From: Bacteroidota bacterium
Lineage (GTDB): Bacteria; Bacteroidota; Bacteroidia; Bacteroidales; VadinHA17
Direction of reading: 5' to 3'
Assembly: GCA_018262715.1 (NCBI GenBank)
Contig: JADFDS010000010.1
Location: 1-64,000 of the forward strand
DNA: 64,000 bases
Shown here: positions 1 through 64,000 of the stretch, piece after piece
How positions within the stretch are numbered: position 1 is the first letter of the stretch
Layout of the letters: each line of letters begins with the position of its first letter
Translations under genes and position numbers: made by a program
Notes under the pieces: generated by a model
What the model saw: only the letters and a program-made list of their open reading frames with translations
What the model was told of the DNA's origin: nothing
Databases searched by the model: none

Positions 1-2854
<2,854 letters not shown>

Positions 2855-2904
2855 TCAATGATATTTAAAAGCTATTTCAGCTTATCTCCGGATAGTCCGG
2901 ATCT

Positions 2905-4409
<1,505 letters not shown>

Positions 4410-7400
4410 TTATTTTATCTTCCTGGCAAACTGGGAGGGTGAAATTCCGAATTGCTTCTGGAAGCTGGTTGCAAAATATGAAGGCGAAGAGAATCCCACC
4501 AGGTATGATATTTCATTTATTCTGAAATTGCCTTCGGCCAGCAGTTCAGCTGCCTTCTTCAGCCTTGTCAGCCTGATGTATTCAACAGAGTTGAGGTCAG
4601 TGAGCGCCTTTACCTTCCTGTAAAGAGTAGAGATGCTTATTCCCATTATCTCTGATATCCTCTCAACACTCAGATCAGTTTCGGCAATATTATCAAGGAG
4701 GGTGGAGTTCAGTTTTTTAAGGAAATCCTCATCAGTCTTGTTCAGGGCAACCGACCTGAAATGTGCCAGCGGAGAATTGATGAAGTTCTGCTGTTCCCGC
4801 CTTCTGTTTTTTATAAGATTAAGTATCTGAGCCATTAAATGCTCAGTGGCGAATGGCTTCTCAATATATGCATCAGCGCCGGAGTCAAGGCCCTCAATCT
4901 TTGCATTGACGTGAACAGAGGCTGTAAGCAGTATGACGGGAATATGGCTGAATTCCATGGTTGATTTGATCTGCCTGCATAGTTCATATCCGTTCATGAC
5001 CGGCATAATCACATCACTTACAACCACTATGATGTTAAACTTCTTCAATGCATTAAGTGCCTCTTCTCCGTTATGGGTCAGAATTACATTGTATTCACCT
5101 GATATTTCTTTGGCAATGAATCTGCCCATCTCAACCTCGTCTTCCACAAGGAGCAGGTTCGGACTGTTTTCTGCAGAGGAGCTGAACACCTCAAATTCTT
5201 CGTTTTCAGCCGGGTTTGCGCCCCCTTCTGTAATTTCTGCCATGCTGATCGTCTCTTCCTGGAATTTCGGCAGCTCCAGAACAAACGAGTTGCGATCGGT
5301 TACTGAAGTGTCAAGATAGAGTCTTCCCTGGTGAAGCTCAGCTATCGAGCGGGCGAGAGACAATCCCAGACCGGTACCCTTTTCACCCGGTTTGTTGGAG
5401 TCAAGCTGGTAAAAAGGTTCAAAGATCTTTTCGGCTAACTCCCCGGGGATCAGGTTGCCGTCATTGGTTACCCGTATTCTCACGGCAGCATCCTTTTCTG
5501 AGCCTGGCTCAAGAAAGATGTCGACTCCGGATCCGGCAAACTTTATCGCGTTAGAGAGCAGATTGCTCAAAATCTTTATTGTTGCTTCCCTGTCAATGGC
5601 AAGCTCGTAATGATTCACCGGCGAATTCAACCTCACAGATATGTTCTTTTCCTCACTGTATGGAAGGAACAGGTTAAATATTGATTCCACAAGTTCGTAC
5701 AGGTCAGTTCTGATGAAATTTAGTTTCAGCATTTCTTTCTCTGTCTTCCTGAAATCAAGCAACTGGTTGGTAAGGCTCAGAAGCCTGTCTGTATTCTTCC
5801 TGATGATCTGCAGATTCTCCTCATGATCATGCAGGTTGTTTGAACCAGCCTTTAAAATTCTGTCGAGGGGACCCTTGATGAGCGTCAATGGAGTCCTGAC
5901 TTCATGGGTAATATTGGTAAAGAAATTGATCTTGGCATTGAGTATTTCCCTTTCCTTCCCGGCCTCAATGGCCTCTATTTTTCTTTGATTTTCAACAGCT
6001 TTTCTTTTCAGATAGGTGATTATCAGATAGTAGCTGATAAGGGTAGCAGTGATCAGGTATAAAATGTAAGCTGGCAAAGAGAGCCACAATGGGGGAGATA
6101 TCCTGATCCTCATACTGGCTTCGGCATTGCTCCATATATTGCCGTTGGTTGATGAAATTACCCTGAATCTGTAATCTCCGGGAGCCAGATTTGCGTAGTT
6201 AACTTTATGGTCGCCTGACATCTCTGCCCAGTCAGGGTCAGCACCTTCCATCATGTACCTGTATTTTGTGAGACCGGGGCTTGTAAAACTTGGTGCCACA
6301 AAACCGATGCTCAGAGATGACTGATTATGCTTCAATGTGATCCTGTCAGTAACAAGAATTGATTTTGAGTCAGGAGAACCGGGCGCGTTACCCTGATACT
6401 CTTTGCCATTGACAAGTAAATCAGTAAAATAGACAGGAGGGCTATATGTACTTTCCTTTATCTCCGCAGGATTGAATGCCAGCAGTCCGTTTACCATCCC
6501 AAAATAGAGCCTGCCATTCTTATCCTGATAGGCGGAATTATAACTGAAGGCATTTCCCAACAGGCCTTCGTTCCTGGTATATACGGTAAATTTACCTGTT
6601 TGAGGATCATAGCGCAGCAATCCCCTGGTGGAAGTTATCCATATCTGACCATGACTGTCCTGAACGACGGCACAGTAAATTGCAAACTCAACGTCCCTGC
6701 CCGGAATGAACCGGGTGATCGCGGCGGTTGCTGCATCAATACAGCTGAAGCCGTTTCCTTCCGTTGTAAACCAGATGTTATGATCCCTGTCCTCATAAAT
6801 TGAGGTAATATAATCATTACTGAGACTGCCGACTTCACCGGAGTCATATGTTACCTGTTCGCAGATCCGTGATTCTGTGTCATATTTGTACAAACCTCTT
6901 CCGTATGTTCCGATCCAGATCATTCCCCTGGTATCCTCATAAAGAGCATGTATGAAAGTGCCGGGAGCTACCGAATCAAGAAGACTGAAGGATGAGGTTT
7001 CCTTGCTGAACCGGTACAATCCTGAGAAGCTACCTGCGTAGACAGTCCCGTCAGCCGTCTTCAGGAAAGTTATGAAAGAGTTCGTTTTCAGACCCAGAGC
7101 GGGATCCCTTACAGTAAAGTGATGCCTGATTTTTCCTGTATTCGGATTCAGTACATAAATGCCGTTGTCATACGTCCCGACCCATAGCTCGTCATTGTCA
7201 ACCAGCAGTCCCTGGGTATTCCGGCTGTTTACCCGTGAGGGGCTGTTCCCGTAGTAAGACGAGAAAATACCGGTTTTCGGATCGAGTCTGATCAGCCCGG
7301 CATCTTCCGTACCTAACCAGATATTGCCGTATGAGTCAGCCCTGATCTCCCTTACCACATTACCGGTAAGTGAACCGGGTAATCCGGTCGGATAGAATTT

Positions 7401-8411
7401 TTCGAAAGGTTTCGTTTCCTGTGGAAGATAATTGACCCCGCCATAAAAAGTCCCCGCCCAGAGGCCTCCTTCCCTGTCGCGGTAGAGGAAACGAATTGCA
7501 TTATTTGAAAGGGAAAAAGGATCGGTCGGTACCATCTGGAGGGCTTTTACAAACCCGGTCTCAAGATTATAGATATGAATTCCTGACTCTGATCCTATCC
7601 AGATGTCTTTATTCTCAAAAAGCTGTATAGTGTTTATTATTATTTCGTTACGTAACCGGTCATCCTCCGGGAACAGGCTGGTTACCTTACCCGAGTTGGG
7701 TTCAAACAGCCTGAGGCCTGCAGTATTTGTTGCAACTACAAATCCGTAATTACCGGCATCCACGATCTCCCCAAGGGTAACTGAGCCGATCTCTCTGTCA
7801 GCAAGGATTCTGAAGCCGGTGAAGTCATCGGTTCTGGCATTGTAATTATAAATACTGCCGTCAGCAGCGGATATCCAGACATCTCCTGCATTTGTCAGTG
7901 TGAATCTATGTGGCAGGAAGTATTCACTTCCCGGATAATAAGTCAGTTGACCGGTTTGCTTGTTGTACTTATAAGTCCCGGTAAAAGTGGCAAGCCAGAT
8001 ATTATTGTTGTTGTCGGCAGCTATGTCTACCACAGCCCTGTCGATACGAAAGTTCTCATCTTCAATCGTGCCGAAGTAGTCATTGTCTGGCAGGTAATAA
8101 CAGATACCCCTGGCTGTCCCGATCCAGATCCAGCCCTCATTGTCCTCGCATAAGGCCAGGATAAAGTTGTCCGGCAGGCTGTTTGATGCTGTCTGGTTAT
8201 GGCTGAAAATCCTGAACTGAGAGCCGTCAAACCGGTTAAGGCCTTCCTTTGTGGCAAACCACATAAAGCCTCTCCGGTCCTGAATGCCTGCCATCACCGT
8301 ATTGTTTGAAAGGCCGCTGTCATTTGTGTAATGCCTGAAGTAGTACGGCCTGCCCTCCGCAAGATTTGAGAATAATGTGAGAATTAAAAATATTATCAGA
8401 AGTCTCTTCAC
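4410..8411 (-). CDS. Hybrid two-component system sensor kinase-response regulator (HTCS)
   Basis: All signalling steps are in one 1333-residue chain. A signal peptide is followed by a double seven-bladed propeller of reg_prop repeats (about 25-660), a Y_Y_Y Ig-like domain (about 690-765), and one membrane segment (about 775-800). The histidine kinase has His836 in ITHEVRTP and an ATPase domain with GTGLGL. The receiver domain carries phospho-acceptor Asp1133 in VSDVIMP, and an AraC-type DNA-binding domain ends the protein. Family members sense oligosaccharides in the periplasm and switch on a nearby polysaccharide locus. Position between the esterase genes and the divergent GH9-esterase gene makes these the likely targets. 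Length and domain order are normal for the family. Confidence 0.95.
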   Translation of the reverse strand: MKRLLIIFLILTLFSNLAEGRPYYFRHYTNDSGLSNNTVMAGIQDRRGFMWFATKEGLNRFDGSQFRIFSHNQTASNSLPDNFILALCEDNEGWIWIGTARGICYYLPDNDYFGTIEDENFRIDRAVVDIAADNNNNIWLATFTGTYKYNKQTGQLTYYPGSEYFLPHRFTLTNAGDVWISAADGSIYNYNARTDDFTGFRILADREIGSVTLGEIVDAGNYGFVVATNTAGLRLFEPNSGKVTSLFPEDDRLRNEIIINTIQLFENKDIWIGSESGIHIYNLETGFVKALQMVPTDPFSLSNNAIRFLYRDREGGLWAGTFYGGVNYLPQETKPFEKFYPTGLPGSLTGNVVREIRADSYGNIWLGTEDAGLIRLDPKTGIFSSYYGNSPSRVNSRNTQGLLVDNDELWVGTYDNGIYVLNPNTGKIRHHFTVRDPALGLKTNSFITFLKTADGTVYAGSFSGLYRFSKETSSFSLLDSVAPGTFIHALYEDTRGMIWIGTYGRGLYKYDTESRICEQVTYDSGEVGSLSNDYITSIYEDRDHNIWFTTEGNGFSCIDAATAAITRFIPGRDVEFAIYCAVVQDSHGQIWITSTRGLLRYDPQTGKFTVYTRNEGLLGNAFSYNSAYQDKNGRLYFGMVNGLLAFNPAEIKESTYSPPVYFTDLLVNGKEYQGNAPGSPDSKSILVTDRITLKHNQSSLSIGFVAPSFTSPGLTKYRYMMEGADPDWAEMSGDHKVNYANLAPGDYRFRVISSTNGNIWSNAEASMRIRISPPLWLSLPAYILYLITATLISYYLIITYLKRKAVENQRKIEAIEAGKEREILNAKINFFTNITHEVRTPLTLIKGPLDRILKAGSNNLHDHEENLQIIRKNTDRLLSLTNQLLDFRKTEKEMLKLNFIRTDLYELVESIFNLFLPYSEEKNISVRLNSPVNHYELAIDREATIKILSNLLSNAIKFAGSGVDIFLEPGSEKDAAVRIRVTNDGNLIPGELAEKIFEPFYQLDSNKPGEKGTGLGLSLARSIAELHQGRLYLDTSVTDRNSFVLELPKFQEETISMAEITEGGANPAENEEFEVFSSSAENSPNLLLVEDEVEMGRFIAKEISGEYNVILTHNGEEALNALKKFNIIVVVSDVIMPVMNGYELCRQIKSTMEFSHIPVILLTASVHVNAKIEGLDSGADAYIEKPFATEHLMAQILNLIKNRRREQQNFINSPLAHFRSVALNKTDEDFLKKLNSTLLDNIAETDLSVERISEIMGISISTLYRKVKALTDLNSVEYIRLTRLKKAAELLAEGNFRINEISYLVGFSSPSYFATSFQKQFGISPSQFARKIK

Positions 8412-8493
8412 CTTTCAACGTTTTACATTTAATACCGGGGTACGAAAGGTAGCAAAAGATCCTTGAATTGGTTCCGGAAAATGGTACCGGCAC

Positions 8494-8523
8494 TTTGCAA
8501 AACATAAAATTTAGTTACATTCG
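8494..8523 (+). promoter_or_regulatory. Predicted promoter for the GH9-carboxylesterase gene
   Basis: TTTG at 8494-8497 and TACATTCG at 8516-8523, spaced by 18 bases, match the Bacteroidota -33/-7 pattern with one mismatch. This would leave a leader of about 140 bases before the ATG at 8666. The 254-base region between the divergent sensor and enzyme genes should also contain the regulator's binding site, which I could not identify. Confidence 0.4.
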
Positions 8524-8665
8524 CATGCTTGCTTGAGACGCAACAGAAACTGACGCTCTTTGTTAGATTAATGAATATCAGTGTGTTAATACTTGGTGCT
8601 GGTTGGCTGGGTCGATATCGAGTGAAGTCCTTTTTTAAACCTTTGTCTGATCATGATTTAATAAT

Positions 8666-11600
8666 ATGAAAAGAATATTAATCACATCATTCTTTGTGCT
8701 CCTGGCAGCAGTCTTCAATTATGCATCCGGTCAGGATCTGAAACTCAATAATCTCGAGTATTTTGAGACACAGGGCGTCAATATCCTTGTCTACAGTAAC
8801 CAGTTTACCGGAGGTTTCAACGATGAGAAGAACGCCGGAATAGAACTGATTCATCATGGTGTCAGGACAGTACAGGGTGGTGCCGTGAGACTTTCCTCCA
8901 CCCCGGAACAGTGGGATCTTGTGCCTGCAATGCCGTCGCGGAAGGTAGACCCTTCATCAAAAACAATTGAGGTTGCATTGAGGTATGACGATTACGATTT
9001 TGATTCACGGGTTGTTGTAACCGCCCGGGGCAGGGGTGTTGAGATTTCTGTTTACCTTGATAAGCCTGTTCCCGCATCGCTTGCCGGTAGTGCAGGGTTC
9101 AATCTCGAGTTTCTTCCCTCTCAATACTGGAATAAGGCCTATCTGTCTGACGGGCGCTACAACCGTTTTCCCCGGTATGTGGCAGGTAACAGTGTCACGA
9201 AGCCCAACAGCCAGAAAACCAGACAGTTCAGGGGGTATGTTACCTCTGACGACAGGGGAACAGGCAGATTTATTGATCCCCTGCCACTCGAAACCGGCCG
9301 CACTTTTATCCTCGCTCCGGATGATCCCGAACGGCTGGTAAAGATCACCTCTCCTGATGCAGACCTGATGCTTTTCGACGGTCGTGTGCTCGCTCAAAAC
9401 GGCTGGTTCGTCATACGCAGCCTGCTTCCGGCAGGAAAAACCGGCAAAGTACTGACCTGGACTGTGGAGCCAAATGCAATTAAAGGCTGGATAAGAGAGC
9501 CAAACATAGGCTTCTCGCAGGTGGGCTACCTTCCGTCTCAGCCCAAAGTATCGGTCATTGAACTCGACAAGAAAGACAAACCGCAGGCAAAAGCATCCGT
9601 ATATAAGGTTGGCGAAGACGGAAGTGCTGTAAAAGTATTCAGTGGTAAAATCGCCCCCTGGGGCGACTATTTCAAGTACCACTATGTGAAATTCGATTTT
9701 TCTGCAGTCACAACCCCTGGTATATACTACATCCAGTATGGTAAATTCAGGACTAATAACTTCCTGATTGAGGAGGGCGTTTACGACAGGATTACCGATG
9801 CCACATCCGATGTATGGATCCCGATACACATGAATCACATGTTCGTTAACGAGGCTTACAGGGTGTGGCATGGTGAGCCTTTCAGGGAAGGCTATCTCCA
9901 GGCTCCGCCAAACACGGATCACTTTGACCTGCATTGGCAGGGCCCGACAACCGATACCAGGTTCAAGCCGCTGGAACTGATTCCCGGATTGAACACCGGA
10001 GGCTTCTTCGATGCGGGCGATTTTGATATCGAGACAGGATCGAACATAATGGTGGTGCAGAATTTTGTAAGAACATGGGAGTATTTCAAACCCTTCCGCG
10101 ATCAGACTTTTGTTGATCAGAAGCAGCGGTACGTGGATCTTCACCGCCCCGACGGGACACCGGATATATTGCAGTTCATAGAGCATGGGACACTGAACCT
10201 GGTGGCGCAGGCAGAGATTATCGGCCATATGGCGCAGACGCTCTCGAACGCTGTTCTCGACAATTACCATCATCTGGGTGACGCAGCCTCAATCACTGAC
10301 GGCCTGCCCTATAATCCTGACCTGGGCCCGCATGAAATAGCCGCTGACGGCCGTTCGAGCGGAGTCAGGGATGACATGTGGGCATTTACAAGCCGCAATC
10401 CCGGTCTGGACCTGTCGGCTGCGACGATGTTTGCCGCAGCAAGCCGGGCATTGAAGGGATACAACGACGACCTCTCGGAGAGAGCCCTCCGGCAGTCAAA
10501 AAGACTTCTTGAGGAGGCGACGGTACTGATTGCCAACAGGCCTCAGGAGAACCGCACATGGGGAGGTGGTCCGGCAAATCTTGGTTCCTATCTTGAGTTG
10601 TTCATCTCAACAGGAGACGAGCAGTACAGGGAAAAATTCCTGGAAATTATATGGCCTTCGCTTGACCGTTTTGTCAGCTTCAGCCTCCTGACAGCCCTGG
10701 ATGCCTTACCTTATATGGATGCAGCCTACAGGGAGAAGCTCCGCCCCTATGTTGTAAAGTACAGGGAATACATCGAGAAGCTTGAAAGGGATAACCCTTA
10801 CGGGGTCCCTATTGGCCTTGGCAACTGGGCAGGCGGGGGAGAACTGCTGAATTTCGGCACTACAGTTTGCTTTGCCAGTAAATATTTCCCTGATATTATT
10901 GAAGCTGACCACGCATTCAAGACCACCAACTGGCTCTTTGGCTGCCATCCGTATCACAATTATTCATTCGTTGCAGCAGTGGGCGCCGCCCGTCCGAAGG
11001 CAGTCTTTTACGGCAACAACAGGGCTGATTTCTCTTTCATTCCGGGCAATGTTGCCCCGGGGGTACTATTCAGAAAGCCTGACCACTTTGAAAATTATGA
11101 CGACTGGCCATTCCTCTGGGGACAAAATGAGGGGACCATTGCAGGCAATACAAGTTACCTGATATTCGGATCAGTGTTCAGGGATCTGGTAAAAGAAAAC
11201 CAGAACCCGGTTGTTAAGACCACCTCAGGTACTGTTTCCGGCAGTATTGAGGACGGAATATATTCTTTTAAGGGAATCCCCTACGCCCGGGCTGAGAGGT
11301 TCATGCCTCCACAGGAACCTGAGGCCTGGGACGGAGTTCTTGAATGCAACGAATTCGGACCCGTCGCCAAACAGATAGTAGCCTGGATTGCAGATTCCGT
11401 GACGGATGAGAAAAACCTGTTCAGTGTGAATGTCTGGACGCAGGGATTAACGGATGGCAGAAAGAGGCCGGTAATGATCTGGTTGCACGGAGGAGGTTTT
11501 CATGTTGGCAGCAGCAATGATCCAATGACATATGGGAAAGCTCTGGCTAAAAAAGGGGATGTGGTTGTGGTGTCCCTGAATCACCGGTTGAATATCCTTG

Positions 11601-12676
11601 GATTTCTTGATTTATCGGCATGCGGTGAAAAATATGCTCAATCGGCAAATGCCGGCATGCTCGATATTGTAAAAGCCTTGGAGTGGGTTCGGAGAAACAT
11701 TGAGAACTTTGGAGGCAACCCTTACGATATAACCATTTTAGGTGAATCCGGAGGCGGCGGGAAAGTCGGCACCCTGATGTGCATGCCGGCGGCACAGGGT
11801 TTGTTTAACAAGGCAATTATTCAGAGCGGAACTCTGTTGAATGTTATGACAAAAGAGCAATCACAGGCCCTGGGTTTAGCCGTGCTTAAAAACCTGGGAC
11901 TTACGCCTGATGATACGGAGAAACTGGATACAATCCCTTACCTGGATCTTGTAAAGGCGGGGAATGATGCTATCGCTGAGACTTATGGTCCAAGGACACC
12001 CGGCACCCCGCAAATGTTTGGTTTTGTACCTTCTGCAGACGGCATTGTACTGCTGCAGCAACCTTTCAGTCCCGGATTTGCAGAAATATCAAAGGATATC
12101 CCTCTGATGATCGGTACCACGCTCAATGAATTAATGAGAACATTCTATGCCGAGAAAGATCTGACAATGGAACAGGCCGGGGAGCGGCTTGAAAGGGAGT
12201 ACGGTGACCGGACCAATGAGTACATTGAGCTGTTCGCCAAAGCTTACCCTGATTTCACGCCTCAGGATCTTATCTCTGTTGACAAAACCTTCAGACCTTA
12301 TACAATCAGGGCTGCTGATGCAAGGGCCAGGCAGTCAGACGCTCCGCTGTATGTCTATTTTCTGGCCTGGAAAAGTCAGGTGGATAATGCATCAAAAGGG
12401 TCCTTTCACGGCCTGGACATACCTCTGGCGTTTTACAATGTTGACCTGAGACCTGACTGGACGGGTGAATCGGAGGAAGCATGGATACTGGCCGATAAGA
12501 TGAGCGCTGCATGGCTGAATTTTGCAAAGACCGGTAATCCTGATGCACCTGGCAAGCTTCCAGCGTGGGAACCTTATACCGCAGAAAATGGTGCAACAAT
12601 GTATTTTGACAATGAGTGCAGGGTTGTACATAACCATGACAGGGCTCTGATGAATTTCATTCAGCCTGGTGATTAG
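8666..12676 (+). CDS. Secreted fusion of a GH9-type glycosidase and a type-B carboxylesterase
   Basis: This 1336-residue protein has a signal peptide (about 1-22). An N-terminal beta-rich region leads to a cellulase N-terminal Ig domain (about 280-375) and a GH9 (alpha/alpha)6 barrel (about 385-845). The paired GH9 aspartates appear as Asp449 and Asp452 in DAGDF, and the general acid as Glu822 in NEGTIAGN. From about 855 to the end is a carboxylesterase: HGGGF oxyanion loop, Ser1028 in GESGGGG (usual GESAGG), Glu1155 in NELM, and His1248 in FHGLDIP. Both halves look catalytically complete. GH9 enzymes cut beta-glucan-type backbones; the esterase would remove acyl groups, so one secreted chain could do both steps. 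It is divergent from the hybrid sensor and probably controlled by it. The exact substrate is unknown. Confidence 0.88.
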   Translation: MKRILITSFFVLLAAVFNYASGQDLKLNNLEYFETQGVNILVYSNQFTGGFNDEKNAGIELIHHGVRTVQGGAVRLSSTPEQWDLVPAMPSRKVDPSSKTIEVALRYDDYDFDSRVVVTARGRGVEISVYLDKPVPASLAGSAGFNLEFLPSQYWNKAYLSDGRYNRFPRYVAGNSVTKPNSQKTRQFRGYVTSDDRGTGRFIDPLPLETGRTFILAPDDPERLVKITSPDADLMLFDGRVLAQNGWFVIRSLLPAGKTGKVLTWTVEPNAIKGWIREPNIGFSQVGYLPSQPKVSVIELDKKDKPQAKASVYKVGEDGSAVKVFSGKIAPWGDYFKYHYVKFDFSAVTTPGIYYIQYGKFRTNNFLIEEGVYDRITDATSDVWIPIHMNHMFVNEAYRVWHGEPFREGYLQAPPNTDHFDLHWQGPTTDTRFKPLELIPGLNTGGFFDAGDFDIETGSNIMVVQNFVRTWEYFKPFRDQTFVDQKQRYVDLHRPDGTPDILQFIEHGTLNLVAQAEIIGHMAQTLSNAVLDNYHHLGDAASITDGLPYNPDLGPHEIAADGRSSGVRDDMWAFTSRNPGLDLSAATMFAAASRALKGYNDDLSERALRQSKRLLEEATVLIANRPQENRTWGGGPANLGSYLELFISTGDEQYREKFLEIIWPSLDRFVSFSLLTALDALPYMDAAYREKLRPYVVKYREYIEKLERDNPYGVPIGLGNWAGGGELLNFGTTVCFASKYFPDIIEADHAFKTTNWLFGCHPYHNYSFVAAVGAARPKAVFYGNNRADFSFIPGNVAPGVLFRKPDHFENYDDWPFLWGQNEGTIAGNTSYLIFGSVFRDLVKENQNPVVKTTSGTVSGSIEDGIYSFKGIPYARAERFMPPQEPEAWDGVLECNEFGPVAKQIVAWIADSVTDEKNLFSVNVWTQGLTDGRKRPVMIWLHGGGFHVGSSNDPMTYGKALAKKGDVVVVSLNHRLNILGFLDLSACGEKYAQSANAGMLDIVKALEWVRRNIENFGGNPYDITILGESGGGGKVGTLMCMPAAQGLFNKAIIQSGTLLNVMTKEQSQALGLAVLKNLGLTPDDTEKLDTIPYLDLVKAGNDAIAETYGPRTPGTPQMFGFVPSADGIVLLQQPFSPGFAEISKDIPLMIGTTLNELMRTFYAEKDLTMEQAGERLEREYGDRTNEYIELFAKAYPDFTPQDLISVDKTFRPYTIRAADARARQSDAPLYVYFLAWKSQVDNASKGSFHGLDIPLAFYNVDLRPDWTGESEEAWILADKMSAAWLNFAKTGNPDAPGKLPAWEPYTAENGATMYFDNECRVVHNHDRALMNFIQPGD

Positions 12677-12751
12677 AGCCCGGATAAGGCTCCGCATGGT
12701 CTTTTTTGCTTTCCCGTGACCCTTTTGAAATCAAGCTTTTAACGGGTTCCG

Positions 12752-12778
12752 GTAAAACAAAAACCCCCTTGCGGGGGT
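12752..12778 (-). terminator. Intrinsic terminator of ssrA, possibly bidirectional
   Basis: ACCCCC and GGGGGT pair around a 4-base loop (12763-12778). On the minus strand TTTTGTTTT follows, ending tmRNA transcription. On the plus strand GCCTGTTTTTTG follows, so the same hairpin may also end the GH9-esterase transcript. Confidence 0.8.
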
Positions 12779-12799
12779 GCCTGTTTTTTGTTTGATCAG

Positions 12800-13195
12800 T
12801 GGAGCTGGCGGGAGTCGAACCCGCGTCCAGGCAAGGCAGCCATATGCTTTCTACATGCTTATCCTGCCTTGTTTGTCGGGGGTGACCAGGTGGCAGGCAT
12901 CCGAGTCAGTCCTTATCTCCTGTTATTTCACCGTCAGGCCGGAGAAACCATCGGGCTATCCCTGAGTTGCGTGCGCTTCCTTATCGGGTTGGTACAGGGC
13001 CTCACCGCCCGGGAAACGTCTCGTCCCAACACCTTGTGCCGGGATTAAGCATAATCCGCCAGTCGGCAGGTTACGCAGCAAGAGCGTAGTTAGACTCGCC
13101 AGTTGTTGTTTTGAGACACAAGTTATAGAGATGCGCCCCCACACTCTGCATGCTTACATACCACCGCGGCTTGCTGTCAAAACCAGGTCAGCCCC
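12800..13195 (-). ncRNA. ssrA: Transfer-messenger RNA (tmRNA)
   Basis: The 5' end GGGGCTG pairs with CAGCTCC at the 3' end to form the tRNA-like acceptor stem, and a T-arm with GGTTCGACTCC precedes it. The terminal CCA is not encoded. The internal reading frame gives the tag GESNYALAA followed by TAA (around 13075-13105), ending in the ALAA degradation signal typical of trans-translation. tmRNA rescues stalled ribosomes and marks the nascent protein for proteolysis. About 396 bases is normal length. A strong promoter and terminator flank it. Confidence 0.96.
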
Positions 13196-13214
13196 GTTGA
13201 TACATTTTACAACG

Positions 13215-13248
13215 CAAAATTAGTCATTTATACGTTGCCCTGACAAAA
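13215..13248 (-). promoter_or_regulatory. Promoter of ssrA
   Basis: On the minus strand TTTTG (13248-13244), a 21-base spacer and a perfect TAATTTTG (13222-13215) form the Bacteroidota promoter pattern, about 20 bases ahead of the mature tmRNA 5' end. Confidence 0.75.
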
Positions 13249-13251
13249 GTC

Positions 13252-13283
13252 TTCGCAAAAATCGGGCCGATTTCTTATCTTCA
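13252..13283 (+). promoter_or_regulatory. Predicted promoter of the dehydrogenase gene at 13307
   Basis: TTCG at 13252-13255 and TATCTTCA at 13276-13283 with a 20-base spacer resemble the Bacteroidota -33/-7 boxes with a few mismatches. The element is back to back with the ssrA promoter. Confidence 0.4.
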
Positions 13284-13306
13284 CGGCAATACTAAATTAT
13301 TCTCAC

Positions 13307-14542
13307 ATGGAAAAGAAAGTGAAGGTAGGGCTCATTCGTGAGACAAAGATACCGCCAGACAGAAGGGTGCCGCTGACACCGTCACAGGTAGTGGAACTGA
13401 AAGATAAATATCCCGACGTGGAATTTTATGTCCAGCCGTCAGATATCAGGTGCTTCACTGACGACGAATACAAATACCTGAAGATTCCCATTCGGGAAGA
13501 TCTCAGTAACTGTGATATCCTTATGGGAGTCAAGGAGGTGGACAAGAGAGCATTCATCCCCGGGAAGACGTACCTCTTCTTTGCCCATGTGGCCAAGAAA
13601 CAGGAACATAACCTCGAGATGCTCAGGGAGATACTCAGCCGGAAAGTGAAGGTTATTGACTACGAGTACCTCACTACGGACAAGGGCCAGAGAGTGGTGG
13701 CCTTCGGCCGCTGGGCAGGCATTGTGGGCGCATATAATGCACTGAGAGCCAGGGGTATAAAAACAAACAGGTTCAAGCTGAAACCAGCCTACCAGTGTCA
13801 TGACCTGAATGAGATGTGGGCCGGACTGAGGCTGATACAGCTCAAACCGGGACTGAAGATCCTGGTCACCGGCGAGGGCAGGGTGGCAAACGGCGCCATG
13901 GAGACCCTGGCCAACTGCAATAACCTGCTGAAGGTAAGCATCGAAGACTTCCTGTCAAAGGAGTACGATGTTCCCGTTGTCTGCCAGGTGGGTCCGCAGC
14001 ATTACGTGAAGCATCATGACGGCCGTCCCTTTGACTTCAACAATTTCGTACAGCATCCTGAGGATTACCGGTCTGATTTCCTGAAATACACCAAGGTAAC
14101 GGATGTTCTGATCGCCGGACACTTCTGGGATCCCCGGTCACCTGTCTTCTTCACGAAGGAGGATGTTGAGAAGCCTGATTTCAGGATATCGGTCATCGGT
14201 GACATCAGCTGCGATATAGGCGGTCCGATACCCACCACCCTGCGGGCCACCACCATTGCAGACCCGTTCTACAGCTATAACCGGAAAAAGCATTGCGAGG
14301 AGGATGCATTCAGCAATCCTGACAACATCACAGTCATGTCAATTGACAACCTTCCAGGTGAGCTGCCGAGGGATGCCTCGGGTGATTTCGGCAAGCAATT
14401 GATTGATAATGTGCTGCATGATCTTTTTACAGGTCATGACTCACCCATGATTCAGCGCGCCACAATTACCTTGGGCGGGAGGATTGAACCGCAGTACGGG
14501 AACCTGACAGGCTGGGTATGGCCCGAAGGTGAGAAGCCATGA
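13307..14542 (+). CDS. Alanine dehydrogenase/saccharopine dehydrogenase-like NAD(P)-binding oxidoreductase
   Basis: The 411-residue protein opens with the AlaDh/PNT N-terminal fold (KVGLIRETKIPPDRRVPLTP), where Arg and Lys residues bind the keto or amino acid. A Rossmann segment follows, with the dinucleotide motif GEGRVANGA at about residues 189-197. The family includes alanine dehydrogenase, the alpha subunit of transhydrogenase, and the saccharopine (lysine-forming) dehydrogenase LYS1. The long C-terminal half and the motif are closer to the LYS1-like branch, but the substrate is not certain. It overlaps the next glycosyltransferase gene by 4 bases (ATGA), so the two are translationally coupled, although no functional link is obvious. 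Confidence 0.75.
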   Translation: MEKKVKVGLIRETKIPPDRRVPLTPSQVVELKDKYPDVEFYVQPSDIRCFTDDEYKYLKIPIREDLSNCDILMGVKEVDKRAFIPGKTYLFFAHVAKKQEHNLEMLREILSRKVKVIDYEYLTTDKGQRVVAFGRWAGIVGAYNALRARGIKTNRFKLKPAYQCHDLNEMWAGLRLIQLKPGLKILVTGEGRVANGAMETLANCNNLLKVSIEDFLSKEYDVPVVCQVGPQHYVKHHDGRPFDFNNFVQHPEDYRSDFLKYTKVTDVLIAGHFWDPRSPVFFTKEDVEKPDFRISVIGDISCDIGGPIPTTLRATTIADPFYSYNRKKHCEEDAFSNPDNITVMSIDNLPGELPRDASGDFGKQLIDNVLHDLFTGHDSPMIQRATITLGGRIEPQYGNLTGWVWPEGEKP

Positions 14543-15684
14543 TGCGGATCGTCATCTGCGGCCCCGCCCATCCGTACCGTGGCGGGATAGCCGCCTACAA
14601 CGAGAAGCTGGCACAGCAGCTGCTTCAGGAAGGTGATGCTGCTGCAATATATACATTCAAACTTCAGTACCCCTCTTTTCTCTTCCCGGGGAAGACACAG
14701 TATGACCATGGGTACGCCCCGGAGGGGGTTCCTATTACAAGAGCCATTAACTCGGTCAATCCGCTGAACTGGTTTAATATCGGGCTTCGTCTCAGACGCA
14801 CCCGGCCGGACCTTGTAATAATGCGGTACTGGCTTCCTTTCCTCGCCCCGGCGCTGGGGTTCATTGCCCGGCTTGTAAGGAGTAACGGGCACACCAGGGT
14901 CATCACCATTTTCGATAATGTGGTGCCCCACGAGAAACGGTTCGGAGACACGATGCTCACCCGGTTCTTTGTGAAGAGCATTGACGGCGCATTGGTGATG
15001 ACCAGGGCAGTGGAGGATGACCTCAGGCAGTTTGCTGCTGATATGCCCTGCGTGATCTCTCCGCATCCTCTGTTCGATAACTACAGCGTTCCGGTGTCCC
15101 GGGCTGAGGCAATCGTACGTCTCAAACTGTGTCCGGCTGACAAATTCATCCTCTTCTTCGGGTTTATAAGGGAGTACAAGGGACTTGACCTGCTCCTGAG
15201 GGCCATGGCCGAGCAGTGTGTTCGCGATCTCGGCGTGAAGCTTATCGTTGCGGGTGAGTTCTACGAGAGCGAAAAACCTTACTTTGATCTCATCCACCAG
15301 CTCGAAACAGGTGACAGAATCACCTTCCACTCACACTTCATCAGTGATGATGAGGTCAAGTATTATTTCTCAGCAGCCTCGCTGGTGGTGCAACCTTACC
15401 GGAGCGCCACCCAGAGTGGTGTCACCCAGGTGGCATACCACTTCAACAAGCCAATGATAGTTACGAATGTGGGGGGACTGGCTGAGATAGTGCCGGATGG
15501 CGTCTGCGGATATGTTGTTGAACCGGACCCTGAAGCGATAGCCGGGGCCATCTGCAGGTTCTTTGCCGGTGATGAGGAGCGGTTCACTCCCGGCATTGAG
15601 GAGCAGAAGAAGCTCTATTCCTGGGACAGGCTTACAGAGGCGCTTCGAAGCCTCGCGAGGGAAGTCCGGAAGAACAGGCAGTAA
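14539..15684 (+). CDS. Glycosyltransferase, GT-B fold (GT4-like)
   Basis: The 381-residue protein has an N-terminal Rossmann-like domain starting MRIVICGPAHPYRGGIA. The C-terminal nucleotide-sugar domain shows FGFIREYKGLDLLLRA and the stretch QPYRSATQSGV near the donor site. No signal peptide or membrane segment is present, so it acts at the inner face of the membrane or in the cytosol. It likely adds a sugar to a lipid-linked or envelope glycan; donor and acceptor are unknown. The start overlaps the previous stop by 4 bases. The stop codon lies inside the first unit of a GGCAGT-type repeat array that fills the following intergenic gap. Confidence 0.85.
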   Translation: MMRIVICGPAHPYRGGIAAYNEKLAQQLLQEGDAAAIYTFKLQYPSFLFPGKTQYDHGYAPEGVPITRAINSVNPLNWFNIGLRLRRTRPDLVIMRYWLPFLAPALGFIARLVRSNGHTRVITIFDNVVPHEKRFGDTMLTRFFVKSIDGALVMTRAVEDDLRQFAADMPCVISPHPLFDNYSVPVSRAEAIVRLKLCPADKFILFFGFIREYKGLDLLLRAMAEQCVRDLGVKLIVAGEFYESEKPYFDLIHQLETGDRITFHSHFISDDEVKYYFSAASLVVQPYRSATQSGVTQVAYHFNKPMIVTNVGGLAEIVPDGVCGYVVEPDPEAIAGAICRFFAGDEERFTPGIEEQKKLYSWDRLTEALRSLAREVRKNRQ

Positions 15685-15745
15685 CCAGTCGGCAGTAGTG
15701 AGCTAATCAAATATGATTGTCACATCTGCCTGTTGCCTGTTGCAA
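15677..15745. repeat. Heptad array A, inverted (GGCAGT ... TGTTGCC)
   Basis: This sits between two converging genes. The left arm carries GGCAGTAACCAGTCGGCAGTA, including the stop codon of the glycosyltransferase. The right arm carries CTGCC-TGTTGCC-TGTTGC and ends TGCAAGA. The units match in opposite orientation, so the RNA could fold into an imperfect hairpin. Related arrays occur at 37853, 50507 and 53806. Confidence 0.65.
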
Positions 15746-15749
15746 GATT

Positions 15750-16706
15750 TCATTCCACATTCAGTTTTTCCTTCACAAGATACCGGTTACGGTCGGATGA
15801 ACGCCTGTTGACCAGTTCTGCCAGAAAACCGGTGACAAAGAAGACTGAACCTATTATCATTACCGCCAGTGCAATGTAAAAGTAAGGACTGTCAGTAACG
15901 AGGGGTGCCCTCATGTTCTGATATACAAACACCAGCTTTCTGATGCCAAGGTAGGCGGCCATGATGAATCCGGCAATGAACATCAGCGTTCCGAGAGAGC
16001 CGAAAAAGTGCATCGGGCTCTTGCCGAACCTCGTTATAAAGCTTATTGTCAGCATGTCAAGATAACCCTTCAGGAACCTGTCAAGACCGTACTTGGTGAT
16101 CCCGTACTTACGGGCCTGGTGCTGTACCACCTTCTCGCCTATATTCCTGAAACCTGCCTCGCGCACCAGCATCGGGATATACCTGTGCATCTCACCGTAA
16201 ACTTCGATGCTCTTCACCACCTCGCCGTCATAAGCCTTCAGCCCGCAGTTGAAGTCGTGCAGCTTTATTCCGGAGAATTGCCTTGCCGTGTAGTTGTATA
16301 GTCTTGAAGTGATTCGCTTGACAAAAGGGTCATATCTCTTCTTTTTCCAGCCGGAGACCACATGGTAACCCTCTTCGCGGATCATCTTCACCAGTCCGGG
16401 AATCTCATCAGGACTATCCTGAAGATCAGCATCCATGGTAATCACCACATCGCCGGAGGCAGCTTCGAAACCGGTCTGGAGGGCTGCCGCCTTGCCGTAG
16501 TTGCGGCGGAAACGGACTCCCTTTACCCGGTTGTTGGCGGCTGAGATGCGTTTTACCGCATCCCAGGTCCCGTCCGAGCTGCCGTCGTCAATAATGATTA
16601 TCTCGTACCCGATTGATGACCCGGTGCAAACCCTGTCAATCCACTCTGCCAGTTCCGGCAGCGACTCCGCTTCGTTATAAGCGGGAACTACAACGGTAAG
16701 ATCCAT
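15750..16706 (-). CDS. GT2 family polyprenyl-phosphate glycosyltransferase (DPM/GtrB-like)
   Basis: I start this at the ATG at 16706, one base after the stop codon of the upstream gene; it begins MDLTVVVPAYNE, the usual GT2 start. It gives 318 residues. The catalytic GT-A domain shows DDGSSDGTW and the metal-binding DADLQDSPDE near residues 85-100. Two C-terminal membrane segments lie at about 235-260 and 275-300. This architecture matches enzymes that move a sugar from a nucleotide donor to undecaprenyl or dolichyl phosphate. The product would feed glycan or lipid modification at the membrane. The tight junction with the DUF4199 gene indicates translational coupling, a common pair in this phylum. 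Confidence 0.88.
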   Translation of the reverse strand: MDLTVVVPAYNEAESLPELAEWIDRVCTGSSIGYEIIIIDDGSSDGTWDAVKRISAANNRVKGVRFRRNYGKAAALQTGFEAASGDVVITMDADLQDSPDEIPGLVKMIREEGYHVVSGWKKKRYDPFVKRITSRLYNYTARQFSGIKLHDFNCGLKAYDGEVVKSIEVYGEMHRYIPMLVREAGFRNIGEKVVQHQARKYGITKYGLDRFLKGYLDMLTISFITRFGKSPMHFFGSLGTLMFIAGFIMAAYLGIRKLVFVYQNMRAPLVTDSPYFYIALAVMIIGSVFFVTGFLAELVNRRSSDRNRYLVKEKLNVE

Positions 16707-16707
16707 A

Positions 16708-17253
16708 CTACTGCTTCGGTTCTTCTTCCAGCTCGTCAAGGAGGGGATTCCCTTTCTTCATAACAAACAGTGATACAATCAGGGACAGTATCAAACCGTA
16801 AAAGACACTGTTGACTATACCCATGAGAGATGTGAACCACGGCTTCATCATTTTTGCCTGCATCTCCATTGCCTTTTCAATGGCCTCTTCGGGAAGACCC
16901 TTCTCTGCCATCTTTGCCTCGGCCATGGCTATCGACTTGTCCATCAGACCCGGATCAATGAAGGCATAGAGCACATATACATATACTGCTGTTATGATTG
17001 CTGCATAAATACTTATTATGACGCCAGCTCCCACCGACTTGCCATATGTGATGTAGCCGCCGTTGTAGTGGTCACGGTATGAGCGAAGAAGGAAAAAGAG
17101 GACAATGATGCCCAGAAGCATGCTTGGCCAGATAATCCATGTCTTGAAAGTTAAATCAAACATGTAGGTTAAAACCGAGAAGACTACCGTGATGAGACCA
17201 TAGATGATCCCGTAGTTAAGAGTCTCTTTCCAGATTGACCTTTTCTTTTCCAT
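16708..17253 (-). CDS. DUF4199 family membrane protein
   Basis: The 181-residue protein has four predicted membrane segments at about residues 12-32, 37-57, 72-97 and 140-165. A charged, Met/Ala/Lys/Glu-rich amphipathic stretch (about 105-135) lies between the third and fourth. This pattern matches DUF4199, a Bacteroidota family of unknown function usually encoded next to a GT2 glycosyltransferase. A role together with the downstream transferase in the membrane is only an inference from that pairing. Its start is preceded by a TATATTTG promoter box. Confidence 0.8.
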   Translation of the reverse strand: MEKKRSIWKETLNYGIIYGLITVVFSVLTYMFDLTFKTWIIWPSMLLGIIVLFFLLRSYRDHYNGGYITYGKSVGAGVIISIYAAIITAVYVYVLYAFIDPGLMDKSIAMAEAKMAEKGLPEEAIEKAMEMQAKMMKPWFTSLMGIVNSVFYGLILSLIVSLFVMKKGNPLLDELEEEPKQ

Positions 17254-17280
17254 TTTAATGCGTTTTTCAGATTATGAAAA

Positions 17281-17288
17281 CAAATATA
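17281..17288 (-). promoter_or_regulatory. -7 box upstream of the DUF4199 gene
   Basis: TATATTTG on the minus strand matches TAnnTTTG exactly and lies about 28 bases before the start codon. I see no clear -33 TTTG partner. Confidence 0.4.
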
Positions 17289-17332
17289 CTTTATTTGCGT
17301 GAATAGGAAATCACCGGATTGTGGCGGTAACA

Positions 17333-17364
17333 TTTGGCACTGGCCGGAAAAATTACTATTTTTG
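17333..17364 (+). promoter_or_regulatory. Promoter of the SRP RNA gene
   Basis: TTTG at 17333-17336 and TATTTTTG at 17357-17364 are separated by 20 bases, a perfect match to the Bacteroidota pattern, immediately ahead of the RNA. Confidence 0.8.
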
Positions 17365-17367
17365 TGC

Positions 17368-17476
17368 GGGGTAAGTCTCATACGACCAGCTCCCTTTGAA
17401 CTCCCCCAGGGTCGGAAGGCAGCAAGGGTAGAAGGTTGTAGCGGTGCGATGTGAGTAGCTTACCCTTCTTTTTTTT
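17368..17476 (+). ncRNA. ffs: Signal recognition particle RNA (4.5S, small bacterial type)
   Basis: The conserved SRP core GGTCGGAAGGCAGCAAGGG lies at about 17410-17428, inside a long hairpin. The ends pair as GGGTAAG (17369-17375) with CTTACCC (17459-17465). A TTCTTTTTTTT tract follows directly, so the closing stem also serves as the terminator. The RNA works with Ffh to deliver membrane proteins co-translationally. Confidence 0.93.
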
Positions 17477-17524
17477 ACCCCTCTCATCAGAAGTTTATAT
17501 ATTTGCCGTCACTTTACTGAAGGG

Positions 17525-18139
17525 ATGCTGATAAAGATATACCCGGAAAACCCGAACCCTGCATATGTGCGGAGGGTGACATTCGTCCTGGAACAGGGCG
17601 GGGTTGTCATTTACCCTACCGATACCATTTATGCCATGGGATGTGACATCAGGGCATCAAAGGCAATTGACAGGATAGCAAGGTTCAAGGGACTTAACCC
17701 GGGTAATCCTGACATGTCAATGATTTTTGAGTCGATGAGCCAGCTGTCTGAGTACACAGTCATTCATGACAACAACCTTTTCAGACTGCTCAAGCGCAAC
17801 CTGCCGGGCCCCTTTACCTTCATCGTGCCTGCAAACAACCAGATCCCTGCCATGTTCAAGCATAAAAAGAAGACGCTGGGCATCCGCATACCTGACAACA
17901 GCATCACAATGGCAATAGTGCGTGACCTGGGAAGACCACTGATGACCACCTCAATACATGAGGACGATGAGATAATGGAGTATATCACTGATCCTGAGCT
18001 GATTCACGAAAAATATGATGACTTTGCCGACCTGGTTGTTGATGGCGGTTTCGGCAGCAATGAGCCCTCAACGGTGGTCGATTGCACAGGTCCGGAACCT
18101 GTTATCCTGAGGCAGGGGATGGGCATACTGGAATACTGA
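17525..18139 (+). CDS. Sua5/YciO/YrdC family protein (threonylcarbamoyl-AMP synthase-like)
   Basis: The 204-residue protein is a single YrdC-like domain with the signature TDTIYAMGCD near residues 32-41, PGPFTFIVPA near 92-101 and LGIRIPDN near 117-124. Family members bind ATP and make threonylcarbamoyl-adenylate for the t6A37 tRNA modification. The sequence and size look closer to the YciO branch, which lacks the Sua5 C-terminal domain and whose role is less certain. It is a single gene between the SRP RNA and the converging trkA. Confidence 0.82.
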   Translation: MLIKIYPENPNPAYVRRVTFVLEQGGVVIYPTDTIYAMGCDIRASKAIDRIARFKGLNPGNPDMSMIFESMSQLSEYTVIHDNNLFRLLKRNLPGPFTFIVPANNQIPAMFKHKKKTLGIRIPDNSITMAIVRDLGRPLMTTSIHEDDEIMEYITDPELIHEKYDDFADLVVDGGFGSNEPSTVVDCTGPEPVILRQGMGILEY

Positions 18140-18214
18140 ATCTCCGGCAGGGGAGGTATCGTACTGCTGACCTGCCTGCGGCACAAATCGGTTGATAACA
18201 ACCCGGCAATGGTT

Positions 18215-19567
18215 CTAGTGCCGGTCTCCTGTGAAGAACCTGTTCAGCTTGTCAAAGGCTGACGGAAGTGCAAATACCACCACCTTGTCATTTGCCTCTA
18301 TCAGGGTATCGCCCGTTGCGATATATGGTTTGTAGTTGCGTATCCCTCCGCCAACGATGGCATCCTTTGGGAAATCAATCAGCTTGAGCGGGCCCCCGGT
18401 GATTCGTGCATTCTCAGGCACATTGTATTCTATCACTTCGGCATCTGTCCCTGTCATCATCTTTACCTGGGTGACGTTGGGGTTCATGGTGTGCCTGAAG
18501 ATACGGCTGGCAGTGGCAATCTTCTTGTTGATGATGGTGTCAATCCCCGAGTTTTCTGCGAGGTTGATATATTCCATATTCTCCACCTCGGCGATGGTCT
18601 TCATAACACCAATTTTTTTTGCCAGCAGGCAGGCAAGGATATTTGTTTCGGAATTACCGGTGACGGCCACAAAGGCATCCATGTGCTGGAGTCCCTCTTC
18701 GGCCAGGAGGTCACCGTTCCTGCCATCACCATTGATGACGAGGGTCTCCTCGAGCGCCTCGGCGAGGTCACGGCATTTCTCCATATCTATATCAATCAGC
18801 TTCACCTGGCAGTCATGCTGCAGCTTCAGCGCAATATGCCTGCCGATCCGGCTGCCGCCGAGGATCATGATGCTCTTTGCCTGAACGTTCTTCTTCCCGG
18901 AGAACTTCATCAGGTCAGAGATGCCGTCACGGGTAGAAATCACGAATGCCAGGTCGCCCTCCTTAAACTCCTCCTTGCCGCGGGGGATAATAGTCTTCTC
19001 ATGCCTCTTGATGGCCACGGCACGGTACTTTATGGATCCCAGAGAGTTGGCCACCTCCTCAAGGGTGCGGTTAAGCACAGGTGCATTCTTTTCCAGCTTC
19101 TGGACATAGAGTGAGAGAAGACCACCGGCAAAATCCATGAATTCGGTGGTACCGGTCTCTTTCAAAAGGCTGATGACCTCCTTTGCGGCGATGAGCTCAG
19201 GGTATATCAGGTGGTCTATTCCCATCTCACGGAAGAACTCCTTGTTGGTCCGCTCAAGGTATTCCATGTTGTCAATGCGGGCTATCACCTTCTTTGCGCC
19301 AAGCTTCTTGGCAAGGATGGCGGAAGTAATATTGGTGTCTTCGTAATGGGCTACTGCAATAAAAAGATCGGTGTTCTTCTTGACTGCCTCCTTGAGTATG
19401 TTTATGGATGTGGCTGATCCTTCATAGGTCAGTACGTCAATTGCTGCGTCAACAGGTTTGAGACGCTCCACTTCCGAATCAATGAGTATGATCTCGTGTT
19501 CGCTCTGCGAGAGCATCTTGGCAAGGTGTGTTCCCACCTCACCTGCACCTGCAATAACTATTCTCAT
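18215..19567 (-). CDS. trkA: Trk-type potassium transport regulator TrkA
   Basis: I start this at the ATG at 19567, which begins MRIVIAGAGEVG; an upstream ATG adds eight residues without similarity. The 450-residue protein has the TrkA repeat architecture: RCK-N with GAGEVG, TrkA-C, then a second RCK-N with GGSRIGRHIA near residue 233 and a second TrkA-C. It is a cytosolic nucleotide-binding gate regulator for a TrkH/KtrB-type potassium channel. No trkH gene is in the window, so its membrane partner must be elsewhere or beyond the edges. Confidence 0.93.
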   Translation of the reverse strand: MRIVIAGAGEVGTHLAKMLSQSEHEIILIDSEVERLKPVDAAIDVLTYEGSATSINILKEAVKKNTDLFIAVAHYEDTNITSAILAKKLGAKKVIARIDNMEYLERTNKEFFREMGIDHLIYPELIAAKEVISLLKETGTTEFMDFAGGLLSLYVQKLEKNAPVLNRTLEEVANSLGSIKYRAVAIKRHEKTIIPRGKEEFKEGDLAFVISTRDGISDLMKFSGKKNVQAKSIMILGGSRIGRHIALKLQHDCQVKLIDIDMEKCRDLAEALEETLVINGDGRNGDLLAEEGLQHMDAFVAVTGNSETNILACLLAKKIGVMKTIAEVENMEYINLAENSGIDTIINKKIATASRIFRHTMNPNVTQVKMMTGTDAEVIEYNVPENARITGGPLKLIDFPKDAIVGGGIRNYKPYIATGDTLIEANDKVVVFALPSAFDKLNRFFTGDRH

Positions 19568-19609
19568 GTCTGAAAGGATAAAACAGGGCAAAGTTATACA
19601 AAAGAAATG

Positions 19610-21346
19610 TTACCCCGGTTCAATAATCCTGATCTTTAGTCCCCGGGTACAGGCATGCTTCTGGACCTCTGACGGAATGCCGCCGGCAGATGACGGCACG
19701 AGCAGCAGCCTGCCGTGTTGCCGTACCTTCAGCCTGTCTCCCCTTATATTGTAGGTGATCAGCCTTTCACGATGCATCTCCTGTGCTGTCTTGATGGCAT
19801 TACATGCCAGCAGAAGCGCCACGGCAACCAGGAACGGTCTGAGAGTCACCCGGGCTGTGCGCAGAAGTGCGGCAAGGAGAAGGGCTGAAGTCAGGGTCAT
19901 CATTATGGTCTCGGCAGCTGACATGCCAATACCCGTTACCACACCATGTTCAGCCGAGCTTACCATTCCCGTGAAGCCGAGGGTGAAACCTGCCAGACGA
20001 TCAAGGAGCATGGCGAAAAATGATGCCAGTGCCGGAACTGGTGAGGATGCAAGCAGGAGCAATGCCAGGATCAGTACCACGAACGAAACCGGAATTACCA
20101 CAATGTTGGTAAGAAGAAACAGCAGGGGAAAGATGTTGAAGAGACTGACTGACAGCGCCAGTGTTCCTGCCTGGGCTACCAGTGACACCGCGGTCATCTG
20201 CCACAGGTAATCGGCAACACGGTTCCTGAATTTCAGCAGCCTGTAAAGCGGAGTGTAGAATGCAATGATGAAGGCTACGGCGAGGTAGGAGAGCTGGAAG
20301 CCTGCCTCGAATATGACCGAAGGGTGGACTGCAGTGATTATGAAAGCCGAAGCCAGCAGGTTGTTCATCCCCGCGGCCGGCCGGTTGAGAATGCTTCCTG
20401 CCTGCAGGAAGGTGAACATAATGGTAGCCCTGAGAACTGAGGGAGTGAGGCCGGTGATGAATGCAAAGCCCCACAGTGCGGGGATAATGATCAGCGCCCT
20501 GAACTTCTTCAGCCGCCCGCGCACAAAGAACAGGAGCCAGGAGAGGGCCATGCTTATCATACCCACATGCAGCCCCGATACTGCCATTATATGCATTGCA
20601 CCTGACCTTGAGAAGCTGGTCAGCCGTTCCCTGTCAAGGAGCTCCTTGTCGCCAATTGTCAGGGCAGTGATAAGACCGAGCGCCTCGCCCTCCAGGCCGG
20701 CCCGGCGAAAAACTTCAATCATGCCGTGTGCGGCGATGAGCGACCTTTCCCGGACTGTCCGGCCGGTGCCGGGAACGTAGGCCCTGATGTCACTGGCCCT
20801 GAAGAATGCCATGTACCTGATCCCCTGTCCTTCGAGGTAACGTCGATAATTGAACTCGCAGGGATTGCCGTTGTTCTTCACCCGCATCGGTCTGAGATTC
20901 ACTATTGCCATGTCACCAGGCTTCCAGGCGGAAGGAATGGTGTCACCCAGGAACCAGAGAAGAATTGAGCCCCGTGGCGCGGTTACCGTATCACCTGACC
21001 TGACGCTTACAATGCGTGCTTTCAGTGACCAGCCGCTGTTGCCCCTGTCAGGATAGCCCGATAAACGTATTGTCACCTCATGCCTGTCACTGCCAAGGTC
21101 GCTCAGCCTGCTGTATTCCCAGGTGCGGAGCAGGTAGCCGGCGGTCATCATAAAAAGGATCAGGCATACCCCGAAGAGGATGTCAGAACGGTACCCGGCA
21201 TGCAACAGCCTTACAGCCATCAGGGTGAGCGTAATGACGGCTGCAAACGCTGCAGCCAGGGTAATGCCATGCAGGTATTCTGCCATGATAACTCCGGCAC
21301 ACAGCGGCAGGGTAAGCCTCAGGAACGGTATATCCCTGAAAAACAC
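19610..21346 (-). CDS. ComEC/Rec2-type DNA uptake channel, without C-terminal nuclease-like domain
   Basis: The 578-residue protein starts with two membrane segments, then a DUF4131-type soluble domain (about 85-185) and the Competence domain with the motif MAVSGLHVG near residue 245, followed by many membrane helices to about 505. The family forms the inner-membrane channel for single-stranded DNA during natural transformation. The C-terminal metallo-beta-lactamase domain of long ComEC proteins is absent; only about 50 residues follow the last helix. Short forms are common in Bacteroidota, so this need not be a truncation. It ends 42 bases before trkA on the same strand. Confidence 0.85.
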   Translation of the reverse strand: MFFRDIPFLRLTLPLCAGVIMAEYLHGITLAAAFAAVITLTLMAVRLLHAGYRSDILFGVCLILFMMTAGYLLRTWEYSRLSDLGSDRHEVTIRLSGYPDRGNSGWSLKARIVSVRSGDTVTAPRGSILLWFLGDTIPSAWKPGDMAIVNLRPMRVKNNGNPCEFNYRRYLEGQGIRYMAFFRASDIRAYVPGTGRTVRERSLIAAHGMIEVFRRAGLEGEALGLITALTIGDKELLDRERLTSFSRSGAMHIMAVSGLHVGMISMALSWLLFFVRGRLKKFRALIIIPALWGFAFITGLTPSVLRATIMFTFLQAGSILNRPAAGMNNLLASAFIITAVHPSVIFEAGFQLSYLAVAFIIAFYTPLYRLLKFRNRVADYLWQMTAVSLVAQAGTLALSVSLFNIFPLLFLLTNIVVIPVSFVVLILALLLLASSPVPALASFFAMLLDRLAGFTLGFTGMVSSAEHGVVTGIGMSAAETIMMTLTSALLLAALLRTARVTLRPFLVAVALLLACNAIKTAQEMHRERLITYNIRGDRLKVRQHGRLLLVPSSAGGIPSEVQKHACTRGLKIRIIEPG

Positions 21347-21411
21347 GGGTCAGCAGCATTAAGACCCATGTAAGTTAAGAAATATGTGAATACGGATCAA
21401 TGGCAGATTAT

Positions 21412-21972
21412 TTACCTGCCGTTGGGGAGCACAGTGCGGTAAGTGGCTTCAAATTTTCCCTTGCTGATGTCATTCAGTTTGCCTTTCAGCAGGCGGCGGC
21501 GAAGAGGACTCAGTCTGTCGGGAAAGAGAATCCCGTCAAGATGATCATACTCATGCAGTACAACCCTGGCCTTGTAACCGGTGTAGACCTCGTCATGAAA
21601 GTTCCACTGCCGGTCATAATATTGTATGTGTATCTCTGACTCGCGGTCAACCTCCTCATGAAGACCCGGAAGGCTGAGACACCCTTCATTCATCGGTACC
21701 CTGGCGCCTTTGCGCTCAATCACCTGCGGATTGATAAATGCCTGCTTAAACTCCTTCATCTCGGGGTGATCCTCGGCCAGAGGCTCACCGTCAATGACGA
21801 AAAGCCTGATTGACTTACCAACCTGTGGGGCCGCAAGGCCAAGACCGTCAGACTTGTACATGGTTTCGAACATATCTTCAATGAACCTGTCAAGGTCAGG
21901 GTAATCTCTGTCTATTTCCTGTGCCACCTTTCTCAGGACGGGGTGTCCGTATACAAAAATAGGGTAAGTCAT
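21412..21972 (-). CDS. def: Peptide deformylase
   Basis: From the ATG at 21972 the protein is 186 residues, which fits the family; a start further upstream would add 15 unsupported residues. The three deformylase motifs are present: GLGLAAPQVG (43-52), EGCLS with metal ligand Cys98, and HEYDH with ligands His140 and His144 and catalytic Glu141. It removes the formyl group from the N-terminus of new proteins. Its start codon overlaps the stop of ruvX as ATGA, so the two genes are translationally coupled. Confidence 0.96.
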   Translation of the reverse strand: MTYPIFVYGHPVLRKVAQEIDRDYPDLDRFIEDMFETMYKSDGLGLAAPQVGKSIRLFVIDGEPLAEDHPEMKEFKQAFINPQVIERKGARVPMNEGCLSLPGLHEEVDRESEIHIQYYDRQWNFHDEVYTGYKARVVLHEYDHLDGILFPDRLSPLRRRLLKGKLNDISKGKFEATYRTVLPNGR

Positions 21973-22409
21973 CTTTTTTTCAGTTCCTGTTTTTTGTTTT
22001 CCTGGACTGTCAGCCATGACTGGAGAATAATGGAAGCGCTGATACGGTCAGCCATGCCCTTGTCACGTCTTCCGCTTTTGCTTACTCCTCCTTCAATCAT
22101 TGTCTGCAACGCCATCTGTGAAGTGAACCGTTCATCAGCCAGGTGCAGGGGTATCTCCGGAAAGATCTTCCTGAACCGGGCAATAAACGGATCAATATAT
22201 TTTACGCTTTCACTGGGCAGATTGTTCACGGTCACCGGGTAACCGATGATGACGTCAGTTACGTTCTCCCGCGGGATGTATTCGCGCAGAAAAGCCTCCA
22301 TCTCTCCTGATGGCACAGTCAGCAGGGGAGAAGCGATGATCCTCATCGGATCGGTGACTGCCACTCCGCATCTCTTCCTTCCGTAGTCAATTGCCAGTGC
22401 TCTGCCCAT
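21969..22409 (-). CDS. ruvX: RuvX/YqgF RNase H-fold nuclease
   Basis: I start this at the ATG at 22409 (MGRALAIDYG), giving 146 residues; the 17 residues available upstream are not typical. The first Asp of the RNase H fold is in AIDYGRKRCG, the Glu is in ADERFTS and the last Asp is in MADRISA. Proteins of this family act as Holliday-junction resolvase-like nucleases or in 16S rRNA 5'-end maturation. It precedes def with a 4-base overlap. Confidence 0.92.
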   Translation of the reverse strand: MGRALAIDYGRKRCGVAVTDPMRIIASPLLTVPSGEMEAFLREYIPRENVTDVIIGYPVTVNNLPSESVKYIDPFIARFRKIFPEIPLHLADERFTSQMALQTMIEGGVSKSGRRDKGMADRISASIILQSWLTVQENKKQELKKR

Positions 22410-22484
22410 TCTGTTCCGGCTTTGTTCCGGTCTGTTCAGCCGGTATTCTGCCGGGCGCAAAGATACCGGTTTTCCACCATTAAA

Positions 22485-22512
22485 AGAAGAGAGCCGGTCA
22501 GCACCGGCTCTC
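22485..22512 (-). terminator. Terminator after the pyruvate oxidoreductase gene
   Basis: GAGAGCCGGT and ACCGGCTCTC form a perfect 10-bp stem with a 4-base loop. On the minus strand it is followed by TTCTTTTAA, so it terminates the oxidoreductase transcript. Confidence 0.85.
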
Positions 22513-22531
22513 CCTTCGTCATATAACAGCT

Positions 22532-25500
22532 TTATTCTGTTTTGGTTTCAGTCTCGGCGGGCACGGTACCGTACTCCATCAGGGAAAGACGCTTATAGTT
22601 GTTGTATCTCCATTTTGCGTTCTCCTCTGCCTGTTTGAACAGCACGTCAGCATCGCCGGGGAAGTCCTTCAGAAGGGATGTGTAACGTACCTCTGACTTG
22701 AGGAAATCCTGGAATTTGCTCCAATCCGGCTCCTTGGAGTCGAGCTGGAACGGATTCTTTCCCTCTGCCTCAAGGCGCGGATCGAACCTGTAATTGTGCC
22801 AGTATCCTGCGGTTACTGCATCCTCAGCCTGCTGCTGTGTCTTGCCCATGCCATTGCGGAGGCCGTGGTTGATACAGGGTGAGTAGGCGATTATGAGTGA
22901 CGGCCCGGGATACTCCTCTGCTTCACGGATTGCCTTGAAGTACTGATTCTGGCTTGAGCCCATGGCAACCTGCGCTACATAAACATATCCATAGGTCATG
23001 GCCATCTGCCCGAGGTCCTTCTTGCGGATCTTCTTGCCCGAAGCGGCAAACTTGGCAACAGCGCCTGCAGGTGTCGACTTCGATGCCTGGCCTCCGGTAT
23101 TGGAGTAGACCTCAGTGTCAAGCACGAGAACATTGATGTTTTCGCCTGAGGCAAGGACATGGTCGAGGCCGCCGTAGCCGATGTCATAAGCCCATCCGTC
23201 ACCGCCGAATACCCAGAACGACTTCTTGACCAGGTAACTCTTCAGCTCAAGGATCTCCTTGCAAACAGGAGCCTTGTCTTTTTCGCATGCTGCGATAACC
23301 TTCTCCGAAACAGCCCTGCTGACCTTTGAGTTTTCCTTCTCGGCAATCCACTCGTTGAATGCAGCAACGGTCTCTGGTGCAAGTCCGCTTCCGAGGCTCT
23401 CCTTCATCAGGCGCTCAAGACGCTCCCTGATGCGGGTGGCGCCAAGCATAATCCCGAAACCATACTCGGCGTTGTCTTCGAACAGTGAGTTGGCCCATGC
23501 CGGACCGTGACCGTTCTTGTTCACCGTGTAAGGCATTGAAGGAGCCGAACCACCATAGATGGATGAACAACCTGTGGCGTTGGCGATGACCATGCGGTCA
23601 CCGTAAAGCTGGGTGATGGCCTTGATGTAAGGCGTCTCGCCGCATCCGGCACATGCTCCCGAGAACTCGAAGAGCGGCTGTGCAAACTGGGAGTTCTTGA
23701 CGTTGGTGTACTTGTCAACAACGGTATCCTTGTATCCTACCTTCTCATGCATGTAGGTCCACCTGTCAGCTTCTGCAAGCTGCGTTTCCAGAGGCTTCAT
23801 GATAAGGGCCTTTTCCTTGGCGGGACAAACATCGGCACAGTTGCCGCAGCCGGTGCAGTCAAATACACTTACCTGGATCTTGAACTTATGGCTCTTGGTG
23901 TTTCCAATACCCTGTTTTGCAACAGTACCTTCAGGCGCTGCTGCCAGCTCCTCGTCAGTCAGAAGGAAGGGACGTATTGCGGCGTGAGGACATACATATG
24001 AGCACTGGTTGCACTGTATGCACTTGTCCATCTGCCACTCGGGCACGTTGACAGCAATTCCGCGCTTTTCATATGCCGCCGTTCCTGCAGGGAATGTGCC
24101 ATCCTCGCGTCCGACAAACGCACTGACAGGAAGATCATCGCCCCTGAGACCATTGATGGCATCAACTACCTCGCGGATGAATGCAGGCTTGCCGGTGTCT
24201 TCCTTCACTGCAGCTACCTCTATGCCGGCCCACTCTGCAGGAATTTCAACCCTGGTAACGTCACCACCGCGATCAATAGCGTCATTGTTCATCTTCACAA
24301 CGTTCTCGCCCTTTTTGCCATAAGCCTTGATGACGGCATGTTTCATCTCGTCAACAGCAAGCTTATACGGAATTACTTCCGATACCTTGAAGAAGGCGCT
24401 CTGCATGATGGTGTTTGTCCTGGTGCCGAGGCCCAGTTCTTCAGCAATGCTGGTTGCATTGATGATGTAGAAGTTGACCTTGTTTTCTGCGAGATACTTC
24501 TTCATATGATCAGGCAGCTTGCTCTTTGTCTCTTCTGCATCCCAGATGGAGTTCAGGAGGAAGGTGCCTCCCTTCTTGAGGCCCCTGAGCATGTCATACT
24601 TGTCAAGGTATGCCGGTACGTGGCACGCCACGAAATCGGGAGTGTTGACAAGATAGGGCGAACGGATGGGATGATCACCGAAACGGAGATGTGATGTTGT
24701 CACACCGCCCGATTTCTTTGAGTCATATGCGAAGTAAGCCTGGCAATACTTATCGGTGGTCTCACCTATGATCTTGATCGAGTTCTTATTCGCGCCGACT
24801 GTTCCGTCAGAGCCAATACCGTAGAACTTGGCTGAATAGGTGCCCTTATGGCTCACGTTGATCTCGGGAAGCTGTGGCAACGACCTGAAGGTCACGTCGT
24901 CAACGATTCCCACCGTGAACTGGTTCATAGGCTTCTCCTTCTTCATGTTCTCGAAAACCGAGATCATCTGGGCTGGAGTGGTATCCTTCGAGCTGAGACC
25001 GTAGCGTCCGCCAAGGATTACCGGCTGCACCTTGTTACCGTAGAATACGTCCTTGACATCGAGATACAGCGGATCTCCGTTGGCTCCCGGTTCCTTTGTA
25101 CGGTCAAGAACGGTAATGCGTTTGACGCTCTTCGGCAGGACATTGAAGAGGTATTTGGCTGAGAACGGCCTGTAGAGGTGGACACTGATGAGTCCGAGTT
25201 TCTCGCCTTTTGTTTCTGCCAGGTAGTCAATGACTTCTTTGATAGTCTCCGTGACAGAACCCATCGCAATGATTATGTTTTCTGCATCCGGTGCACCGTA
25301 ATAGGTAAACGGCTTGTATGTACGACCGGTGATTCCGGAAATCTTTTCCATATACTCATTGACAGTATCGTCAAGGTTGGTATAGAAACGGTTTGATGCC
25401 TCCTTGGCCTGGAAGAAGATGTCAGGGTTCTGAGCTGTTCCCCTGGTTACCGGTTTCCCGGGATTTAGAGCTCTCTGACGGAATGCTGCGAGAGCATCCT

Positions 25501-26092
25501 GGTCAACAAGCTTTTTCATTTCCTCAATGTTCATCTCCTCAATCTTCTGGATCTCGTGTGATGAACGGAAGCCGTCGAAGAAGTGGAGGAAGGGAACCCT
25601 TGACTTGATTGCTGAAAGGTGTGCCACACCAGCAAGGTCCATTATCTCCTGTATGCTGCCGGTGGCCAGCATTGCGAAACCTGTCTGGCGGGTGGCATAA
25701 ATGTCACCATGGTCACCGAAGATTGAAAGTGCATGTGCAGCAACCGTACGTGCGCTGACATGAAATACTCCCGGAAGGAGTTCGCCTGCCATTTTATACA
25801 TGTTGGGGATCATAAGAAGAAGCCCCTGTGATGCGGTGTAGGTCGTCGTCAGTGCACCTGACTGAAGCGAACCGTGTACTGCTCCTGCGGCACCGGCCTC
25901 GCTCTGCATCTCAACAACCTTTACCTCTTCACCGAACATGTTCTTCAGTCCGTGTGCTGCCCACTCATCAACATATTCTGCCATGGTGGAGGAAGGAGTA
26001 ATAGGATAGATGCAGGCCACCTCGCTGAACATATAGGCTATGTGCGATGCTGCCTGGTTGCCGTCACAAGTGATGAATTTTTTTGTTGCCAT
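22532..26092 (-). CDS. nifJ: Pyruvate:ferredoxin (flavodoxin) oxidoreductase
   Basis: The single-chain enzyme has 1186 residues, normal for homodimeric PFOR. Domain order: pyrimidine-binding domain, gamma domain, domain II, an insertion with two 4Fe-4S motifs (CIQCNQCSYVCP near residue 690 and CTGCGNCADVCP near 747), and the TPP-binding domain with GDGWAYDIG near 962. It oxidises pyruvate with CoA to acetyl-CoA and CO2, passing electrons to ferredoxin or flavodoxin in the cytosol. The enzyme is oxygen-sensitive, so its presence fits anaerobic or fermentative metabolism. It stands alone with its own promoter box and terminator. Confidence 0.97.
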   Translation of the reverse strand: MATKKFITCDGNQAASHIAYMFSEVACIYPITPSSTMAEYVDEWAAHGLKNMFGEEVKVVEMQSEAGAAGAVHGSLQSGALTTTYTASQGLLLMIPNMYKMAGELLPGVFHVSARTVAAHALSIFGDHGDIYATRQTGFAMLATGSIQEIMDLAGVAHLSAIKSRVPFLHFFDGFRSSHEIQKIEEMNIEEMKKLVDQDALAAFRQRALNPGKPVTRGTAQNPDIFFQAKEASNRFYTNLDDTVNEYMEKISGITGRTYKPFTYYGAPDAENIIIAMGSVTETIKEVIDYLAETKGEKLGLISVHLYRPFSAKYLFNVLPKSVKRITVLDRTKEPGANGDPLYLDVKDVFYGNKVQPVILGGRYGLSSKDTTPAQMISVFENMKKEKPMNQFTVGIVDDVTFRSLPQLPEINVSHKGTYSAKFYGIGSDGTVGANKNSIKIIGETTDKYCQAYFAYDSKKSGGVTTSHLRFGDHPIRSPYLVNTPDFVACHVPAYLDKYDMLRGLKKGGTFLLNSIWDAEETKSKLPDHMKKYLAENKVNFYIINATSIAEELGLGTRTNTIMQSAFFKVSEVIPYKLAVDEMKHAVIKAYGKKGENVVKMNNDAIDRGGDVTRVEIPAEWAGIEVAAVKEDTGKPAFIREVVDAINGLRGDDLPVSAFVGREDGTFPAGTAAYEKRGIAVNVPEWQMDKCIQCNQCSYVCPHAAIRPFLLTDEELAAAPEGTVAKQGIGNTKSHKFKIQVSVFDCTGCGNCADVCPAKEKALIMKPLETQLAEADRWTYMHEKVGYKDTVVDKYTNVKNSQFAQPLFEFSGACAGCGETPYIKAITQLYGDRMVIANATGCSSIYGGSAPSMPYTVNKNGHGPAWANSLFEDNAEYGFGIMLGATRIRERLERLMKESLGSGLAPETVAAFNEWIAEKENSKVSRAVSEKVIAACEKDKAPVCKEILELKSYLVKKSFWVFGGDGWAYDIGYGGLDHVLASGENINVLVLDTEVYSNTGGQASKSTPAGAVAKFAASGKKIRKKDLGQMAMTYGYVYVAQVAMGSSQNQYFKAIREAEEYPGPSLIIAYSPCINHGLRNGMGKTQQQAEDAVTAGYWHNYRFDPRLEAEGKNPFQLDSKEPDWSKFQDFLKSEVRYTSLLKDFPGDADVLFKQAEENAKWRYNNYKRLSLMEYGTVPAETETKTE

Positions 26093-26142
26093 TTCTGATT
26101 ATAAGTAATTATTGATCAAATAACCTTTAAAAAAATAAATTG

Positions 26143-26150
26143 CAAATGTA
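26143..26150 (-). promoter_or_regulatory. -7 box upstream of nifJ
   Basis: TACATTTG on the minus strand matches TAnnTTTG exactly, 50 bases before the start codon. I see no convincing -33 TTTG. Confidence 0.4.
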
Positions 26151-26169
26151 CTCATTTTTTACGAGAGTT

Positions 26170-28320
26170 TTACTCGCTGTTCATTGAAATGAGGAACTCT
26201 TCGTTTGAGCGTGTCTGGGTGATGCGGTCACGCAGGAACTCCATGGCCTCCACTGAGTTCATGTCAGTCAGGTAGTTGCGGAGTATCCATATTTTGTTAA
26301 GCATATTCTTGTCAAGAAGCAGGTCCTCACGCCTTGTACTTGAAGCCGGTATGTCAATCGACGGGAAGATCCTCCTGTTGGAGAGCTTGCGGTCAAGCTG
26401 GAGCTCCATGTTGCCCGTCCCCTTGAACTCTTCAAAGATGACATCGTCCATCTTCGACCCTGTGTCAGTGAGCGCTGTGGCGATGATGGTCAGTGAGCCT
26501 CCGTTTTCAATGTTACGGGCTGCACCGAAGAAGCGTTTCGGTTTGTGCAGGGCGTTCGAGTCGACACCGCCTGAGAGCACTTTTCCCGATGCCGGGGCGA
26601 TGGTGTTGAATGCCCTTGCAAGACGGGTGATGGAGTCAAGCAGGATGACCACGTCATGACCACACTCCACCAGCCTCTTGGCCTTCTCCTGAACGATGGT
26701 CGCTATCCGCACATGCCTCTCTGCCGGCTCATCAAAGGTGGATGCAATAACCTCTGCATTCACATTGCGGGCCATCTCGGTGACTTCCTCGGGACGCTCG
26801 TCGATGAGCAGGATCATGAGGTAGACCTCCGGGTGGAATTTGGCAATGGCATTGGCAATATCCTGCAACAGGATGGTCTTGCCGGTTTTTGGCTGCGCCA
26901 CGATAAGACCGCGCTGTCCCTTGCCTATTGGGCAGAACATGTCAACGATGCGGACAGACAGGTTTCCTTCACCCGGCCTGCAGAGGGTAAATTTCTCATT
27001 GGGGAACAGCGGAGTAAGGTAGTCAAATGGTACCCTGTCACGGATGAAGTCCGGTGTACGGCCATTGATCTCTTCGACCTTGATGAGAGGGAAGTATTTT
27101 TCGCCTTCGCGCGGCGGACGGATGGTGCCCCTGATGGTGTCTCCGGTCTTCAGACCGAAGAGCTTTATCTGCGATTGTGATACGTAAATGTCATCGGGTG
27201 AACTGAGATAGTTGTAGTCTGGTGAGCGGAGGAAACCGTAACCGTCTGGCATTATCTCCAACACACCGGTATTTGCTACTATTCCCTCAAAATCATAAGC
27301 TCTTTCTTTCTTTTCCTCCCTTACCGGCTCATGCACCTCGGGCTGGGGTGCGCTGGCTTCGGCCGGAACCGGCGGGATAACCACAGCACCCTCAGGTGCG
27401 GCTGCCTCCTCGATGATCCGGCTTTCACCCTCAGGTTCAGGGAACCTCAGGAGATCCTGATCGCTGTCAGTAACTGTTTCGGGGGTAAAGAGAAGCTTGT
27501 CGGCAGGTGGCAGTCCCTGTTCATTCTGGTAGGCCTGCTCACGGGGCTGCTGCTGTGACTGCTGCTGTGACTGCTGCTGAGGCTGCGGCTGGGACTGTTG
27601 TTGTGGCTGCTGTGATGGTGTCTGCGCCATTTCGTCCTGACGGGCCTGTTGTTGTTGCTGCTGGCGATTTTGGTCATGCCTGTACGGTCCCTGCTGGTCA
27701 TTCCTGAAGGTGCGGGGGCGCTTGTCACGGTTCTGCTGCCACTGCTGCTGCCTGTTCTGCTGTTGTCCCTGCGGATGCTGCTGACCCTGTTGCTGCTGCT
27801 GACCCTGTTTCTGACCCTGGGATTGACCCTGGCCCTGCGACTGAGGTTGTGGCTGTCCATGCTGCTGACCCTGCTGCTGCTGTTGCTGACCCTGTTTCTG
27901 ACCCTGACCCTGCGGCTGAGACTGTGTCTGACCCTGCTGCTGTCCCTGACCCTGGGGCTTTCTCTGCTGCTGGTCATGCTGCGGCTTCGGAGGCCGTCCC
28001 AGGTTTTGCTGCCTGGGCTGCTGTTGCTGCTGCCCCTGGTTCTGCTGACCCTGCTGGCGACGCTGATCAGGATTCTTCGCAGGTCTGTCAGGCTTTCCTT
28101 GCCTGTTTGGCTGACCGGATTGCTCCTGTTTCCTGTCAGAAGGCTGGTTTTCGGCCCTGCCGGTCTTGCGGGTCTCAGCGGCGTCAATAGCCTGCTGGTC
28201 AAGGATCTTGTAGATAAGATCCTGCTTTTTGAGTAGTTCTACCCTCTTAATTTTGAGCTGCTTGGCAATCTCCCTCAATTCGGGAACCAGCATCTCGCTC
28301 AGTTCAAGAATATCATGCAT
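26170..28320 (-). CDS. rho: Transcription termination factor Rho with long Q-rich disordered insertion
   Basis: I start this at the ATG at 28320 ([11 protein letters not shown]); a promoter at 28426-28457 rules out the ATG at 28428. The 716-residue protein has the Rho N-terminal helix bundle (1-45), then about 215 residues (58-272) made almost wholly of Q, G, P, R, N and S. It resumes with the RNA-binding OB fold ([14 protein letters not shown]) and the ATPase core: Walker A QPKTGKT with Lys481, DERPEEV and the [11 protein letters not shown] region. The hexameric helicase ends untranslated transcripts. The insertion is much longer than the short linkers of model Rho proteins; in Bacteroides thetaiotaomicron such a Rho region drives phase separation. 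Its DNA is a degenerate CAG/GGTCAG repeat. Confidence 0.96.
27500..28147 (-). repeat. Degenerate tandem repeat coding the Q-rich part of rho
   Basis: The strand is dominated by repeated CAG and GGTCAG-type codons (on the plus strand CTGCTGCTG and CTGACCCTG), giving runs such as QQQQQQ and QGQGQ. Such a tract can lengthen or shorten by slippage in steps of three bases without breaking the frame. Confidence 0.7.
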
Positions 28321-28425
28321 AGTGTAATAATGTGTAGAAGAATTAATTTCGATTGTTTTTGATGAAGCGGGGAATATGAAAGAGTCCCTCCGACTGAGTA
28401 AACGACTTGCGTCATTATTCCGGTG

Positions 28426-28457
28426 CAAGTATAATTAATAATTACTTAATATACAAA
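28426..28457 (-). promoter_or_regulatory. Promoter of rho
   Basis: On the minus strand TTTG (28457-28454), a 20-base spacer and TATACTTG (28433-28426) match the Bacteroidota pattern with one mismatch. The implied leader of about 100 bases could carry autoregulation by Rho, as in other bacteria, but I see no specific element. Confidence 0.65.
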
Positions 28458-28575
28458 TTGACAGCACAAAAAGTGGCACACGAATCTTCCTGATCTTTCA
28501 CCTTTTTACCCGACGAGTGGTGAATACTTAAAAAATTACTTTATACGGGACATTTATATTAAAAGTTGCACAACT

Positions 28576-28607
28576 CTTGTTTATCTGAGAATATTTTAGT
28601 AAAATTG
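28576..28607 (+). promoter_or_regulatory. Promoter of rpoD
   Basis: CTTG at 28576-28579 and TAAAATTG at 28600-28607 with a 20-base spacer match the Bacteroidota pattern closely, about 50 bases before the start codon. Confidence 0.6.
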
Positions 28608-28656
28608 TGAGCTTCTGCGTAAAGGAAACGGCAGTAAGTCCGCTAATTAATTGTTA

Positions 28657-29520
28657 ATGCGTCAGTTAAAGATAACCAAACAGGTTACCAACCGTGACAC
28701 GCCCTCTCTTGATAAGTACCTTCAGGAGATCGGGAAGGTTGAGCTGATCTCACCCGATGAGGAGGTGTCTCTGGCCCGTCGTATCCGCACAGGTGACCAT
28801 GATGCCCTGGCAAGGCTTGTGAAAGCCAACCTGCGGTTTGTTGTGTCCGTTGCAAAACAATACCAGAACCAGGGCATGACACTCCCTGACCTCATTAACG
28901 AAGGGAACCTCGGCCTCATCAAGGCTGCCCAGCGTTTTGACGAGACCAGGGGCTTCAAATTCATTTCATACGCTGTCTGGTGGATCAGGCAGGCTATCCT
29001 GCAGTCACTTGCCGAGCAGTCAAGGATTGTAAGGCTGCCGGTCAACAAGATCGGCTCTATCAACCGCATCAACAAGGCGTACTCCAAACTTGAACAGGAA
29101 TATGAACGGGAGCCTTCGGCGCAGGAGATTGCTGACCTGCTTGAGATAGCACCGGAGGATGTTAAGGAAGCCATTCGCACCAACGGACGCACACTGAGTA
29201 TGGATGCCCCGATAAGTTCGGAAGAGGACAACAACATGTATGACGTGATGCAGAATGAAGAAACACCCAGTCCTGACCGTAACCTTATCAATGAATCATT
29301 ATCTTATGAAATAGAAAAAGCCCTGAGCACTCTGTCGCCCAGAGAGGCGAGGGTGCTGAAGCTTTATTTCGGCATCGGGATGAAACACCCGTTCACCCTT
29401 GAAGAAATAGGCGAAGAACTGAAACTCACCCGTGAACGGGTCAGGCAGATCAAGGAAAAGGCCATCAAACGCATTCAGTTCACCACCCGCAGCCGGATAC
29501 TTAAGTCATACCTGGGCTGA
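28657..29520 (+). CDS. rpoD: Primary RNA polymerase sigma factor (short RpoD/SigA type)
   Basis: I start this at the ATG at 28657 ([14 protein letters not shown]), the standard N-terminus in this phylum; the TTG two codons earlier is less likely. The 287-residue protein has sigma region 1.2 ([19 protein letters not shown]), regions 2.1-2.4 with the -10 recognition helix ([10 protein letters not shown]), region 3, and region 4.2 with [21 protein letters not shown]. Region 1.1 is absent, normal for Bacteroidota. The -33/-7 promoters noted in this window are the sort this factor recognises. It is followed after 25 bases by rpe on the same strand. Confidence 0.96.
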
Positions 29521-29545
29521 TCACCAAACCGATATTCTTTTCATT

Positions 29546-30199
29546 ATGAGCCACCTTGTTGCACCGTCACTTCTTGCCGCTGACTTTGCCAACCTTGCAT
29601 CGGAGGTTGAAATGATCAATGACAGCGAAGCCGATTGGCTTCACCTTGACATAATGGACGGTCTGTTTGTTCCCAATATATCTTTTGGTTTTCCGGTAAT
29701 GGAAGCGGTCCGCGACCTCTCTTCAAAGCCGCTTGACGTACACCTGATGATAGTTGACCCTGACCGGTATCTTGAACGGTTCAGGGAGGCTGGTGCCTCA
29801 AACCTGACTGTCCACTTCGAGGCGTGCCGGAACCTTCACCGGACCGTTACTGAGATCCGCAGGCTCGGGATGAAGGCGGGGGTGACACTGAATCCTCACT
29901 CTCCGGTGATACTCCTCAAAGACATTCTTCCATATATTGATATGGTCCTGCTGATGACCGTCAACCCTGGCTACGGGGGGCAGACCTTCATCCCCGGCAG
30001 CTTCAACAAGATCGGGGAACTCAGAAGCATGATTGACGAGGGTGGATTTGACGTAATGATTGAGGTTGACGGCGGTGTGGATCTGCATAATGCTCCCATG
30101 CTAGTGCATGCCGGTGTGGATGTGCTTGTTGCAGGCAATACCGTGTTTTCTTCATCAGACCCTGCTGAAGTTATCAGGAAACTGAAGCAGCCGGTCTGA
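29546..30199 (+). CDS. rpe: Ribulose-phosphate 3-epimerase
   Basis: The ATG at 29546 gives 217 residues, the normal length of this TIM barrel. Motifs: LDIMDGLFVPNISFG with metal-binding His/Asp around residues 33-37, VHLMI, MTVNPGYGGQTFIP and EVDGGV. The enzyme interconverts ribulose 5-phosphate and xylulose 5-phosphate in the pentose phosphate pathway. It probably shares the rpoD transcript. Its TGA stop forms the loop of a perfect 10-bp palindrome. Confidence 0.96.
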   Translation: MSHLVAPSLLAADFANLASEVEMINDSEADWLHLDIMDGLFVPNISFGFPVMEAVRDLSSKPLDVHLMIVDPDRYLERFREAGASNLTVHFEACRNLHRTVTEIRRLGMKAGVTLNPHSPVILLKDILPYIDMVLLMTVNPGYGGQTFIPGSFNKIGELRSMIDEGGFDVMIEVDGGVDLHNAPMLVHAGVDVLVAGNTVFSSSDPAEVIRKLKQPV

Positions 30200-30209
30200 G
30201 ACCGGCTGC
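30187..30209. repeat. Palindrome with GGTCTGAGACC core at the end of rpe
   Basis: GCAGCCGGTC, loop TGA, GACCGGCTGC: a perfect 10-bp stem whose 3-base loop is the rpe stop codon, followed by GCTACC. There is no T-tract, so it is not a standard terminator. A related palindrome lies at 34665-34685. Confidence 0.7.
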
Positions 30210-30242
30210 GCTACCCCGGTATAATGGTGTACAGGCAGTTTT

Positions 30243-31157
30243 TCAGGAGCAGTTCTCCTCCAGCCGGCTTTCAATCCAGGAGACTATCATCTCACGCTCC
30301 GACACATCAAACCAGTTTATGTCGTTATCCCTGTTCCACCAGGTGAGCTGTTTTCGTGCATAGCGCCTTGTGTTCCTCTTGATGAGCATCACCGCCTGGT
30401 CACGTGAGACCTCTCCGTCAAACCAGCTGAACATTTCGCGGTAACCGACGGTGTTTAGGGCATTCAGTTCCCTGTACTGTTTCAGTGAAACAGCTTCCTG
30501 TTCAAGCCCTTCTTCCATCATCCGGTCAACCCTCATGTCAATCCTGCGGTAAAGTTCGCCTCTCTCCCGGGTCAGTCCGGCTTTGATGATCCTGAAATCG
30601 CGCTGTCTCACCGGTGCCGTAAGAAACGAAGAGTAGGGTCTGCCGGAGCTTTCGGTTATCTCCAGGGCCCGGAGTATGCGACGGGGATTGTGAAGGTCGA
30701 TCCTTGAGTAGGACGCAGGATCAAGCATTTTCAGTGCAATGCGCAGACCTTCAATGCCTTCATCATGATACATTCCAAGATACTTCTGCCTGACGGCAGG
30801 ATCAGTGTCAGGGATGTCATCCATACCCCTGCATACTGCATCCATATATAGCATTGACCCTCCCGTCATGATTGCCACCGGGTTCGACGAAAACAATGAT
30901 GGCAGAAGGGCCAGCACATCCCTCTCGAAAAGGCTGATGCTGTAGTAATCGGTGACAGACAGAAATCCCACGAAGTGGTGTCCCACCCGTGCAAGTTCCT
31001 CTTTGCCAGGGGCAGCCGTTCCGATCTTCATCTCGCGGTAGAACTGCCTTGAGTCACATGATATTATTTCACAGCCCAGCCTTTCGGCCAGCCCGGTGGC
31101 AAATGCCGTTTTACCCACTCCGGTGGGACCGGGAAGGACAATCAGTGTATTTTTCAT
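30243..31157 (-). CDS. miaA: tRNA dimethylallyltransferase
   Basis: The 304-residue protein starts MKNTLIVLPGPTGVGKT with the P-loop at residues 9-16. DSRQFYREMKIGTA is the prenyl-acceptor tRNA-binding region, and RRYARKQLTWWNRD near the end is the family C-terminal signature. It adds a dimethylallyl group to A37 of tRNAs reading codons that begin with U. It converges with rpe and runs on the same strand as the acidic protein gene upstream (21-base gap). Confidence 0.96.
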   Translation of the reverse strand: MKNTLIVLPGPTGVGKTAFATGLAERLGCEIISCDSRQFYREMKIGTAAPGKEELARVGHHFVGFLSVTDYYSISLFERDVLALLPSLFSSNPVAIMTGGSMLYMDAVCRGMDDIPDTDPAVRQKYLGMYHDEGIEGLRIALKMLDPASYSRIDLHNPRRILRALEITESSGRPYSSFLTAPVRQRDFRIIKAGLTRERGELYRRIDMRVDRMMEEGLEQEAVSLKQYRELNALNTVGYREMFSWFDGEVSRDQAVMLIKRNTRRYARKQLTWWNRDNDINWFDVSEREMIVSWIESRLEENCS

Positions 31158-31178
31158 GGGGTCCGGGTGAAGGAGCGA

Positions 31179-31754
31179 CTATTCCTCTTCCTCCTCCTCG
31201 TCACTGTTTTCTATGTTGTCGAATTCAGACAGATCATCCTCATCCTCACCCTCGAAGAAGATCTCGTCATCCACAACCTCCTCATCAACCACATCGTCAT
31301 CATCGTCATCATCGGTGACAACGAGGTTGTTATATTTCTTGCGGGAAACCCCACCGAAGGTCACCTGCTTGGGAGGCAGACCCTTGGAGTTGATGCATAC
31401 CGGATACTCCTTGTCATCTTCTTCCTTAAACTCACCTACATATTCTACATAGAGTGCCCTGTCATTGAAAAAGTCAAAAACATAGAGCAGTTTCTGGTTT
31501 TTGCGGAAGATGATCTCTTCAAGTACAGCGTTCTCCATTGTTGATGAGCCTGCGCCCATATCAAACAGGGTGAACTCCTCCTCCTTTTCCCAGCTCTCTG
31601 TTGCCATAAAGAAAGAAGCAATCTGGGAACGGTCAAACTCCAGCTCCTCCTGCAGGGCATTGTGAAAATCAAGCAGAGATTGACTGTCAAGGAACTCAAA
31701 CTCCCTAGCAAACGCCTCATCCTCATCAGATAACACCACGAATCTGTATACCAT
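31179..31754 (-). CDS. Plasmid pRiA4b ORF-3-like protein with acidic tail
   Basis: From the ATG at 31754 (MVYRFVVLSDED) the protein has 191 residues; a GTG nine bases upstream is the alternative. The N-terminal 125 residues match the pRiA4b ORF-3/IS1096 TnpR-like family: DFHNALQEELEFD, FFMATESWEKEEEF, LLYVFDFFNDRALYVEY. No transposase activity is expected. The last 45 residues are almost only Asp, Glu and Val, including seven Asp in a row, encoded by a GAT/GAC microsatellite. Function is unknown. It sits between the acyl-CoA reductase gene and miaA on the same strand; no mobile element flanks it. Confidence 0.75.
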   Translation of the reverse strand: MVYRFVVLSDEDEAFAREFEFLDSQSLLDFHNALQEELEFDRSQIASFFMATESWEKEEEFTLFDMGAGSSTMENAVLEEIIFRKNQKLLYVFDFFNDRALYVEYVGEFKEEDDKEYPVCINSKGLPPKQVTFGGVSRKKYNNLVVTDDDDDDDVVDEEVVDDEIFFEGEDEDDLSEFDNIENSDEEEEEE

Positions 31755-31812
31755 AACACTCACTTTTTCAACTTGTGCAATTTAATATTTTTTATAATAG
31801 ATTCTCTCCGAC

Positions 31813-32853
31813 TTATTTTTTTAGCAGGAAACTGATTGTATCAACATTGTCGGCATAATTCCACAGTTCCGGTTCCTGGGTTTTCCCGAAAGGCAATTGT
31901 CCGTGACCGGCCATGCATTGCAGCATCCCTTCGCTCATTTCCGGAGTTATGTCGGGGCCTGTTCCGCTGTCATAGAACTCATAATGAAGTACAGCCATCG
32001 GGGGAGTGAATGAAGACGACTCCTTAAGCAGAATAAACCGGCCGTCAGTGAAACTTTCCCTGTTTACCATCATCACTGCCTTGTGATGGTCAAAGTTTAT
32101 CATATACCTGTAATGGGAGCAGAGTGATTCATAGCGTTCCCAGCGGGGCAGGAGGGATGCCGGGTCATATCCGCGGGGGAGGTACAGTTTCGAAACATTC
32201 CTGCAACCCAGTCCGAAGTATGAAAAGACATCGTCACCCAGCAGCTCCAGTTCACCGTCACTCTCTGTCCCGTCAAGAATGGCTATGCTGTTCCTGTTCC
32301 TTCTGATGATGGAGGGAACATTTCTGAAGTAGTACTCAAAGTACCTTGAGGTATTGTTGCTTCCCGTTGCAATCACTTTCCCGAATCCTTTCAGTTTATC
32401 GGTTGTGAGCTCAGTAACATGTCCGAATGCCGGTTCAATTTCAGTCAGTGTGGCGGTCACGGCTCTCATCATCAGCTCATCCTTTGTGCTCAGCCTGGCC
32501 AGCAGGCGGTTTCCTGATATCAGCACGCAGAGCAGGTCATGGAATCCTGCCATCGGAATGTTGCCTGCCATAACCACCCCCACCGTTACCGGATCAGATT
32601 CCTCATTCAGCTCCGGGTATGCCGATAACCACCGGGTCAGTTTTTCTTTGGTAAGAGCAGTCCCGGTTGCTTGGAGGGCACGCCTGACGTTCTCAGGCGT
32701 GAACCATGGATTGGTGAGATAAAGCGTCGCTGAAAGCTCATTAAACCGTTTTCCGGATCCTTTTCCGGATCCGGTCGCACCTTCGCACATCGCTCTTCCC
32801 AGCTCTGCAAAGGCATCAATGCCACGTTCAACTGACAGATGGTCGTTCTTCAC
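31813..32853 (-). CDS. Acyl-CoA reductase, LuxC-like
   Basis: The 346-residue protein belongs to the LuxC acyl-CoA/acyl-protein reductase family of the aldehyde dehydrogenase superfamily. The likely catalytic Cys lies in FGLGCRNVSKLYLP. VVMAGNIPMAGFHDLL and ATGSNNTSRYFEYYF are cofactor-site motifs. It would reduce a fatty acyl thioester to an aldehyde with NADPH. The start is GTG at 32853. A perfect TACCTTTG box ends only about 6 bases before it, so the mRNA may have almost no leader, or the true start is slightly downstream. No luciferase or other lux gene is nearby. Confidence 0.82.
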   Translation of the reverse strand: MKNDHLSVERGIDAFAELGRAMCEGATGSGKGSGKRFNELSATLYLTNPWFTPENVRRALQATGTALTKEKLTRWLSAYPELNEESDPVTVGVVMAGNIPMAGFHDLLCVLISGNRLLARLSTKDELMMRAVTATLTEIEPAFGHVTELTTDKLKGFGKVIATGSNNTSRYFEYYFRNVPSIIRRNRNSIAILDGTESDGELELLGDDVFSYFGLGCRNVSKLYLPRGYDPASLLPRWERYESLCSHYRYMINFDHHKAVMMVNRESFTDGRFILLKESSSFTPPMAVLHYEFYDSGTGPDITPEMSEGMLQCMAGHGQLPFGKTQEPELWNYADNVDTISFLLKK

Positions 32854-32858
32854 CCGGG

Positions 32859-32866
32859 CAAAGGTA
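32859..32866 (-). promoter_or_regulatory. -7 box abutting the acyl-CoA reductase start
   Basis: TACCTTTG on the minus strand matches TAnnTTTG exactly but lies only 5 bases from the GTG start, which would imply a leaderless message. No -33 box is evident. Confidence 0.3.
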
Positions 32867-32944
32867 AAAAATGAAGTGAATGTTAAAGAAGAAGAAATTC
32901 AGAAAAGATGTATCTTAGTTCCATCTTTATCTGAAGGAAGTACC

Positions 32945-34186
32945 GTGAAAGGATTGACTTTATTCTGGGAGAATGTCAGGGTTGCATTCAAGGCAATCAG
33001 GTCAAACAGGGTCAGGGCCGCACTGACAATGGCTATAATTGCTTTCGGGATCATGGCCCTTGTGGGAATACTCACTGCCATTGACGGGTTGAAGAGTACC
33101 CTTACCGAGCAATTCACAATGATGGGGGCAAACTCCTTCACAATCACCTCACGCTCAATGAGGATTACCTTTGGTGATCAGCATATCCGTACCAAAAACC
33201 ATTCCCATATCACCTTTAAGGAGGCTCTTGCCTTCAAGGAGAGGTTCCGGGAACCGGCCTGGGTCTCAGTTTCATTCAATGCATCCAGCATGGCCGAATA
33301 CCGCTTCGGTAACAATAAGACCAATCCCAACATTTCAATCCTGGGTTCGGATGAAAACTATCTGACCATTGCGGGACAGGAGCTTGAATCAGGGCGCAAC
33401 TTCTCACAGGAAGATCTGGCTGGCAGCAGGCATGTGGTCATTATCGGGAAGGATATAGTCCGCTTCCTCTTTCCAGGTGTTGACCCTCTCGGCAAGGAGA
33501 TAAGCCTCCCCGGCCTGAAACTCACGGTTATCGGGGTGATCAAGAGCTCCGGCGAAAGCATGATGGGCACTGACCAGGTGACCATTATCCCCATTACCAC
33601 TGCCAGACAGTACTTCTCAAGACCCAATATTTCATACAATATAGGTGTGATGCCTCAGAAGTCGGTCAGTCTTGACATGATGGCAAGCGAAGCCGAGGGT
33701 ATCTTCAGGATAGTGCGTAACCTCGACCCCCGGGATGAGTCTGATTTCAATGTTCAGAAGAGCGACTCCCTGATTGAGATGCTGATGGAGAACATCAAGT
33801 ATGTGACGCTGGCTGCCACCATAATCGGACTTATTACTCTATTCGGGGCAGCTGTGGGTCTGATGAACATCATGCTGGTATCCGTTACGGAGCGAACAAG
33901 GGAGATTGGTGTCCGAAAGGCACTCGGGGCGCGAAAATCAGTGATCAGGCAACAATTTCTTTATGAATCTGTCATTATCGGGCAGATGGGTGGCCTCCTT
34001 GGCATTATAACGGGAATTCTTATCGGTAACCTCGTTTCCCTCGGGATGGGTTCAAGTTTCACAGTGCCCTGGGTGTGGGTCATCGGAGGAGTGCTGGCCT
34101 GTTTCCTGGTCGGGATTGCTTCGGGATACTTCCCAGCCGTAAAGGCATCGGCGGTTGACCCGATTGAAGCGCTTCGCTATGAATGA
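32945..34186 (+). CDS. ABC transporter permease, MacB/FtsX type
   Basis: I favour the GTG at 32945, preceded by AAGGAAG; it gives 413 residues beginning VKGLTLFWENVRVAFKAIRSN, the normal start of this family. The ATG at 32819 would overlap the divergent gene's start. A membrane segment at about 26-48 is followed by the periplasmic MacB core domain (about 50-270) and three C-terminal segments of the FtsX domain, with EIGVRKALGARK between the first two. Such permeases pair with a MacB-type ATPase to move lipoproteins, peptides or drugs, or to drive mechanotransmission. No ATPase gene is adjacent, so the partner is elsewhere. Confidence 0.85.
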   Translation: MKGLTLFWENVRVAFKAIRSNRVRAALTMAIIAFGIMALVGILTAIDGLKSTLTEQFTMMGANSFTITSRSMRITFGDQHIRTKNHSHITFKEALAFKERFREPAWVSVSFNASSMAEYRFGNNKTNPNISILGSDENYLTIAGQELESGRNFSQEDLAGSRHVVIIGKDIVRFLFPGVDPLGKEISLPGLKLTVIGVIKSSGESMMGTDQVTIIPITTARQYFSRPNISYNIGVMPQKSVSLDMMASEAEGIFRIVRNLDPRDESDFNVQKSDSLIEMLMENIKYVTLAATIIGLITLFGAAVGLMNIMLVSVTERTREIGVRKALGARKSVIRQQFLYESVIIGQMGGLLGIITGILIGNLVSLGMGSSFTVPWVWVIGGVLACFLVGIASGYFPAVKASAVDPIEALRYE

Positions 34187-34236
34187 CGTACTGACTATCT
34201 GATGAGCAGCACTGTAATGATGCGGGAGTTTGAAAG

Positions 34237-34614
34237 ATGAGCATTGAGATAATTCAGACAGGATCGAACAACATTCCCAGGATCACCTATGATCAGGATG
34301 AGGACGTGCTGAGCATCACCGGACGTTCAATTGCTGAGAGGCCTGATATTATCTACACTCCCCTGGAGACATGGATCAGGTCGCACCTGGAACGGTTCAC
34401 CACGCTAAGGATTGTCATTTTCCTGGAATATATCAACAGCGGATCATCAAAGGCGTTGCGCGATGTGCTCAGGATGATCAGCAGCTACCGGGCTCCGCGC
34501 TACAGGATACGCATCACCTGGCTCTACGAGGAGGATGACGAGGCCATGCATGAGCTGGGGGAACACTATCGCGATTCGGCCGGCATTAAAATGGATGTGC
34601 AGATGGTGTTGTAA
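34237..34614 (+). CDS. SiaC family regulatory phosphoprotein (DUF1987)
   Basis: The 125-residue protein covers the DUF1987/SiaC domain: TPRITYD-like start (IPRITYDQDEDVLSITGRSI), then the FLEYINSGSSKAL segment that corresponds to the phosphorylation region of SiaC, and the ITWLYEEDDEAMHELGE end. In Pseudomonas, SiaC is switched by a kinase (SiaB) and a PP2C phosphatase (SiaA) and controls a diguanylate cyclase. Neither partner gene is here, so its role in this organism is open. It lies 50 bases after the permease gene on the same strand. Confidence 0.82.
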   Translation: MSIEIIQTGSNNIPRITYDQDEDVLSITGRSIAERPDIIYTPLETWIRSHLERFTTLRIVIFLEYINSGSSKALRDVLRMISSYRAPRYRIRITWLYEEDDEAMHELGEHYRDSAGIKMDVQMVL

Positions 34615-34664
34615 CCGTGGGTGGGATCATCTTCCGGATTCAAATCATGTTTATATAAACGAAA

Positions 34665-34685
34665 CGTGGGGTCTGAGACCCCACG
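34665..34685. repeat. Palindrome with GGTCTGAGACC core upstream of gapA end
   Basis: CGTGGGGTC, loop TGA, GACCCCACG: a perfect 9-bp stem with the same TGA loop and the same GGTCTGAGACC centre as the rpe palindrome, again followed at once by CTAC. It is not followed by a T-tract. Confidence 0.7.
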
Positions 34686-34734
34686 CTACATCATATTATT
34701 GCGTCTCCTGCCTGTGTGGCAGGTTCAGCGGATT

Positions 34735-35823
<1,089 letters not shown>

Positions 35824-36618
35824 TTATTCTGCGGACTGCTTTCGGAGAAGGTCAAACAGACCCCGCTGGCTGACGGGATCGAGTATCATGCCAATACGGT
35901 AACCGACAAATATTGAGGGGAAGAACTGCTTGTTGTCATCGCTGGCCATTATGGGAATGGTCTTTGCAAAGGCATGAAGTGAGGCACCCACCTCCACAGT
36001 GTGGGTTATCCGGTCATTCCTGCTGTATTCGAAGTTGAACCCGGTGCGTGCATAGAGTCCCGGGTAAAGTTTTATCTCGTCAAAACCCTTGAAGAAGGAG
36101 GCTTTGCTCATGATATCGAGTGGCTGATGGATGGTCAGATCGAATTTCTGCTCCTCTATCGTATAGTAATCATTTCCCAGCAATACTATTATCTTGTAAT
36201 AGATTGGCTTGGCAAAGAGCAGGGTTGCTCCGCCACCTCCGAACCAGCTGACCGAAACCCCTCCCAAATCATGTTTTTCAAATATCTCCAGCTGGTAACC
36301 GGCCCCTGCCCCGAGGGTCCAGGTGGTATTCAGTTTCCCGAACACAAATGAACCCGGACTCTGGAAATAGTAATTTGACAACTTTATCTCCTTGGGGTGC
36401 TTGAAGCCTTCGACACTTCCTTCAATAAACCAGCGCTGATTGGGCTTGAACTGACGCAGGTCACGGTATATGATCGACCAGCCGTCAGCATTGAGTGCCG
36501 GGCCAATCGATTTCTCATTGCGCCAGAAAATCCTGTCCTGAGGGTCAATATCTCCCTGCCCCGCGAGAGACCCGCAGATAGCAATAAAAAGTATGACGTG
36601 CCAAAATCTCTTAATCAT
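35824..36618 (-). CDS. Secreted outer-membrane beta-barrel-like protein of unknown function
   Basis: The ATG at 36618 begins a signal peptide (MIKRFWHVILFIAICGSLAGQ); starts further upstream lack one. The 264 residues are rich in alternating hydrophobic and aromatic strands (SWFGGGGATLLFA, YKIIVLLGNDYYTI) and end in a barrel-like pattern, suggesting a small outer-membrane barrel. I recognise no named family. It probably follows the 41-residue lipoprotein gene on the same transcript (43-base gap), so the two may act together in the envelope. Confidence 0.6.
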   Translation of the reverse strand: MIKRFWHVILFIAICGSLAGQGDIDPQDRIFWRNEKSIGPALNADGWSIIYRDLRQFKPNQRWFIEGSVEGFKHPKEIKLSNYYFQSPGSFVFGKLNTTWTLGAGAGYQLEIFEKHDLGGVSVSWFGGGGATLLFAKPIYYKIIVLLGNDYYTIEEQKFDLTIHQPLDIMSKASFFKGFDEIKLYPGLYARTGFNFEYSRNDRITHTVEVGASLHAFAKTIPIMASDDNKQFFPSIFVGYRIGMILDPVSQRGLFDLLRKQSAE

Positions 36619-36661
36619 TGTTGCGCTGATGTTAAGACTGGCAGCGGGGGAGAAGCGATGA

Positions 36662-36787
36662 TCAGCCTTCCTGTTCCGTTGAAGCAGCATCGGCACTGCT
36701 GTATGCCGGACATGCTTCACGATTGCATGAACTGAATGCCAGTACTGCAAGCAGAGCGAGGACGACAATTAGACCAACTTTTTTCAT
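36662..36787 (-). CDS. Small lipoprotein, 41 residues
   Basis: An ATG at 36787, preceded by AGGA about 6 bases upstream, opens a 41-codon frame ending in TGA. It encodes a typical lipoprotein signal (MKKVGLIVVLALLAVLAF) and lipobox FSSC with Cys21, then a short mature part with the motif CPAY and an acidic end. It would be anchored in a membrane by its lipidated Cys. I believe similar short CPAY lipoproteins occur in other Bacteroidota, but could not check. A perfect TACTTTTG promoter box lies just upstream. Confidence 0.7.
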   Translation of the reverse strand: MKKVGLIVVLALLAVLAFSSCNREACPAYSSADAASTEQEG

Positions 36788-36810
36788 AATTCCTGCCTTT
36801 AAGTCTGAGA

Positions 36811-36818
36811 CAAAAGTA
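36811..36818 (-). promoter_or_regulatory. -7 box for the small lipoprotein gene
   Basis: TACTTTTG on the minus strand matches TAnnTTTG exactly, 24 bases before the ATG. The -33 element is not clear. Confidence 0.45.
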
Positions 36819-36919
36819 ACTTTATTTTTAAAACAAGATTTGTGCCATATTATTATTTAAGTCTGCTCATTTTTTAAACCAACAGCTCTGTCAGTTGTTA
36901 TCTGGTAAACTGAAAAACA

Positions 36920-37855
36920 ATGAAATTTCAGGGATATATAATACTTTTAGTAACCATATTTCTACTTTCAATGGAAAAGGAAAGCCTGTCACAGGAGAAG
37001 CCGGCATACAATGACCTGTCGGCACAGGAATCGAAGGTAATAATCAGCAAGGCAACGGAATACCCCTTCACGGGGCTTTATGAAAAGTTCAATGCCAAGG
37101 GAACATACATATGCAAGCAGTGCGGCAATGCCCTCTATCACTCTGACGCCAAGTTTGATGCCGGCTGCGGATGGCCAAGCTTTGACGAGGAGGTTGCAGG
37201 TGCGGTGAAACGGGTCTCAGACGCTGACGGCATGCGCACCGAGATAATCTGCAACTCATGCGGCGGACACCTCGGTCATGTCTTCACCGGAGAACGGTTC
37301 ACCCCTAAGAATACACGTCACTGCGTCAATTCGGTATCTCTCGACTTCGTACCGGAGGTACTGCCGGCAGGTACTTACGGCACTGCCCTCTTTGCCGGCG
37401 GATGCTTCTGGGGAGTCGAGTATTTCCTGCAGAAGGAGCCGGGGGTGGTGGCAGTCGTCTCCGGGTATACAGGGGGTCATATAAAGAATCCGTCTTACCG
37501 GGAGGTATGCAACGGAAATACCGGCCATGCCGAAACGGTGAAGGTCATGTATGACACGAAGAAGACCTCGTATGATAAGCTTGTAAAACTCTTCCTTGAG
37601 ATACATGATCCTACCCAGGTGGGAAGACAGGGGCCGGACATCGGCGATCAGTACCGCTCGGAGATTTTCTGGAAGAATGAAGAGCAGCGCAAGACTGCAG
37701 CAAAGTACCTTACCCTGCTGCGCGATAAGGGGCTGAAGGTGGCTACCGGGCTCACCAAAGCGTCTGAGTTTTATCCGGCAGAGGAGTATCACCAGGACTA
37801 CTATTTCCGGAATGGTAAGATGCCATACTGCCACGGGTATACCAGGAGGTTTTAG
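36920..37855 (+). CDS. msrBA: Secreted fused methionine sulfoxide reductase MsrB-MsrA
   Basis: A signal peptide (about 1-24) precedes an MsrB domain (about 30-145) with zinc-binding pairs Cys65/Cys68 and Cys111/Cys114 and catalytic Cys135 in RHCVNSVSLDF. An MsrA domain (about 153-311) follows with catalytic Cys162 in GGCFWG and a resolving Cys near the end in MPYCHGY. MsrA reduces the S and MsrB the R form of methionine sulfoxide, so one exported protein repairs both forms in the periplasm. The 311 residues are normal for a fusion. It is divergent from the small lipoprotein gene. The stop codon directly abuts a GGCAGT-type heptad array. Confidence 0.93.
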   Translation: MKFQGYIILLVTIFLLSMEKESLSQEKPAYNDLSAQESKVIISKATEYPFTGLYEKFNAKGTYICKQCGNALYHSDAKFDAGCGWPSFDEEVAGAVKRVSDADGMRTEIICNSCGGHLGHVFTGERFTPKNTRHCVNSVSLDFVPEVLPAGTYGTALFAGGCFWGVEYFLQKEPGVVAVVSGYTGGHIKNPSYREVCNGNTGHAETVKVMYDTKKTSYDKLVKLFLEIHDPTQVGRQGPDIGDQYRSEIFWKNEEQRKTAAKYLTLLRDKGLKVATGLTKASEFYPAEEYHQDYYFRNGKMPYCHGYTRRF

Positions 37856-37917
37856 TCGGCAGTACCAGTTGGCAGTTGGCAGTCAGTCAGATATTTGGGA
37901 ACTGCAGACTGCAGAAT
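37853..37917. repeat. Heptad array B, inverted (TTGGCAG ... GACTGCA)
   Basis: After the msrBA stop come TCGGCAGTACCAG-TTGGCAG-TTGGCAG-TCAGTCAG and, in opposite orientation, ACTGCAGACTGCAG. The first 20 bases closely match the start of array C at 50507 (AGTCGGCAGTACC then GTTGGCAGT), evidence that the arrays share an origin. Confidence 0.65.
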
Positions 37918-37918
37918 G

Positions 37919-37955
37919 AAAAAAACCCCGACAGCCGTCAGGCATGTCGGGGGTT
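37919..37955 (-). terminator. Terminator of the VPS10/BNR protein gene
   Basis: CCCCGACA (37926-37933) and TGTCGGGG (37945-37952) form a stem extended by GCC/GGC with a one-base bulge. On the minus strand a run of seven T follows, so it terminates leftward transcription from the 38025-41324 gene. Confidence 0.8.
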
Positions 37956-37961
37956 CAGATT

Positions 37962-38024
37962 ATTCGCAATTTTCAGTTCGCAACTCGCCCAATTCGCAAT
38001 TCGCAAATCGCAAATCGCAATTCC
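37962..38024. repeat. Heptad array of AATTCGC type
   Basis: About nine consecutive 7-base units resemble AATTCGC or AAATCGC (for example AATTCGC-AATTCGC-AAATCGC-AAATCGC). The array stops at the TAA of the leftward VPS10/BNR gene. It has the same 7-bp period as the GGCAGT arrays but a different unit. Confidence 0.7.
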
Positions 38025-41000
38025 TTACAGCCTTGGCACCCTCCCGGTTGTCCACGGAGCCTTTATCTCATCCAGTTTCGCATTGAGCGCATCAACAGCC
38101 TTTCCTGCTTTCTGTATCCTCTCAAGCAACACCGGAAACTCCTTCTTCAGGATGGTGAACTGCTGGTCAGCAATTCCGGAGATATCACCGGAATTTCCGT
38201 AGAGCGACCTTGACATGGCTGACAGCCTTGCAGAGAGTGATACCGGTGACGGAGGAGTCTCCTCGGTGCTGGCACCAACAGAAATTCCCCTGATGAGATA
38301 TGTTATCTCACTCATCTCATCACTCAGCGCTGCAGCTTCCTTCATCAGTGAAGCCGGTGCTTCTGGCATCTGATGGATGGTCTGCATAATGGTGTTAACA
38401 GTTCCGTCAAGCTCGGTGGCATATGAGATGGCACCGTAAGCAGTCTTCGCGAAGGCAGCCATCTCCTTCATCCATTTTTCCTTGGCTGCCGCATTGGTGG
38501 CCGGCAGGGTCACTATGTCAAGCGGCTTGCACACGAAGGGCTCGGGACCGGCCAGTTCTTTGATCTCGCCATCGGCGTACATAGCCATTGAAACAAAATA
38601 CTTTCCCGGAATGACCGAGATGCCTCCGCCTCCCCAGCGTCCACGGCCTTCATCAGCCACAGGGCTGAATTTCCCGGAGGCCCTGACAGGCTGATAACCG
38701 GCATAGGTAAAGTTCCATGTCACCCGGCCCACACCCTTTGATGCATTTTTATAGAGCTTGCGGATCACCGAGCCTTCTTCGTCACTTATGGTGAAGATGA
38801 GATAGGGTTTGATCTCACGCTCCTCAAGACTGAGCTCCCTTGCTGTGGGCTGCGGAATGAAATCACCTTTTTCGACGAGTTTCTTCTCCTTCTCCTTCCT
38901 GATATCACGGGCGGTCTTCGGAACAGTGTCAACATAATAGGTGATGGTAGCTCCGTAGGGTGGATTCTTCGCCACATAATACATTGAGCCCTGGTTGTCA
39001 AACTCATCAGTCTGAACAAACATCCTGGCATCCTTGATGGGGAAGATATAACCGGCCTTTGTGGTGATGCTCTTCGAGTAATTCTGCAACGGAGTGTAGT
39101 CATCGAGGACATAAAATCCTCTTCCGAATGTGGCAATCACCAGGTCATTCTCACGTTCCTGGATGGCAATGTCACGCACTGCAATTGTCGGAAGGCCCCT
39201 GTTGAACTCAGTCCATGTGGCGCCTGCGTCAAATGATACGAAGAAGCTGAACTCAGTTCCCAGGAACAGGAGGTTGGGATTGACATGATCCTGCTCGATC
39301 GTATGAACCGGTCCGTTTGCCGGCAGGTTGGCGCTTATCGAGGTCCATGTGCGTCCCTTGTCAGTGCTCTTGAGTACATACGGCCTGAAATCATCACGCT
39401 TGTGGTTGTTGAATGTCGCATAGACTACGTCTGCATTGTATTTGTCGGCCAGCAGGTCGCTCACATAGGTATATTCCGGCACGCCGGGATAGGTTTTGTT
39501 CATCCTCCAGTTGGCGCCGCCGTCTTCCGAGACTGCAATTACTCCGTCATCACTTCCGGAATAGAGCAGGTCCTTCTGTACGGGCGATTCAGTGAGTGAA
39601 ACAATTGTTCCCCAGAGGGAGGTAGACTTGTTTTTCGCGACAGCGTCTGACGGCCAGTACCTGTCCATCACCTTAAAGTTGTCTCGGTTCTCGTTCCTTG
39701 TCAGGTCGGGCGATATTGTCTTCCAGCTGCTTCCCCGGTCTTCACTGCGGAACAGGAAATTGGCAGCCATGTAGATTCTTTTGTTGTTGTGCGGGCTGAT
39801 AAGGATCGGAGTATCCCAGTTCCAGCGGTAGGTCAGTTCGGCCTCACCGGGGAAGGGCTTAATGCTTACGCTCTCGCCGCTTCTGCGGTCATAACGGGAT
39901 GCATTGCCGTACTGCGATTCGGTATAGACGATGTCCGGTTCTTCCGGATCGATGGCCACCCAGAATCCGTCCCCGCCTGAAGTAACGAACCAGTCGTCAT
40001 TGACGACCCCGTTGCTGGTGCTGGCCGAGGGGCCTCCCATGGAGTTGTTGTCCTGGGTACCGCCGTAGATGTAGTAGAAGGGGTATGAATTGTCAACAGC
40101 CACACGGTAGAACTGGGTTACCGGGAGGTTCGACTTGAAGATGAAGTTACTCCCGTTGTCATATGTCTCGTAGATGCCGCCGTCACCGCCGATGTAAAAG
40201 TGGTCAGTGTTGGTCGGATCAATCCACAGGGCATGGTCGTCAACATGACGGCCGTTGTTGCTTACCCTCGACCATGTGCGGCCGCCATCAACAGTCACCT
40301 GGGTGTAGGTGTCAAGGCTGAATACCCTGTCCACATCCTTCGGGTCACAGATGATCTTGTTGTAATACTGTCCGCTTGAATGGTAGGAGTTCATCCTCTG
40401 CCATGAAGCGCCTCTGTTGACCGACCTGTAGAAGCCACCGGCCTCACCCTGTGCTTCCACTATAAGATAGAGAACGTCAGGGTTAACCGGCGAAATGGCT
40501 ATCCCCATGCCGCCAAGGTCTCCTCCCGGGAGCCCTTTCATTATCTTTTCAAACGATTTTCCGGCGTTGGTTGACTTGTAGACTGCTGATTCCGGTCCTC
40601 CGCTGATCTTCATTCCGACATGTCTGCGGCGTTGTTCGCTTGTGCAGTAAATGACATCGGGATTACGCGGATCAAGCACCACGTTGTTGATGCCGGTGTT
40701 CTCGCTGATATTGAGAATCTTTTCCCATGTTTTTCCGCCGTCAGCCGTTTTGTACAGTCCGCGTTCACCGCCCGGACCCCATACAGATCCTTCCGCTGCG
40801 ACATATACCACATCGCTGTTGCGGGGGTCAATGGCTATTCCGCCTATCTGACGCGATTCCTTCAGACCCATGTTCTTCCAGCTTGCGCCTGCGTCATCCG
40901 AGCGGTATACGCCGTCACCCCATCCCAGTGCACGCTGATGGTTGTTTTCGCCGGTACCGGCCCAGACCACGTTGTGGTTGCCCGGGTCAATGACGATGCA

Positions 41001-41324
41001 GCCAATGGCATATGCACCGTATTTGTCAAAAATCGGTTCCCAGGTGGTGCCGTTGTTCTCGCTCTTCCAGATGTTGCCCGAAGCAACCGCGGCGTAGATC
41101 TCCGAATGGTTTGAGGGATTGACCGCGAGGTCTGCTATACGGCCTGAGGCCCATGCCGGCCCCACGGACCGGAAAGAAACAGCGCTGAAGAATGATGAGG
41201 ATACGGAGGGCTTGATCTGGCTCTCCGGTGTCTTTGCATCCTTCTTCGTCTCTTTCTTTTGTGCCCACAGACTGCCTGAGCCTGCCAGCAACAATACAAA
41301 AATCAGTGTCAGAACTTTTTTCAT
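38025..41324 (-). CDS. Secreted VPS10/BNR-repeat propeller protein
   Basis: The 1099-residue protein has a signal peptide (about 1-21) and then about 700 residues of BNR/sortilin-type repeats with the recurring SxDxGxTW Asp-box (KSENNGTTW, RSDDAGASW, KTADGGKTW, KSTNAGKSF). A C-terminal part of about 300 residues includes a beta-sandwich region and a helical tail. Such propellers resemble VPS10 domains and glycosidase-like BNR proteins and usually bind peptides or glycans outside the cell. No sialidase catalytic set is apparent. It is followed by a strong terminator and is transcribed alone. Confidence 0.85.
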   Translation of the reverse strand: MKKVLTLIFVLLLAGSGSLWAQKKETKKDAKTPESQIKPSVSSSFFSAVSFRSVGPAWASGRIADLAVNPSNHSEIYAAVASGNIWKSENNGTTWEPIFDKYGAYAIGCIVIDPGNHNVVWAGTGENNHQRALGWGDGVYRSDDAGASWKNMGLKESRQIGGIAIDPRNSDVVYVAAEGSVWGPGGERGLYKTADGGKTWEKILNISENTGINNVVLDPRNPDVIYCTSEQRRRHVGMKISGGPESAVYKSTNAGKSFEKIMKGLPGGDLGGMGIAISPVNPDVLYLIVEAQGEAGGFYRSVNRGASWQRMNSYHSSGQYYNKIICDPKDVDRVFSLDTYTQVTVDGGRTWSRVSNNGRHVDDHALWIDPTNTDHFYIGGDGGIYETYDNGSNFIFKSNLPVTQFYRVAVDNSYPFYYIYGGTQDNNSMGGPSASTSNGVVNDDWFVTSGGDGFWVAIDPEEPDIVYTESQYGNASRYDRRSGESVSIKPFPGEAELTYRWNWDTPILISPHNNKRIYMAANFLFRSEDRGSSWKTISPDLTRNENRDNFKVMDRYWPSDAVAKNKSTSLWGTIVSLTESPVQKDLLYSGSDDGVIAVSEDGGANWRMNKTYPGVPEYTYVSDLLADKYNADVVYATFNNHKRDDFRPYVLKSTDKGRTWTSISANLPANGPVHTIEQDHVNPNLLFLGTEFSFFVSFDAGATWTEFNRGLPTIAVRDIAIQERENDLVIATFGRGFYVLDDYTPLQNYSKSITTKAGYIFPIKDARMFVQTDEFDNQGSMYYVAKNPPYGATITYYVDTVPKTARDIRKEKEKKLVEKGDFIPQPTARELSLEEREIKPYLIFTISDEEGSVIRKLYKNASKGVGRVTWNFTYAGYQPVRASGKFSPVADEGRGRWGGGGISVIPGKYFVSMAMYADGEIKELAGPEPFVCKPLDIVTLPATNAAAKEKWMKEMAAFAKTAYGAISYATELDGTVNTIMQTIHQMPEAPASLMKEAAALSDEMSEITYLIRGISVGASTEETPPSPVSLSARLSAMSRSLYGNSGDISGIADQQFTILKKEFPVLLERIQKAGKAVDALNAKLDEIKAPWTTGRVPRL

Positions 41325-41434
41325 AAGAGGTTTTTTGGTCAGTTTATTACTATCGCTAAGGTAAGATAAGGAATTTTGTCAGCTAACTTTTTAACGTTAT
41401 TTAATTATTTTGCTGCAGATTAAAAAGAGTCTAT

Positions 41435-42178
41435 ATGAACAGCACATATTTTACCAGGAGAACGATACGGAAATACGCACAGCGCGATATTGACAGTGAC
41501 CTCCTTGAACGACTGCTGACGGCAGGAACAAGGGCATCCACTACGGGCAACATGCAGATATACAGCATCATAGTGACCCGGGATCAGGAGATGAAAAAGC
41601 GGCTGGCTCCCGCCCATTTCAACCAGCCCATGGTGACAGAGGCACCTGTGATGCTTACCTTCTGTGCCGACTTCAACAGGTTCAACCTCTGGTGCAGGCA
41701 GCGTGAGGCCGAGCCCGGCTATGATAATTTCATGTCATTTATGACTGCGGCAATTGATTCACTTCTGGCTGCCCAGACAATCTGCAATGCCGCTGAAGAG
41801 GAGGGACTGGGCATCTGCTATCTCGGAACGGCTACCTATAATGCAGACAGGATCATTGAGGTGCTGGAACTTCCACTGGGCGTAGTACCTGTTGCCACGG
41901 TCACACTGGGCTGGCCGGCACAGGTGCCGGAGCAGCCTGACAGGCTGCCCCTGGAGGCAGTGGTGCATTACGAAAAGTACCATGATTTTACTCCGGACCT
42001 GATCGACAGCCTGTACAGGGAGAAGGAGGCACGCACCGACTCTCAGCAGTTCATTGCCGCGAACGGGAAAGAGACGCTTGCACAGGTCTTCACAGACGTG
42101 CGTTACAAGAAGGCAGACAACGAATATTTTTCAGGGAAATTTCTGGAAGTGATCCGCCGTCAGGGTTTCACTTTCTGA
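41435..42178 (+). CDS. Nitroreductase family flavoprotein (NfsA-like)
   Basis: The 247-residue protein begins with FTRRTIRKYAQRDID, the Arg-rich FMN-binding start of the family, and continues with RASTTGNMQIYSI, a flavin and substrate contact region, and GLGICYLGTATYN. The C-terminal extension of about 70 residues resembles NfsA/FRP-type NADPH-dependent reductases. It would reduce nitro compounds, quinones or flavin with NAD(P)H in the cytosol; the natural substrate is unknown. Its 3' end overlaps the end of the converging Ldh gene by 11 bases. Confidence 0.88.
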   Translation: MNSTYFTRRTIRKYAQRDIDSDLLERLLTAGTRASTTGNMQIYSIIVTRDQEMKKRLAPAHFNQPMVTEAPVMLTFCADFNRFNLWCRQREAEPGYDNFMSFMTAAIDSLLAAQTICNAAEEEGLGICYLGTATYNADRIIEVLELPLGVVPVATVTLGWPAQVPEQPDRLPLEAVVHYEKYHDFTPDLIDSLYREKEARTDSQQFIAANGKETLAQVFTDVRYKKADNEYFSGKFLEVIRRQGFTF

Positions 42179-43241
42179 AATCAAATCCCAGTTCAGTGGC
42201 TATGATCTTCAAGTCGTCAACCACGGCAGGCACCACACTTATTCCTGATTTAAGGTGTTCCTTCTCCGCTTCCCTTTCCGGATCACCTGGAATCAGCACA
42301 CGCTGTTCCCCCTTTGCAGGTTTCGCATTGCGGAATGTTCTGATCCAGAGATCCATTGCCTCCCTGAATTCATTTGCGGGCCTGAAGGCATCAATTCTCA
42401 TGGCGCCGAAAAAATGGCCGGTACCTTTGCCGGGCTGATTCTCCGGCACCGGCAGGTAAGCAACGCTGGGCGGCACGAACGGGCCGAAGTTGGCTCCGCT
42501 GAAGAGAGCGCTGAATATGTCAATCACCGCGGTCATGCAGTACCCCTTGTGGCTGCCGTGCAGGCGATCACCCCCCAGAGTGACCATTCCCCCTCCGTGC
42601 CGAAGAATACCGGGGTCATCGGAAGGATTTCCCTCGGCGTCCTGAACGTATCCCAACGGTACCTTCTCGCCCTTCTTTTCCGAAACGGCGAGCTTTCCGC
42701 GCGCAATAGGCGTAGTTGCGAAGTCTGCCACGAAGGGCGGCTCCTCAAGCGCGGGAACTGCTACTGCAAGCGGGTTGGTGCCCAGGAGGCGGCTCACTGA
42801 GAAGGTGGGTACCACAAGCGGGTTGGCGTTGGTGACAGCGATGCCTACCATATCATGTTCGAGAGCCATCATTGCGTAGTAACCGGCTATGCCGAAGTGG
42901 TTTGAGTTGCGGGCTGCCACCCAGCCCGTGCCGGTGGCAGCCGCCTTCTCAATGGCCAGATGCATCGACCTGACTCCTGCAACCATGCCGAAGCACCTGT
43001 CGCCGTCGACAACAGCCGTGGAGGGGGTTTCATGTACCACCTTCACGTCAGGGCTGACATTCACCCGTCCGCTCTTCCACAGCTCGTAGTACTCGCGGAC
43101 CCTTATCATGCCGTGCGATGAGTGGCCGCGCAGCTCCGCCGCCACCAGTACGGCGGCAACGGCAGCAGCATCATCAGAGTTGCACCCCACCCGGGTGAAA
43201 ACTTCGGTGGTGAAATCAAGGAGATATTTGTGGTCGTACAT
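42168..43241 (-). CDS. Ldh family malate/L-lactate/ureidoglycolate dehydrogenase-like enzyme
   Basis: The 357-residue protein belongs to the Ldh2/MDG2 oxidoreductases, a non-Rossmann NAD(P)-binding fold. Motifs: ELRGHSSHGMIR with the catalytic His near residue 40, NSNHFGIAGYY, LLGTNPLAVAVP and GSHKGYCM. Substrates in this family include malate, sulfolactate, ureidoglycolate and 2,3-diketogulonate; the sequence does not decide between them. It lies 13 bases after the tricorn protease gene and forms the end of a three-gene minus-strand operon (SDR, tricorn, Ldh). Confidence 0.9.
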   Translation of the reverse strand: MYDHKYLLDFTTEVFTRVGCNSDDAAAVAAVLVAAELRGHSSHGMIRVREYYELWKSGRVNVSPDVKVVHETPSTAVVDGDRCFGMVAGVRSMHLAIEKAAATGTGWVAARNSNHFGIAGYYAMMALEHDMVGIAVTNANPLVVPTFSVSRLLGTNPLAVAVPALEEPPFVADFATTPIARGKLAVSEKKGEKVPLGYVQDAEGNPSDDPGILRHGGGMVTLGGDRLHGSHKGYCMTAVIDIFSALFSGANFGPFVPPSVAYLPVPENQPGKGTGHFFGAMRIDAFRPANEFREAMDLWIRTFRNAKPAKGEQRVLIPGDPEREAEKEHLKSGISVVPAVVDDLKIIATELGFDFRK

Positions 43242-43254
43242 AATCCTTCATTGC

Positions 43255-46200
43255 TTACTTCCTCACCTTCACCGGATACGGCGGTCTGACGGGCTCGGCC
43301 GGCGGGTTCTTCTCCAGCTCCTTAAGAGCCACCTCGATGGCTTTCTCAAGCTGAGGATCCCTGCCTTCAAGCACATCGGCAGGCCACTGCTCAACTTCAA
43401 TGTCAGGGGCCACACCTACATTCTCAACCACAAAACCGTCTTCGGTCCAGATAGCCAGGTTGGGTGCTGTCACCATTCCGCCATCCATCAGTTCGGGGAA
43501 GCCCAGTGTCCCTACCAGTCCGCCCCAGGTACGCTTGCCTACCAGGGTACCGACACCAAACTTGCGGAACATCCAGGGAAGCATATCACCGCCTGAACCT
43601 GCCGTCTCATCAATGATCATGACCTTCGGCCCCTGAATTGAAGCACTTGGTGTCTTGAGATCATTGCCGTAACGCATGTTCCAGTACGACTGTAACGGGC
43701 GTTGAAGCAGATCAATGTAGTAGTCGGCAATCATCCCCCCGCCATTGAACCGTTCGTCAATGATGACAGCCTTCCTGTTGGCCTGCGGGAAAAAGTACCT
43801 CTTGAAGTACTCATGACCCTGCCCGGATGTGTTTGGCACATACACATAAGCCACTTTACCGTCGGTTGCCTCCGTTACCTTCCTGAGGTTACCCTCAACC
43901 CAGTCACGGTTCCTCAGGCTGATCTCGTTACCGATGGGTACAACCTTTATCACACGGGAACCCGTGTAATCCGGATTCGGCCCAACGGTAAGCTCAACGA
44001 TTTTACCGTCTGTGTTCTCGAGAAACCTGTGGATGTTTTCATCTGCGGTGACATCGCGGCCGTCAACAGCAAGTATATATTCCCCGGTCTTAACATTCAA
44101 TCCCGGTTCGGTAAGAGGTGATCTGAGATCGGGGTTCCAGTTGAGTCCGCCGTAGATTTTCCTCAGCCGGTACCTGTTGTTCTCCACCGAGAAGTCGGCG
44201 CCGAGGAGGCCGCCTCCGACCCTCTGCGGGTTGTTCAGCCTGTCACCACCGCCAACCCTGTGGTGGCCAACGCCAAGCTCGCTGCACATCCACTGGATGA
44301 CCCTGTTAAGATCACTCCTGCAGGTCAGGTGAGGAAGGAACTGAGAATACTTGTCCTTCATTGCCTTCCAGTCGGCCCCGTGCATGCCAAGATCATAGAA
44401 ATAGTCGCGGTTGACCCGCCATGCCTCACCAAATATCTGAGGCCACTCTTCTTTCGGATCTATCCTGACCGAGATGGCCCCGGTATTCAGTATGCCCTTG
44501 CCCGGCTCCGGTTTTTTCCCTGCGGCGGTGATCCCGTAGGTCGTACCCCTGGCATACAGCATCTTCTTCCTGTCAGCTGACACAATATAGCCGTCGAGCT
44601 CCATCACCTCCTCATCTTTCCTGTCGGAGACATTGTATTTATGAAGCATCGACTTTTGGTCTGCAGGGTTGGAAACGATATAAAGAATTTCACCTTTTCC
44701 CGCTACCCCAAGTGAACTGTAATTGCCGGCAGATACCGGTACGTTTACAATTCTTTCCTGCAGTCCGTCTGTTTCTATCCTGAGCAGATCACTCTTTTCT
44801 GCGGCGGGTGTCTTTGCTGCGCTCTTTGATGAACCCTTGCCGGAGCTCTTGTCAGACGCAGCGGCTGCAGGTTTATCAGCATCGGGTTTGACTTCCGTAC
44901 CCTTTTCTTCATCACTCTCCTTTGCAAAGGGCGAAATAATGTCCTTCCTGAGGGTGACAAGATAAATTGAGTTTGTCATCCTCATGTCTGCGCTTGAAAG
45001 GTCGAACCAGTTAATGACCGGACCGGCGTCAGTGGATGCGAATAAATAGATATAGTCTCCGCTCGGGTCAAAGACGGGATCAGAGGCATCGCTCAGCCCG
45101 TCAGTGACGGGAAATGATTTCTGCTGGTCAACAGAATAGAGGTACACAACCCTGTAAAAGCTGTTCAGCATCTTCGTGTACACGACCCACCTGGAGTCTG
45201 ATGACCAGTCGCCGTGCATCTCCCTGAACGGTCCCGGAAAGTATATCTCGTCAGAATCGATCTTCTTTATTACTGAGGTTGTTACGTCAAGAAGCCACAG
45301 GTTCCTTCCGTTATCTGTGAAGGTAATTCTTTTGCTGTCAGGGGACCACTCCGGGAAGGCATAGAATCCCGTTCCTGTCAGTTTGTATACCTTAACCTCG
45401 CCCTTGCCGTCCTGTGATTTCAGATTCAGGGTGTATTCACCGGATTCATCCGAGAAATAGGCAATTGTTTTTCCGTCAGGTGACCATGCCGGGTATTTTT
45501 CATGAAAACCGGGTGTGTTGGTGATATTCCTCGGATCTCCCTTTTCGGCAGGAAGGGTGATGATTTCTCCCCTGTACCCCAACACAACGCGGCTTCCCGT
45601 CGGAGAGATGTGCCCGCTCCGGATGTACCCCGGACCCTGGACATAACGCGGGCGCAGTTCAAGCAGGTCAGCTGCTATAGCTGTCTTTATCCTTTGTGAT
45701 TCGCCCCTGGCGATGTCATATAAATGAAGGTATCCGGCCTGTTCAAAGACTATCCTGCCCGTTGCAGCTGAAGCGCTAAGCACGGGGAAGTCTGTGAAAT
45801 TGGTGTGCTGCCTGATGTCAGCGCCACTGCCGCTGCATGAAAAGAGGTTGAACTCTCCGTTACGGTCACTGAGAAAATATATCCTGTCACCGACCCACAT
45901 GGGATGGGTGTCATTGCATCCTCCCTGCGGCTGCGGCACCCTGATCACTGACCTGTCGGCCTGGGTGAAGAGCCAGATGGTCGAAACGGTTCCTCCGCGG
46001 TAGTTTTTCCACTGGGCATGTGCCGGAGGCAGCGGGGTGTAGGCCATCCTTTTCCCATCGGGAGACAGGGAAACATAGTGAGAGTTTGGAATCTGCATTT
46101 GTTCCGGGTAACCCCCTTCAATTCCCACCGTGAAGAGCTGGGCATAGCGGCCGGTGAATGTCGACCTCTGTGAGGCGAAGACCACCTTCGCCCCGTCAGG

Positions 46201-46563
46201 GGTGAATGTTCGTGCAACATCAGCCCCCGGGTGCCAGGTGAGCCTAACCGGCACACCGCCCTCCACCGGGATGACAAAGACATCCGTGTTCCCGTCATAC
46301 TGGGCACTGAATGCTATAAGCTTCCCGTCAGGGGAGAAACACGGTTCGCCTTCAATTCCTTCGTCAACTGTGAGACGGCGGGGATCAGTTCCGTCGGCGT
46401 TCATCACCCAGAGATCCTCGGCGTAGATAAATGCGACATGTGTTTTACTGGCTGCGGGCTGTGACAGCATCCGTGTGTCAGATGTGTCAATACCGCTAAG
46501 ATTGCCTGATGCTCCGAAAACGAGAGCTGCAATCATTCCAACTGCAAAGAAATTTCTTTTCAT
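43255..46563 (-). CDS. Secreted tricorn-type protease (S41 family)
   Basis: The 1102-residue protein has a signal peptide (about 1-24), two TolB/WD40-like propellers (about 30-330 and 335-590), a Ser/Lys/Ala-rich low-complexity linker near 570-600, a core domain with His767/His768 in GVGHHRVGG, a PDZ domain (about 780-870) and the S41 domain with Ser990 in AGSGGDM. In Thermoplasma tricorn the corresponding Ser and His are catalytic; it degrades oligopeptides released by larger proteases. The signal peptide places this one in the periplasm. Its start is only 2 bases after the SDR stop, so the two are co-translated. Confidence 0.93.
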   Translation of the reverse strand: MKRNFFAVGMIAALVFGASGNLSGIDTSDTRMLSQPAASKTHVAFIYAEDLWVMNADGTDPRRLTVDEGIEGEPCFSPDGKLIAFSAQYDGNTDVFVIPVEGGVPVRLTWHPGADVARTFTPDGAKVVFASQRSTFTGRYAQLFTVGIEGGYPEQMQIPNSHYVSLSPDGKRMAYTPLPPAHAQWKNYRGGTVSTIWLFTQADRSVIRVPQPQGGCNDTHPMWVGDRIYFLSDRNGEFNLFSCSGSGADIRQHTNFTDFPVLSASAATGRIVFEQAGYLHLYDIARGESQRIKTAIAADLLELRPRYVQGPGYIRSGHISPTGSRVVLGYRGEIITLPAEKGDPRNITNTPGFHEKYPAWSPDGKTIAYFSDESGEYTLNLKSQDGKGEVKVYKLTGTGFYAFPEWSPDSKRITFTDNGRNLWLLDVTTSVIKKIDSDEIYFPGPFREMHGDWSSDSRWVVYTKMLNSFYRVVYLYSVDQQKSFPVTDGLSDASDPVFDPSGDYIYLFASTDAGPVINWFDLSSADMRMTNSIYLVTLRKDIISPFAKESDEEKGTEVKPDADKPAAAASDKSSGKGSSKSAAKTPAAEKSDLLRIETDGLQERIVNVPVSAGNYSSLGVAGKGEILYIVSNPADQKSMLHKYNVSDRKDEEVMELDGYIVSADRKKMLYARGTTYGITAAGKKPEPGKGILNTGAISVRIDPKEEWPQIFGEAWRVNRDYFYDLGMHGADWKAMKDKYSQFLPHLTCRSDLNRVIQWMCSELGVGHHRVGGGDRLNNPQRVGGGLLGADFSVENNRYRLRKIYGGLNWNPDLRSPLTEPGLNVKTGEYILAVDGRDVTADENIHRFLENTDGKIVELTVGPNPDYTGSRVIKVVPIGNEISLRNRDWVEGNLRKVTEATDGKVAYVYVPNTSGQGHEYFKRYFFPQANRKAVIIDERFNGGGMIADYYIDLLQRPLQSYWNMRYGNDLKTPSASIQGPKVMIIDETAGSGGDMLPWMFRKFGVGTLVGKRTWGGLVGTLGFPELMDGGMVTAPNLAIWTEDGFVVENVGVAPDIEVEQWPADVLEGRDPQLEKAIEVALKELEKNPPAEPVRPPYPVKVRK

Positions 46564-46565
46564 GG

Positions 46566-47330
46566 CTATCTGGTTTTTCTGAAAGTGTTGGTTGCGTTTG
46601 CCTGTGCTTTGGGTGTGATGACCAGGTCATTGATACAAACATGATCGGGAAGGCTGGCACAGTAATGGATGACCCCGGCAATGTCATCGCCGGTGAGCGG
46701 CTCGAGGCCGGTATAAACGGCTGCGGCCCTGTCAGTGTCACCCTTGAAGCGTACTTCCGAGAACTCGGTCTCAACCATGCCCGGTGCAATGTTTGTCACC
46801 TTTATGCCATGCTTCAGAAGGTCAATCCGCATGGCCCTCGAGAGAGCATCAACGGCATGCTTGGAGGCACAGTATACGGCACCGTTCTCGTATACCTCCT
46901 TTCCGGCAATTGATGCGATATTGAAAATGTGACCCGTGCCCCTTGCCACCATCAGCGGCGATACCACCCGGGTAACGTAAAGAAGCCCCTTTACATTCGT
47001 GTCAATCATCCTGTCCCAGTCATCGGTGTCTCCCTCGTCAATATGGTTCAGACCCACTGCCAGCCCGGCATTATTGATGAGAATGTCAATCTTCTTCCAC
47101 TCCTCCCTAAGGGCTCCGAGATGCTCTTCCACTTCGTGCCTGTTCCTCACATCGAAACAGAGAGCAAGCACTTCAGCCCCATAAGTATCCCGGAGGTGAT
47201 CAGCGAATTCATCCAGTCTTTCTTTTCTTCTTCCTGTAATAATCAGTCTGTCAGATGATTCTGCAAACTTCACGGCTGCGGCTTCCCCGATACCTGAAGT
47301 CGCACCTGTAATCAGTACTGTCTTTTGCAT
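46566..47330 (-). CDS. Short-chain dehydrogenase/reductase (YdfG-like)
   Basis: The 254-residue protein has the classical SDR motifs: TGATSGIGEA near residues 7-16, NNAGLAVG near 88-95, and catalytic Ser/Tyr/Lys with YCASKHA near 153-159. The sequence is similar in layout to YdfG, an NADP-dependent serine or 3-hydroxy acid dehydrogenase; the real substrate is uncertain. It is the first gene of the operon with the tricorn protease and the Ldh-type enzyme. All three could serve peptide and amino-acid use, but that is an inference from position only. Confidence 0.9.
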   Translation of the reverse strand: MQKTVLITGATSGIGEAAAVKFAESSDRLIITGRRKERLDEFADHLRDTYGAEVLALCFDVRNRHEVEEHLGALREEWKKIDILINNAGLAVGLNHIDEGDTDDWDRMIDTNVKGLLYVTRVVSPLMVARGTGHIFNIASIAGKEVYENGAVYCASKHAVDALSRAMRIDLLKHGIKVTNIAPGMVETEFSEVRFKGDTDRAAAVYTGLEPLTGDDIAGVIHYCASLPDHVCINDLVITPKAQANATNTFRKTR

Positions 47331-47372
47331 AGCATAACTTATTCAGATGGGTAAATGTAAAAATATTAAGGG

Positions 47373-47380
47373 TATCTTTG
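47373..47380 (+). promoter_or_regulatory. -7 box upstream of menG/ubiE
   Basis: TATCTTTG is a perfect TAnnTTTG. It lies about 100 bases before the menG start; no convincing -33 element is visible. Confidence 0.4.
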
Positions 47381-47481
47381 CCGCCTGTCCGGAAAATGAT
47401 GGGTTAAATCTACCATAAAGACACATGGATGTCCGGCAGTGATGCAAGAAAAAACAGCCAGCTGACAAAAAATCTGTACTG

Positions 47482-48228
47482 ATGCAAAACACAACCGGGA
47501 ACAGCGGACCATCTGCAGACAAGGTTGAAAGTATGTTTGATTCAATCTCAAAGCATTATGACCGGCTTAACCATCTTCTTTCCTTTGGCACCGACAGGTT
47601 CTGGAGGAGGAGGGCTGTTTCGCTCATCGGCAGGCATATTAAACCGGTTAAAATGCTCGATGTTGCCACGGGTACAGGAGACCTGGCCATCGAGGCGCTC
47701 AGGCTCAGGCCTGAAAAGATTACCGGCATTGACATCAGCTCCAGGATGCTGGAGGAAGGCCTCCGGAAGATTAATGACATGGGCTATGGAGGCACCATTG
47801 AGCTGCTGAGGGGCGATGCCTCTGCCACCGGATTCAGCGATGGAACTTTTGATGTTGTGATGTCAGCGTTCGGGGTGCGTAATTTTGAGAACACCCTGAC
47901 CGGACTGACCGAGATGTGCCGCGTGGTCAGGCCCGGAGGAATGATAATGGTGCTGGAATTCTCAAGGCCGGAATGGTTTCCCTTCAGGCAGATTTACGGA
48001 TTTTATTTCAGAAGGATTCTGCCCCTTATAGGAAGAAAGGTTTCGGGTGACAGGTCAGCCTATTCCTATCTGCCCGATTCGGTGATGGCATTCCCGGACA
48101 ATGAAAAATTTCTCGTACTGCTTGAGAAGGCCGGATTCAGCCGCGTTGCACAGAAGAGGCTGACTGGAGGCATTGCAAGCATATATACCGGATTCAGAAA
48201 CGGCGAAGGGCAATACAATAAAAACTAA
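47482..48228 (+). CDS. menG: Demethylmenaquinone methyltransferase
   Basis: The 248-residue protein is a class I SAM methyltransferase of the UbiE/MenG family: SMFDSISKHYDRLNHLLSFG near residues 17-36, the SAM motif LDVATGTGDLA near 59-69, and MSAFGVRNFEN. It methylates demethylmenaquinone in the last step of menaquinone synthesis. Bacteroidota use menaquinone, so MenG is more likely than ubiquinone synthesis. A porT-like gene follows after 35 bases, a pairing known in this phylum. Confidence 0.93.
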   Translation: MQNTTGNSGPSADKVESMFDSISKHYDRLNHLLSFGTDRFWRRRAVSLIGRHIKPVKMLDVATGTGDLAIEALRLRPEKITGIDISSRMLEEGLRKINDMGYGGTIELLRGDASATGFSDGTFDVVMSAFGVRNFENTLTGLTEMCRVVRPGGMIMVLEFSRPEWFPFRQIYGFYFRRILPLIGRKVSGDRSAYSYLPDSVMAFPDNEKFLVLLEKAGFSRVAQKRLTGGIASIYTGFRNGEGQYNKN

Positions 48229-48263
48229 ATTTTCCGTTTTATTATTCAGGACCATTCAGAAGA

Positions 48264-48962
48264 GTGTATAAAAGAACTGCCATAATCATCCTTCTGCTTC
48301 TGATGCCATTATTGTTGGTTGCCCAGAAGGCGAAGCCCAAAAACGACTCGAATTATGACGACAGGCTTCTCCATTTCGGCTTCAGCATGGGCATCAACAC
48401 TATGGATTTCATAGTGAACAACAAGGCAGAGTCTGACCTGAAGGCAGAAATCGTCAGCCTGAAGCCGGGTATAAATATCCAGATCGTAACAGACTACAGA
48501 CCATCAACATATCTTGACCTGAGGTTTCTGCCGGGAGTATCCTTCGGGCAGCGGAACATTAATTTCTATGACCTGAGCGGAGCAAAGTGGGGAGAAACAC
48601 AGGTTATCGAATCATCATTCCTTGAATTTCCTCTTTCACTTAAGGCAAAGGGAATGAGACTGAACAATTCAAGACCATACCTGCTGGCCGGGGTAAATTT
48701 CCGTTATGACCTGGCCGGGAAAAGGGAGTATGATATTGACAGGCCTGTTTATATCAGGCTGAAAAGACCCGATCTTTACTATGAGGTTGGCGCGGGCATA
48801 GACTTTTACCTTCCTTATTTCAAGCTGACCATTGAGGCAAAGATGTCTACAGGACTCTTTGACGTCATGGTTCATGAACCTTTCCCGGGGTTCGAAGAGT
48901 ATGTTACTTCGATCGGATCACTCAGGTCTCAGATCTGGTCTCTCTCCTTCCATTTTGAATAG
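48264..48962 (+). CDS. porT: PorT-like type IX secretion system protein
   Basis: The 232-residue protein starts with GTG, a signal peptide (about 1-21) ending near VAQ, and a PorT/OmpW-like beta-barrel: HFGFSMGINTMDF, SLKPGINIQIVTDYR, LRFLPGVSFGQR, YYEVGAGIDFYLPYFKL and a barrel end LSFHF. PorT is an outer-membrane-associated component of the type IX secretion system, which exports proteins with a C-terminal sorting domain. The gene's place directly after menG matches Porphyromonas and relatives, supporting the call. No other secretion-system genes are in the window. Confidence 0.85.
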   Translation: MYKRTAIIILLLLMPLLLVAQKAKPKNDSNYDDRLLHFGFSMGINTMDFIVNNKAESDLKAEIVSLKPGINIQIVTDYRPSTYLDLRFLPGVSFGQRNINFYDLSGAKWGETQVIESSFLEFPLSLKAKGMRLNNSRPYLLAGVNFRYDLAGKREYDIDRPVYIRLKRPDLYYEVGAGIDFYLPYFKLTIEAKMSTGLFDVMVHEPFPGFEEYVTSIGSLRSQIWSLSFHFE

Positions 48963-48964
48963 TC

Positions 48965-50503
48965 ATGTCCGGGGAACTAAACCTGGTGGTGCCTCCGCAG
49001 ACAGCCTTTGATGAGACGGCACTGAGGAGGTTCCTCGAAAAAAAGAGCGGCAGAAACGATTTTACCATCCGAATACTCAGGCGTTCAGTCGATGCGCGTA
49101 AGCCTGAGATCAAAGTCAATCTGACTGTACAGTTGGGATACCCGGGAGAGGAACAGGAGGTGACAGAACCGTTCAGGATCACCGATGTCTCTCATGCCAG
49201 GGAAGTGCTTATCGCCGGCAGCGGGCCGGCGGGACTGTTTGCTGCGCTTGCACTCATCGAGGCCGGACTGAAACCCGTTATTCTTGAACGGGGCAGAGAG
49301 GTGCATGAGCGAAAGAGAGACGTGGCAGCCATAAGCAGACAGCATATCGTTGACCCGGACTCAAATTACTGTTTCGGTGAGGGTGGCGCAGGCACCTTTT
49401 CCGACGGCAAGCTCTATACAAGATCCAAAAAGCGGGGCGACAACCGGCGCGTGCTGGAACTGCTGGTACTGCACGGAGCCGATCCTGCAATACTGTATGA
49501 GGCACATCCTCACCTGGGAACGGACAAACTGCCCGGAATAATCACCGCAATCCGGAATACCATCAGGGAAGCCGGAGGAGAGGTGCTTTTCGGCAAACGA
49601 ATAACGGGCATTTCAGTCAGTGACGGACGGTTCCGGGAAGTGACCGCAAACGGGAACGAAACCTTCAGGGCAGGTGATCTGATCCTGGCCACAGGCCATT
49701 CGGCCCGTGACATACATGCGATGCTTGCCGGAGCAGGGGTAAAGCTTGCCTTTAAGCCCTTCGCCATGGGCGTAAGGGTCGAGCATCCCCAGGAGCTGAT
49801 TGACCGCATTCAGTATCATGGCAGGCCACGGGGCGAATATCTGCCGGCAGCAGCGTACAACCTGGTCACGCAGATTTCCGGCAGGGGCGTATACTCTTTC
49901 TGCATGTGCCCCGGAGGATTCATGGTTCCTTCGGCCACTTCGCCGGAAGAGGTGGTGGTGAACGGAATGTCGCCCTCAAACCGCAACTCCAGGTGGGCCA
50001 ACAGCGGGATAGTGACCGAGATCAGGGAGGAGGATGCTATCCGTTACGGCAGCGGGCCGCTGGCAGGCACAGCATACCAGGCAGCCCTGGAGAAAATGGC
50101 ATGGAAGGAGGGGGGAATGACTCAGCGGGCTCCGGCGCAGAGGCTGACCGACTTCGTGGAGGGCAGGGCTTCATCCACACTCCCCGATGCGTCATATTTT
50201 CCCGGCCTTACAGCCTCACCGCTTCATCAATGGATGCCTGCAGATATTTCCGGAAGACTGAGGGAAGGATTCAGGGAGTTCGGGAAAAAGATGAGGGGAT
50301 TCCTCACCGGTGATGCCCTGGTAGCCGCAGTGGAGTCCCGAACATCATCTCCGGTCAGGATCCTGCGTGATCCGGTCACACTGAACGCGGAAGGCATTGA
50401 AGGCCTGTGGCCTGCCGGCGAAGGTGCCGGATATGCCGGGGGCATTGTTTCGTCGGCGGTGGACGGTATGCTGCTCGCGCAGGCTATTGCCAGAAACTAT
50501 TGA
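48965..50503 (+). CDS. NAD(P)/FAD-dependent oxidoreductase of unknown substrate
   Basis: The 512-residue protein has an N-terminal domain of about 80 residues, then the FAD-binding motif GSGPAGLFAALAL near residue 90, ILERGREVHERKRD, a glycine-rich GEGGAGTFSDGKLYTR, and the C-terminal FAD site LWPAGEGAGYAGGIVSSAVDG. This layout matches the conserved family of FAD-dependent proteins of unknown function with a characteristic C-terminal domain. It starts 2 bases after the porT stop and may share its transcript. The following gap carries heptad array C. Confidence 0.88.
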   Translation: MSGELNLVVPPQTAFDETALRRFLEKKSGRNDFTIRILRRSVDARKPEIKVNLTVQLGYPGEEQEVTEPFRITDVSHAREVLIAGSGPAGLFAALALIEAGLKPVILERGREVHERKRDVAAISRQHIVDPDSNYCFGEGGAGTFSDGKLYTRSKKRGDNRRVLELLVLHGADPAILYEAHPHLGTDKLPGIITAIRNTIREAGGEVLFGKRITGISVSDGRFREVTANGNETFRAGDLILATGHSARDIHAMLAGAGVKLAFKPFAMGVRVEHPQELIDRIQYHGRPRGEYLPAAAYNLVTQISGRGVYSFCMCPGGFMVPSATSPEEVVVNGMSPSNRNSRWANSGIVTEIREEDAIRYGSGPLAGTAYQAALEKMAWKEGGMTQRAPAQRLTDFVEGRASSTLPDASYFPGLTASPLHQWMPADISGRLREGFREFGKKMRGFLTGDALVAAVESRTSSPVRILRDPVTLNAEGIEGLWPAGEGAGYAGGIVSSAVDGMLLAQAIARNY

Positions 50504-50506
50504 TAA

Positions 50507-50604
50507 AGTCGGCAGTACCGGTTGGCAGTCGGCAATACCGGTTGACATCTGATTGTTGCAATTCAGGACTGCTGACTGCTGATTGCCGATTGCTGACTGC
50601 CTGC
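50507..50604. repeat. Heptad array C, inverted, entering the methyltransferase gene
   Basis: The left arm is TCGGCAGTACCGG-TTGGCAG-TCGGCAATACCGG-TTGACA. The right arm is GACTGCT-GACTGCT-GATTGCC-GATTGCT-GACTGCC and ends TGCAAGG. The right arm lies inside the reading frame of the converging methyltransferase and forms its last codons. Confidence 0.75.
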
Positions 50605-51381
50605 AAGGCCTCTCCTGAAGAATTCCGAACACACAATGGCAGCGGCCATGCTGACGTTAAGCGATTCCAGCCCGGCGACAGGATTCGGCGGACCGGGAAT
50701 GGTGATGCGCCTGGTGACATGTTGCAGCAGCCCGGCGGAAATTCCTTTTGACTCGTTCCCGAAGAGGATGATGCCCTCGCTGCCTAGCTCACTCTCATAG
50801 ACCGATGTACCGTCAGTGGTGGTACCGTAAACAGGGATGCCCTCACCGGCGGCGTAGCGGAGAAGCTCATCAAGCGGCCTGTACCAGACGTTCACATGCA
50901 TGAAGGCACCCATTGTGGCCTGGATCACCTTGGGATTGTAAAAGTCAACTGAATCGGGAGAACAGATGATGTTGCCCATCCCGAACCACGCGGCAATTCG
51001 AATGATGGTCCCGAGGTTGCCCGGATCCTGTACGCACTCCAGCACCGGGGTAAGCCTGCCCCGGATGGAGTCATCGCTGAACTGCGCCTTCCTCATGGGG
51101 GCCACGGCCAGTACGTTGTGCGGGGTCCGGAGCGAGCTTATCCGTCTCAGCTCCTCGTAGCTTACCGTGACAACCTCATCAGCCCCGCCGATAACTGCTT
51201 CAGATTCACCATCAATCCATTCAGGCTTGCCTGCCATCAGCATAACCCTGTTGCCTGCAAGAATATACTCCCTGACCAGCTTGTCGCCCTCAATGACAAA
51301 GAGTGAGTTATCCTCCCTTACCTTTCGTTTCTGAAGTGAGAGTATCATTTTTACATGGTTGCGGGTGATCATCCTGTGCAT
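50563..51381 (-). CDS. TrmH/SpoU family RNA 2'-O-methyltransferase
   Basis: The 272-residue protein has an N-terminal L30e-like RNA-binding domain (about 5-95) and a SpoU knot domain with the motifs VQDPGNLGTIIR, ILFGNESKGIS and IPGPPNPVAGLESLNVSMAAA. It would methylate a ribose in rRNA or tRNA; the target site is unknown. The start may be Met1 or Met4 (51372), and it is divergent from tamL. The last 13 residues (AGSQQSAISSQQS) are read from a 7-bp repeat array, so the conserved protein probably ends at FFRRGL and the tail was added by the repeat. Confidence 0.9.
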   Translation of the reverse strand: MHRMITRNHVKMILSLQKRKVREDNSLFVIEGDKLVREYILAGNRVMLMAGKPEWIDGESEAVIGGADEVVTVSYEELRRISSLRTPHNVLAVAPMRKAQFSDDSIRGRLTPVLECVQDPGNLGTIIRIAAWFGMGNIICSPDSVDFYNPKVIQATMGAFMHVNVWYRPLDELLRYAAGEGIPVYGTTTDGTSVYESELGSEGIILFGNESKGISAGLLQHVTRRITIPGPPNPVAGLESLNVSMAAAIVCSEFFRRGLAGSQQSAISSQQS

Positions 51382-51390
51382 AATTCACTA

Positions 51391-51421
51391 ATTGAAAATA
51401 GAGTTTATAATGGTATATTTG
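51391..51421 (+). promoter_or_regulatory. Promoter of tamL
   Basis: ATTG at 51391-51394, a 19-base spacer and a perfect TATATTTG at 51414-51421. Transcription would begin near 51428, which excludes start codons upstream of it and supports the GTG at 51445. Confidence 0.6.
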
Positions 51422-51444
51422 CGTGCACCACTCTTCCCGGGCAA

Positions 51445-53805
51445 GTGATCCAACTGAGAACAAATATAAAAATTACCGGACCCAAACTCTTCCTGCTTAC
51501 CATCATTATTTTCACGGCTGCATCGTGCAATCCCACAAAATACGTCCCTTCGGGCGAGCTGCTCCTCAGCAGCAATGAACTTACCGTCAGTCCGGGTGGT
51601 GAATCATTGCCCGCGACGGTGAGCCGGAGCGCAATGAAGCCTTATGTCAGGCAGCAGCCAAACAAGAGGATTTTCGGGGTGAGGTTTCACCTCGGACTCT
51701 TCAATCTCTCTGATATCACCCGTGAAAAATGGCCCCACGGCTGGCTGAGGCGGATCGGCGAGGAACCGGTGATATTTGATGAGGTCGCCGCAGAAAGATC
51801 CGCCGGGCAGATTCAGAGCTACCTCTGGTCAAAAGGCTTTTTCAATGCCATTGTTACCGATACGGTCAATGTCGACGGTAACGAGGCGAAGGTTATCTAC
51901 CGGGTCAGCCCGGGAAGACCTTATAAGATTGCTGACATCAGGTATGAGGTGCAGGATTCCATTCTCCACAGCCTGATAATGATTGACACGGTAAACTGCT
52001 CCGTGGAGAGAGGGATGATCTATGATGTGGACGTCCTCAGGAAGGAGCGTCAGAGACTCGAGAGGTTTATCCGCGACATAGGCTTTTATACTTTTTCGAC
52101 GGAGAATATCTTCTACCGCATAGACAGCTCCCTCATGAGCCATCAGATGATTGTCAATTATGTCGTTTCGCCGGGGGTGACGTTTGACAGCCAGGGCAGA
52201 CAGGTGACAACTCCTCACAAAATGTACCGGATCAGGGATATCTATGTCTATCCTGAGTTTGATCCCCGGACGGCGCTGACGGGCGGCGAAGAGTATCTCA
52301 ACAGCCTTGATACCTCATATTTCGGAGGGATACATTTTGTATCACCTCCCGGCCGTACCCTCGTCAGGCCCGAGGTTCTCGCACAGGCAATATATATTGC
52401 ACCGGGATCCCTCTACAGTGTCACCAATACAGAAAGGACGCAAAAACACCTCAACGATCTAAGGAACCACAGGCTGGTGAATGTCTCGTTCATCGATGCA
52501 GGAAGCCTTTCAGGCGAAAGAAGGGATGAAGGGATGCTTGACTGTGTCATTCAGCTAACCCCGATGCAGCGGCAATCATTCACCGTGGAACTGGAGGGTA
52601 CCAATACAGGCGGAAACCTCGGCGGAGCACTTAACCTTATATACCAGAACAAGAGCCTGTTAAAAGGCGCTGAAGTATTCAGCATGAAGCTGAAAGGTGC
52701 ATACGAAACGCTCACCGAAGATCTCAGCGGTTTCAGGAACACCCAGCAATACGGCATCGAGGCTAACCTGAGAATCCCCAAGTTCATGATCCCATTTCCG
52801 GCAAAAGAATCGTTTATCAGGAACAGGGATCCCAGAACGGTTCTGTCGGCCGGGTACAACTACCAGAAGCTGCCGGCATTTGCCCGCTCGGTTGCAAACA
52901 TATCGCTTGGTTATTCATGGAACGGCAACAAATATACCAGGTTCAGTGTGAACCCGCTCTCGCTGAACGTGGTAAAGCTTCATTACATCAATCCTGATTA
53001 CCAGGCGACAATTGAAGATATGCCATACTTCTCCAACTCACTGCGTGACGTCAGGATTGTCGGCGGACGGTATGACTTCGCCTTCAACAACCAGGTGATT
53101 CAGAAATCACGCGACTTCTGGAACATTCGTCTCGGGCTGGATATTGCCGGCAACCTGCTTGATGCCGCCTACCGGACCGCCAATGCAGAGCTGGCTCCTG
53201 ACGGAAGCTACCACCTGTTCCGTCAGCCGTTTGCCCAGTTCATCAAGGGAGAGGTTGATGCAGCCTATAACTACAGGTTCAATGAGGCCAGCAGCATCGT
53301 TTACAGGTTCTTCGCCGGAGTGGGATGGCCCTATGGGAACTCGGAGGTGATGCCCTTTGAGGAACAGTACTTCGGCGGCGGATCAAACGATATCAGGGCA
53401 TGGATGGTGAGAACGCTCGGACCCGGATCTTACATATTGCAGGAGAGCTCATTCATCAACCAGACAGCTGATATGAAGCTCGAAGCCAACGTCGAATACC
53501 GGTTCAAACTCTTCTGGATACTGGAGGGGGCTGCCTTCATCGACGCCGGTAACATCTGGACCGTCAGGGAGGACGAGGACAGGCCCGGAAGCGTCTTCCG
53601 GTTCAGGTCATTCACCGATGACATTGCCGTAGGTACCGGCCTTGGTCTGAGGTTTGACCTTAAGTTTGTCCTGCTGCGTGCCGATTTCGGGCTGAAGGTG
53701 CGTGACCCTCAGGAGACGGAGGGCTCGAAATGGATCCCCTTCAATCGTCCCTATGACCGTAAGAAGGACGTTACGATGGTGATCGGGATAGGATATCCCT
53801 TCTAG
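51445..53805 (+). CDS. tamL: TamL: lipoprotein BamA/TamA-like outer-membrane assembly factor
   Basis: The GTG at 51445 lies just after the predicted transcription start and gives 786 residues. A lipoprotein signal ends in TAASC with Cys28. POTRA-like domains follow (for example VIYRVSPGRPYKIADIRYEV and VNYVVSPGVTFDSQGRQV), then a 16-strand Omp85 barrel (about 420-786) with the motif GWPYGNSEVMPFEEQYFGGGSNDIRAW and a C-terminal strand ending in Phe. In Bacteroidota the TamA-like partner of TamB is a lipoprotein, TamL, that helps assemble outer-membrane proteins. No tamB gene is adjacent. Heptad array D follows the stop. Confidence 0.88.
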   Translation: MIQLRTNIKITGPKLFLLTIIIFTAASCNPTKYVPSGELLLSSNELTVSPGGESLPATVSRSAMKPYVRQQPNKRIFGVRFHLGLFNLSDITREKWPHGWLRRIGEEPVIFDEVAAERSAGQIQSYLWSKGFFNAIVTDTVNVDGNEAKVIYRVSPGRPYKIADIRYEVQDSILHSLIMIDTVNCSVERGMIYDVDVLRKERQRLERFIRDIGFYTFSTENIFYRIDSSLMSHQMIVNYVVSPGVTFDSQGRQVTTPHKMYRIRDIYVYPEFDPRTALTGGEEYLNSLDTSYFGGIHFVSPPGRTLVRPEVLAQAIYIAPGSLYSVTNTERTQKHLNDLRNHRLVNVSFIDAGSLSGERRDEGMLDCVIQLTPMQRQSFTVELEGTNTGGNLGGALNLIYQNKSLLKGAEVFSMKLKGAYETLTEDLSGFRNTQQYGIEANLRIPKFMIPFPAKESFIRNRDPRTVLSAGYNYQKLPAFARSVANISLGYSWNGNKYTRFSVNPLSLNVVKLHYINPDYQATIEDMPYFSNSLRDVRIVGGRYDFAFNNQVIQKSRDFWNIRLGLDIAGNLLDAAYRTANAELAPDGSYHLFRQPFAQFIKGEVDAAYNYRFNEASSIVYRFFAGVGWPYGNSEVMPFEEQYFGGGSNDIRAWMVRTLGPGSYILQESSFINQTADMKLEANVEYRFKLFWILEGAAFIDAGNIWTVREDEDRPGSVFRFRSFTDDIAVGTGLGLRFDLKFVLLRADFGLKVRDPQETEGSKWIPFNRPYDRKKDVTMVIGIGYPF

Positions 53806-53921
53806 CAGGCAAGAGGCAATAGCCATCAGGCAATAGTGTTGACAAGATATGAGCAGTAACTGCCTGATAACCAATACTTACACTACTGCCTACTGCCCAT
53901 TGCCTATTGCCTATTGCAAGG
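53806..53921. repeat. Heptad array D, inverted (AGGCAAT ... TATTGCC)
   Basis: The left arm reads CAGGCAAGAGGCAATAGCCATCAGGCAATAG. The right arm is TACTGCC-TACTGCC-CATTGCC-TATTGCC-TATTGC and ends TGCAAGG. Unlike arrays A, B and C, this one lies between two genes pointing the same way. Confidence 0.7.
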
Positions 53922-53966
53922 TATCCCAAATTTTCATATCTTTCATGACGTCTTGCTGCTTCGTCT

Positions 53967-55025
53967 ATGAAACGATTCAGGAAATCCGTCACAGCACTGT
54001 TCGGTTTTGACCGCCGGGAGAGGCACGGAACGTTTGTCCTGTCACTCATTGTCGTGACGCTTCTGCTCGTACGCCTTACAGTCATGCGGCCCGGTGAGGT
54101 GCCGGCAGAGCTGCCTCCGTTGCCATTGGCGCAGGATGTCAATGCCGGCGGCAGTGATACGGAAAGTACTACCCCGGCGCTCTTCATGTTTGACCCCAAC
54201 ACATGCACCTATGATGACCTTCTGAGTCTCGGCCTGTCGGCCAGGCAGGCGCGCACTCTTATAAACTACCGGGGCAGCGGGGCGAGGTTCCGCCGGCCGG
54301 AGGACCTGCGGCGGATATACGGAATCGATTCGTCCACTGCCGCAAGGCTGATACCATATATATTAATAGAGACAGACCCGGAAGGGAAAAAATCCGGTAC
54401 CCGTAAAGGATGGTCCGGGGCAGATTCCGGGAGGGATGCATCGGTGACATGGGCAAACAGGAAGGAGAGTGCTCCGGAGCGAAAGCCATCGGCAGATCAG
54501 GAGGAAAATGCCGTGGGAGGTCCGCGGTACAACCAGGGAGATAACCAGGCAACCCCCACTGCCGGGGGAGGTGTGTTGGCGCTTGACATTAACCGGTGCA
54601 CTGCCGGCGAGCTCGTCGCCCTTCCCGGCATCGGGCCGGTACTTGCAGAACGGATAATAAAATACCGCAACCTTCTTGGCGGGTTTGTTGACAAATGGCA
54701 GCTGGTTGAGGTATACGGCCTTGACAGCTCGGTAGCAAGGCTGGCAGCGGAGCAGCTGATACTGACATTTGAAGAGGTAAGGCCGCTGGTCCTTGACAGC
54801 GCAAGCTACAGCGATCTCGCTCACCATCCCTACCTGGGGTACGAGACTGCAAGGAAGATTACCACCTACAGGTCGGTATCCGGACTGCCGGTCACACTCG
54901 GAGAGATGGTCAGCAGCGGTGTCATCACCCCGGTTCAGGCCGGGCGGATAGCCCCTTATGTGAGACCTGCCCCGGGCGTTACAGGAACCGATTATGAATT
55001 TATTTCATCAAAAGTTTTGAAATGA
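53967..55025 (+). CDS. Membrane-anchored helix-hairpin-helix (ComEA-like) protein
   Basis: The 352-residue protein has one membrane segment at about 24-40 and then three helix-hairpin-helix units: FDPNTCTYDDLLSLGLSARQARTLINYR (about 74-103), LDINRCTAGELVALPGIGPVLAERIIKYR (about 203-231) and a weaker third near 270-300. A low-complexity polar linker (about 135-195) joins the first two. ComEA-type proteins bind double-stranded DNA at the outer face of the membrane during DNA uptake; here that role is plausible because a comEC gene is present in the window, but it is not proven. Confidence 0.82.
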   Translation: MKRFRKSVTALFGFDRRERHGTFVLSLIVVTLLLVRLTVMRPGEVPAELPPLPLAQDVNAGGSDTESTTPALFMFDPNTCTYDDLLSLGLSARQARTLINYRGSGARFRRPEDLRRIYGIDSSTAARLIPYILIETDPEGKKSGTRKGWSGADSGRDASVTWANRKESAPERKPSADQEENAVGGPRYNQGDNQATPTAGGGVLALDINRCTAGELVALPGIGPVLAERIIKYRNLLGGFVDKWQLVEVYGLDSSVARLAAEQLILTFEEVRPLVLDSASYSDLAHHPYLGYETARKITTYRSVSGLPVTLGEMVSSGVITPVQAGRIAPYVRPAPGVTGTDYEFISSKVLK

Positions 55026-55046
55026 TTTTCAGAGATATTAATTTTG
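55016..55046 (+). promoter_or_regulatory. Promoter of rpsU
   Basis: TTTG at 55016-55019, a 19-base spacer and a perfect TAATTTTG at 55039-55046, about 30 bases before the rpsU start. The -33 box overlaps the end of the preceding gene. Confidence 0.7.
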
Positions 55047-55074
55047 CGGCTCGATTTAAATTTAAAGTTCAAAT

Positions 55075-55266
55075 ATGATTATTGTACCGGTAAAAGAAGG
55101 CGAGAACATCGACAGGGCTCTCAAGAAATTCAAGAGGAAGTTTGAGAAGACCGGAGTTATCCGTGAGCTCAGGTCCCGTCAGGCCTACGTCAAACCCTCG
55201 GTCCGCCGCAGGGATGAGATAAAGAAGGCCGTCTATGTTCAGCAGCTGCAGCGCGAGGAGGAGTAA
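55075..55266 (+). CDS. rpsU: 30S ribosomal protein S21
   Basis: The 63-residue basic protein starts MIIVPVKEGENIDRALKKFKRKFEKTGV, the S21 signature, and continues with ELRSRQAYVKPSVRRRDE. It sits on the platform of the small subunit near the anti-Shine-Dalgarno end of 16S rRNA, which in Bacteroidota is partly hidden by S21 and neighbours. It begins the rpsU-xer-hpf block. Confidence 0.97.
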   Translation: MIIVPVKEGENIDRALKKFKRKFEKTGVIRELRSRQAYVKPSVRRRDEIKKAVYVQQLQREEE

Positions 55267-55318
55267 TACTCCTGCCGGCCGAAGCTGTAATAAAATATAA
55301 AACCAAAAGGTTCCTTTC

Positions 55319-56200
55319 ATGAATACAAAGGAATCGTTCCTTCAATACATCAGTACCGAGAAGCGCTATTCACGGCACACTGTAACATCTTACAAAAATG
55401 ATATTGATCAGTTCATGGGCTGGCTTGAGGAAGTCCGTCCGGGGGCTGATCTTGTATCCGTAACCCATGCTGATGTGCGCGGCTGGATGGTATCGCTTCT
55501 TGAGGGGGGCGCTTCGGCCGGCACGGTTCACAGGAAGATGTCGGCGCTCAGGACTCTCTTCCGTTATATGCGAAGGCACGAGCTCATTACTGCAGATCCG
55601 ATGGCTGGGCTGAAGCTTCCCAAAAAGCCGAAACAGCTTCCCGTATTTGTTGCCGAGGATGCTCTCGCGAAGCTGCTTGACGAATTCAGGTTCGGAGATA
55701 ATTTTTCAGGGCTCCGTGACAGAACTGTTGTGGAATTTTTGTATCTTACAGGCATGAGGAGGTCGGAGCTGACAGGCCTGCGTGACGCGGATGTGGATCT
55801 CTCTGCGGGGCAGGTCAGGGTTACTGGTAAAAGGGACAAGCAGAGGGTCATTCCTCTTGCTGCAGGATTTGTAAAATCACTTCGGTCATACATTGAAGCG
55901 CGTGAGGAGAAGGGGTTCTCAGGAGGCTGGTTCTTTGTCACTGACAGGGGGAACAAAATGTATGACAGGGCTGTTTATAACATAGTGACGAGATATCTTG
56001 CCATGGTTACAACGGTTGAAAAGAAGAGCCCTCATGTTCTCAGGCATACCTTTGCCACGCACATGCTTAATTACGGTGCTGACCTCAACTCGATAAAGGA
56101 GCTTCTGGGCCATGCAAGTCTATCGGCCACGCAGGTATACACGCACAGCACGTTTGAACAACTTAAGAAAATCTATAAACAGGCTCATCCAAGAGCATAA
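55319..56200 (+). CDS. Tyrosine recombinase XerC/XerD type
   Basis: The 293-residue protein has the N-terminal SAM-like core-binding domain (about 5-90) and the catalytic domain. Active-site residues appear in TGMRRSELTGL (first Arg), HVLRHTFATH (His-x-x-Arg near 239), LGHASLSATQVYTH (His and nucleophile Tyr274). Xer recombinases resolve chromosome dimers at dif during division. Length and motifs are standard for a chromosomal Xer protein, and its place between rpsU and hpf is conserved in this phylum, so it is not a phage integrase. I cannot tell XerC from XerD by eye. Confidence 0.9.
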   Translation: MNTKESFLQYISTEKRYSRHTVTSYKNDIDQFMGWLEEVRPGADLVSVTHADVRGWMVSLLEGGASAGTVHRKMSALRTLFRYMRRHELITADPMAGLKLPKKPKQLPVFVAEDALAKLLDEFRFGDNFSGLRDRTVVEFLYLTGMRRSELTGLRDADVDLSAGQVRVTGKRDKQRVIPLAAGFVKSLRSYIEAREEKGFSGGWFFVTDRGNKMYDRAVYNIVTRYLAMVTTVEKKSPHVLRHTFATHMLNYGADLNSIKELLGHASLSATQVYTHSTFEQLKKIYKQAHPRA

Positions 56201-56226
56201 TCATTAACTTAACAGGAGGTACTGCC

Positions 56227-56526
56227 ATGAACATTCAGATCCATTCGCTAAGGTTTGATGCAGACAAGAAACTGATTGACTTTGTTACTCAAAAGGTAAA
56301 CAAGCTTTCTCAATTAAGTGACGATATTGTCAGCGCCGAGGTGTTTCTGAGGTTAGATAAAGATGATGAAAGGGAGAACAAGATTACGGAAATCAAGGTG
56401 GAGTATCCCAGGGGGCCGCTCTTTGCCCGCAAACAGAGCAAAACTTTCGAGGAGGCGACCGACCTTGTTGTTGACGCCCTTAAGCGGCAGATAGTCAAAC
56501 AGAAGGGAAAGATGCGGGGGGAGTAA
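56227..56526 (+). CDS. hpf: Ribosome hibernation promoting factor, short form
   Basis: The 99-residue protein is a single HPF/RaiA domain: MNIQIHSLRFDADKKLIDFV at the start and KSFEEATDLVVDALKRQIVKQK at the end. It binds the decoding site of the 30S subunit and inactivates ribosomes in stationary phase. The long-form C-terminal dimerisation domain is missing, so another factor would be needed to make 100S dimers. An AGGAGG site precedes the ATG, one of the few strong Shine-Dalgarno sequences here. Confidence 0.93.
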   Translation: MNIQIHSLRFDADKKLIDFVTQKVNKLSQLSDDIVSAEVFLRLDKDDERENKITEIKVEYPRGPLFARKQSKTFEEATDLVVDALKRQIVKQKGKMRGE

Positions 56527-56556
56527 TCCCTCTGCATCAAAAAAACTTCGGATAAA

Positions 56557-56588
56557 TTTGAGATTTGAATTTTTAATTTCTACATTTG
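56557..56588 (+). promoter_or_regulatory. Promoter of the tRNA-tuf operon
   Basis: TTTG at 56557-56560, a 20-base spacer and a perfect TACATTTG at 56581-56588. The leader that follows can form a hairpin (CCGATTT with AAATCGG) just before the first tRNA. Confidence 0.8.
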
Positions 56589-56638
56589 CAAACCGATTTT
56601 TGAGGGTAATTTCTCAGAAATCGGTCGTTCTTTCAAAT

Positions 56639-56712
56639 GCCGATGTAGCTCAGTTGGCCAGAGCAGCTGATTTGTAATCTGCAGGTCAAGGGTTCGAATC
56701 CCTTCATCGGCT
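56639..56712 (+). tRNA. tRNA-Thr (TGT)
   Basis: The acceptor stem GCCGATG pairs with CATCGGC. The anticodon loop TTTGTAA holds TGT, reading ACA and related Thr codons. The anticodon stem GCTGA/TCTGC has a T-T mismatch at its third pair. GGTTCGAATCC is the T-arm. CCA is not encoded. Confidence 0.95.
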
Positions 56713-56760
56713 CATTGTATGCAAAGCATGTATGTCTAACCAGGCATGCTCTGTAAAGAC

Positions 56761-56843
56761 GGGGAGATACCAAAGTGGCCAACTGGGGCAGACTGTAAAT
56801 CTGTTGTCTGATGACTTCGTAGGTTCGAATCCTGCTCTCCCCA
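56761..56843 (+). tRNA. tRNA-Tyr (GTA)
   Basis: The acceptor stem GGGGAGA pairs with TCTCCCC. The anticodon loop CTGTAAA carries GTA. The 83-base length includes the long variable arm of class II tRNAs. CCA is not encoded. Confidence 0.95.
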
Positions 56844-56910
56844 CTCTTACAGTGCAACGTTCTTTTTTCCGCAGAAACGGGAAAAAAAGGAGTACCGGTT
56901 AACTATATAA

Positions 56911-56983
56911 GCGGGAGTAGCTCAGTTGGTAGAGCATTAGCCTTCCAAGCTAAGGGCCGCGGATTCGAATTCCGTCTCCCGCT
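56911..56983 (+). tRNA. tRNA-Gly (TCC)
   Basis: GCGGGAG pairs with CTCCCGC. The anticodon stem TTAGC/GCTAA encloses CTTCCAA with anticodon TCC. CCA is not encoded. Confidence 0.95.
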
Positions 56984-56989
56984 CAGCAT

Positions 56990-57061
56990 GCCGATGTAGC
57001 TCAGGGGTAGAGCACTTCCTTGGTAAGGAAGGGGTCATGAGTTCAACTCTCATCATCGGCT
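56990..57061 (+). tRNA. tRNA-Thr (GGT)
   Basis: GCCGATG pairs with CATCGGC. The anticodon stem CTTCC/GGAAG encloses TTGGTAA with anticodon GGT. It lies only 6 bases after tRNA-Gly, so the two are processed from one transcript that continues into tuf. Confidence 0.95.
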
Positions 57062-57103
57062 CAAACGATTTTGGATGTAAATTTAAATTAATAAGCTTTT
57101 ATT

Positions 57104-58291
57104 ATGGCAAAAGAAAAATTTGACAGGTCGAAGCCACACGTAAATATCGGTACGATCGGTCACGTCGACCACGGCAAGACCACCCTGACGGCTGCTATTA
57201 CGATGGTTCTCGCTAAGAAGGGTCTCTCAGAAGTAAGGGACTTTGATTCAATCGACAATGCCCCCGAAGAAAAGGAAAGGGGTATTACAATCAACACTTC
57301 TCACGTTGAGTATTCAACCGCGAACCGTCACTATGCTCACGTTGACTGTCCGGGTCACGCTGACTATGTGAAGAACATGGTTACCGGTGCTGCCCAGATG
57401 GACGGCGCCATCATCGTTGTTGCCGCCACTGACGGCCCGATGCCCCAGACACGTGAACATATCCTTCTTGCACGCCAGGTGAACGTGCCGAGGATCGTCG
57501 TGTTCCTCAACAAGGTTGACCTTGTTGATGATGAGGAACTTATTGACCTCGTTGAGATGGAAGTACGTGATCTCCTCACATTCTACAAGTTTGACGGTGA
57601 CAATGCTCCCGTTATCCGCGGTTCAGCTCTCGGTGCAATGAACCATGAGCCGAAGTGGGAAGACAAGGTTATGGAACTGATGGATGCAGTTGACTCATAC
57701 ATTCCCATTCCTCCGCGTGAGAACGAGAAGCCTTTCCTGATGCCTGTTGAAGACGTTTTCTCAATCACCGGCCGTGGTACAGTTGCTACCGGCCGTATCG
57801 AAACCGGTATGGTTCACACCGGCGACGAGCTTGAGATCGTCGGCCTTGGTTCAGAGAAGCGCAAGACTGTTTGTACCGGCGTTGAAATGTTCCGCAAGAT
57901 CCTTGACCAGGGTGAAGCAGGTGACAACGTTGGTCTGCTCCTCCGCGGCGTTGACAAGAAAGAGATCAAGAGAGGCCATGTGCTTGCAAAACCGGGTTCA
58001 ATAACACCCCATACCAAGTTCAAGGCTGAGGTCTATGTTCTTAAGAAAGAGGAAGGCGGACGTCACACCCCGTTCCACAATAATTACCGTCCGCAGTTCT
58101 ATCTCCGTACCCTTGACATTACCGGCGAGATTCAGCTCCCGGAAGGTACAGAGATGGTTATGCCCGGTGATAACGTGACAATCACTGTTGAGCTCATCTA
58201 CCCGGTTGCAATCAACAAGGGTCTCCGTTTCGCTATCCGCGAAGGTGGCCGTACCGTTGGTGCAGGCGCAGTTGTTGAGATCATCAACTAA
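57104..58291 (+). CDS. tuf: Elongation factor Tu
   Basis: The 395-residue GTPase has GHVDHGKTT (P-loop, near residues 19-27), the switch I region with [17 protein letters not shown] (switch II) and NKVD for guanine recognition, followed by the two beta-barrel domains. It delivers aminoacyl-tRNA to the ribosome. It lies downstream of four tRNA genes and upstream of trnW and secE, the standard order in Bacteroidota. The gene is likely highly expressed. Confidence 0.98.
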
Positions 58292-58296
58292 GACCT

Positions 58297-58343
58297 TATT
58301 ATATATATAATATGGTAACCGTGCGCGTACGCGTACGGTTACC
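58297..58343. repeat. Two adjacent palindromes between tuf and tRNA-Trp
   Basis: TATTATATATATAATA (58297-58312) is followed by GGTAACCGT-GCGCGTACGCGT-ACGGTTACC (58314-58343), an almost perfect 30-base palindrome with one G/T mismatch that would be a wobble pair in RNA. No T-tract follows, so it may be an RNA-processing hairpin between tuf and the tRNA rather than a terminator. Confidence 0.6.
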
Positions 58344-58355
58344 ATCAGAATGTAC

Positions 58356-58428
58356 ACGGGTGTAGCTCAGTTGGTAGAGCACTGGTCTCCAAAACCAGGT
58401 GTCGGGAGTTCGAGCCTCTCCTCCCGTG
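58356..58428 (+). tRNA. tRNA-Trp (CCA)
   Basis: ACGGGTG pairs with CTCCCGT apart from a T-T mismatch at the sixth pair. The anticodon stem CTGGT/ACCAG encloses CTCCAAA with anticodon CCA. The terminal CCA is not encoded. It lies between tuf and secE. Confidence 0.95.
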
Positions 58429-58446
58429 CGAAACGGAATTCTTGTT

Positions 58447-58638
58447 ATGAAGATAGGAACATACTTTAAAGAATCGTATAACGAACTCATGCACAAGGTG
58501 ACATGGCCTTCATGGAGCGAACTCCAGGGAAGCGCAACCCTTGTACTCGTTACCTCTGTCATCCTGGCCCTGGTCATCTGGGGAATGGATTTCATTTTTG
58601 ACAAGGCCATGGGTTTTGTATATGGTCTGTTATATTAA
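58447..58638 (+). CDS. secE: Preprotein translocase subunit SecE
   Basis: The ATG at 58447 gives a 63-residue protein: an amphipathic helix YFKESYNELMHKVTWPSWSEL, the SecE hallmark, and one membrane segment at about 33-55. It clamps SecY in the SecYEG channel. Single-segment SecE of this length is normal for the phylum. It is 18 bases upstream of nusG. Confidence 0.95.
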   Translation: MKIGTYFKESYNELMHKVTWPSWSELQGSATLVLVTSVILALVIWGMDFIFDKAMGFVYGLLY

Positions 58639-58656
58639 AATTCATAACGGTCACAG

Positions 58657-59205
58657 ATGAGTGAAAACGTTAAGAAGTGGTATGTGCTCCGGGCTATAGG
58701 CGGCAAGGAGAAAAAAGTCAAGGAGTATCTTGACAATGAAATTGCACGCCGTAATCTGCAGGATTACATCACCCAGGTGCTGATACCGATGGAGAAGGTG
58801 TACCAGATCCGTTCGGGCAAAAAGGTGAGCAAGGAGCGTACATTCTTCCCGGGATATGTCATCGTGGAGGCTGCACTCGTAGGTGAGGTGCCGCACATCC
58901 TCCGGAATATCCCCAACGTACTCGGATTCCTCGGCTCACAATCAGGAGAGCCCATACCAATGCGGAAGGCCGAAATCAACCGCATCCTTGGAAAAGTAGA
59001 CGAACTGGCAGCCAGCGAGGAGGAACTCAATGTTCCGTTCGTGGTGGGCGAGACGGTAAAAGTAATAGACGGCCCGTTCAACAGCTTCACCGGCGTGATT
59101 GAAGAGGTCAACGAAGAGAAGCGCAAGCTCAAGGTAATGGTCAAAATCTTCGGACGAAAGACCCCGCTCGAGCTCAGCTTCATGCAGGTAGAGAAAGAAA
59201 GTTAA
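58657..59205 (+). CDS. nusG: Transcription antitermination factor NusG
   Basis: The 182-residue protein has the NGN domain (WYVLRAIGGKEKKVKEYL at the start, FPGYVIVEA near 63-71) and a C-terminal KOW domain (VGETVKVIDGPFNSFTGVIEE, about 126-146). It binds RNA polymerase, supports elongation, and links to Rho and ribosomes. The paired rho gene with its extended insertion is also in this window. It follows secE in the conserved order. Confidence 0.97.
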   Translation: MSENVKKWYVLRAIGGKEKKVKEYLDNEIARRNLQDYITQVLIPMEKVYQIRSGKKVSKERTFFPGYVIVEAALVGEVPHILRNIPNVLGFLGSQSGEPIPMRKAEINRILGKVDELAASEEELNVPFVVGETVKVIDGPFNSFTGVIEEVNEEKRKLKVMVKIFGRKTPLELSFMQVEKES

Positions 59206-59292
59206 GGAATTAAGGAAATTGACAGCCGTGAATTATAATGCTTCCTTAAGCGGCCGTCATGCTCTCGCTATAAACAATGCAAATTTTTAATT

Positions 59293-59733
59293 ATGGCAAA
59301 AGAAGTTGCTGGATTAATCAAATTACAGATTAAAGGCGGAGCAGCCAATCCATCTCCACCCGTCGGACCCGCACTGGGCTCCAAAGGTGTGAATATCATG
59401 GAGTTTTGCAAACAGTTTAACGCCCGGACACAGGACAAGGCGGGGAAGGTCATACCGGTAATCATTACCGTGTATAATGACAAGACTTTTGAGTTTGTCA
59501 CAAAAACCCCTCCCGTTGCCGTTCAGCTGATAGAAGCCTCAAAAACAAAGAAAGGCTCGGCAGAGCCCAACCGCGCAAAGGTGGCATCAATCACATGGAA
59601 CCAGGTGAAGACTATTGCTGAGGATAAAATGCAGGATCTGAACTGCTTTACCCTCGAATCCGCGATGAAGATGGTGGCTGGAACAGCCAGAAGTATGGGC
59701 ATCACCGTAACAGGTGCATTCCCCGGTAAATAA
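59293..59733 (+). CDS. rplK: 50S ribosomal protein L11
   Basis: The 146-residue protein starts with [27 protein letters not shown], the proline-rich factor-binding region, and ends with the RNA-binding domain (ARSMGITV). It forms the GTPase-associated centre with L10 and L7/L12. It begins the rplKAJL block, 87 bases after nusG. Confidence 0.98.
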
Positions 59734-59751
59734 CAAATTAAGTGAATAGAA

Positions 59752-60447
59752 ATGGCTAAGCTTACCAAGAATCAGAAGTTTGCCCTCGCGAAAGTTGAGC
59801 ATGGCAAACTCTATACTTTGTCAGAAGCGGCAGCATTGGTAAAAGATATCACTACTACGAAGTTTGATGCCTCTGTTGATATTGACGTCAGGCTTGGGAT
59901 TGACCCCCGCAAATCGAACCAGATGGTTCGTGGCGTTGTCTCCCTTCCTAACGGCACGGGTAAGGCAGTCAGGGTTCTTGCCCTGGTTACCCCCGACAAA
60001 GAGGCTGAAGCAAGAGAAGCAGGCGCAGATCACGTGGGGCTCGATGAGTGGGTTGAAAAGATCAAAGCAGGCTGGACAGATGTTGATGTCATTATTACAA
60101 TGCCCTCAGTAATGGGTAAGATAGGTCAGCTGGGACGTATACTCGGTCCCCGTGGTCTCATGCCGAACCCCAAAAGCGGTACGGTAACCATGGAGATCAG
60201 TAAGGCTGTCAAGGAGGTTAAGCAGGGAAAAATCGACTTTAAAGTAGACAAAGCCGGTATAGTACATGCTTCCATCGGGAAAGTATCTTTCGAACCTCAT
60301 AAGATCGTTGAAAACGCAAGGGAATTCCTCTTTATGATCAACAAACTCAAACCCGCCTCGGCGAAAGGAACATACGTAAGAAGTATCTTCCTCTCAAGCA
60401 CCATGAGCCCGGGCCTGAAGGTTGACCCCAGGAGCCTTGATGTTTAA
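59752..60447 (+). CDS. rplA: 50S ribosomal protein L1
   Basis: The 231-residue protein has the L1 signature [21 protein letters not shown] near residues 123-143 and SGEF-like N-terminal elements. It forms the mobile stalk that guides deacyl-tRNA from the exit site. In other bacteria L1 represses its own mRNA at the rplK leader; I did not identify that site. It follows rplK after 18 bases. Confidence 0.98.
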
Positions 60448-60470
60448 CCGTAAGCACAAATGCAGAGATT

Positions 60471-60989
60471 ATGAGAAGAGAAGAAAAAGCCGATATAATT
60501 AACAGTCTGGCTGCTACCCTGAAGGAATACAGCCACTTTTACCTGACTGACACTGCACAGCTCAATGCTGCTGACACCAGTGACCTCAGAAGGAAGTGCT
60601 TTGAGAACCAGATCAAACTGGTTGTCGTGAAAAACACTCTCCTGAAAAGAGCTCTGGAGCAGGCAGGCCTCGAGTGCGGAGAATTGTTCCCCGTCCTTAA
60701 GGGCTCAACTGCCGTCATGTTCTCGAATAACGGAAACACTCCTGCCAAAATGATCAAGGAGTTCCGTAAATCGCATCCGAAACCCCTGATCAAGGGAGCA
60801 TTCGTGGAATCATCCGTTTACACTGGTGAAAACCTCCTTGAGACCCTCGTGGCACTCAAGTCAAGGGAAGAGCTTATCGGTGATATCATCATGCTCCTCC
60901 AGTCTCCCGCGAAGAACGTCATCTCCGCGCTGCAGTCAGGAGGTTCCAAAATCCACGGTGTTCTGGAAACACTGTCAAAAAAAGAATAA
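60471..60989 (+). CDS. rplJ: 50S ribosomal protein L10
   Basis: The 172-residue protein begins MRREEKADIINSLAATLKEYSHFYL and contains VVVKNTLLKRALEQAG, both typical of L10. The C-terminal helix binds L7/L12 dimers to form the stalk. It lies 23 bases after rplA and 35 before rplL. Confidence 0.97.
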   Translation: MRREEKADIINSLAATLKEYSHFYLTDTAQLNAADTSDLRRKCFENQIKLVVVKNTLLKRALEQAGLECGELFPVLKGSTAVMFSNNGNTPAKMIKEFRKSHPKPLIKGAFVESSVYTGENLLETLVALKSREELIGDIIMLLQSPAKNVISALQSGGSKIHGVLETLSKKE

Positions 60990-61024
60990 TCAATTAGTTA
61001 ATCAAATTAAAAATTCCTATAGAA

Positions 61025-61405
61025 ATGGCAGATCTTAAGAAATTTGCAGAAGAGTTGGTGAACTTAACCGTGAAAGAGGTTAATGAGCTTGCAAAAATAC
61101 TGAAAGAAGAGTACGGCATTGAACCCGCAGCAGCAGCAGTTGCAGTAGCAGCTCCCGCAGCAGGCGGCGACGGCGCTCCGGCAGCAGCCGAGAAAACCTC
61201 GTTCGATGTTATCCTCAAGAATGCAGGCGGCCAGAAGCTTCAGATCGTCAAGCTGGTGAAAGACCTTACCGGCCTCGGCCTGAAAGAAGCAAAAGCTGTT
61301 GTTGATGCCGCTCCCGGCCCGGTGAAAGAGGGTGTATCAAAGGAAGAGGCAGAGAACATTAAGAAAACATTGGAAGAATCAGGAGCTGAAGTTGAACTTA
61401 AATAA
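61025..61405 (+). CDS. rplL: 50S ribosomal protein L7/L12
   Basis: The 126-residue protein has the N-terminal dimer domain, an Ala/Gly-rich hinge (about 35-57), and the C-terminal domain with [13 protein letters not shown] and [21 protein letters not shown]. It recruits translation factors to the ribosome. A hairpin that resembles an attenuator follows before rpoB. Confidence 0.98.
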
Positions 61406-61434
61406 GTTATACCTGATTACCGGGTTTACAGGTT

Positions 61435-61467
61435 TAGTTCCGCCACCAGGCGGAGCTAAGCCTTTTT
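61435..61467 (+). terminator. Attenuator-like hairpin between rplL and rpoB
   Basis: TAGTTCCGCC (61435-61444) pairs with GGCGGAGCTA (61449-61458) around an ACCA loop, with one G-T pair, and TTTTT follows at 61463-61467. In Escherichia coli a leaky terminator at the same position lets fewer polymerases into rpoBC; this hairpin may do the same. Confidence 0.7.
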
Positions 61468-61502
61468 GTCATTTTTCATAAGTTCACTTAATCCTACCAT
61501 CA

Positions 61503-64000
61503 ATGTCCTCAAGAAATACCGAACGAGTAAGTTTCGCATCCAAGAAAGATCAGCTTGAATACCCTGATTTTCTTGAGATTCAATTAAAATCATTTTCCGA
61601 GTTCTTTCAACTCGGAACAACACCCGAGAACAGGAGGAAAGAGGGCCTTTTCCAGGTCTTCATGGAGAACTTCCCTATTACCGATACCAGGAACAACTTC
61701 GTGCTCGAATTCCTGGACTATTCAATTGACCCTCCCAGATATACCATCGATGAGTGCATCGAGAGGGGACTGACCTTCAGCGTCCCGCTCAAGGCAAAAC
61801 TGAAACTTTACTGTACCGATCCCGAACACGAGGATTTTGATACTGTCATCCAGGACGTGTACCTGGGTGTGTTGCCATATATGACCGAACGGGGTACGTT
61901 CGTCATCAACGGTGCAGAAAGAGTAGTCGTATCACAGCTCCACAGATCACCCGGCGTATTCTTCGGCCAGAGCATCCATGCCAACGGCACCAAACTCTAC
62001 TCCGCGAGGATTATCCCCTTCAAGGGCTCATGGATAGAGTTCGCCACTGACATCAACAACGTGATGTACGCCTACATCGACAGGAAGAAAAAACTGCCTG
62101 TCACCACACTCCTCAGGGCCATTGGCTTTGAGAGTGACAAGGATATTCTCGAGATCTTCAACCTCGCAGAGGAACATAAGGTCTCCAAGGTAAACATCAA
62201 GAAACTGGTTGGCCGCAAGCTGGCAGCCAGGGTGCTCCGTACCTGGGTTGAGGATTTCGTTGACGAGGACACCGGCGAAGTGGTCTCCATCGAACGTAAC
62301 GAGGTGGTCCTTGACAGGGAAACAATCATTGAAAACGAACACGTTGACCTCATTGTCGATTCAGGAGCCAAGTCAATTCTGCTTCACCGCGATGACGTAA
62401 GCCTCTCTGACTTTGCCATCATATACAATACGCTGCAGAAAGACCCCTGCAACTCCGAGAAGGAGGCAGTGCTCTATATCTACCGGCAACTGCGCAACGC
62501 CGAGCCGCCGGATGAGGCCACTGCACGTGACATCATTGAAAAGCTGTTCTTCTCTGACAAGAGGTATGACCTGGGCGATGTCGGACGCTTCCGCATCAAC
62601 CGCAAGCTCAACCTCAACATTGATATGAGCACCAAGATCCTCACAAAAGAGGATATCATCGCAATCATTCATTATCTCATCGAGCTCATCAACTCGAAGA
62701 CAGACGTTGACGATATTGACCACCTGAGCAACAGGAGGGTCCGTACCGTGGGCGAGCAGCTTTCAGCACAGTTCAGCGTCGGGCTGGCACGTATGGCACG
62801 TACCATCCGCGAACGTATGAACGTCCGTGACAACGAAGTCTTCACACCTGTTGACCTGATCAACTCGAAGACACTCTCATCAGTAATCAATTCCTTCTTC
62901 GGCACCAACCAGCTGTCGCAGTTCATGGACCAGACAAACCCGCTTGCGGAGATAACCCACAAGCGTCGTCTCTCGGCTCTCGGCCCGGGCGGTCTGTCAC
63001 GTGAGCGCGCAGGATTTGAGGTCCGCGACGTGCACTACACGCACTACGGCCGCCTCTGTCCAATTGAAACACCTGAAGGACCGAATATCGGACTTATATC
63101 ATCACTGTGCGTCTACGCACGCATCAATGAGCTCGGATTCATCGAGACCCCATACCGTGACGTACATGACGGCAAGGTGAACCTTAATAATGCCGACGTG
63201 AAGTGGCTTACCGCCGAGGATGAGGAATACCTCACCGTGGCACAGGCCAACGCACCGGTGAAGGATGACGGCGCCTTCGTCAATCCCAGGGCCAAGTCAA
63301 GGCTCGGGGCTGACTACCCCTACGAGGAGATAGCCAAGGTGCAGATGATGGACGTTGCTCCGAACCAGATAGCATCGATAGCAGCATCACTGATCCCCTT
63401 CCTTGAGCATGACGACGCTAACCGCGCACTCATGGGATCGAACATGATGCGCCAGGCAGTGCCGCTGGTAAGGCCCGAAGCCCCGATTGTGGGCACAGGC
63501 CTCGAAGAACAGGTGATCAAGGACTCACGAATCCTCATCGTCGCTGAAGGTGACGGCGTGGTTGAATATGTTGACGCAAACGAGATCGTCATTCGCTACA
63601 GCCGGACAGACGAAGAGAAATTCGTCAGCTTTGACGATGACATCAAGCGTTACCAGCTTCCCAAGTACCACAAGACCAACCAGAACACCACAATCAACCT
63701 GATCCCCATCGTAAGGAAGGGAGAAAAGGTGGTTAAGGGACAGGTGCTCACGGAGGGCTATGGTACCAAGGGCGGCGAACTCGCCCTCGGCCGTAATCTC
63801 AAGGTGGCATTCATGCCATGGAAGGGCTACAACTTTGAGGATGCAATCGTGATAAGCGAAAAGGTTGTCCAGGAAGACATCTTTACCTCGGTCCACATTG
63901 ACGAATACCTCCTTGAAGTGCGTGATACCAAGCGCGGGATGGAGGAACTCACCTCAGACATACCGAACGTCAGCGAGGAGGCAACAAAGAACCTTGATGA
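61503..64000 (+). CDS. rpoB: RNA polymerase beta subunit, partial (N-terminal 832 codons)
   Basis: The frame opens at the ATG at 61503 ([23 protein letters not shown]), the usual Bacteroidota start, and runs off the right edge. Visible parts are the protrusion, lobe and fork regions: [39 protein letters not shown] with the rifampicin pocket, [24 protein letters not shown], and [16 protein letters not shown]. No resistance-type change is obvious in the pocket by eye ([16 protein letters not shown] are all wild type). rpoC presumably follows outside the window. Confidence 0.98.

Follow-up and report, generated by a model that had tools for sequence, protein, structure and literature searches.

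Is a glycoside hydrolase of family GH9 that continues into a type-B carboxylesterase a genuine two-enzyme protein, how did it arise, and which polymer would it act upon? These questions are raised by a gene in the window, i.e. the whole analysed stretch of 64,000 nucleotides (positions 1 to 64,000 of contig JADFDS010000010.1) from a member of the Bacteroidota (assembly GCA_018262715.1). The favoured answer, at a probability of about 0.55, is a periplasmic protein of a complex-arabinoxylan utilisation locus that would both deacylate and cut complex arabinoxylan.

Architecture and catalytic residues of the fused gene

The gene forms a single frame from ATG to stop with 0 internal stops (frame and translation read) and comprises the following features:

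8666..12676, + strand: fused gene, 1336 aa, in the order signal peptide, N-terminal domain, CelD_N, GH9, type-B carboxylesterase
8666..8731, + strand: signal peptide of the SPase I type, residues 1-22 (NYASG/Q), read from the sequence by eye
8735..9490, + strand: beta-rich N-terminal domain, residues 24-275, without a Pfam family; strands in the model
9497..9745, + strand: CelD_N Ig-like domain, residues 278-360 (Pfam, E 3.4e-10)
9995..11158, + strand: GH9 catalytic domain, residues 444-831 (Pfam, homologue alignment, fold search)
10010-10012, 10019-10021 and 11129-11131, + strand: GH9 residues D449, D452 and E822
11192..11209, + strand: fusion junction, residues 843-848 (K-ENQNP), from comparison with G002
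11204..12631, + strand: type-B carboxylesterase domain, residues 847-1322 (Pfam, PDB match, fold search)
11747-11749, 12128-12130 and 12407-12409, + strand: esterase residues S1028, E1155 and H1248
12640..12680, + strand: 3' terminus of the esterase-coding part with its stop codon and 4 further bases; matches the scar in G014

The Pfam domains and the continuous ATG-to-stop frame agree with the first-pass annotation, which had recognised a GH9-type glycosidase and a type-B carboxylesterase in one chain, and the six catalytic residues it had named are correctly placed and all conserved. Secretion of the protein is putative and rests on the reading of its N-terminus, where a hydrophobic stretch and an ASG-Q cleavage site were discerned by eye. 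The domain that follows (residues 24-275) yielded no Pfam match; it is common to GH9 homologues across Bacteroidota, with matches starting within residues 1-23 among the 80 loci listed.

In GH9 enzymes, the DxxD motif and a C-terminal Glu provide the catalytic residues. D449, D452 and E822 are invariant in 19 of 19 aligned GH9 sequences, the DAGD motif is present in all 80 GH9 homologues and W-G-(Q/E)-N-E in 78 of 80. The match to Glyco_hydro_9 (PF00759; residues 444-831, E 7.2e-7) is marginal, since its 29.3 bits barely surpass the cut-off of 27.7. The structure prediction that the annotation had proposed as a check returned GH9 structures for one half (residues 24-843) and type-B esterases for the other. 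The best GH9 match in Foldseek was 6dht (BoGH9A, xyloglucan; E 9.6e-17), and comparison with the GH9 fold by VIA gave Z 21.3 over 438 residues (rmsd 4.6; model pLDDT 69), the fold matches covering model residues 255-820. Identity to the GH9 structures matched at E < 0.001 amounts to just 13-19%. From the predicted model, a CelD_N plus (alpha/alpha) barrel fold was assigned to this half, which probably cuts plant-wall polysaccharide chains.

Assignment of the esterase half is based on COesterase (PF00135; residues 847-1322, E 1.6e-82), on phmmer against 5a2g (E 1.6e-92) and on Foldseek, where a query of residues 276-1336 retrieved type-B esterases (7x8l, E 1.3e-36). Every alignment row holding an esterase (12 of 12) retains S1028, E1155 and H1248, and the oxyanion stretch HGGG reads HGGGF in the fused protein. 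This half probably clips acid groups off plant-wall polysaccharides. The full-length model (pTM 0.53) gives no usable arrangement of the two domains.

The borderline GH9 score and the unmodelled loop carrying E822 (pLDDT < 50 in both models) would be compatible with one half being catalytically dead and acting as a binding or scaffold module, but this is the least probable explanation considered, as both halves retain their catalytic residues across the examined homologues and dN/dS is low. With two catalytic domains, conserved residues and one uninterrupted, maintained frame, the protein is classed as a putative multicatalytic CAZyme.

Occurrence and origin of the fusion

A second assembly (G001) has the identical junction, of equal length, at 85% protein and 81% DNA identity to the window gene. 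This recurrence in an independent assembly at 81% DNA identity, together with low dN/dS, excludes an assembly artefact or frameshift. Pairwise dN/dS between the two fused genes is 0.074 (dS 0.92) for the CelD_N-GH9 part and 0.116 (dS 0.85) for the esterase part; by these ratios both halves are under purifying selection. The dS of the fused gene (0.85-0.92) exceeds that of two flanking genes from the same pair (0.59, 0.69). For the 1186-aa flanking protein, G001 is nearest (97%), followed by G014 (93%) and G002 (91%), while at the DNA level G001 and G014 are equal (91.0% each). In the GH9 tree, the bootstrap of which had not converged, G000 and G014 are joined (100/98) and the placement of G001 and G002 is unsettled. 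Exchange between members of the genus, by transfer or recombination, is possible.

Relatives retain the steps of this natural and recently formed fusion. In G002, a GH9 gene is followed by an adjacent but separate esterase gene with its own lipoprotein-type signal; the GH9 protein stops after the residue matching K843 and the mature esterase resumes at N845. Relative to this split form, the fused gene has no GH9 stop codon, no 116-bp spacer and no lipoprotein-type signal ahead of the esterase. The sequence comparison indicates that two neighbouring genes, still separate in a relative, became one chain here. Split neighbours, in opposite order, also occur at L052 and L066, and lipobox-like N-termini were seen by eye in 10 of 10 unfused homologues inspected (G002, L052, L066, G280, G413, G416, G301, G177, L021, L023). 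G014 possesses a GH9-only gene: its esterase was lost, leaving the last codons as a scar (L018:11129-11169) that matches window positions 12640..12680 (85%, E 1e-6); its parent may have been either fused or split. Since the GH9 of G014 stayed conserved after this loss, the GH9-esterase link is dispensable. An independent fusion in G288 combines the same esterase family with a CE1 enzyme.

The pairing had been called uncommon in the first-pass annotation, and the surveys bear this out. The fusion is present in 2 of 22 genomes of the genus, and a 61-residue junction query reads through in the window's genome only, both among 393 genomes of the order (E 1e-9) and among 395 of the phylum (E 1e-12). 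In the order, 14 other genomes matched one side of the junction, some matches running slightly past it through a stop. The fusion occurs in 1 of 80 named loci (best 80 of 500 relatives). With the esterase as query, 29 places in 22 of the 393 order genomes were obtained, a frame > 1000 aa occurring only at the window's place; in many genomes just 4 candidates were scored in this search. All these counts apply to the samples searched and to this domain order and junction; a fusion whose junction has diverged, whose domains are ordered differently or whose genome lies outside the samples could have escaped them. A widespread architecture is unsupported by these read-through results, and no published GH9-type-B esterase fusion was found in open-access full text.

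This narrow distribution, the scar in G014 and the absence of intramolecular synergy reported for several published CE fusions (in the account given in PMC8417218) would also fit a near-neutral accident, in which a small deletion joined neighbours and each half works as before, uncoupled. Such an origin is rather unlikely, however: the fused frame has been maintained to dS ~0.9 with both halves under purifying selection, the export signal of the esterase was altered from lipoprotein-type to soluble, and the same esterase family was independently fused to CE1 in G288.

Genomic context and proposed function

Beside the fusion, the window locus holds a hybrid two-component regulator and three CE1-type esterase frames:

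1..1746, - strand: CE1-type esterase frame with two domains, truncated where the contig begins; probable start codon near 1611
1658..2845, - strand: CE1-type esterase (PF00756; Pfam)
2905..4170, - strand: CE1-type esterase (PF00756; Pfam)
4410..8411, - strand: hybrid two-component regulator with Reg_prop, Y_Y_Y, HisKA, HATPase, receiver and AraC-type HTH (Pfam)
8412..8665, no strand: intergenic stretch between regulator and fusion; homology to G014 breaks at 8590/8634

Two genes found at the position of this intergenic stretch in G002 and G014 (a 244-aa protein and GH43 plus ricin-B lectin) are absent from the window; the 244-aa protein had neither a Pfam match over the cut-off nor a PDB match. 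The part of the locus that lies in the window, where the contig begins at base 1, yielded no SusC/SusD, GH43 or CE6. The matching G002 locus contains SusC/SusD, GH51, GH43 genes, CE6, further CE1 genes (part by Pfam, the rest by blastp) and two GH9 genes. GH10, GH11, GH8, GH5 and GH30 were absent among the G002 genes scanned; this locus is incompletely known, because its contig breaks off within the esterase gene and the scan passed over four frames. The gene set of the window locus and G002 resembles published esterase-rich arabinoxylan loci and would represent an acylated-arabinoxylan set; a GH9 gene is also part of such a PUL in Bacteroides cellulosilyticus, where it is upregulated on complex arabinoxylan (according to the part of PMC7815789 cited).

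From this context we infer xylan specificity for the GH9 half. Under the favoured arabinoxylan reading, the chain would be exported once, by the signal peptide of the GH9 half, and would act in the periplasm on oligosaccharides imported via SusC/D. The esterase would free the xylan chain of acetyl or feruloyl substituents, and the beta-1,4 backbone would be cut by the GH9 domain next to the cleared position. Fusion would fix a 1:1 ratio of the two activities, and the esterase, presumably a membrane lipoprotein when unfused, would join its partner in the soluble phase.

Alternatively, the GH9 half may act as a glucanase (cellulose, mixed-linkage or xyloglucan) that loosens glucan around arabinoxylan while the esterase deacylates xylan, i.e. 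two substrates in one wall. This possibility, the less probable one, draws on the solved GH9 relatives (glucanases in the majority, a xyloglucanase, a xanthanase and exo-glucosaminidases), on the top Foldseek match BoGH9A and on the cellulose-targeting role proposed for the GH9 gene of the B. cellulosilyticus locus (cited part of PMC7815789). Against it stand the low identity to these structures and the presence of two GH9 genes in the G002 locus without a GH10, GH11, GH8, GH5 or GH30 gene among those scanned, as far as that locus is known. The first-pass annotation had proposed an ester-decorated glucan or mannan as target. Such a glucan- or mannan-like target fits the surroundings less well, the GH9 fold and solved relatives notwithstanding: the locus genes lying in the window and those scanned in G002 include no mannan- or pectin-type family, and the esterases are CE1/CE6 accompanied by GH43/GH51. 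Such a target is very unlikely.

How far the arabinoxylan reading extends beyond this locus can be gauged from homologues. The 80 best loci of the GH9 clade (75-91% identical) span many Bacteroidota families and include plasmids; the window's genome has no second GH9 of this clade, the own-genome search yielding one CelD_N-level match only. A xylan-type enzyme lies within 8 kb in 25 of the 80 loci and none was found in 55 (blastp, reference enzymes), some of the latter being cut by contig ends and the 25 being a raw count. The 93 immediate neighbours at loci lacking a xylan-type enzyme (96 listed frames minus 3 touching contig ends; fused L026 excluded) carry 120 Pfam families. Unrelated ones lead the 25 most frequent, such as epimerase (6 of 93), B12-binding, methylmalonyl-CoA mutase and lipid A acyltransferase; in addition, 3 BD-FAE, 2 COesterase and single GH95, GH115, GH92 and GHL10 occur. 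The GH9 clade is therefore not bound to xylan loci, and a strict GH9-xylan linkage is weakened by the 55 loci, by the references used. The order also holds unfused esterases closely related to the one studied here; of five such homologues (63-77%), that of G177 (63%) alone lies within a run of CE1 genes, again by the references used.

To our knowledge, the cutting of acylated arabinoxylan is not established as a GH9 specificity. Tentatively, the GH9 half may belong to an uncharacterised, spreading clade with this activity, and the esterase may represent a neglected group of xylan esterases that fusion has recruited more than once, joining it to GH9 in the window gene and to CE1 in G288; this broader proposal is doubtful at present. 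The pair nevertheless points to both as uncharacterised parts of arabinoxylan use. What Bacteroidota gain by joining esterases to other enzymes of plant-wall breakdown has been called unclear (passages cited from PMC8040265, PMC8417218). As the same pair is split, fused and esterase-deleted in close relatives, near-identical domains are available on which to measure how fusion alters rate, localisation and stoichiometry. If the acylated-arabinoxylan reading of the GH9 half is true, nature would have provided, with the three forms in one genus, an experiment on the reasons for which backbone enzymes and esterases become fused; if this half is an ordinary glucanase, the finding shrinks to one more domain combination.

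Comparison with known systems

The GH9 half shares CelD_N, the (alpha/alpha) barrel and the catalytic Asp/Asp/Glu with BoGH9A (6dht), CelD (1clc), a multi-modular xanthanase (6fhj/6fhn) and exo-glucosaminidases (5dgq, 6gdt), with Foldseek E to 9.6e-17 and Z ~21. It differs from these in sequence (13-19% identity), and the window protein adds a 250-aa N-terminal domain and the esterase. The esterase half resembles the C. hathewayi esterase (5a2g), E93 (7x8l), Est55 (2ogt) and pNB esterase (1qe3) in fold (Foldseek E to 1.3e-36, 32-36% identity), Ser-Glu-His triad and HGGG. Unlike the window fusion, each of these is an esterase on its own, described for small esters or polyesters (partly by entry titles). 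A backbone glycosidase and an esterase in one chain, from other families, are likewise combined in the bifunctional xylanase/feruloyl esterase type of NCBIfam NF041944, which we take to be Xyn10D-Fae1A (GH10-CE1); in the window, this model matched the neighbouring CE1 genes only, below its cut-off.

Within Bacteroidota xylan loci, BeCE15A-Rex8A (CE15-GH8) of Bacteroides eggerthii, as described in the cited part of PMC8417218, is likewise a rare chain of esterase and glycoside hydrolase with a very short linker, but both families differ and the esterase comes first, the reverse of the window fusion. BoCE6-CE1 and FjCE6-CE1 (PMC7110780) and the CE1-CE1 protein DmCE1B (PMC8040265) are multicatalytic esterases of such loci, recalling the two-domain CE1 frame of the window; by the descriptions cited, their chains contain neither a glycoside hydrolase nor a type-B carboxylesterase. 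For the esterase-genes-enriched (EGE) arabinoxylan PULs of B. intestinalis and B. cellulosilyticus, no type-B esterase and no GH9 fusion feature in the cited description, and the B. intestinalis locus adds GH3 (PMC7815789). A hybrid two-component regulator (HTCS) and several CE1 enzymes are common to these PULs and the window locus; their SusC/D, several GH43 and CE6 have counterparts in the matching G002 locus.

The fused chain and its catalytic residues

Window 8666-12676 (+) holds one uninterrupted frame of 1336 amino acids (P0001), in which the following Pfam domains were detected:

residues 278-360, CelD_N
residues 444-831, Glyco_hydro_9, a weak match (29.3 bits against a cut-off of 27.7)
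residues 847-1322, COesterase (E 1.6e-82)

The presence of a GH9 glycosidase and a type-B carboxylesterase in a single frame, as proposed in the first-pass annotation, is thereby borne out, and the six residues named there (D449, D452, E822, S1028, E1155, H1248) match exactly in numbering. The three GH9 residues are invariant across 19 aligned sequences (identity down to 35 %), and the esterase residues S1028, E1155 and H1248 are conserved in all 12 esterase-bearing rows. Structures were predicted for residues 24-843 (pLDDT 69) and 276-1336 (pLDDT 73, pTM 0.53; placement of GH9 relative to the esterase not fixed by the model). GH9 enzymes are the matches of the modelled GH9 half (6dht, E 9.6e-17; Z about 21), and type-B esterases those of the modelled esterase half (7x8l, E 1.3e-36); neither structure models the E822 loop well. 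At the sequence level, P0001 unites two predicted catalytic domains with conserved residues in one chain.

Reality and rarity of the join

The same 1336-aa fusion, 85 % identical and with identical junction length, is carried by a genus member from a separate assembly (G001; also seen as L026, UBA5235). Pairwise dN/dS between the two fused genes is 0.074 for the CelD_N-GH9 part (dS 0.92) and 0.116 for the esterase part (dS 0.85); values this low in both parts indicate that both halves are maintained, and by this measure purifying selection acts on each. A neutral fusion of the two genes, the second alternative considered, is spoken against as a pure accident by low dN/dS at dS near 0.9, which does not in itself prove coupling.

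Two of the 22 genus genomes gave a read-through match to a 61-residue query spanning the junction; of 393 genomes of the order and 395 of the phylum, none but the window's own did, which marks the architecture as uncommon in these samples. Among the best 80 named loci of 500 relatives found, one is fused and the other 79 are GH9 frames of 838-894 aa. In these 80 loci the GH9 clade shows 75-91 % identity (best segments) and spans many Bacteroidota families. The clade is also carried on plasmids (four records), among them plasmids of Pontibacter and Hymenobacter:

L171, Pontibacter akesuensis plasmid Paks1, typed mobilizable
L172, Hymenobacter volaticus plasmid

On Paks1, the clade GH9 adjoins three GH43 genes and an alpha/beta hydrolase.

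Split, fused and lost states

In the same-genus relative G002, GH9 and esterase are separate adjoining genes: the GH9 gene ends FKDLVK-stop and is followed by 116 bp and the esterase, whose N-terminus (MKKSTCFVFLCLITAGYVFTGC) reads by eye as a lipoprotein-type signal; past this signal, the mature protein lines up with P0001 beginning at residue 845. Relative to this arrangement, the fusion lacks the GH9 stop, the 116-bp gap and 28 codons. Other GH9 homologues mostly end near FKNLVK, and in L052 and L066 the unfused neighbours occur in the other order, with the esterase upstream. In the relative G014, about the last nine codons of the GH9 gene match the esterase's final codons (window 12640-12680 versus L018 11129-11169, 85 %, E 1e-6). 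Our reading is that an esterase was formerly present here and was later removed by a deletion, with short stretches of similar sequence in both genes (CAGGG..CTG) as its apparent endpoints. The fused, split and lost states are distinguishable with unusual clarity.

Between regulator and GH9, G002 and G014 both carry two genes, one encoding a 244-aa protein with no Pfam family, the other a GH43 + ricin-B lectin protein. Both are gone from the window, and G001 retains the GH43 gene end at its contig start. The 244-aa/GH43/GH9 set, in varying gene order, is also found in L052, L054 and L088 (Spirosoma). The 242-244 aa protein (L018:6330-7064, L016:18607-19341) is secreted-looking, gave no match in Pfam and PDB comparisons, and accompanies the GH43 + ricin-B lectin gene and clade GH9 in 5 of the 80 loci.

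Genomic position

Downstream lies an RNA gene:

12799-13195 (-), tmRNA gene (ssrA)

The fusion ends 122 bp from it in the window's genome (G000) and 107 bp in G001. In six other genus genomes (G006, G007, G010, G018, G019, G020) the match to the window breaks off at the 3' end of the tmRNA or no more than about 70 bp further on, and the 1-11 kb covered past that point lacks the locus (within window 1-12727); the spot next to ssrA therefore appears to be variable. The window shares its tmRNA tag, GESNYALAA, with G001 and G010; in G006, G018, G019 and G020 the tag is GENNYALAA (loci compared: window 12799-13195, L155, L157-L160).

Locus content and putative substrate

The window locus is cut because its contig begins at base 1; a two-domain CE1 frame, two CE1 genes and the hybrid two-component regulator remain. 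The G002 locus comprises SusC, SusD, GH51, GH43 genes, CE6, further CE1 genes and a second, divergent GH9 (L016:3165-5777 (-), 56-57 % identical); GH10, GH11, GH8, GH5 and GH30 were not detected among its scanned genes. From this content, arabinoxylan is inferred as substrate of the fused enzyme. P0001 would reside in the periplasm, judging by eye from an SPase I-type signal without lipobox, where the esterase may release acetyl or feruloyl groups beside the GH9 cut. By the reference-enzyme set used, 55 of the 80 GH9 loci have no xylan-type neighbour, and in these loci the families found most often in the adjoining genes are unrelated, which argues against a strict GH9-xylan link. The main alternative is that the GH9 half loosens glucan surrounding xylan, a role suggested, in the part of PMC7815789 consulted, for that study's own GH9 gene.

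Comparison with known systems

The G002/window locus is similar to the arabinoxylan PUL of colonic Bacteroides described in PMC7815789 as esterase-genes-enriched; the B. cellulosilyticus copy of that PUL contains a GH9 gene that is upregulated on complex arabinoxylan. Unfused esterase homologues (63-77 %) with lipobox-like N-termini occur in G280, G413, G416, G301 and G177, of which only that of G177 sits amid CE1 genes by the references used. G288 carries an 878-aa chain (L168:4846-7482) in which a homologue (50 %) is coupled with a CE1-type domain. This is an independent fusion of the same type-B esterase family, giving that family a minimum of two fusions, each to a different partner. Searches of open-access full text found no published report of a GH9-type-B esterase chain; the fusion is real and rare. 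Known fusions in Bacteroidota xylan loci include, in the portions consulted of PMC8417218, PMC7110780 and PMC8040265, CE15-GH8, CE6-CE1, CE1-CE1 and GH43/FAE, i.e. esterase-glycosidase and esterase-esterase chains, and P0001 is likewise of the esterase-glycosidase kind.
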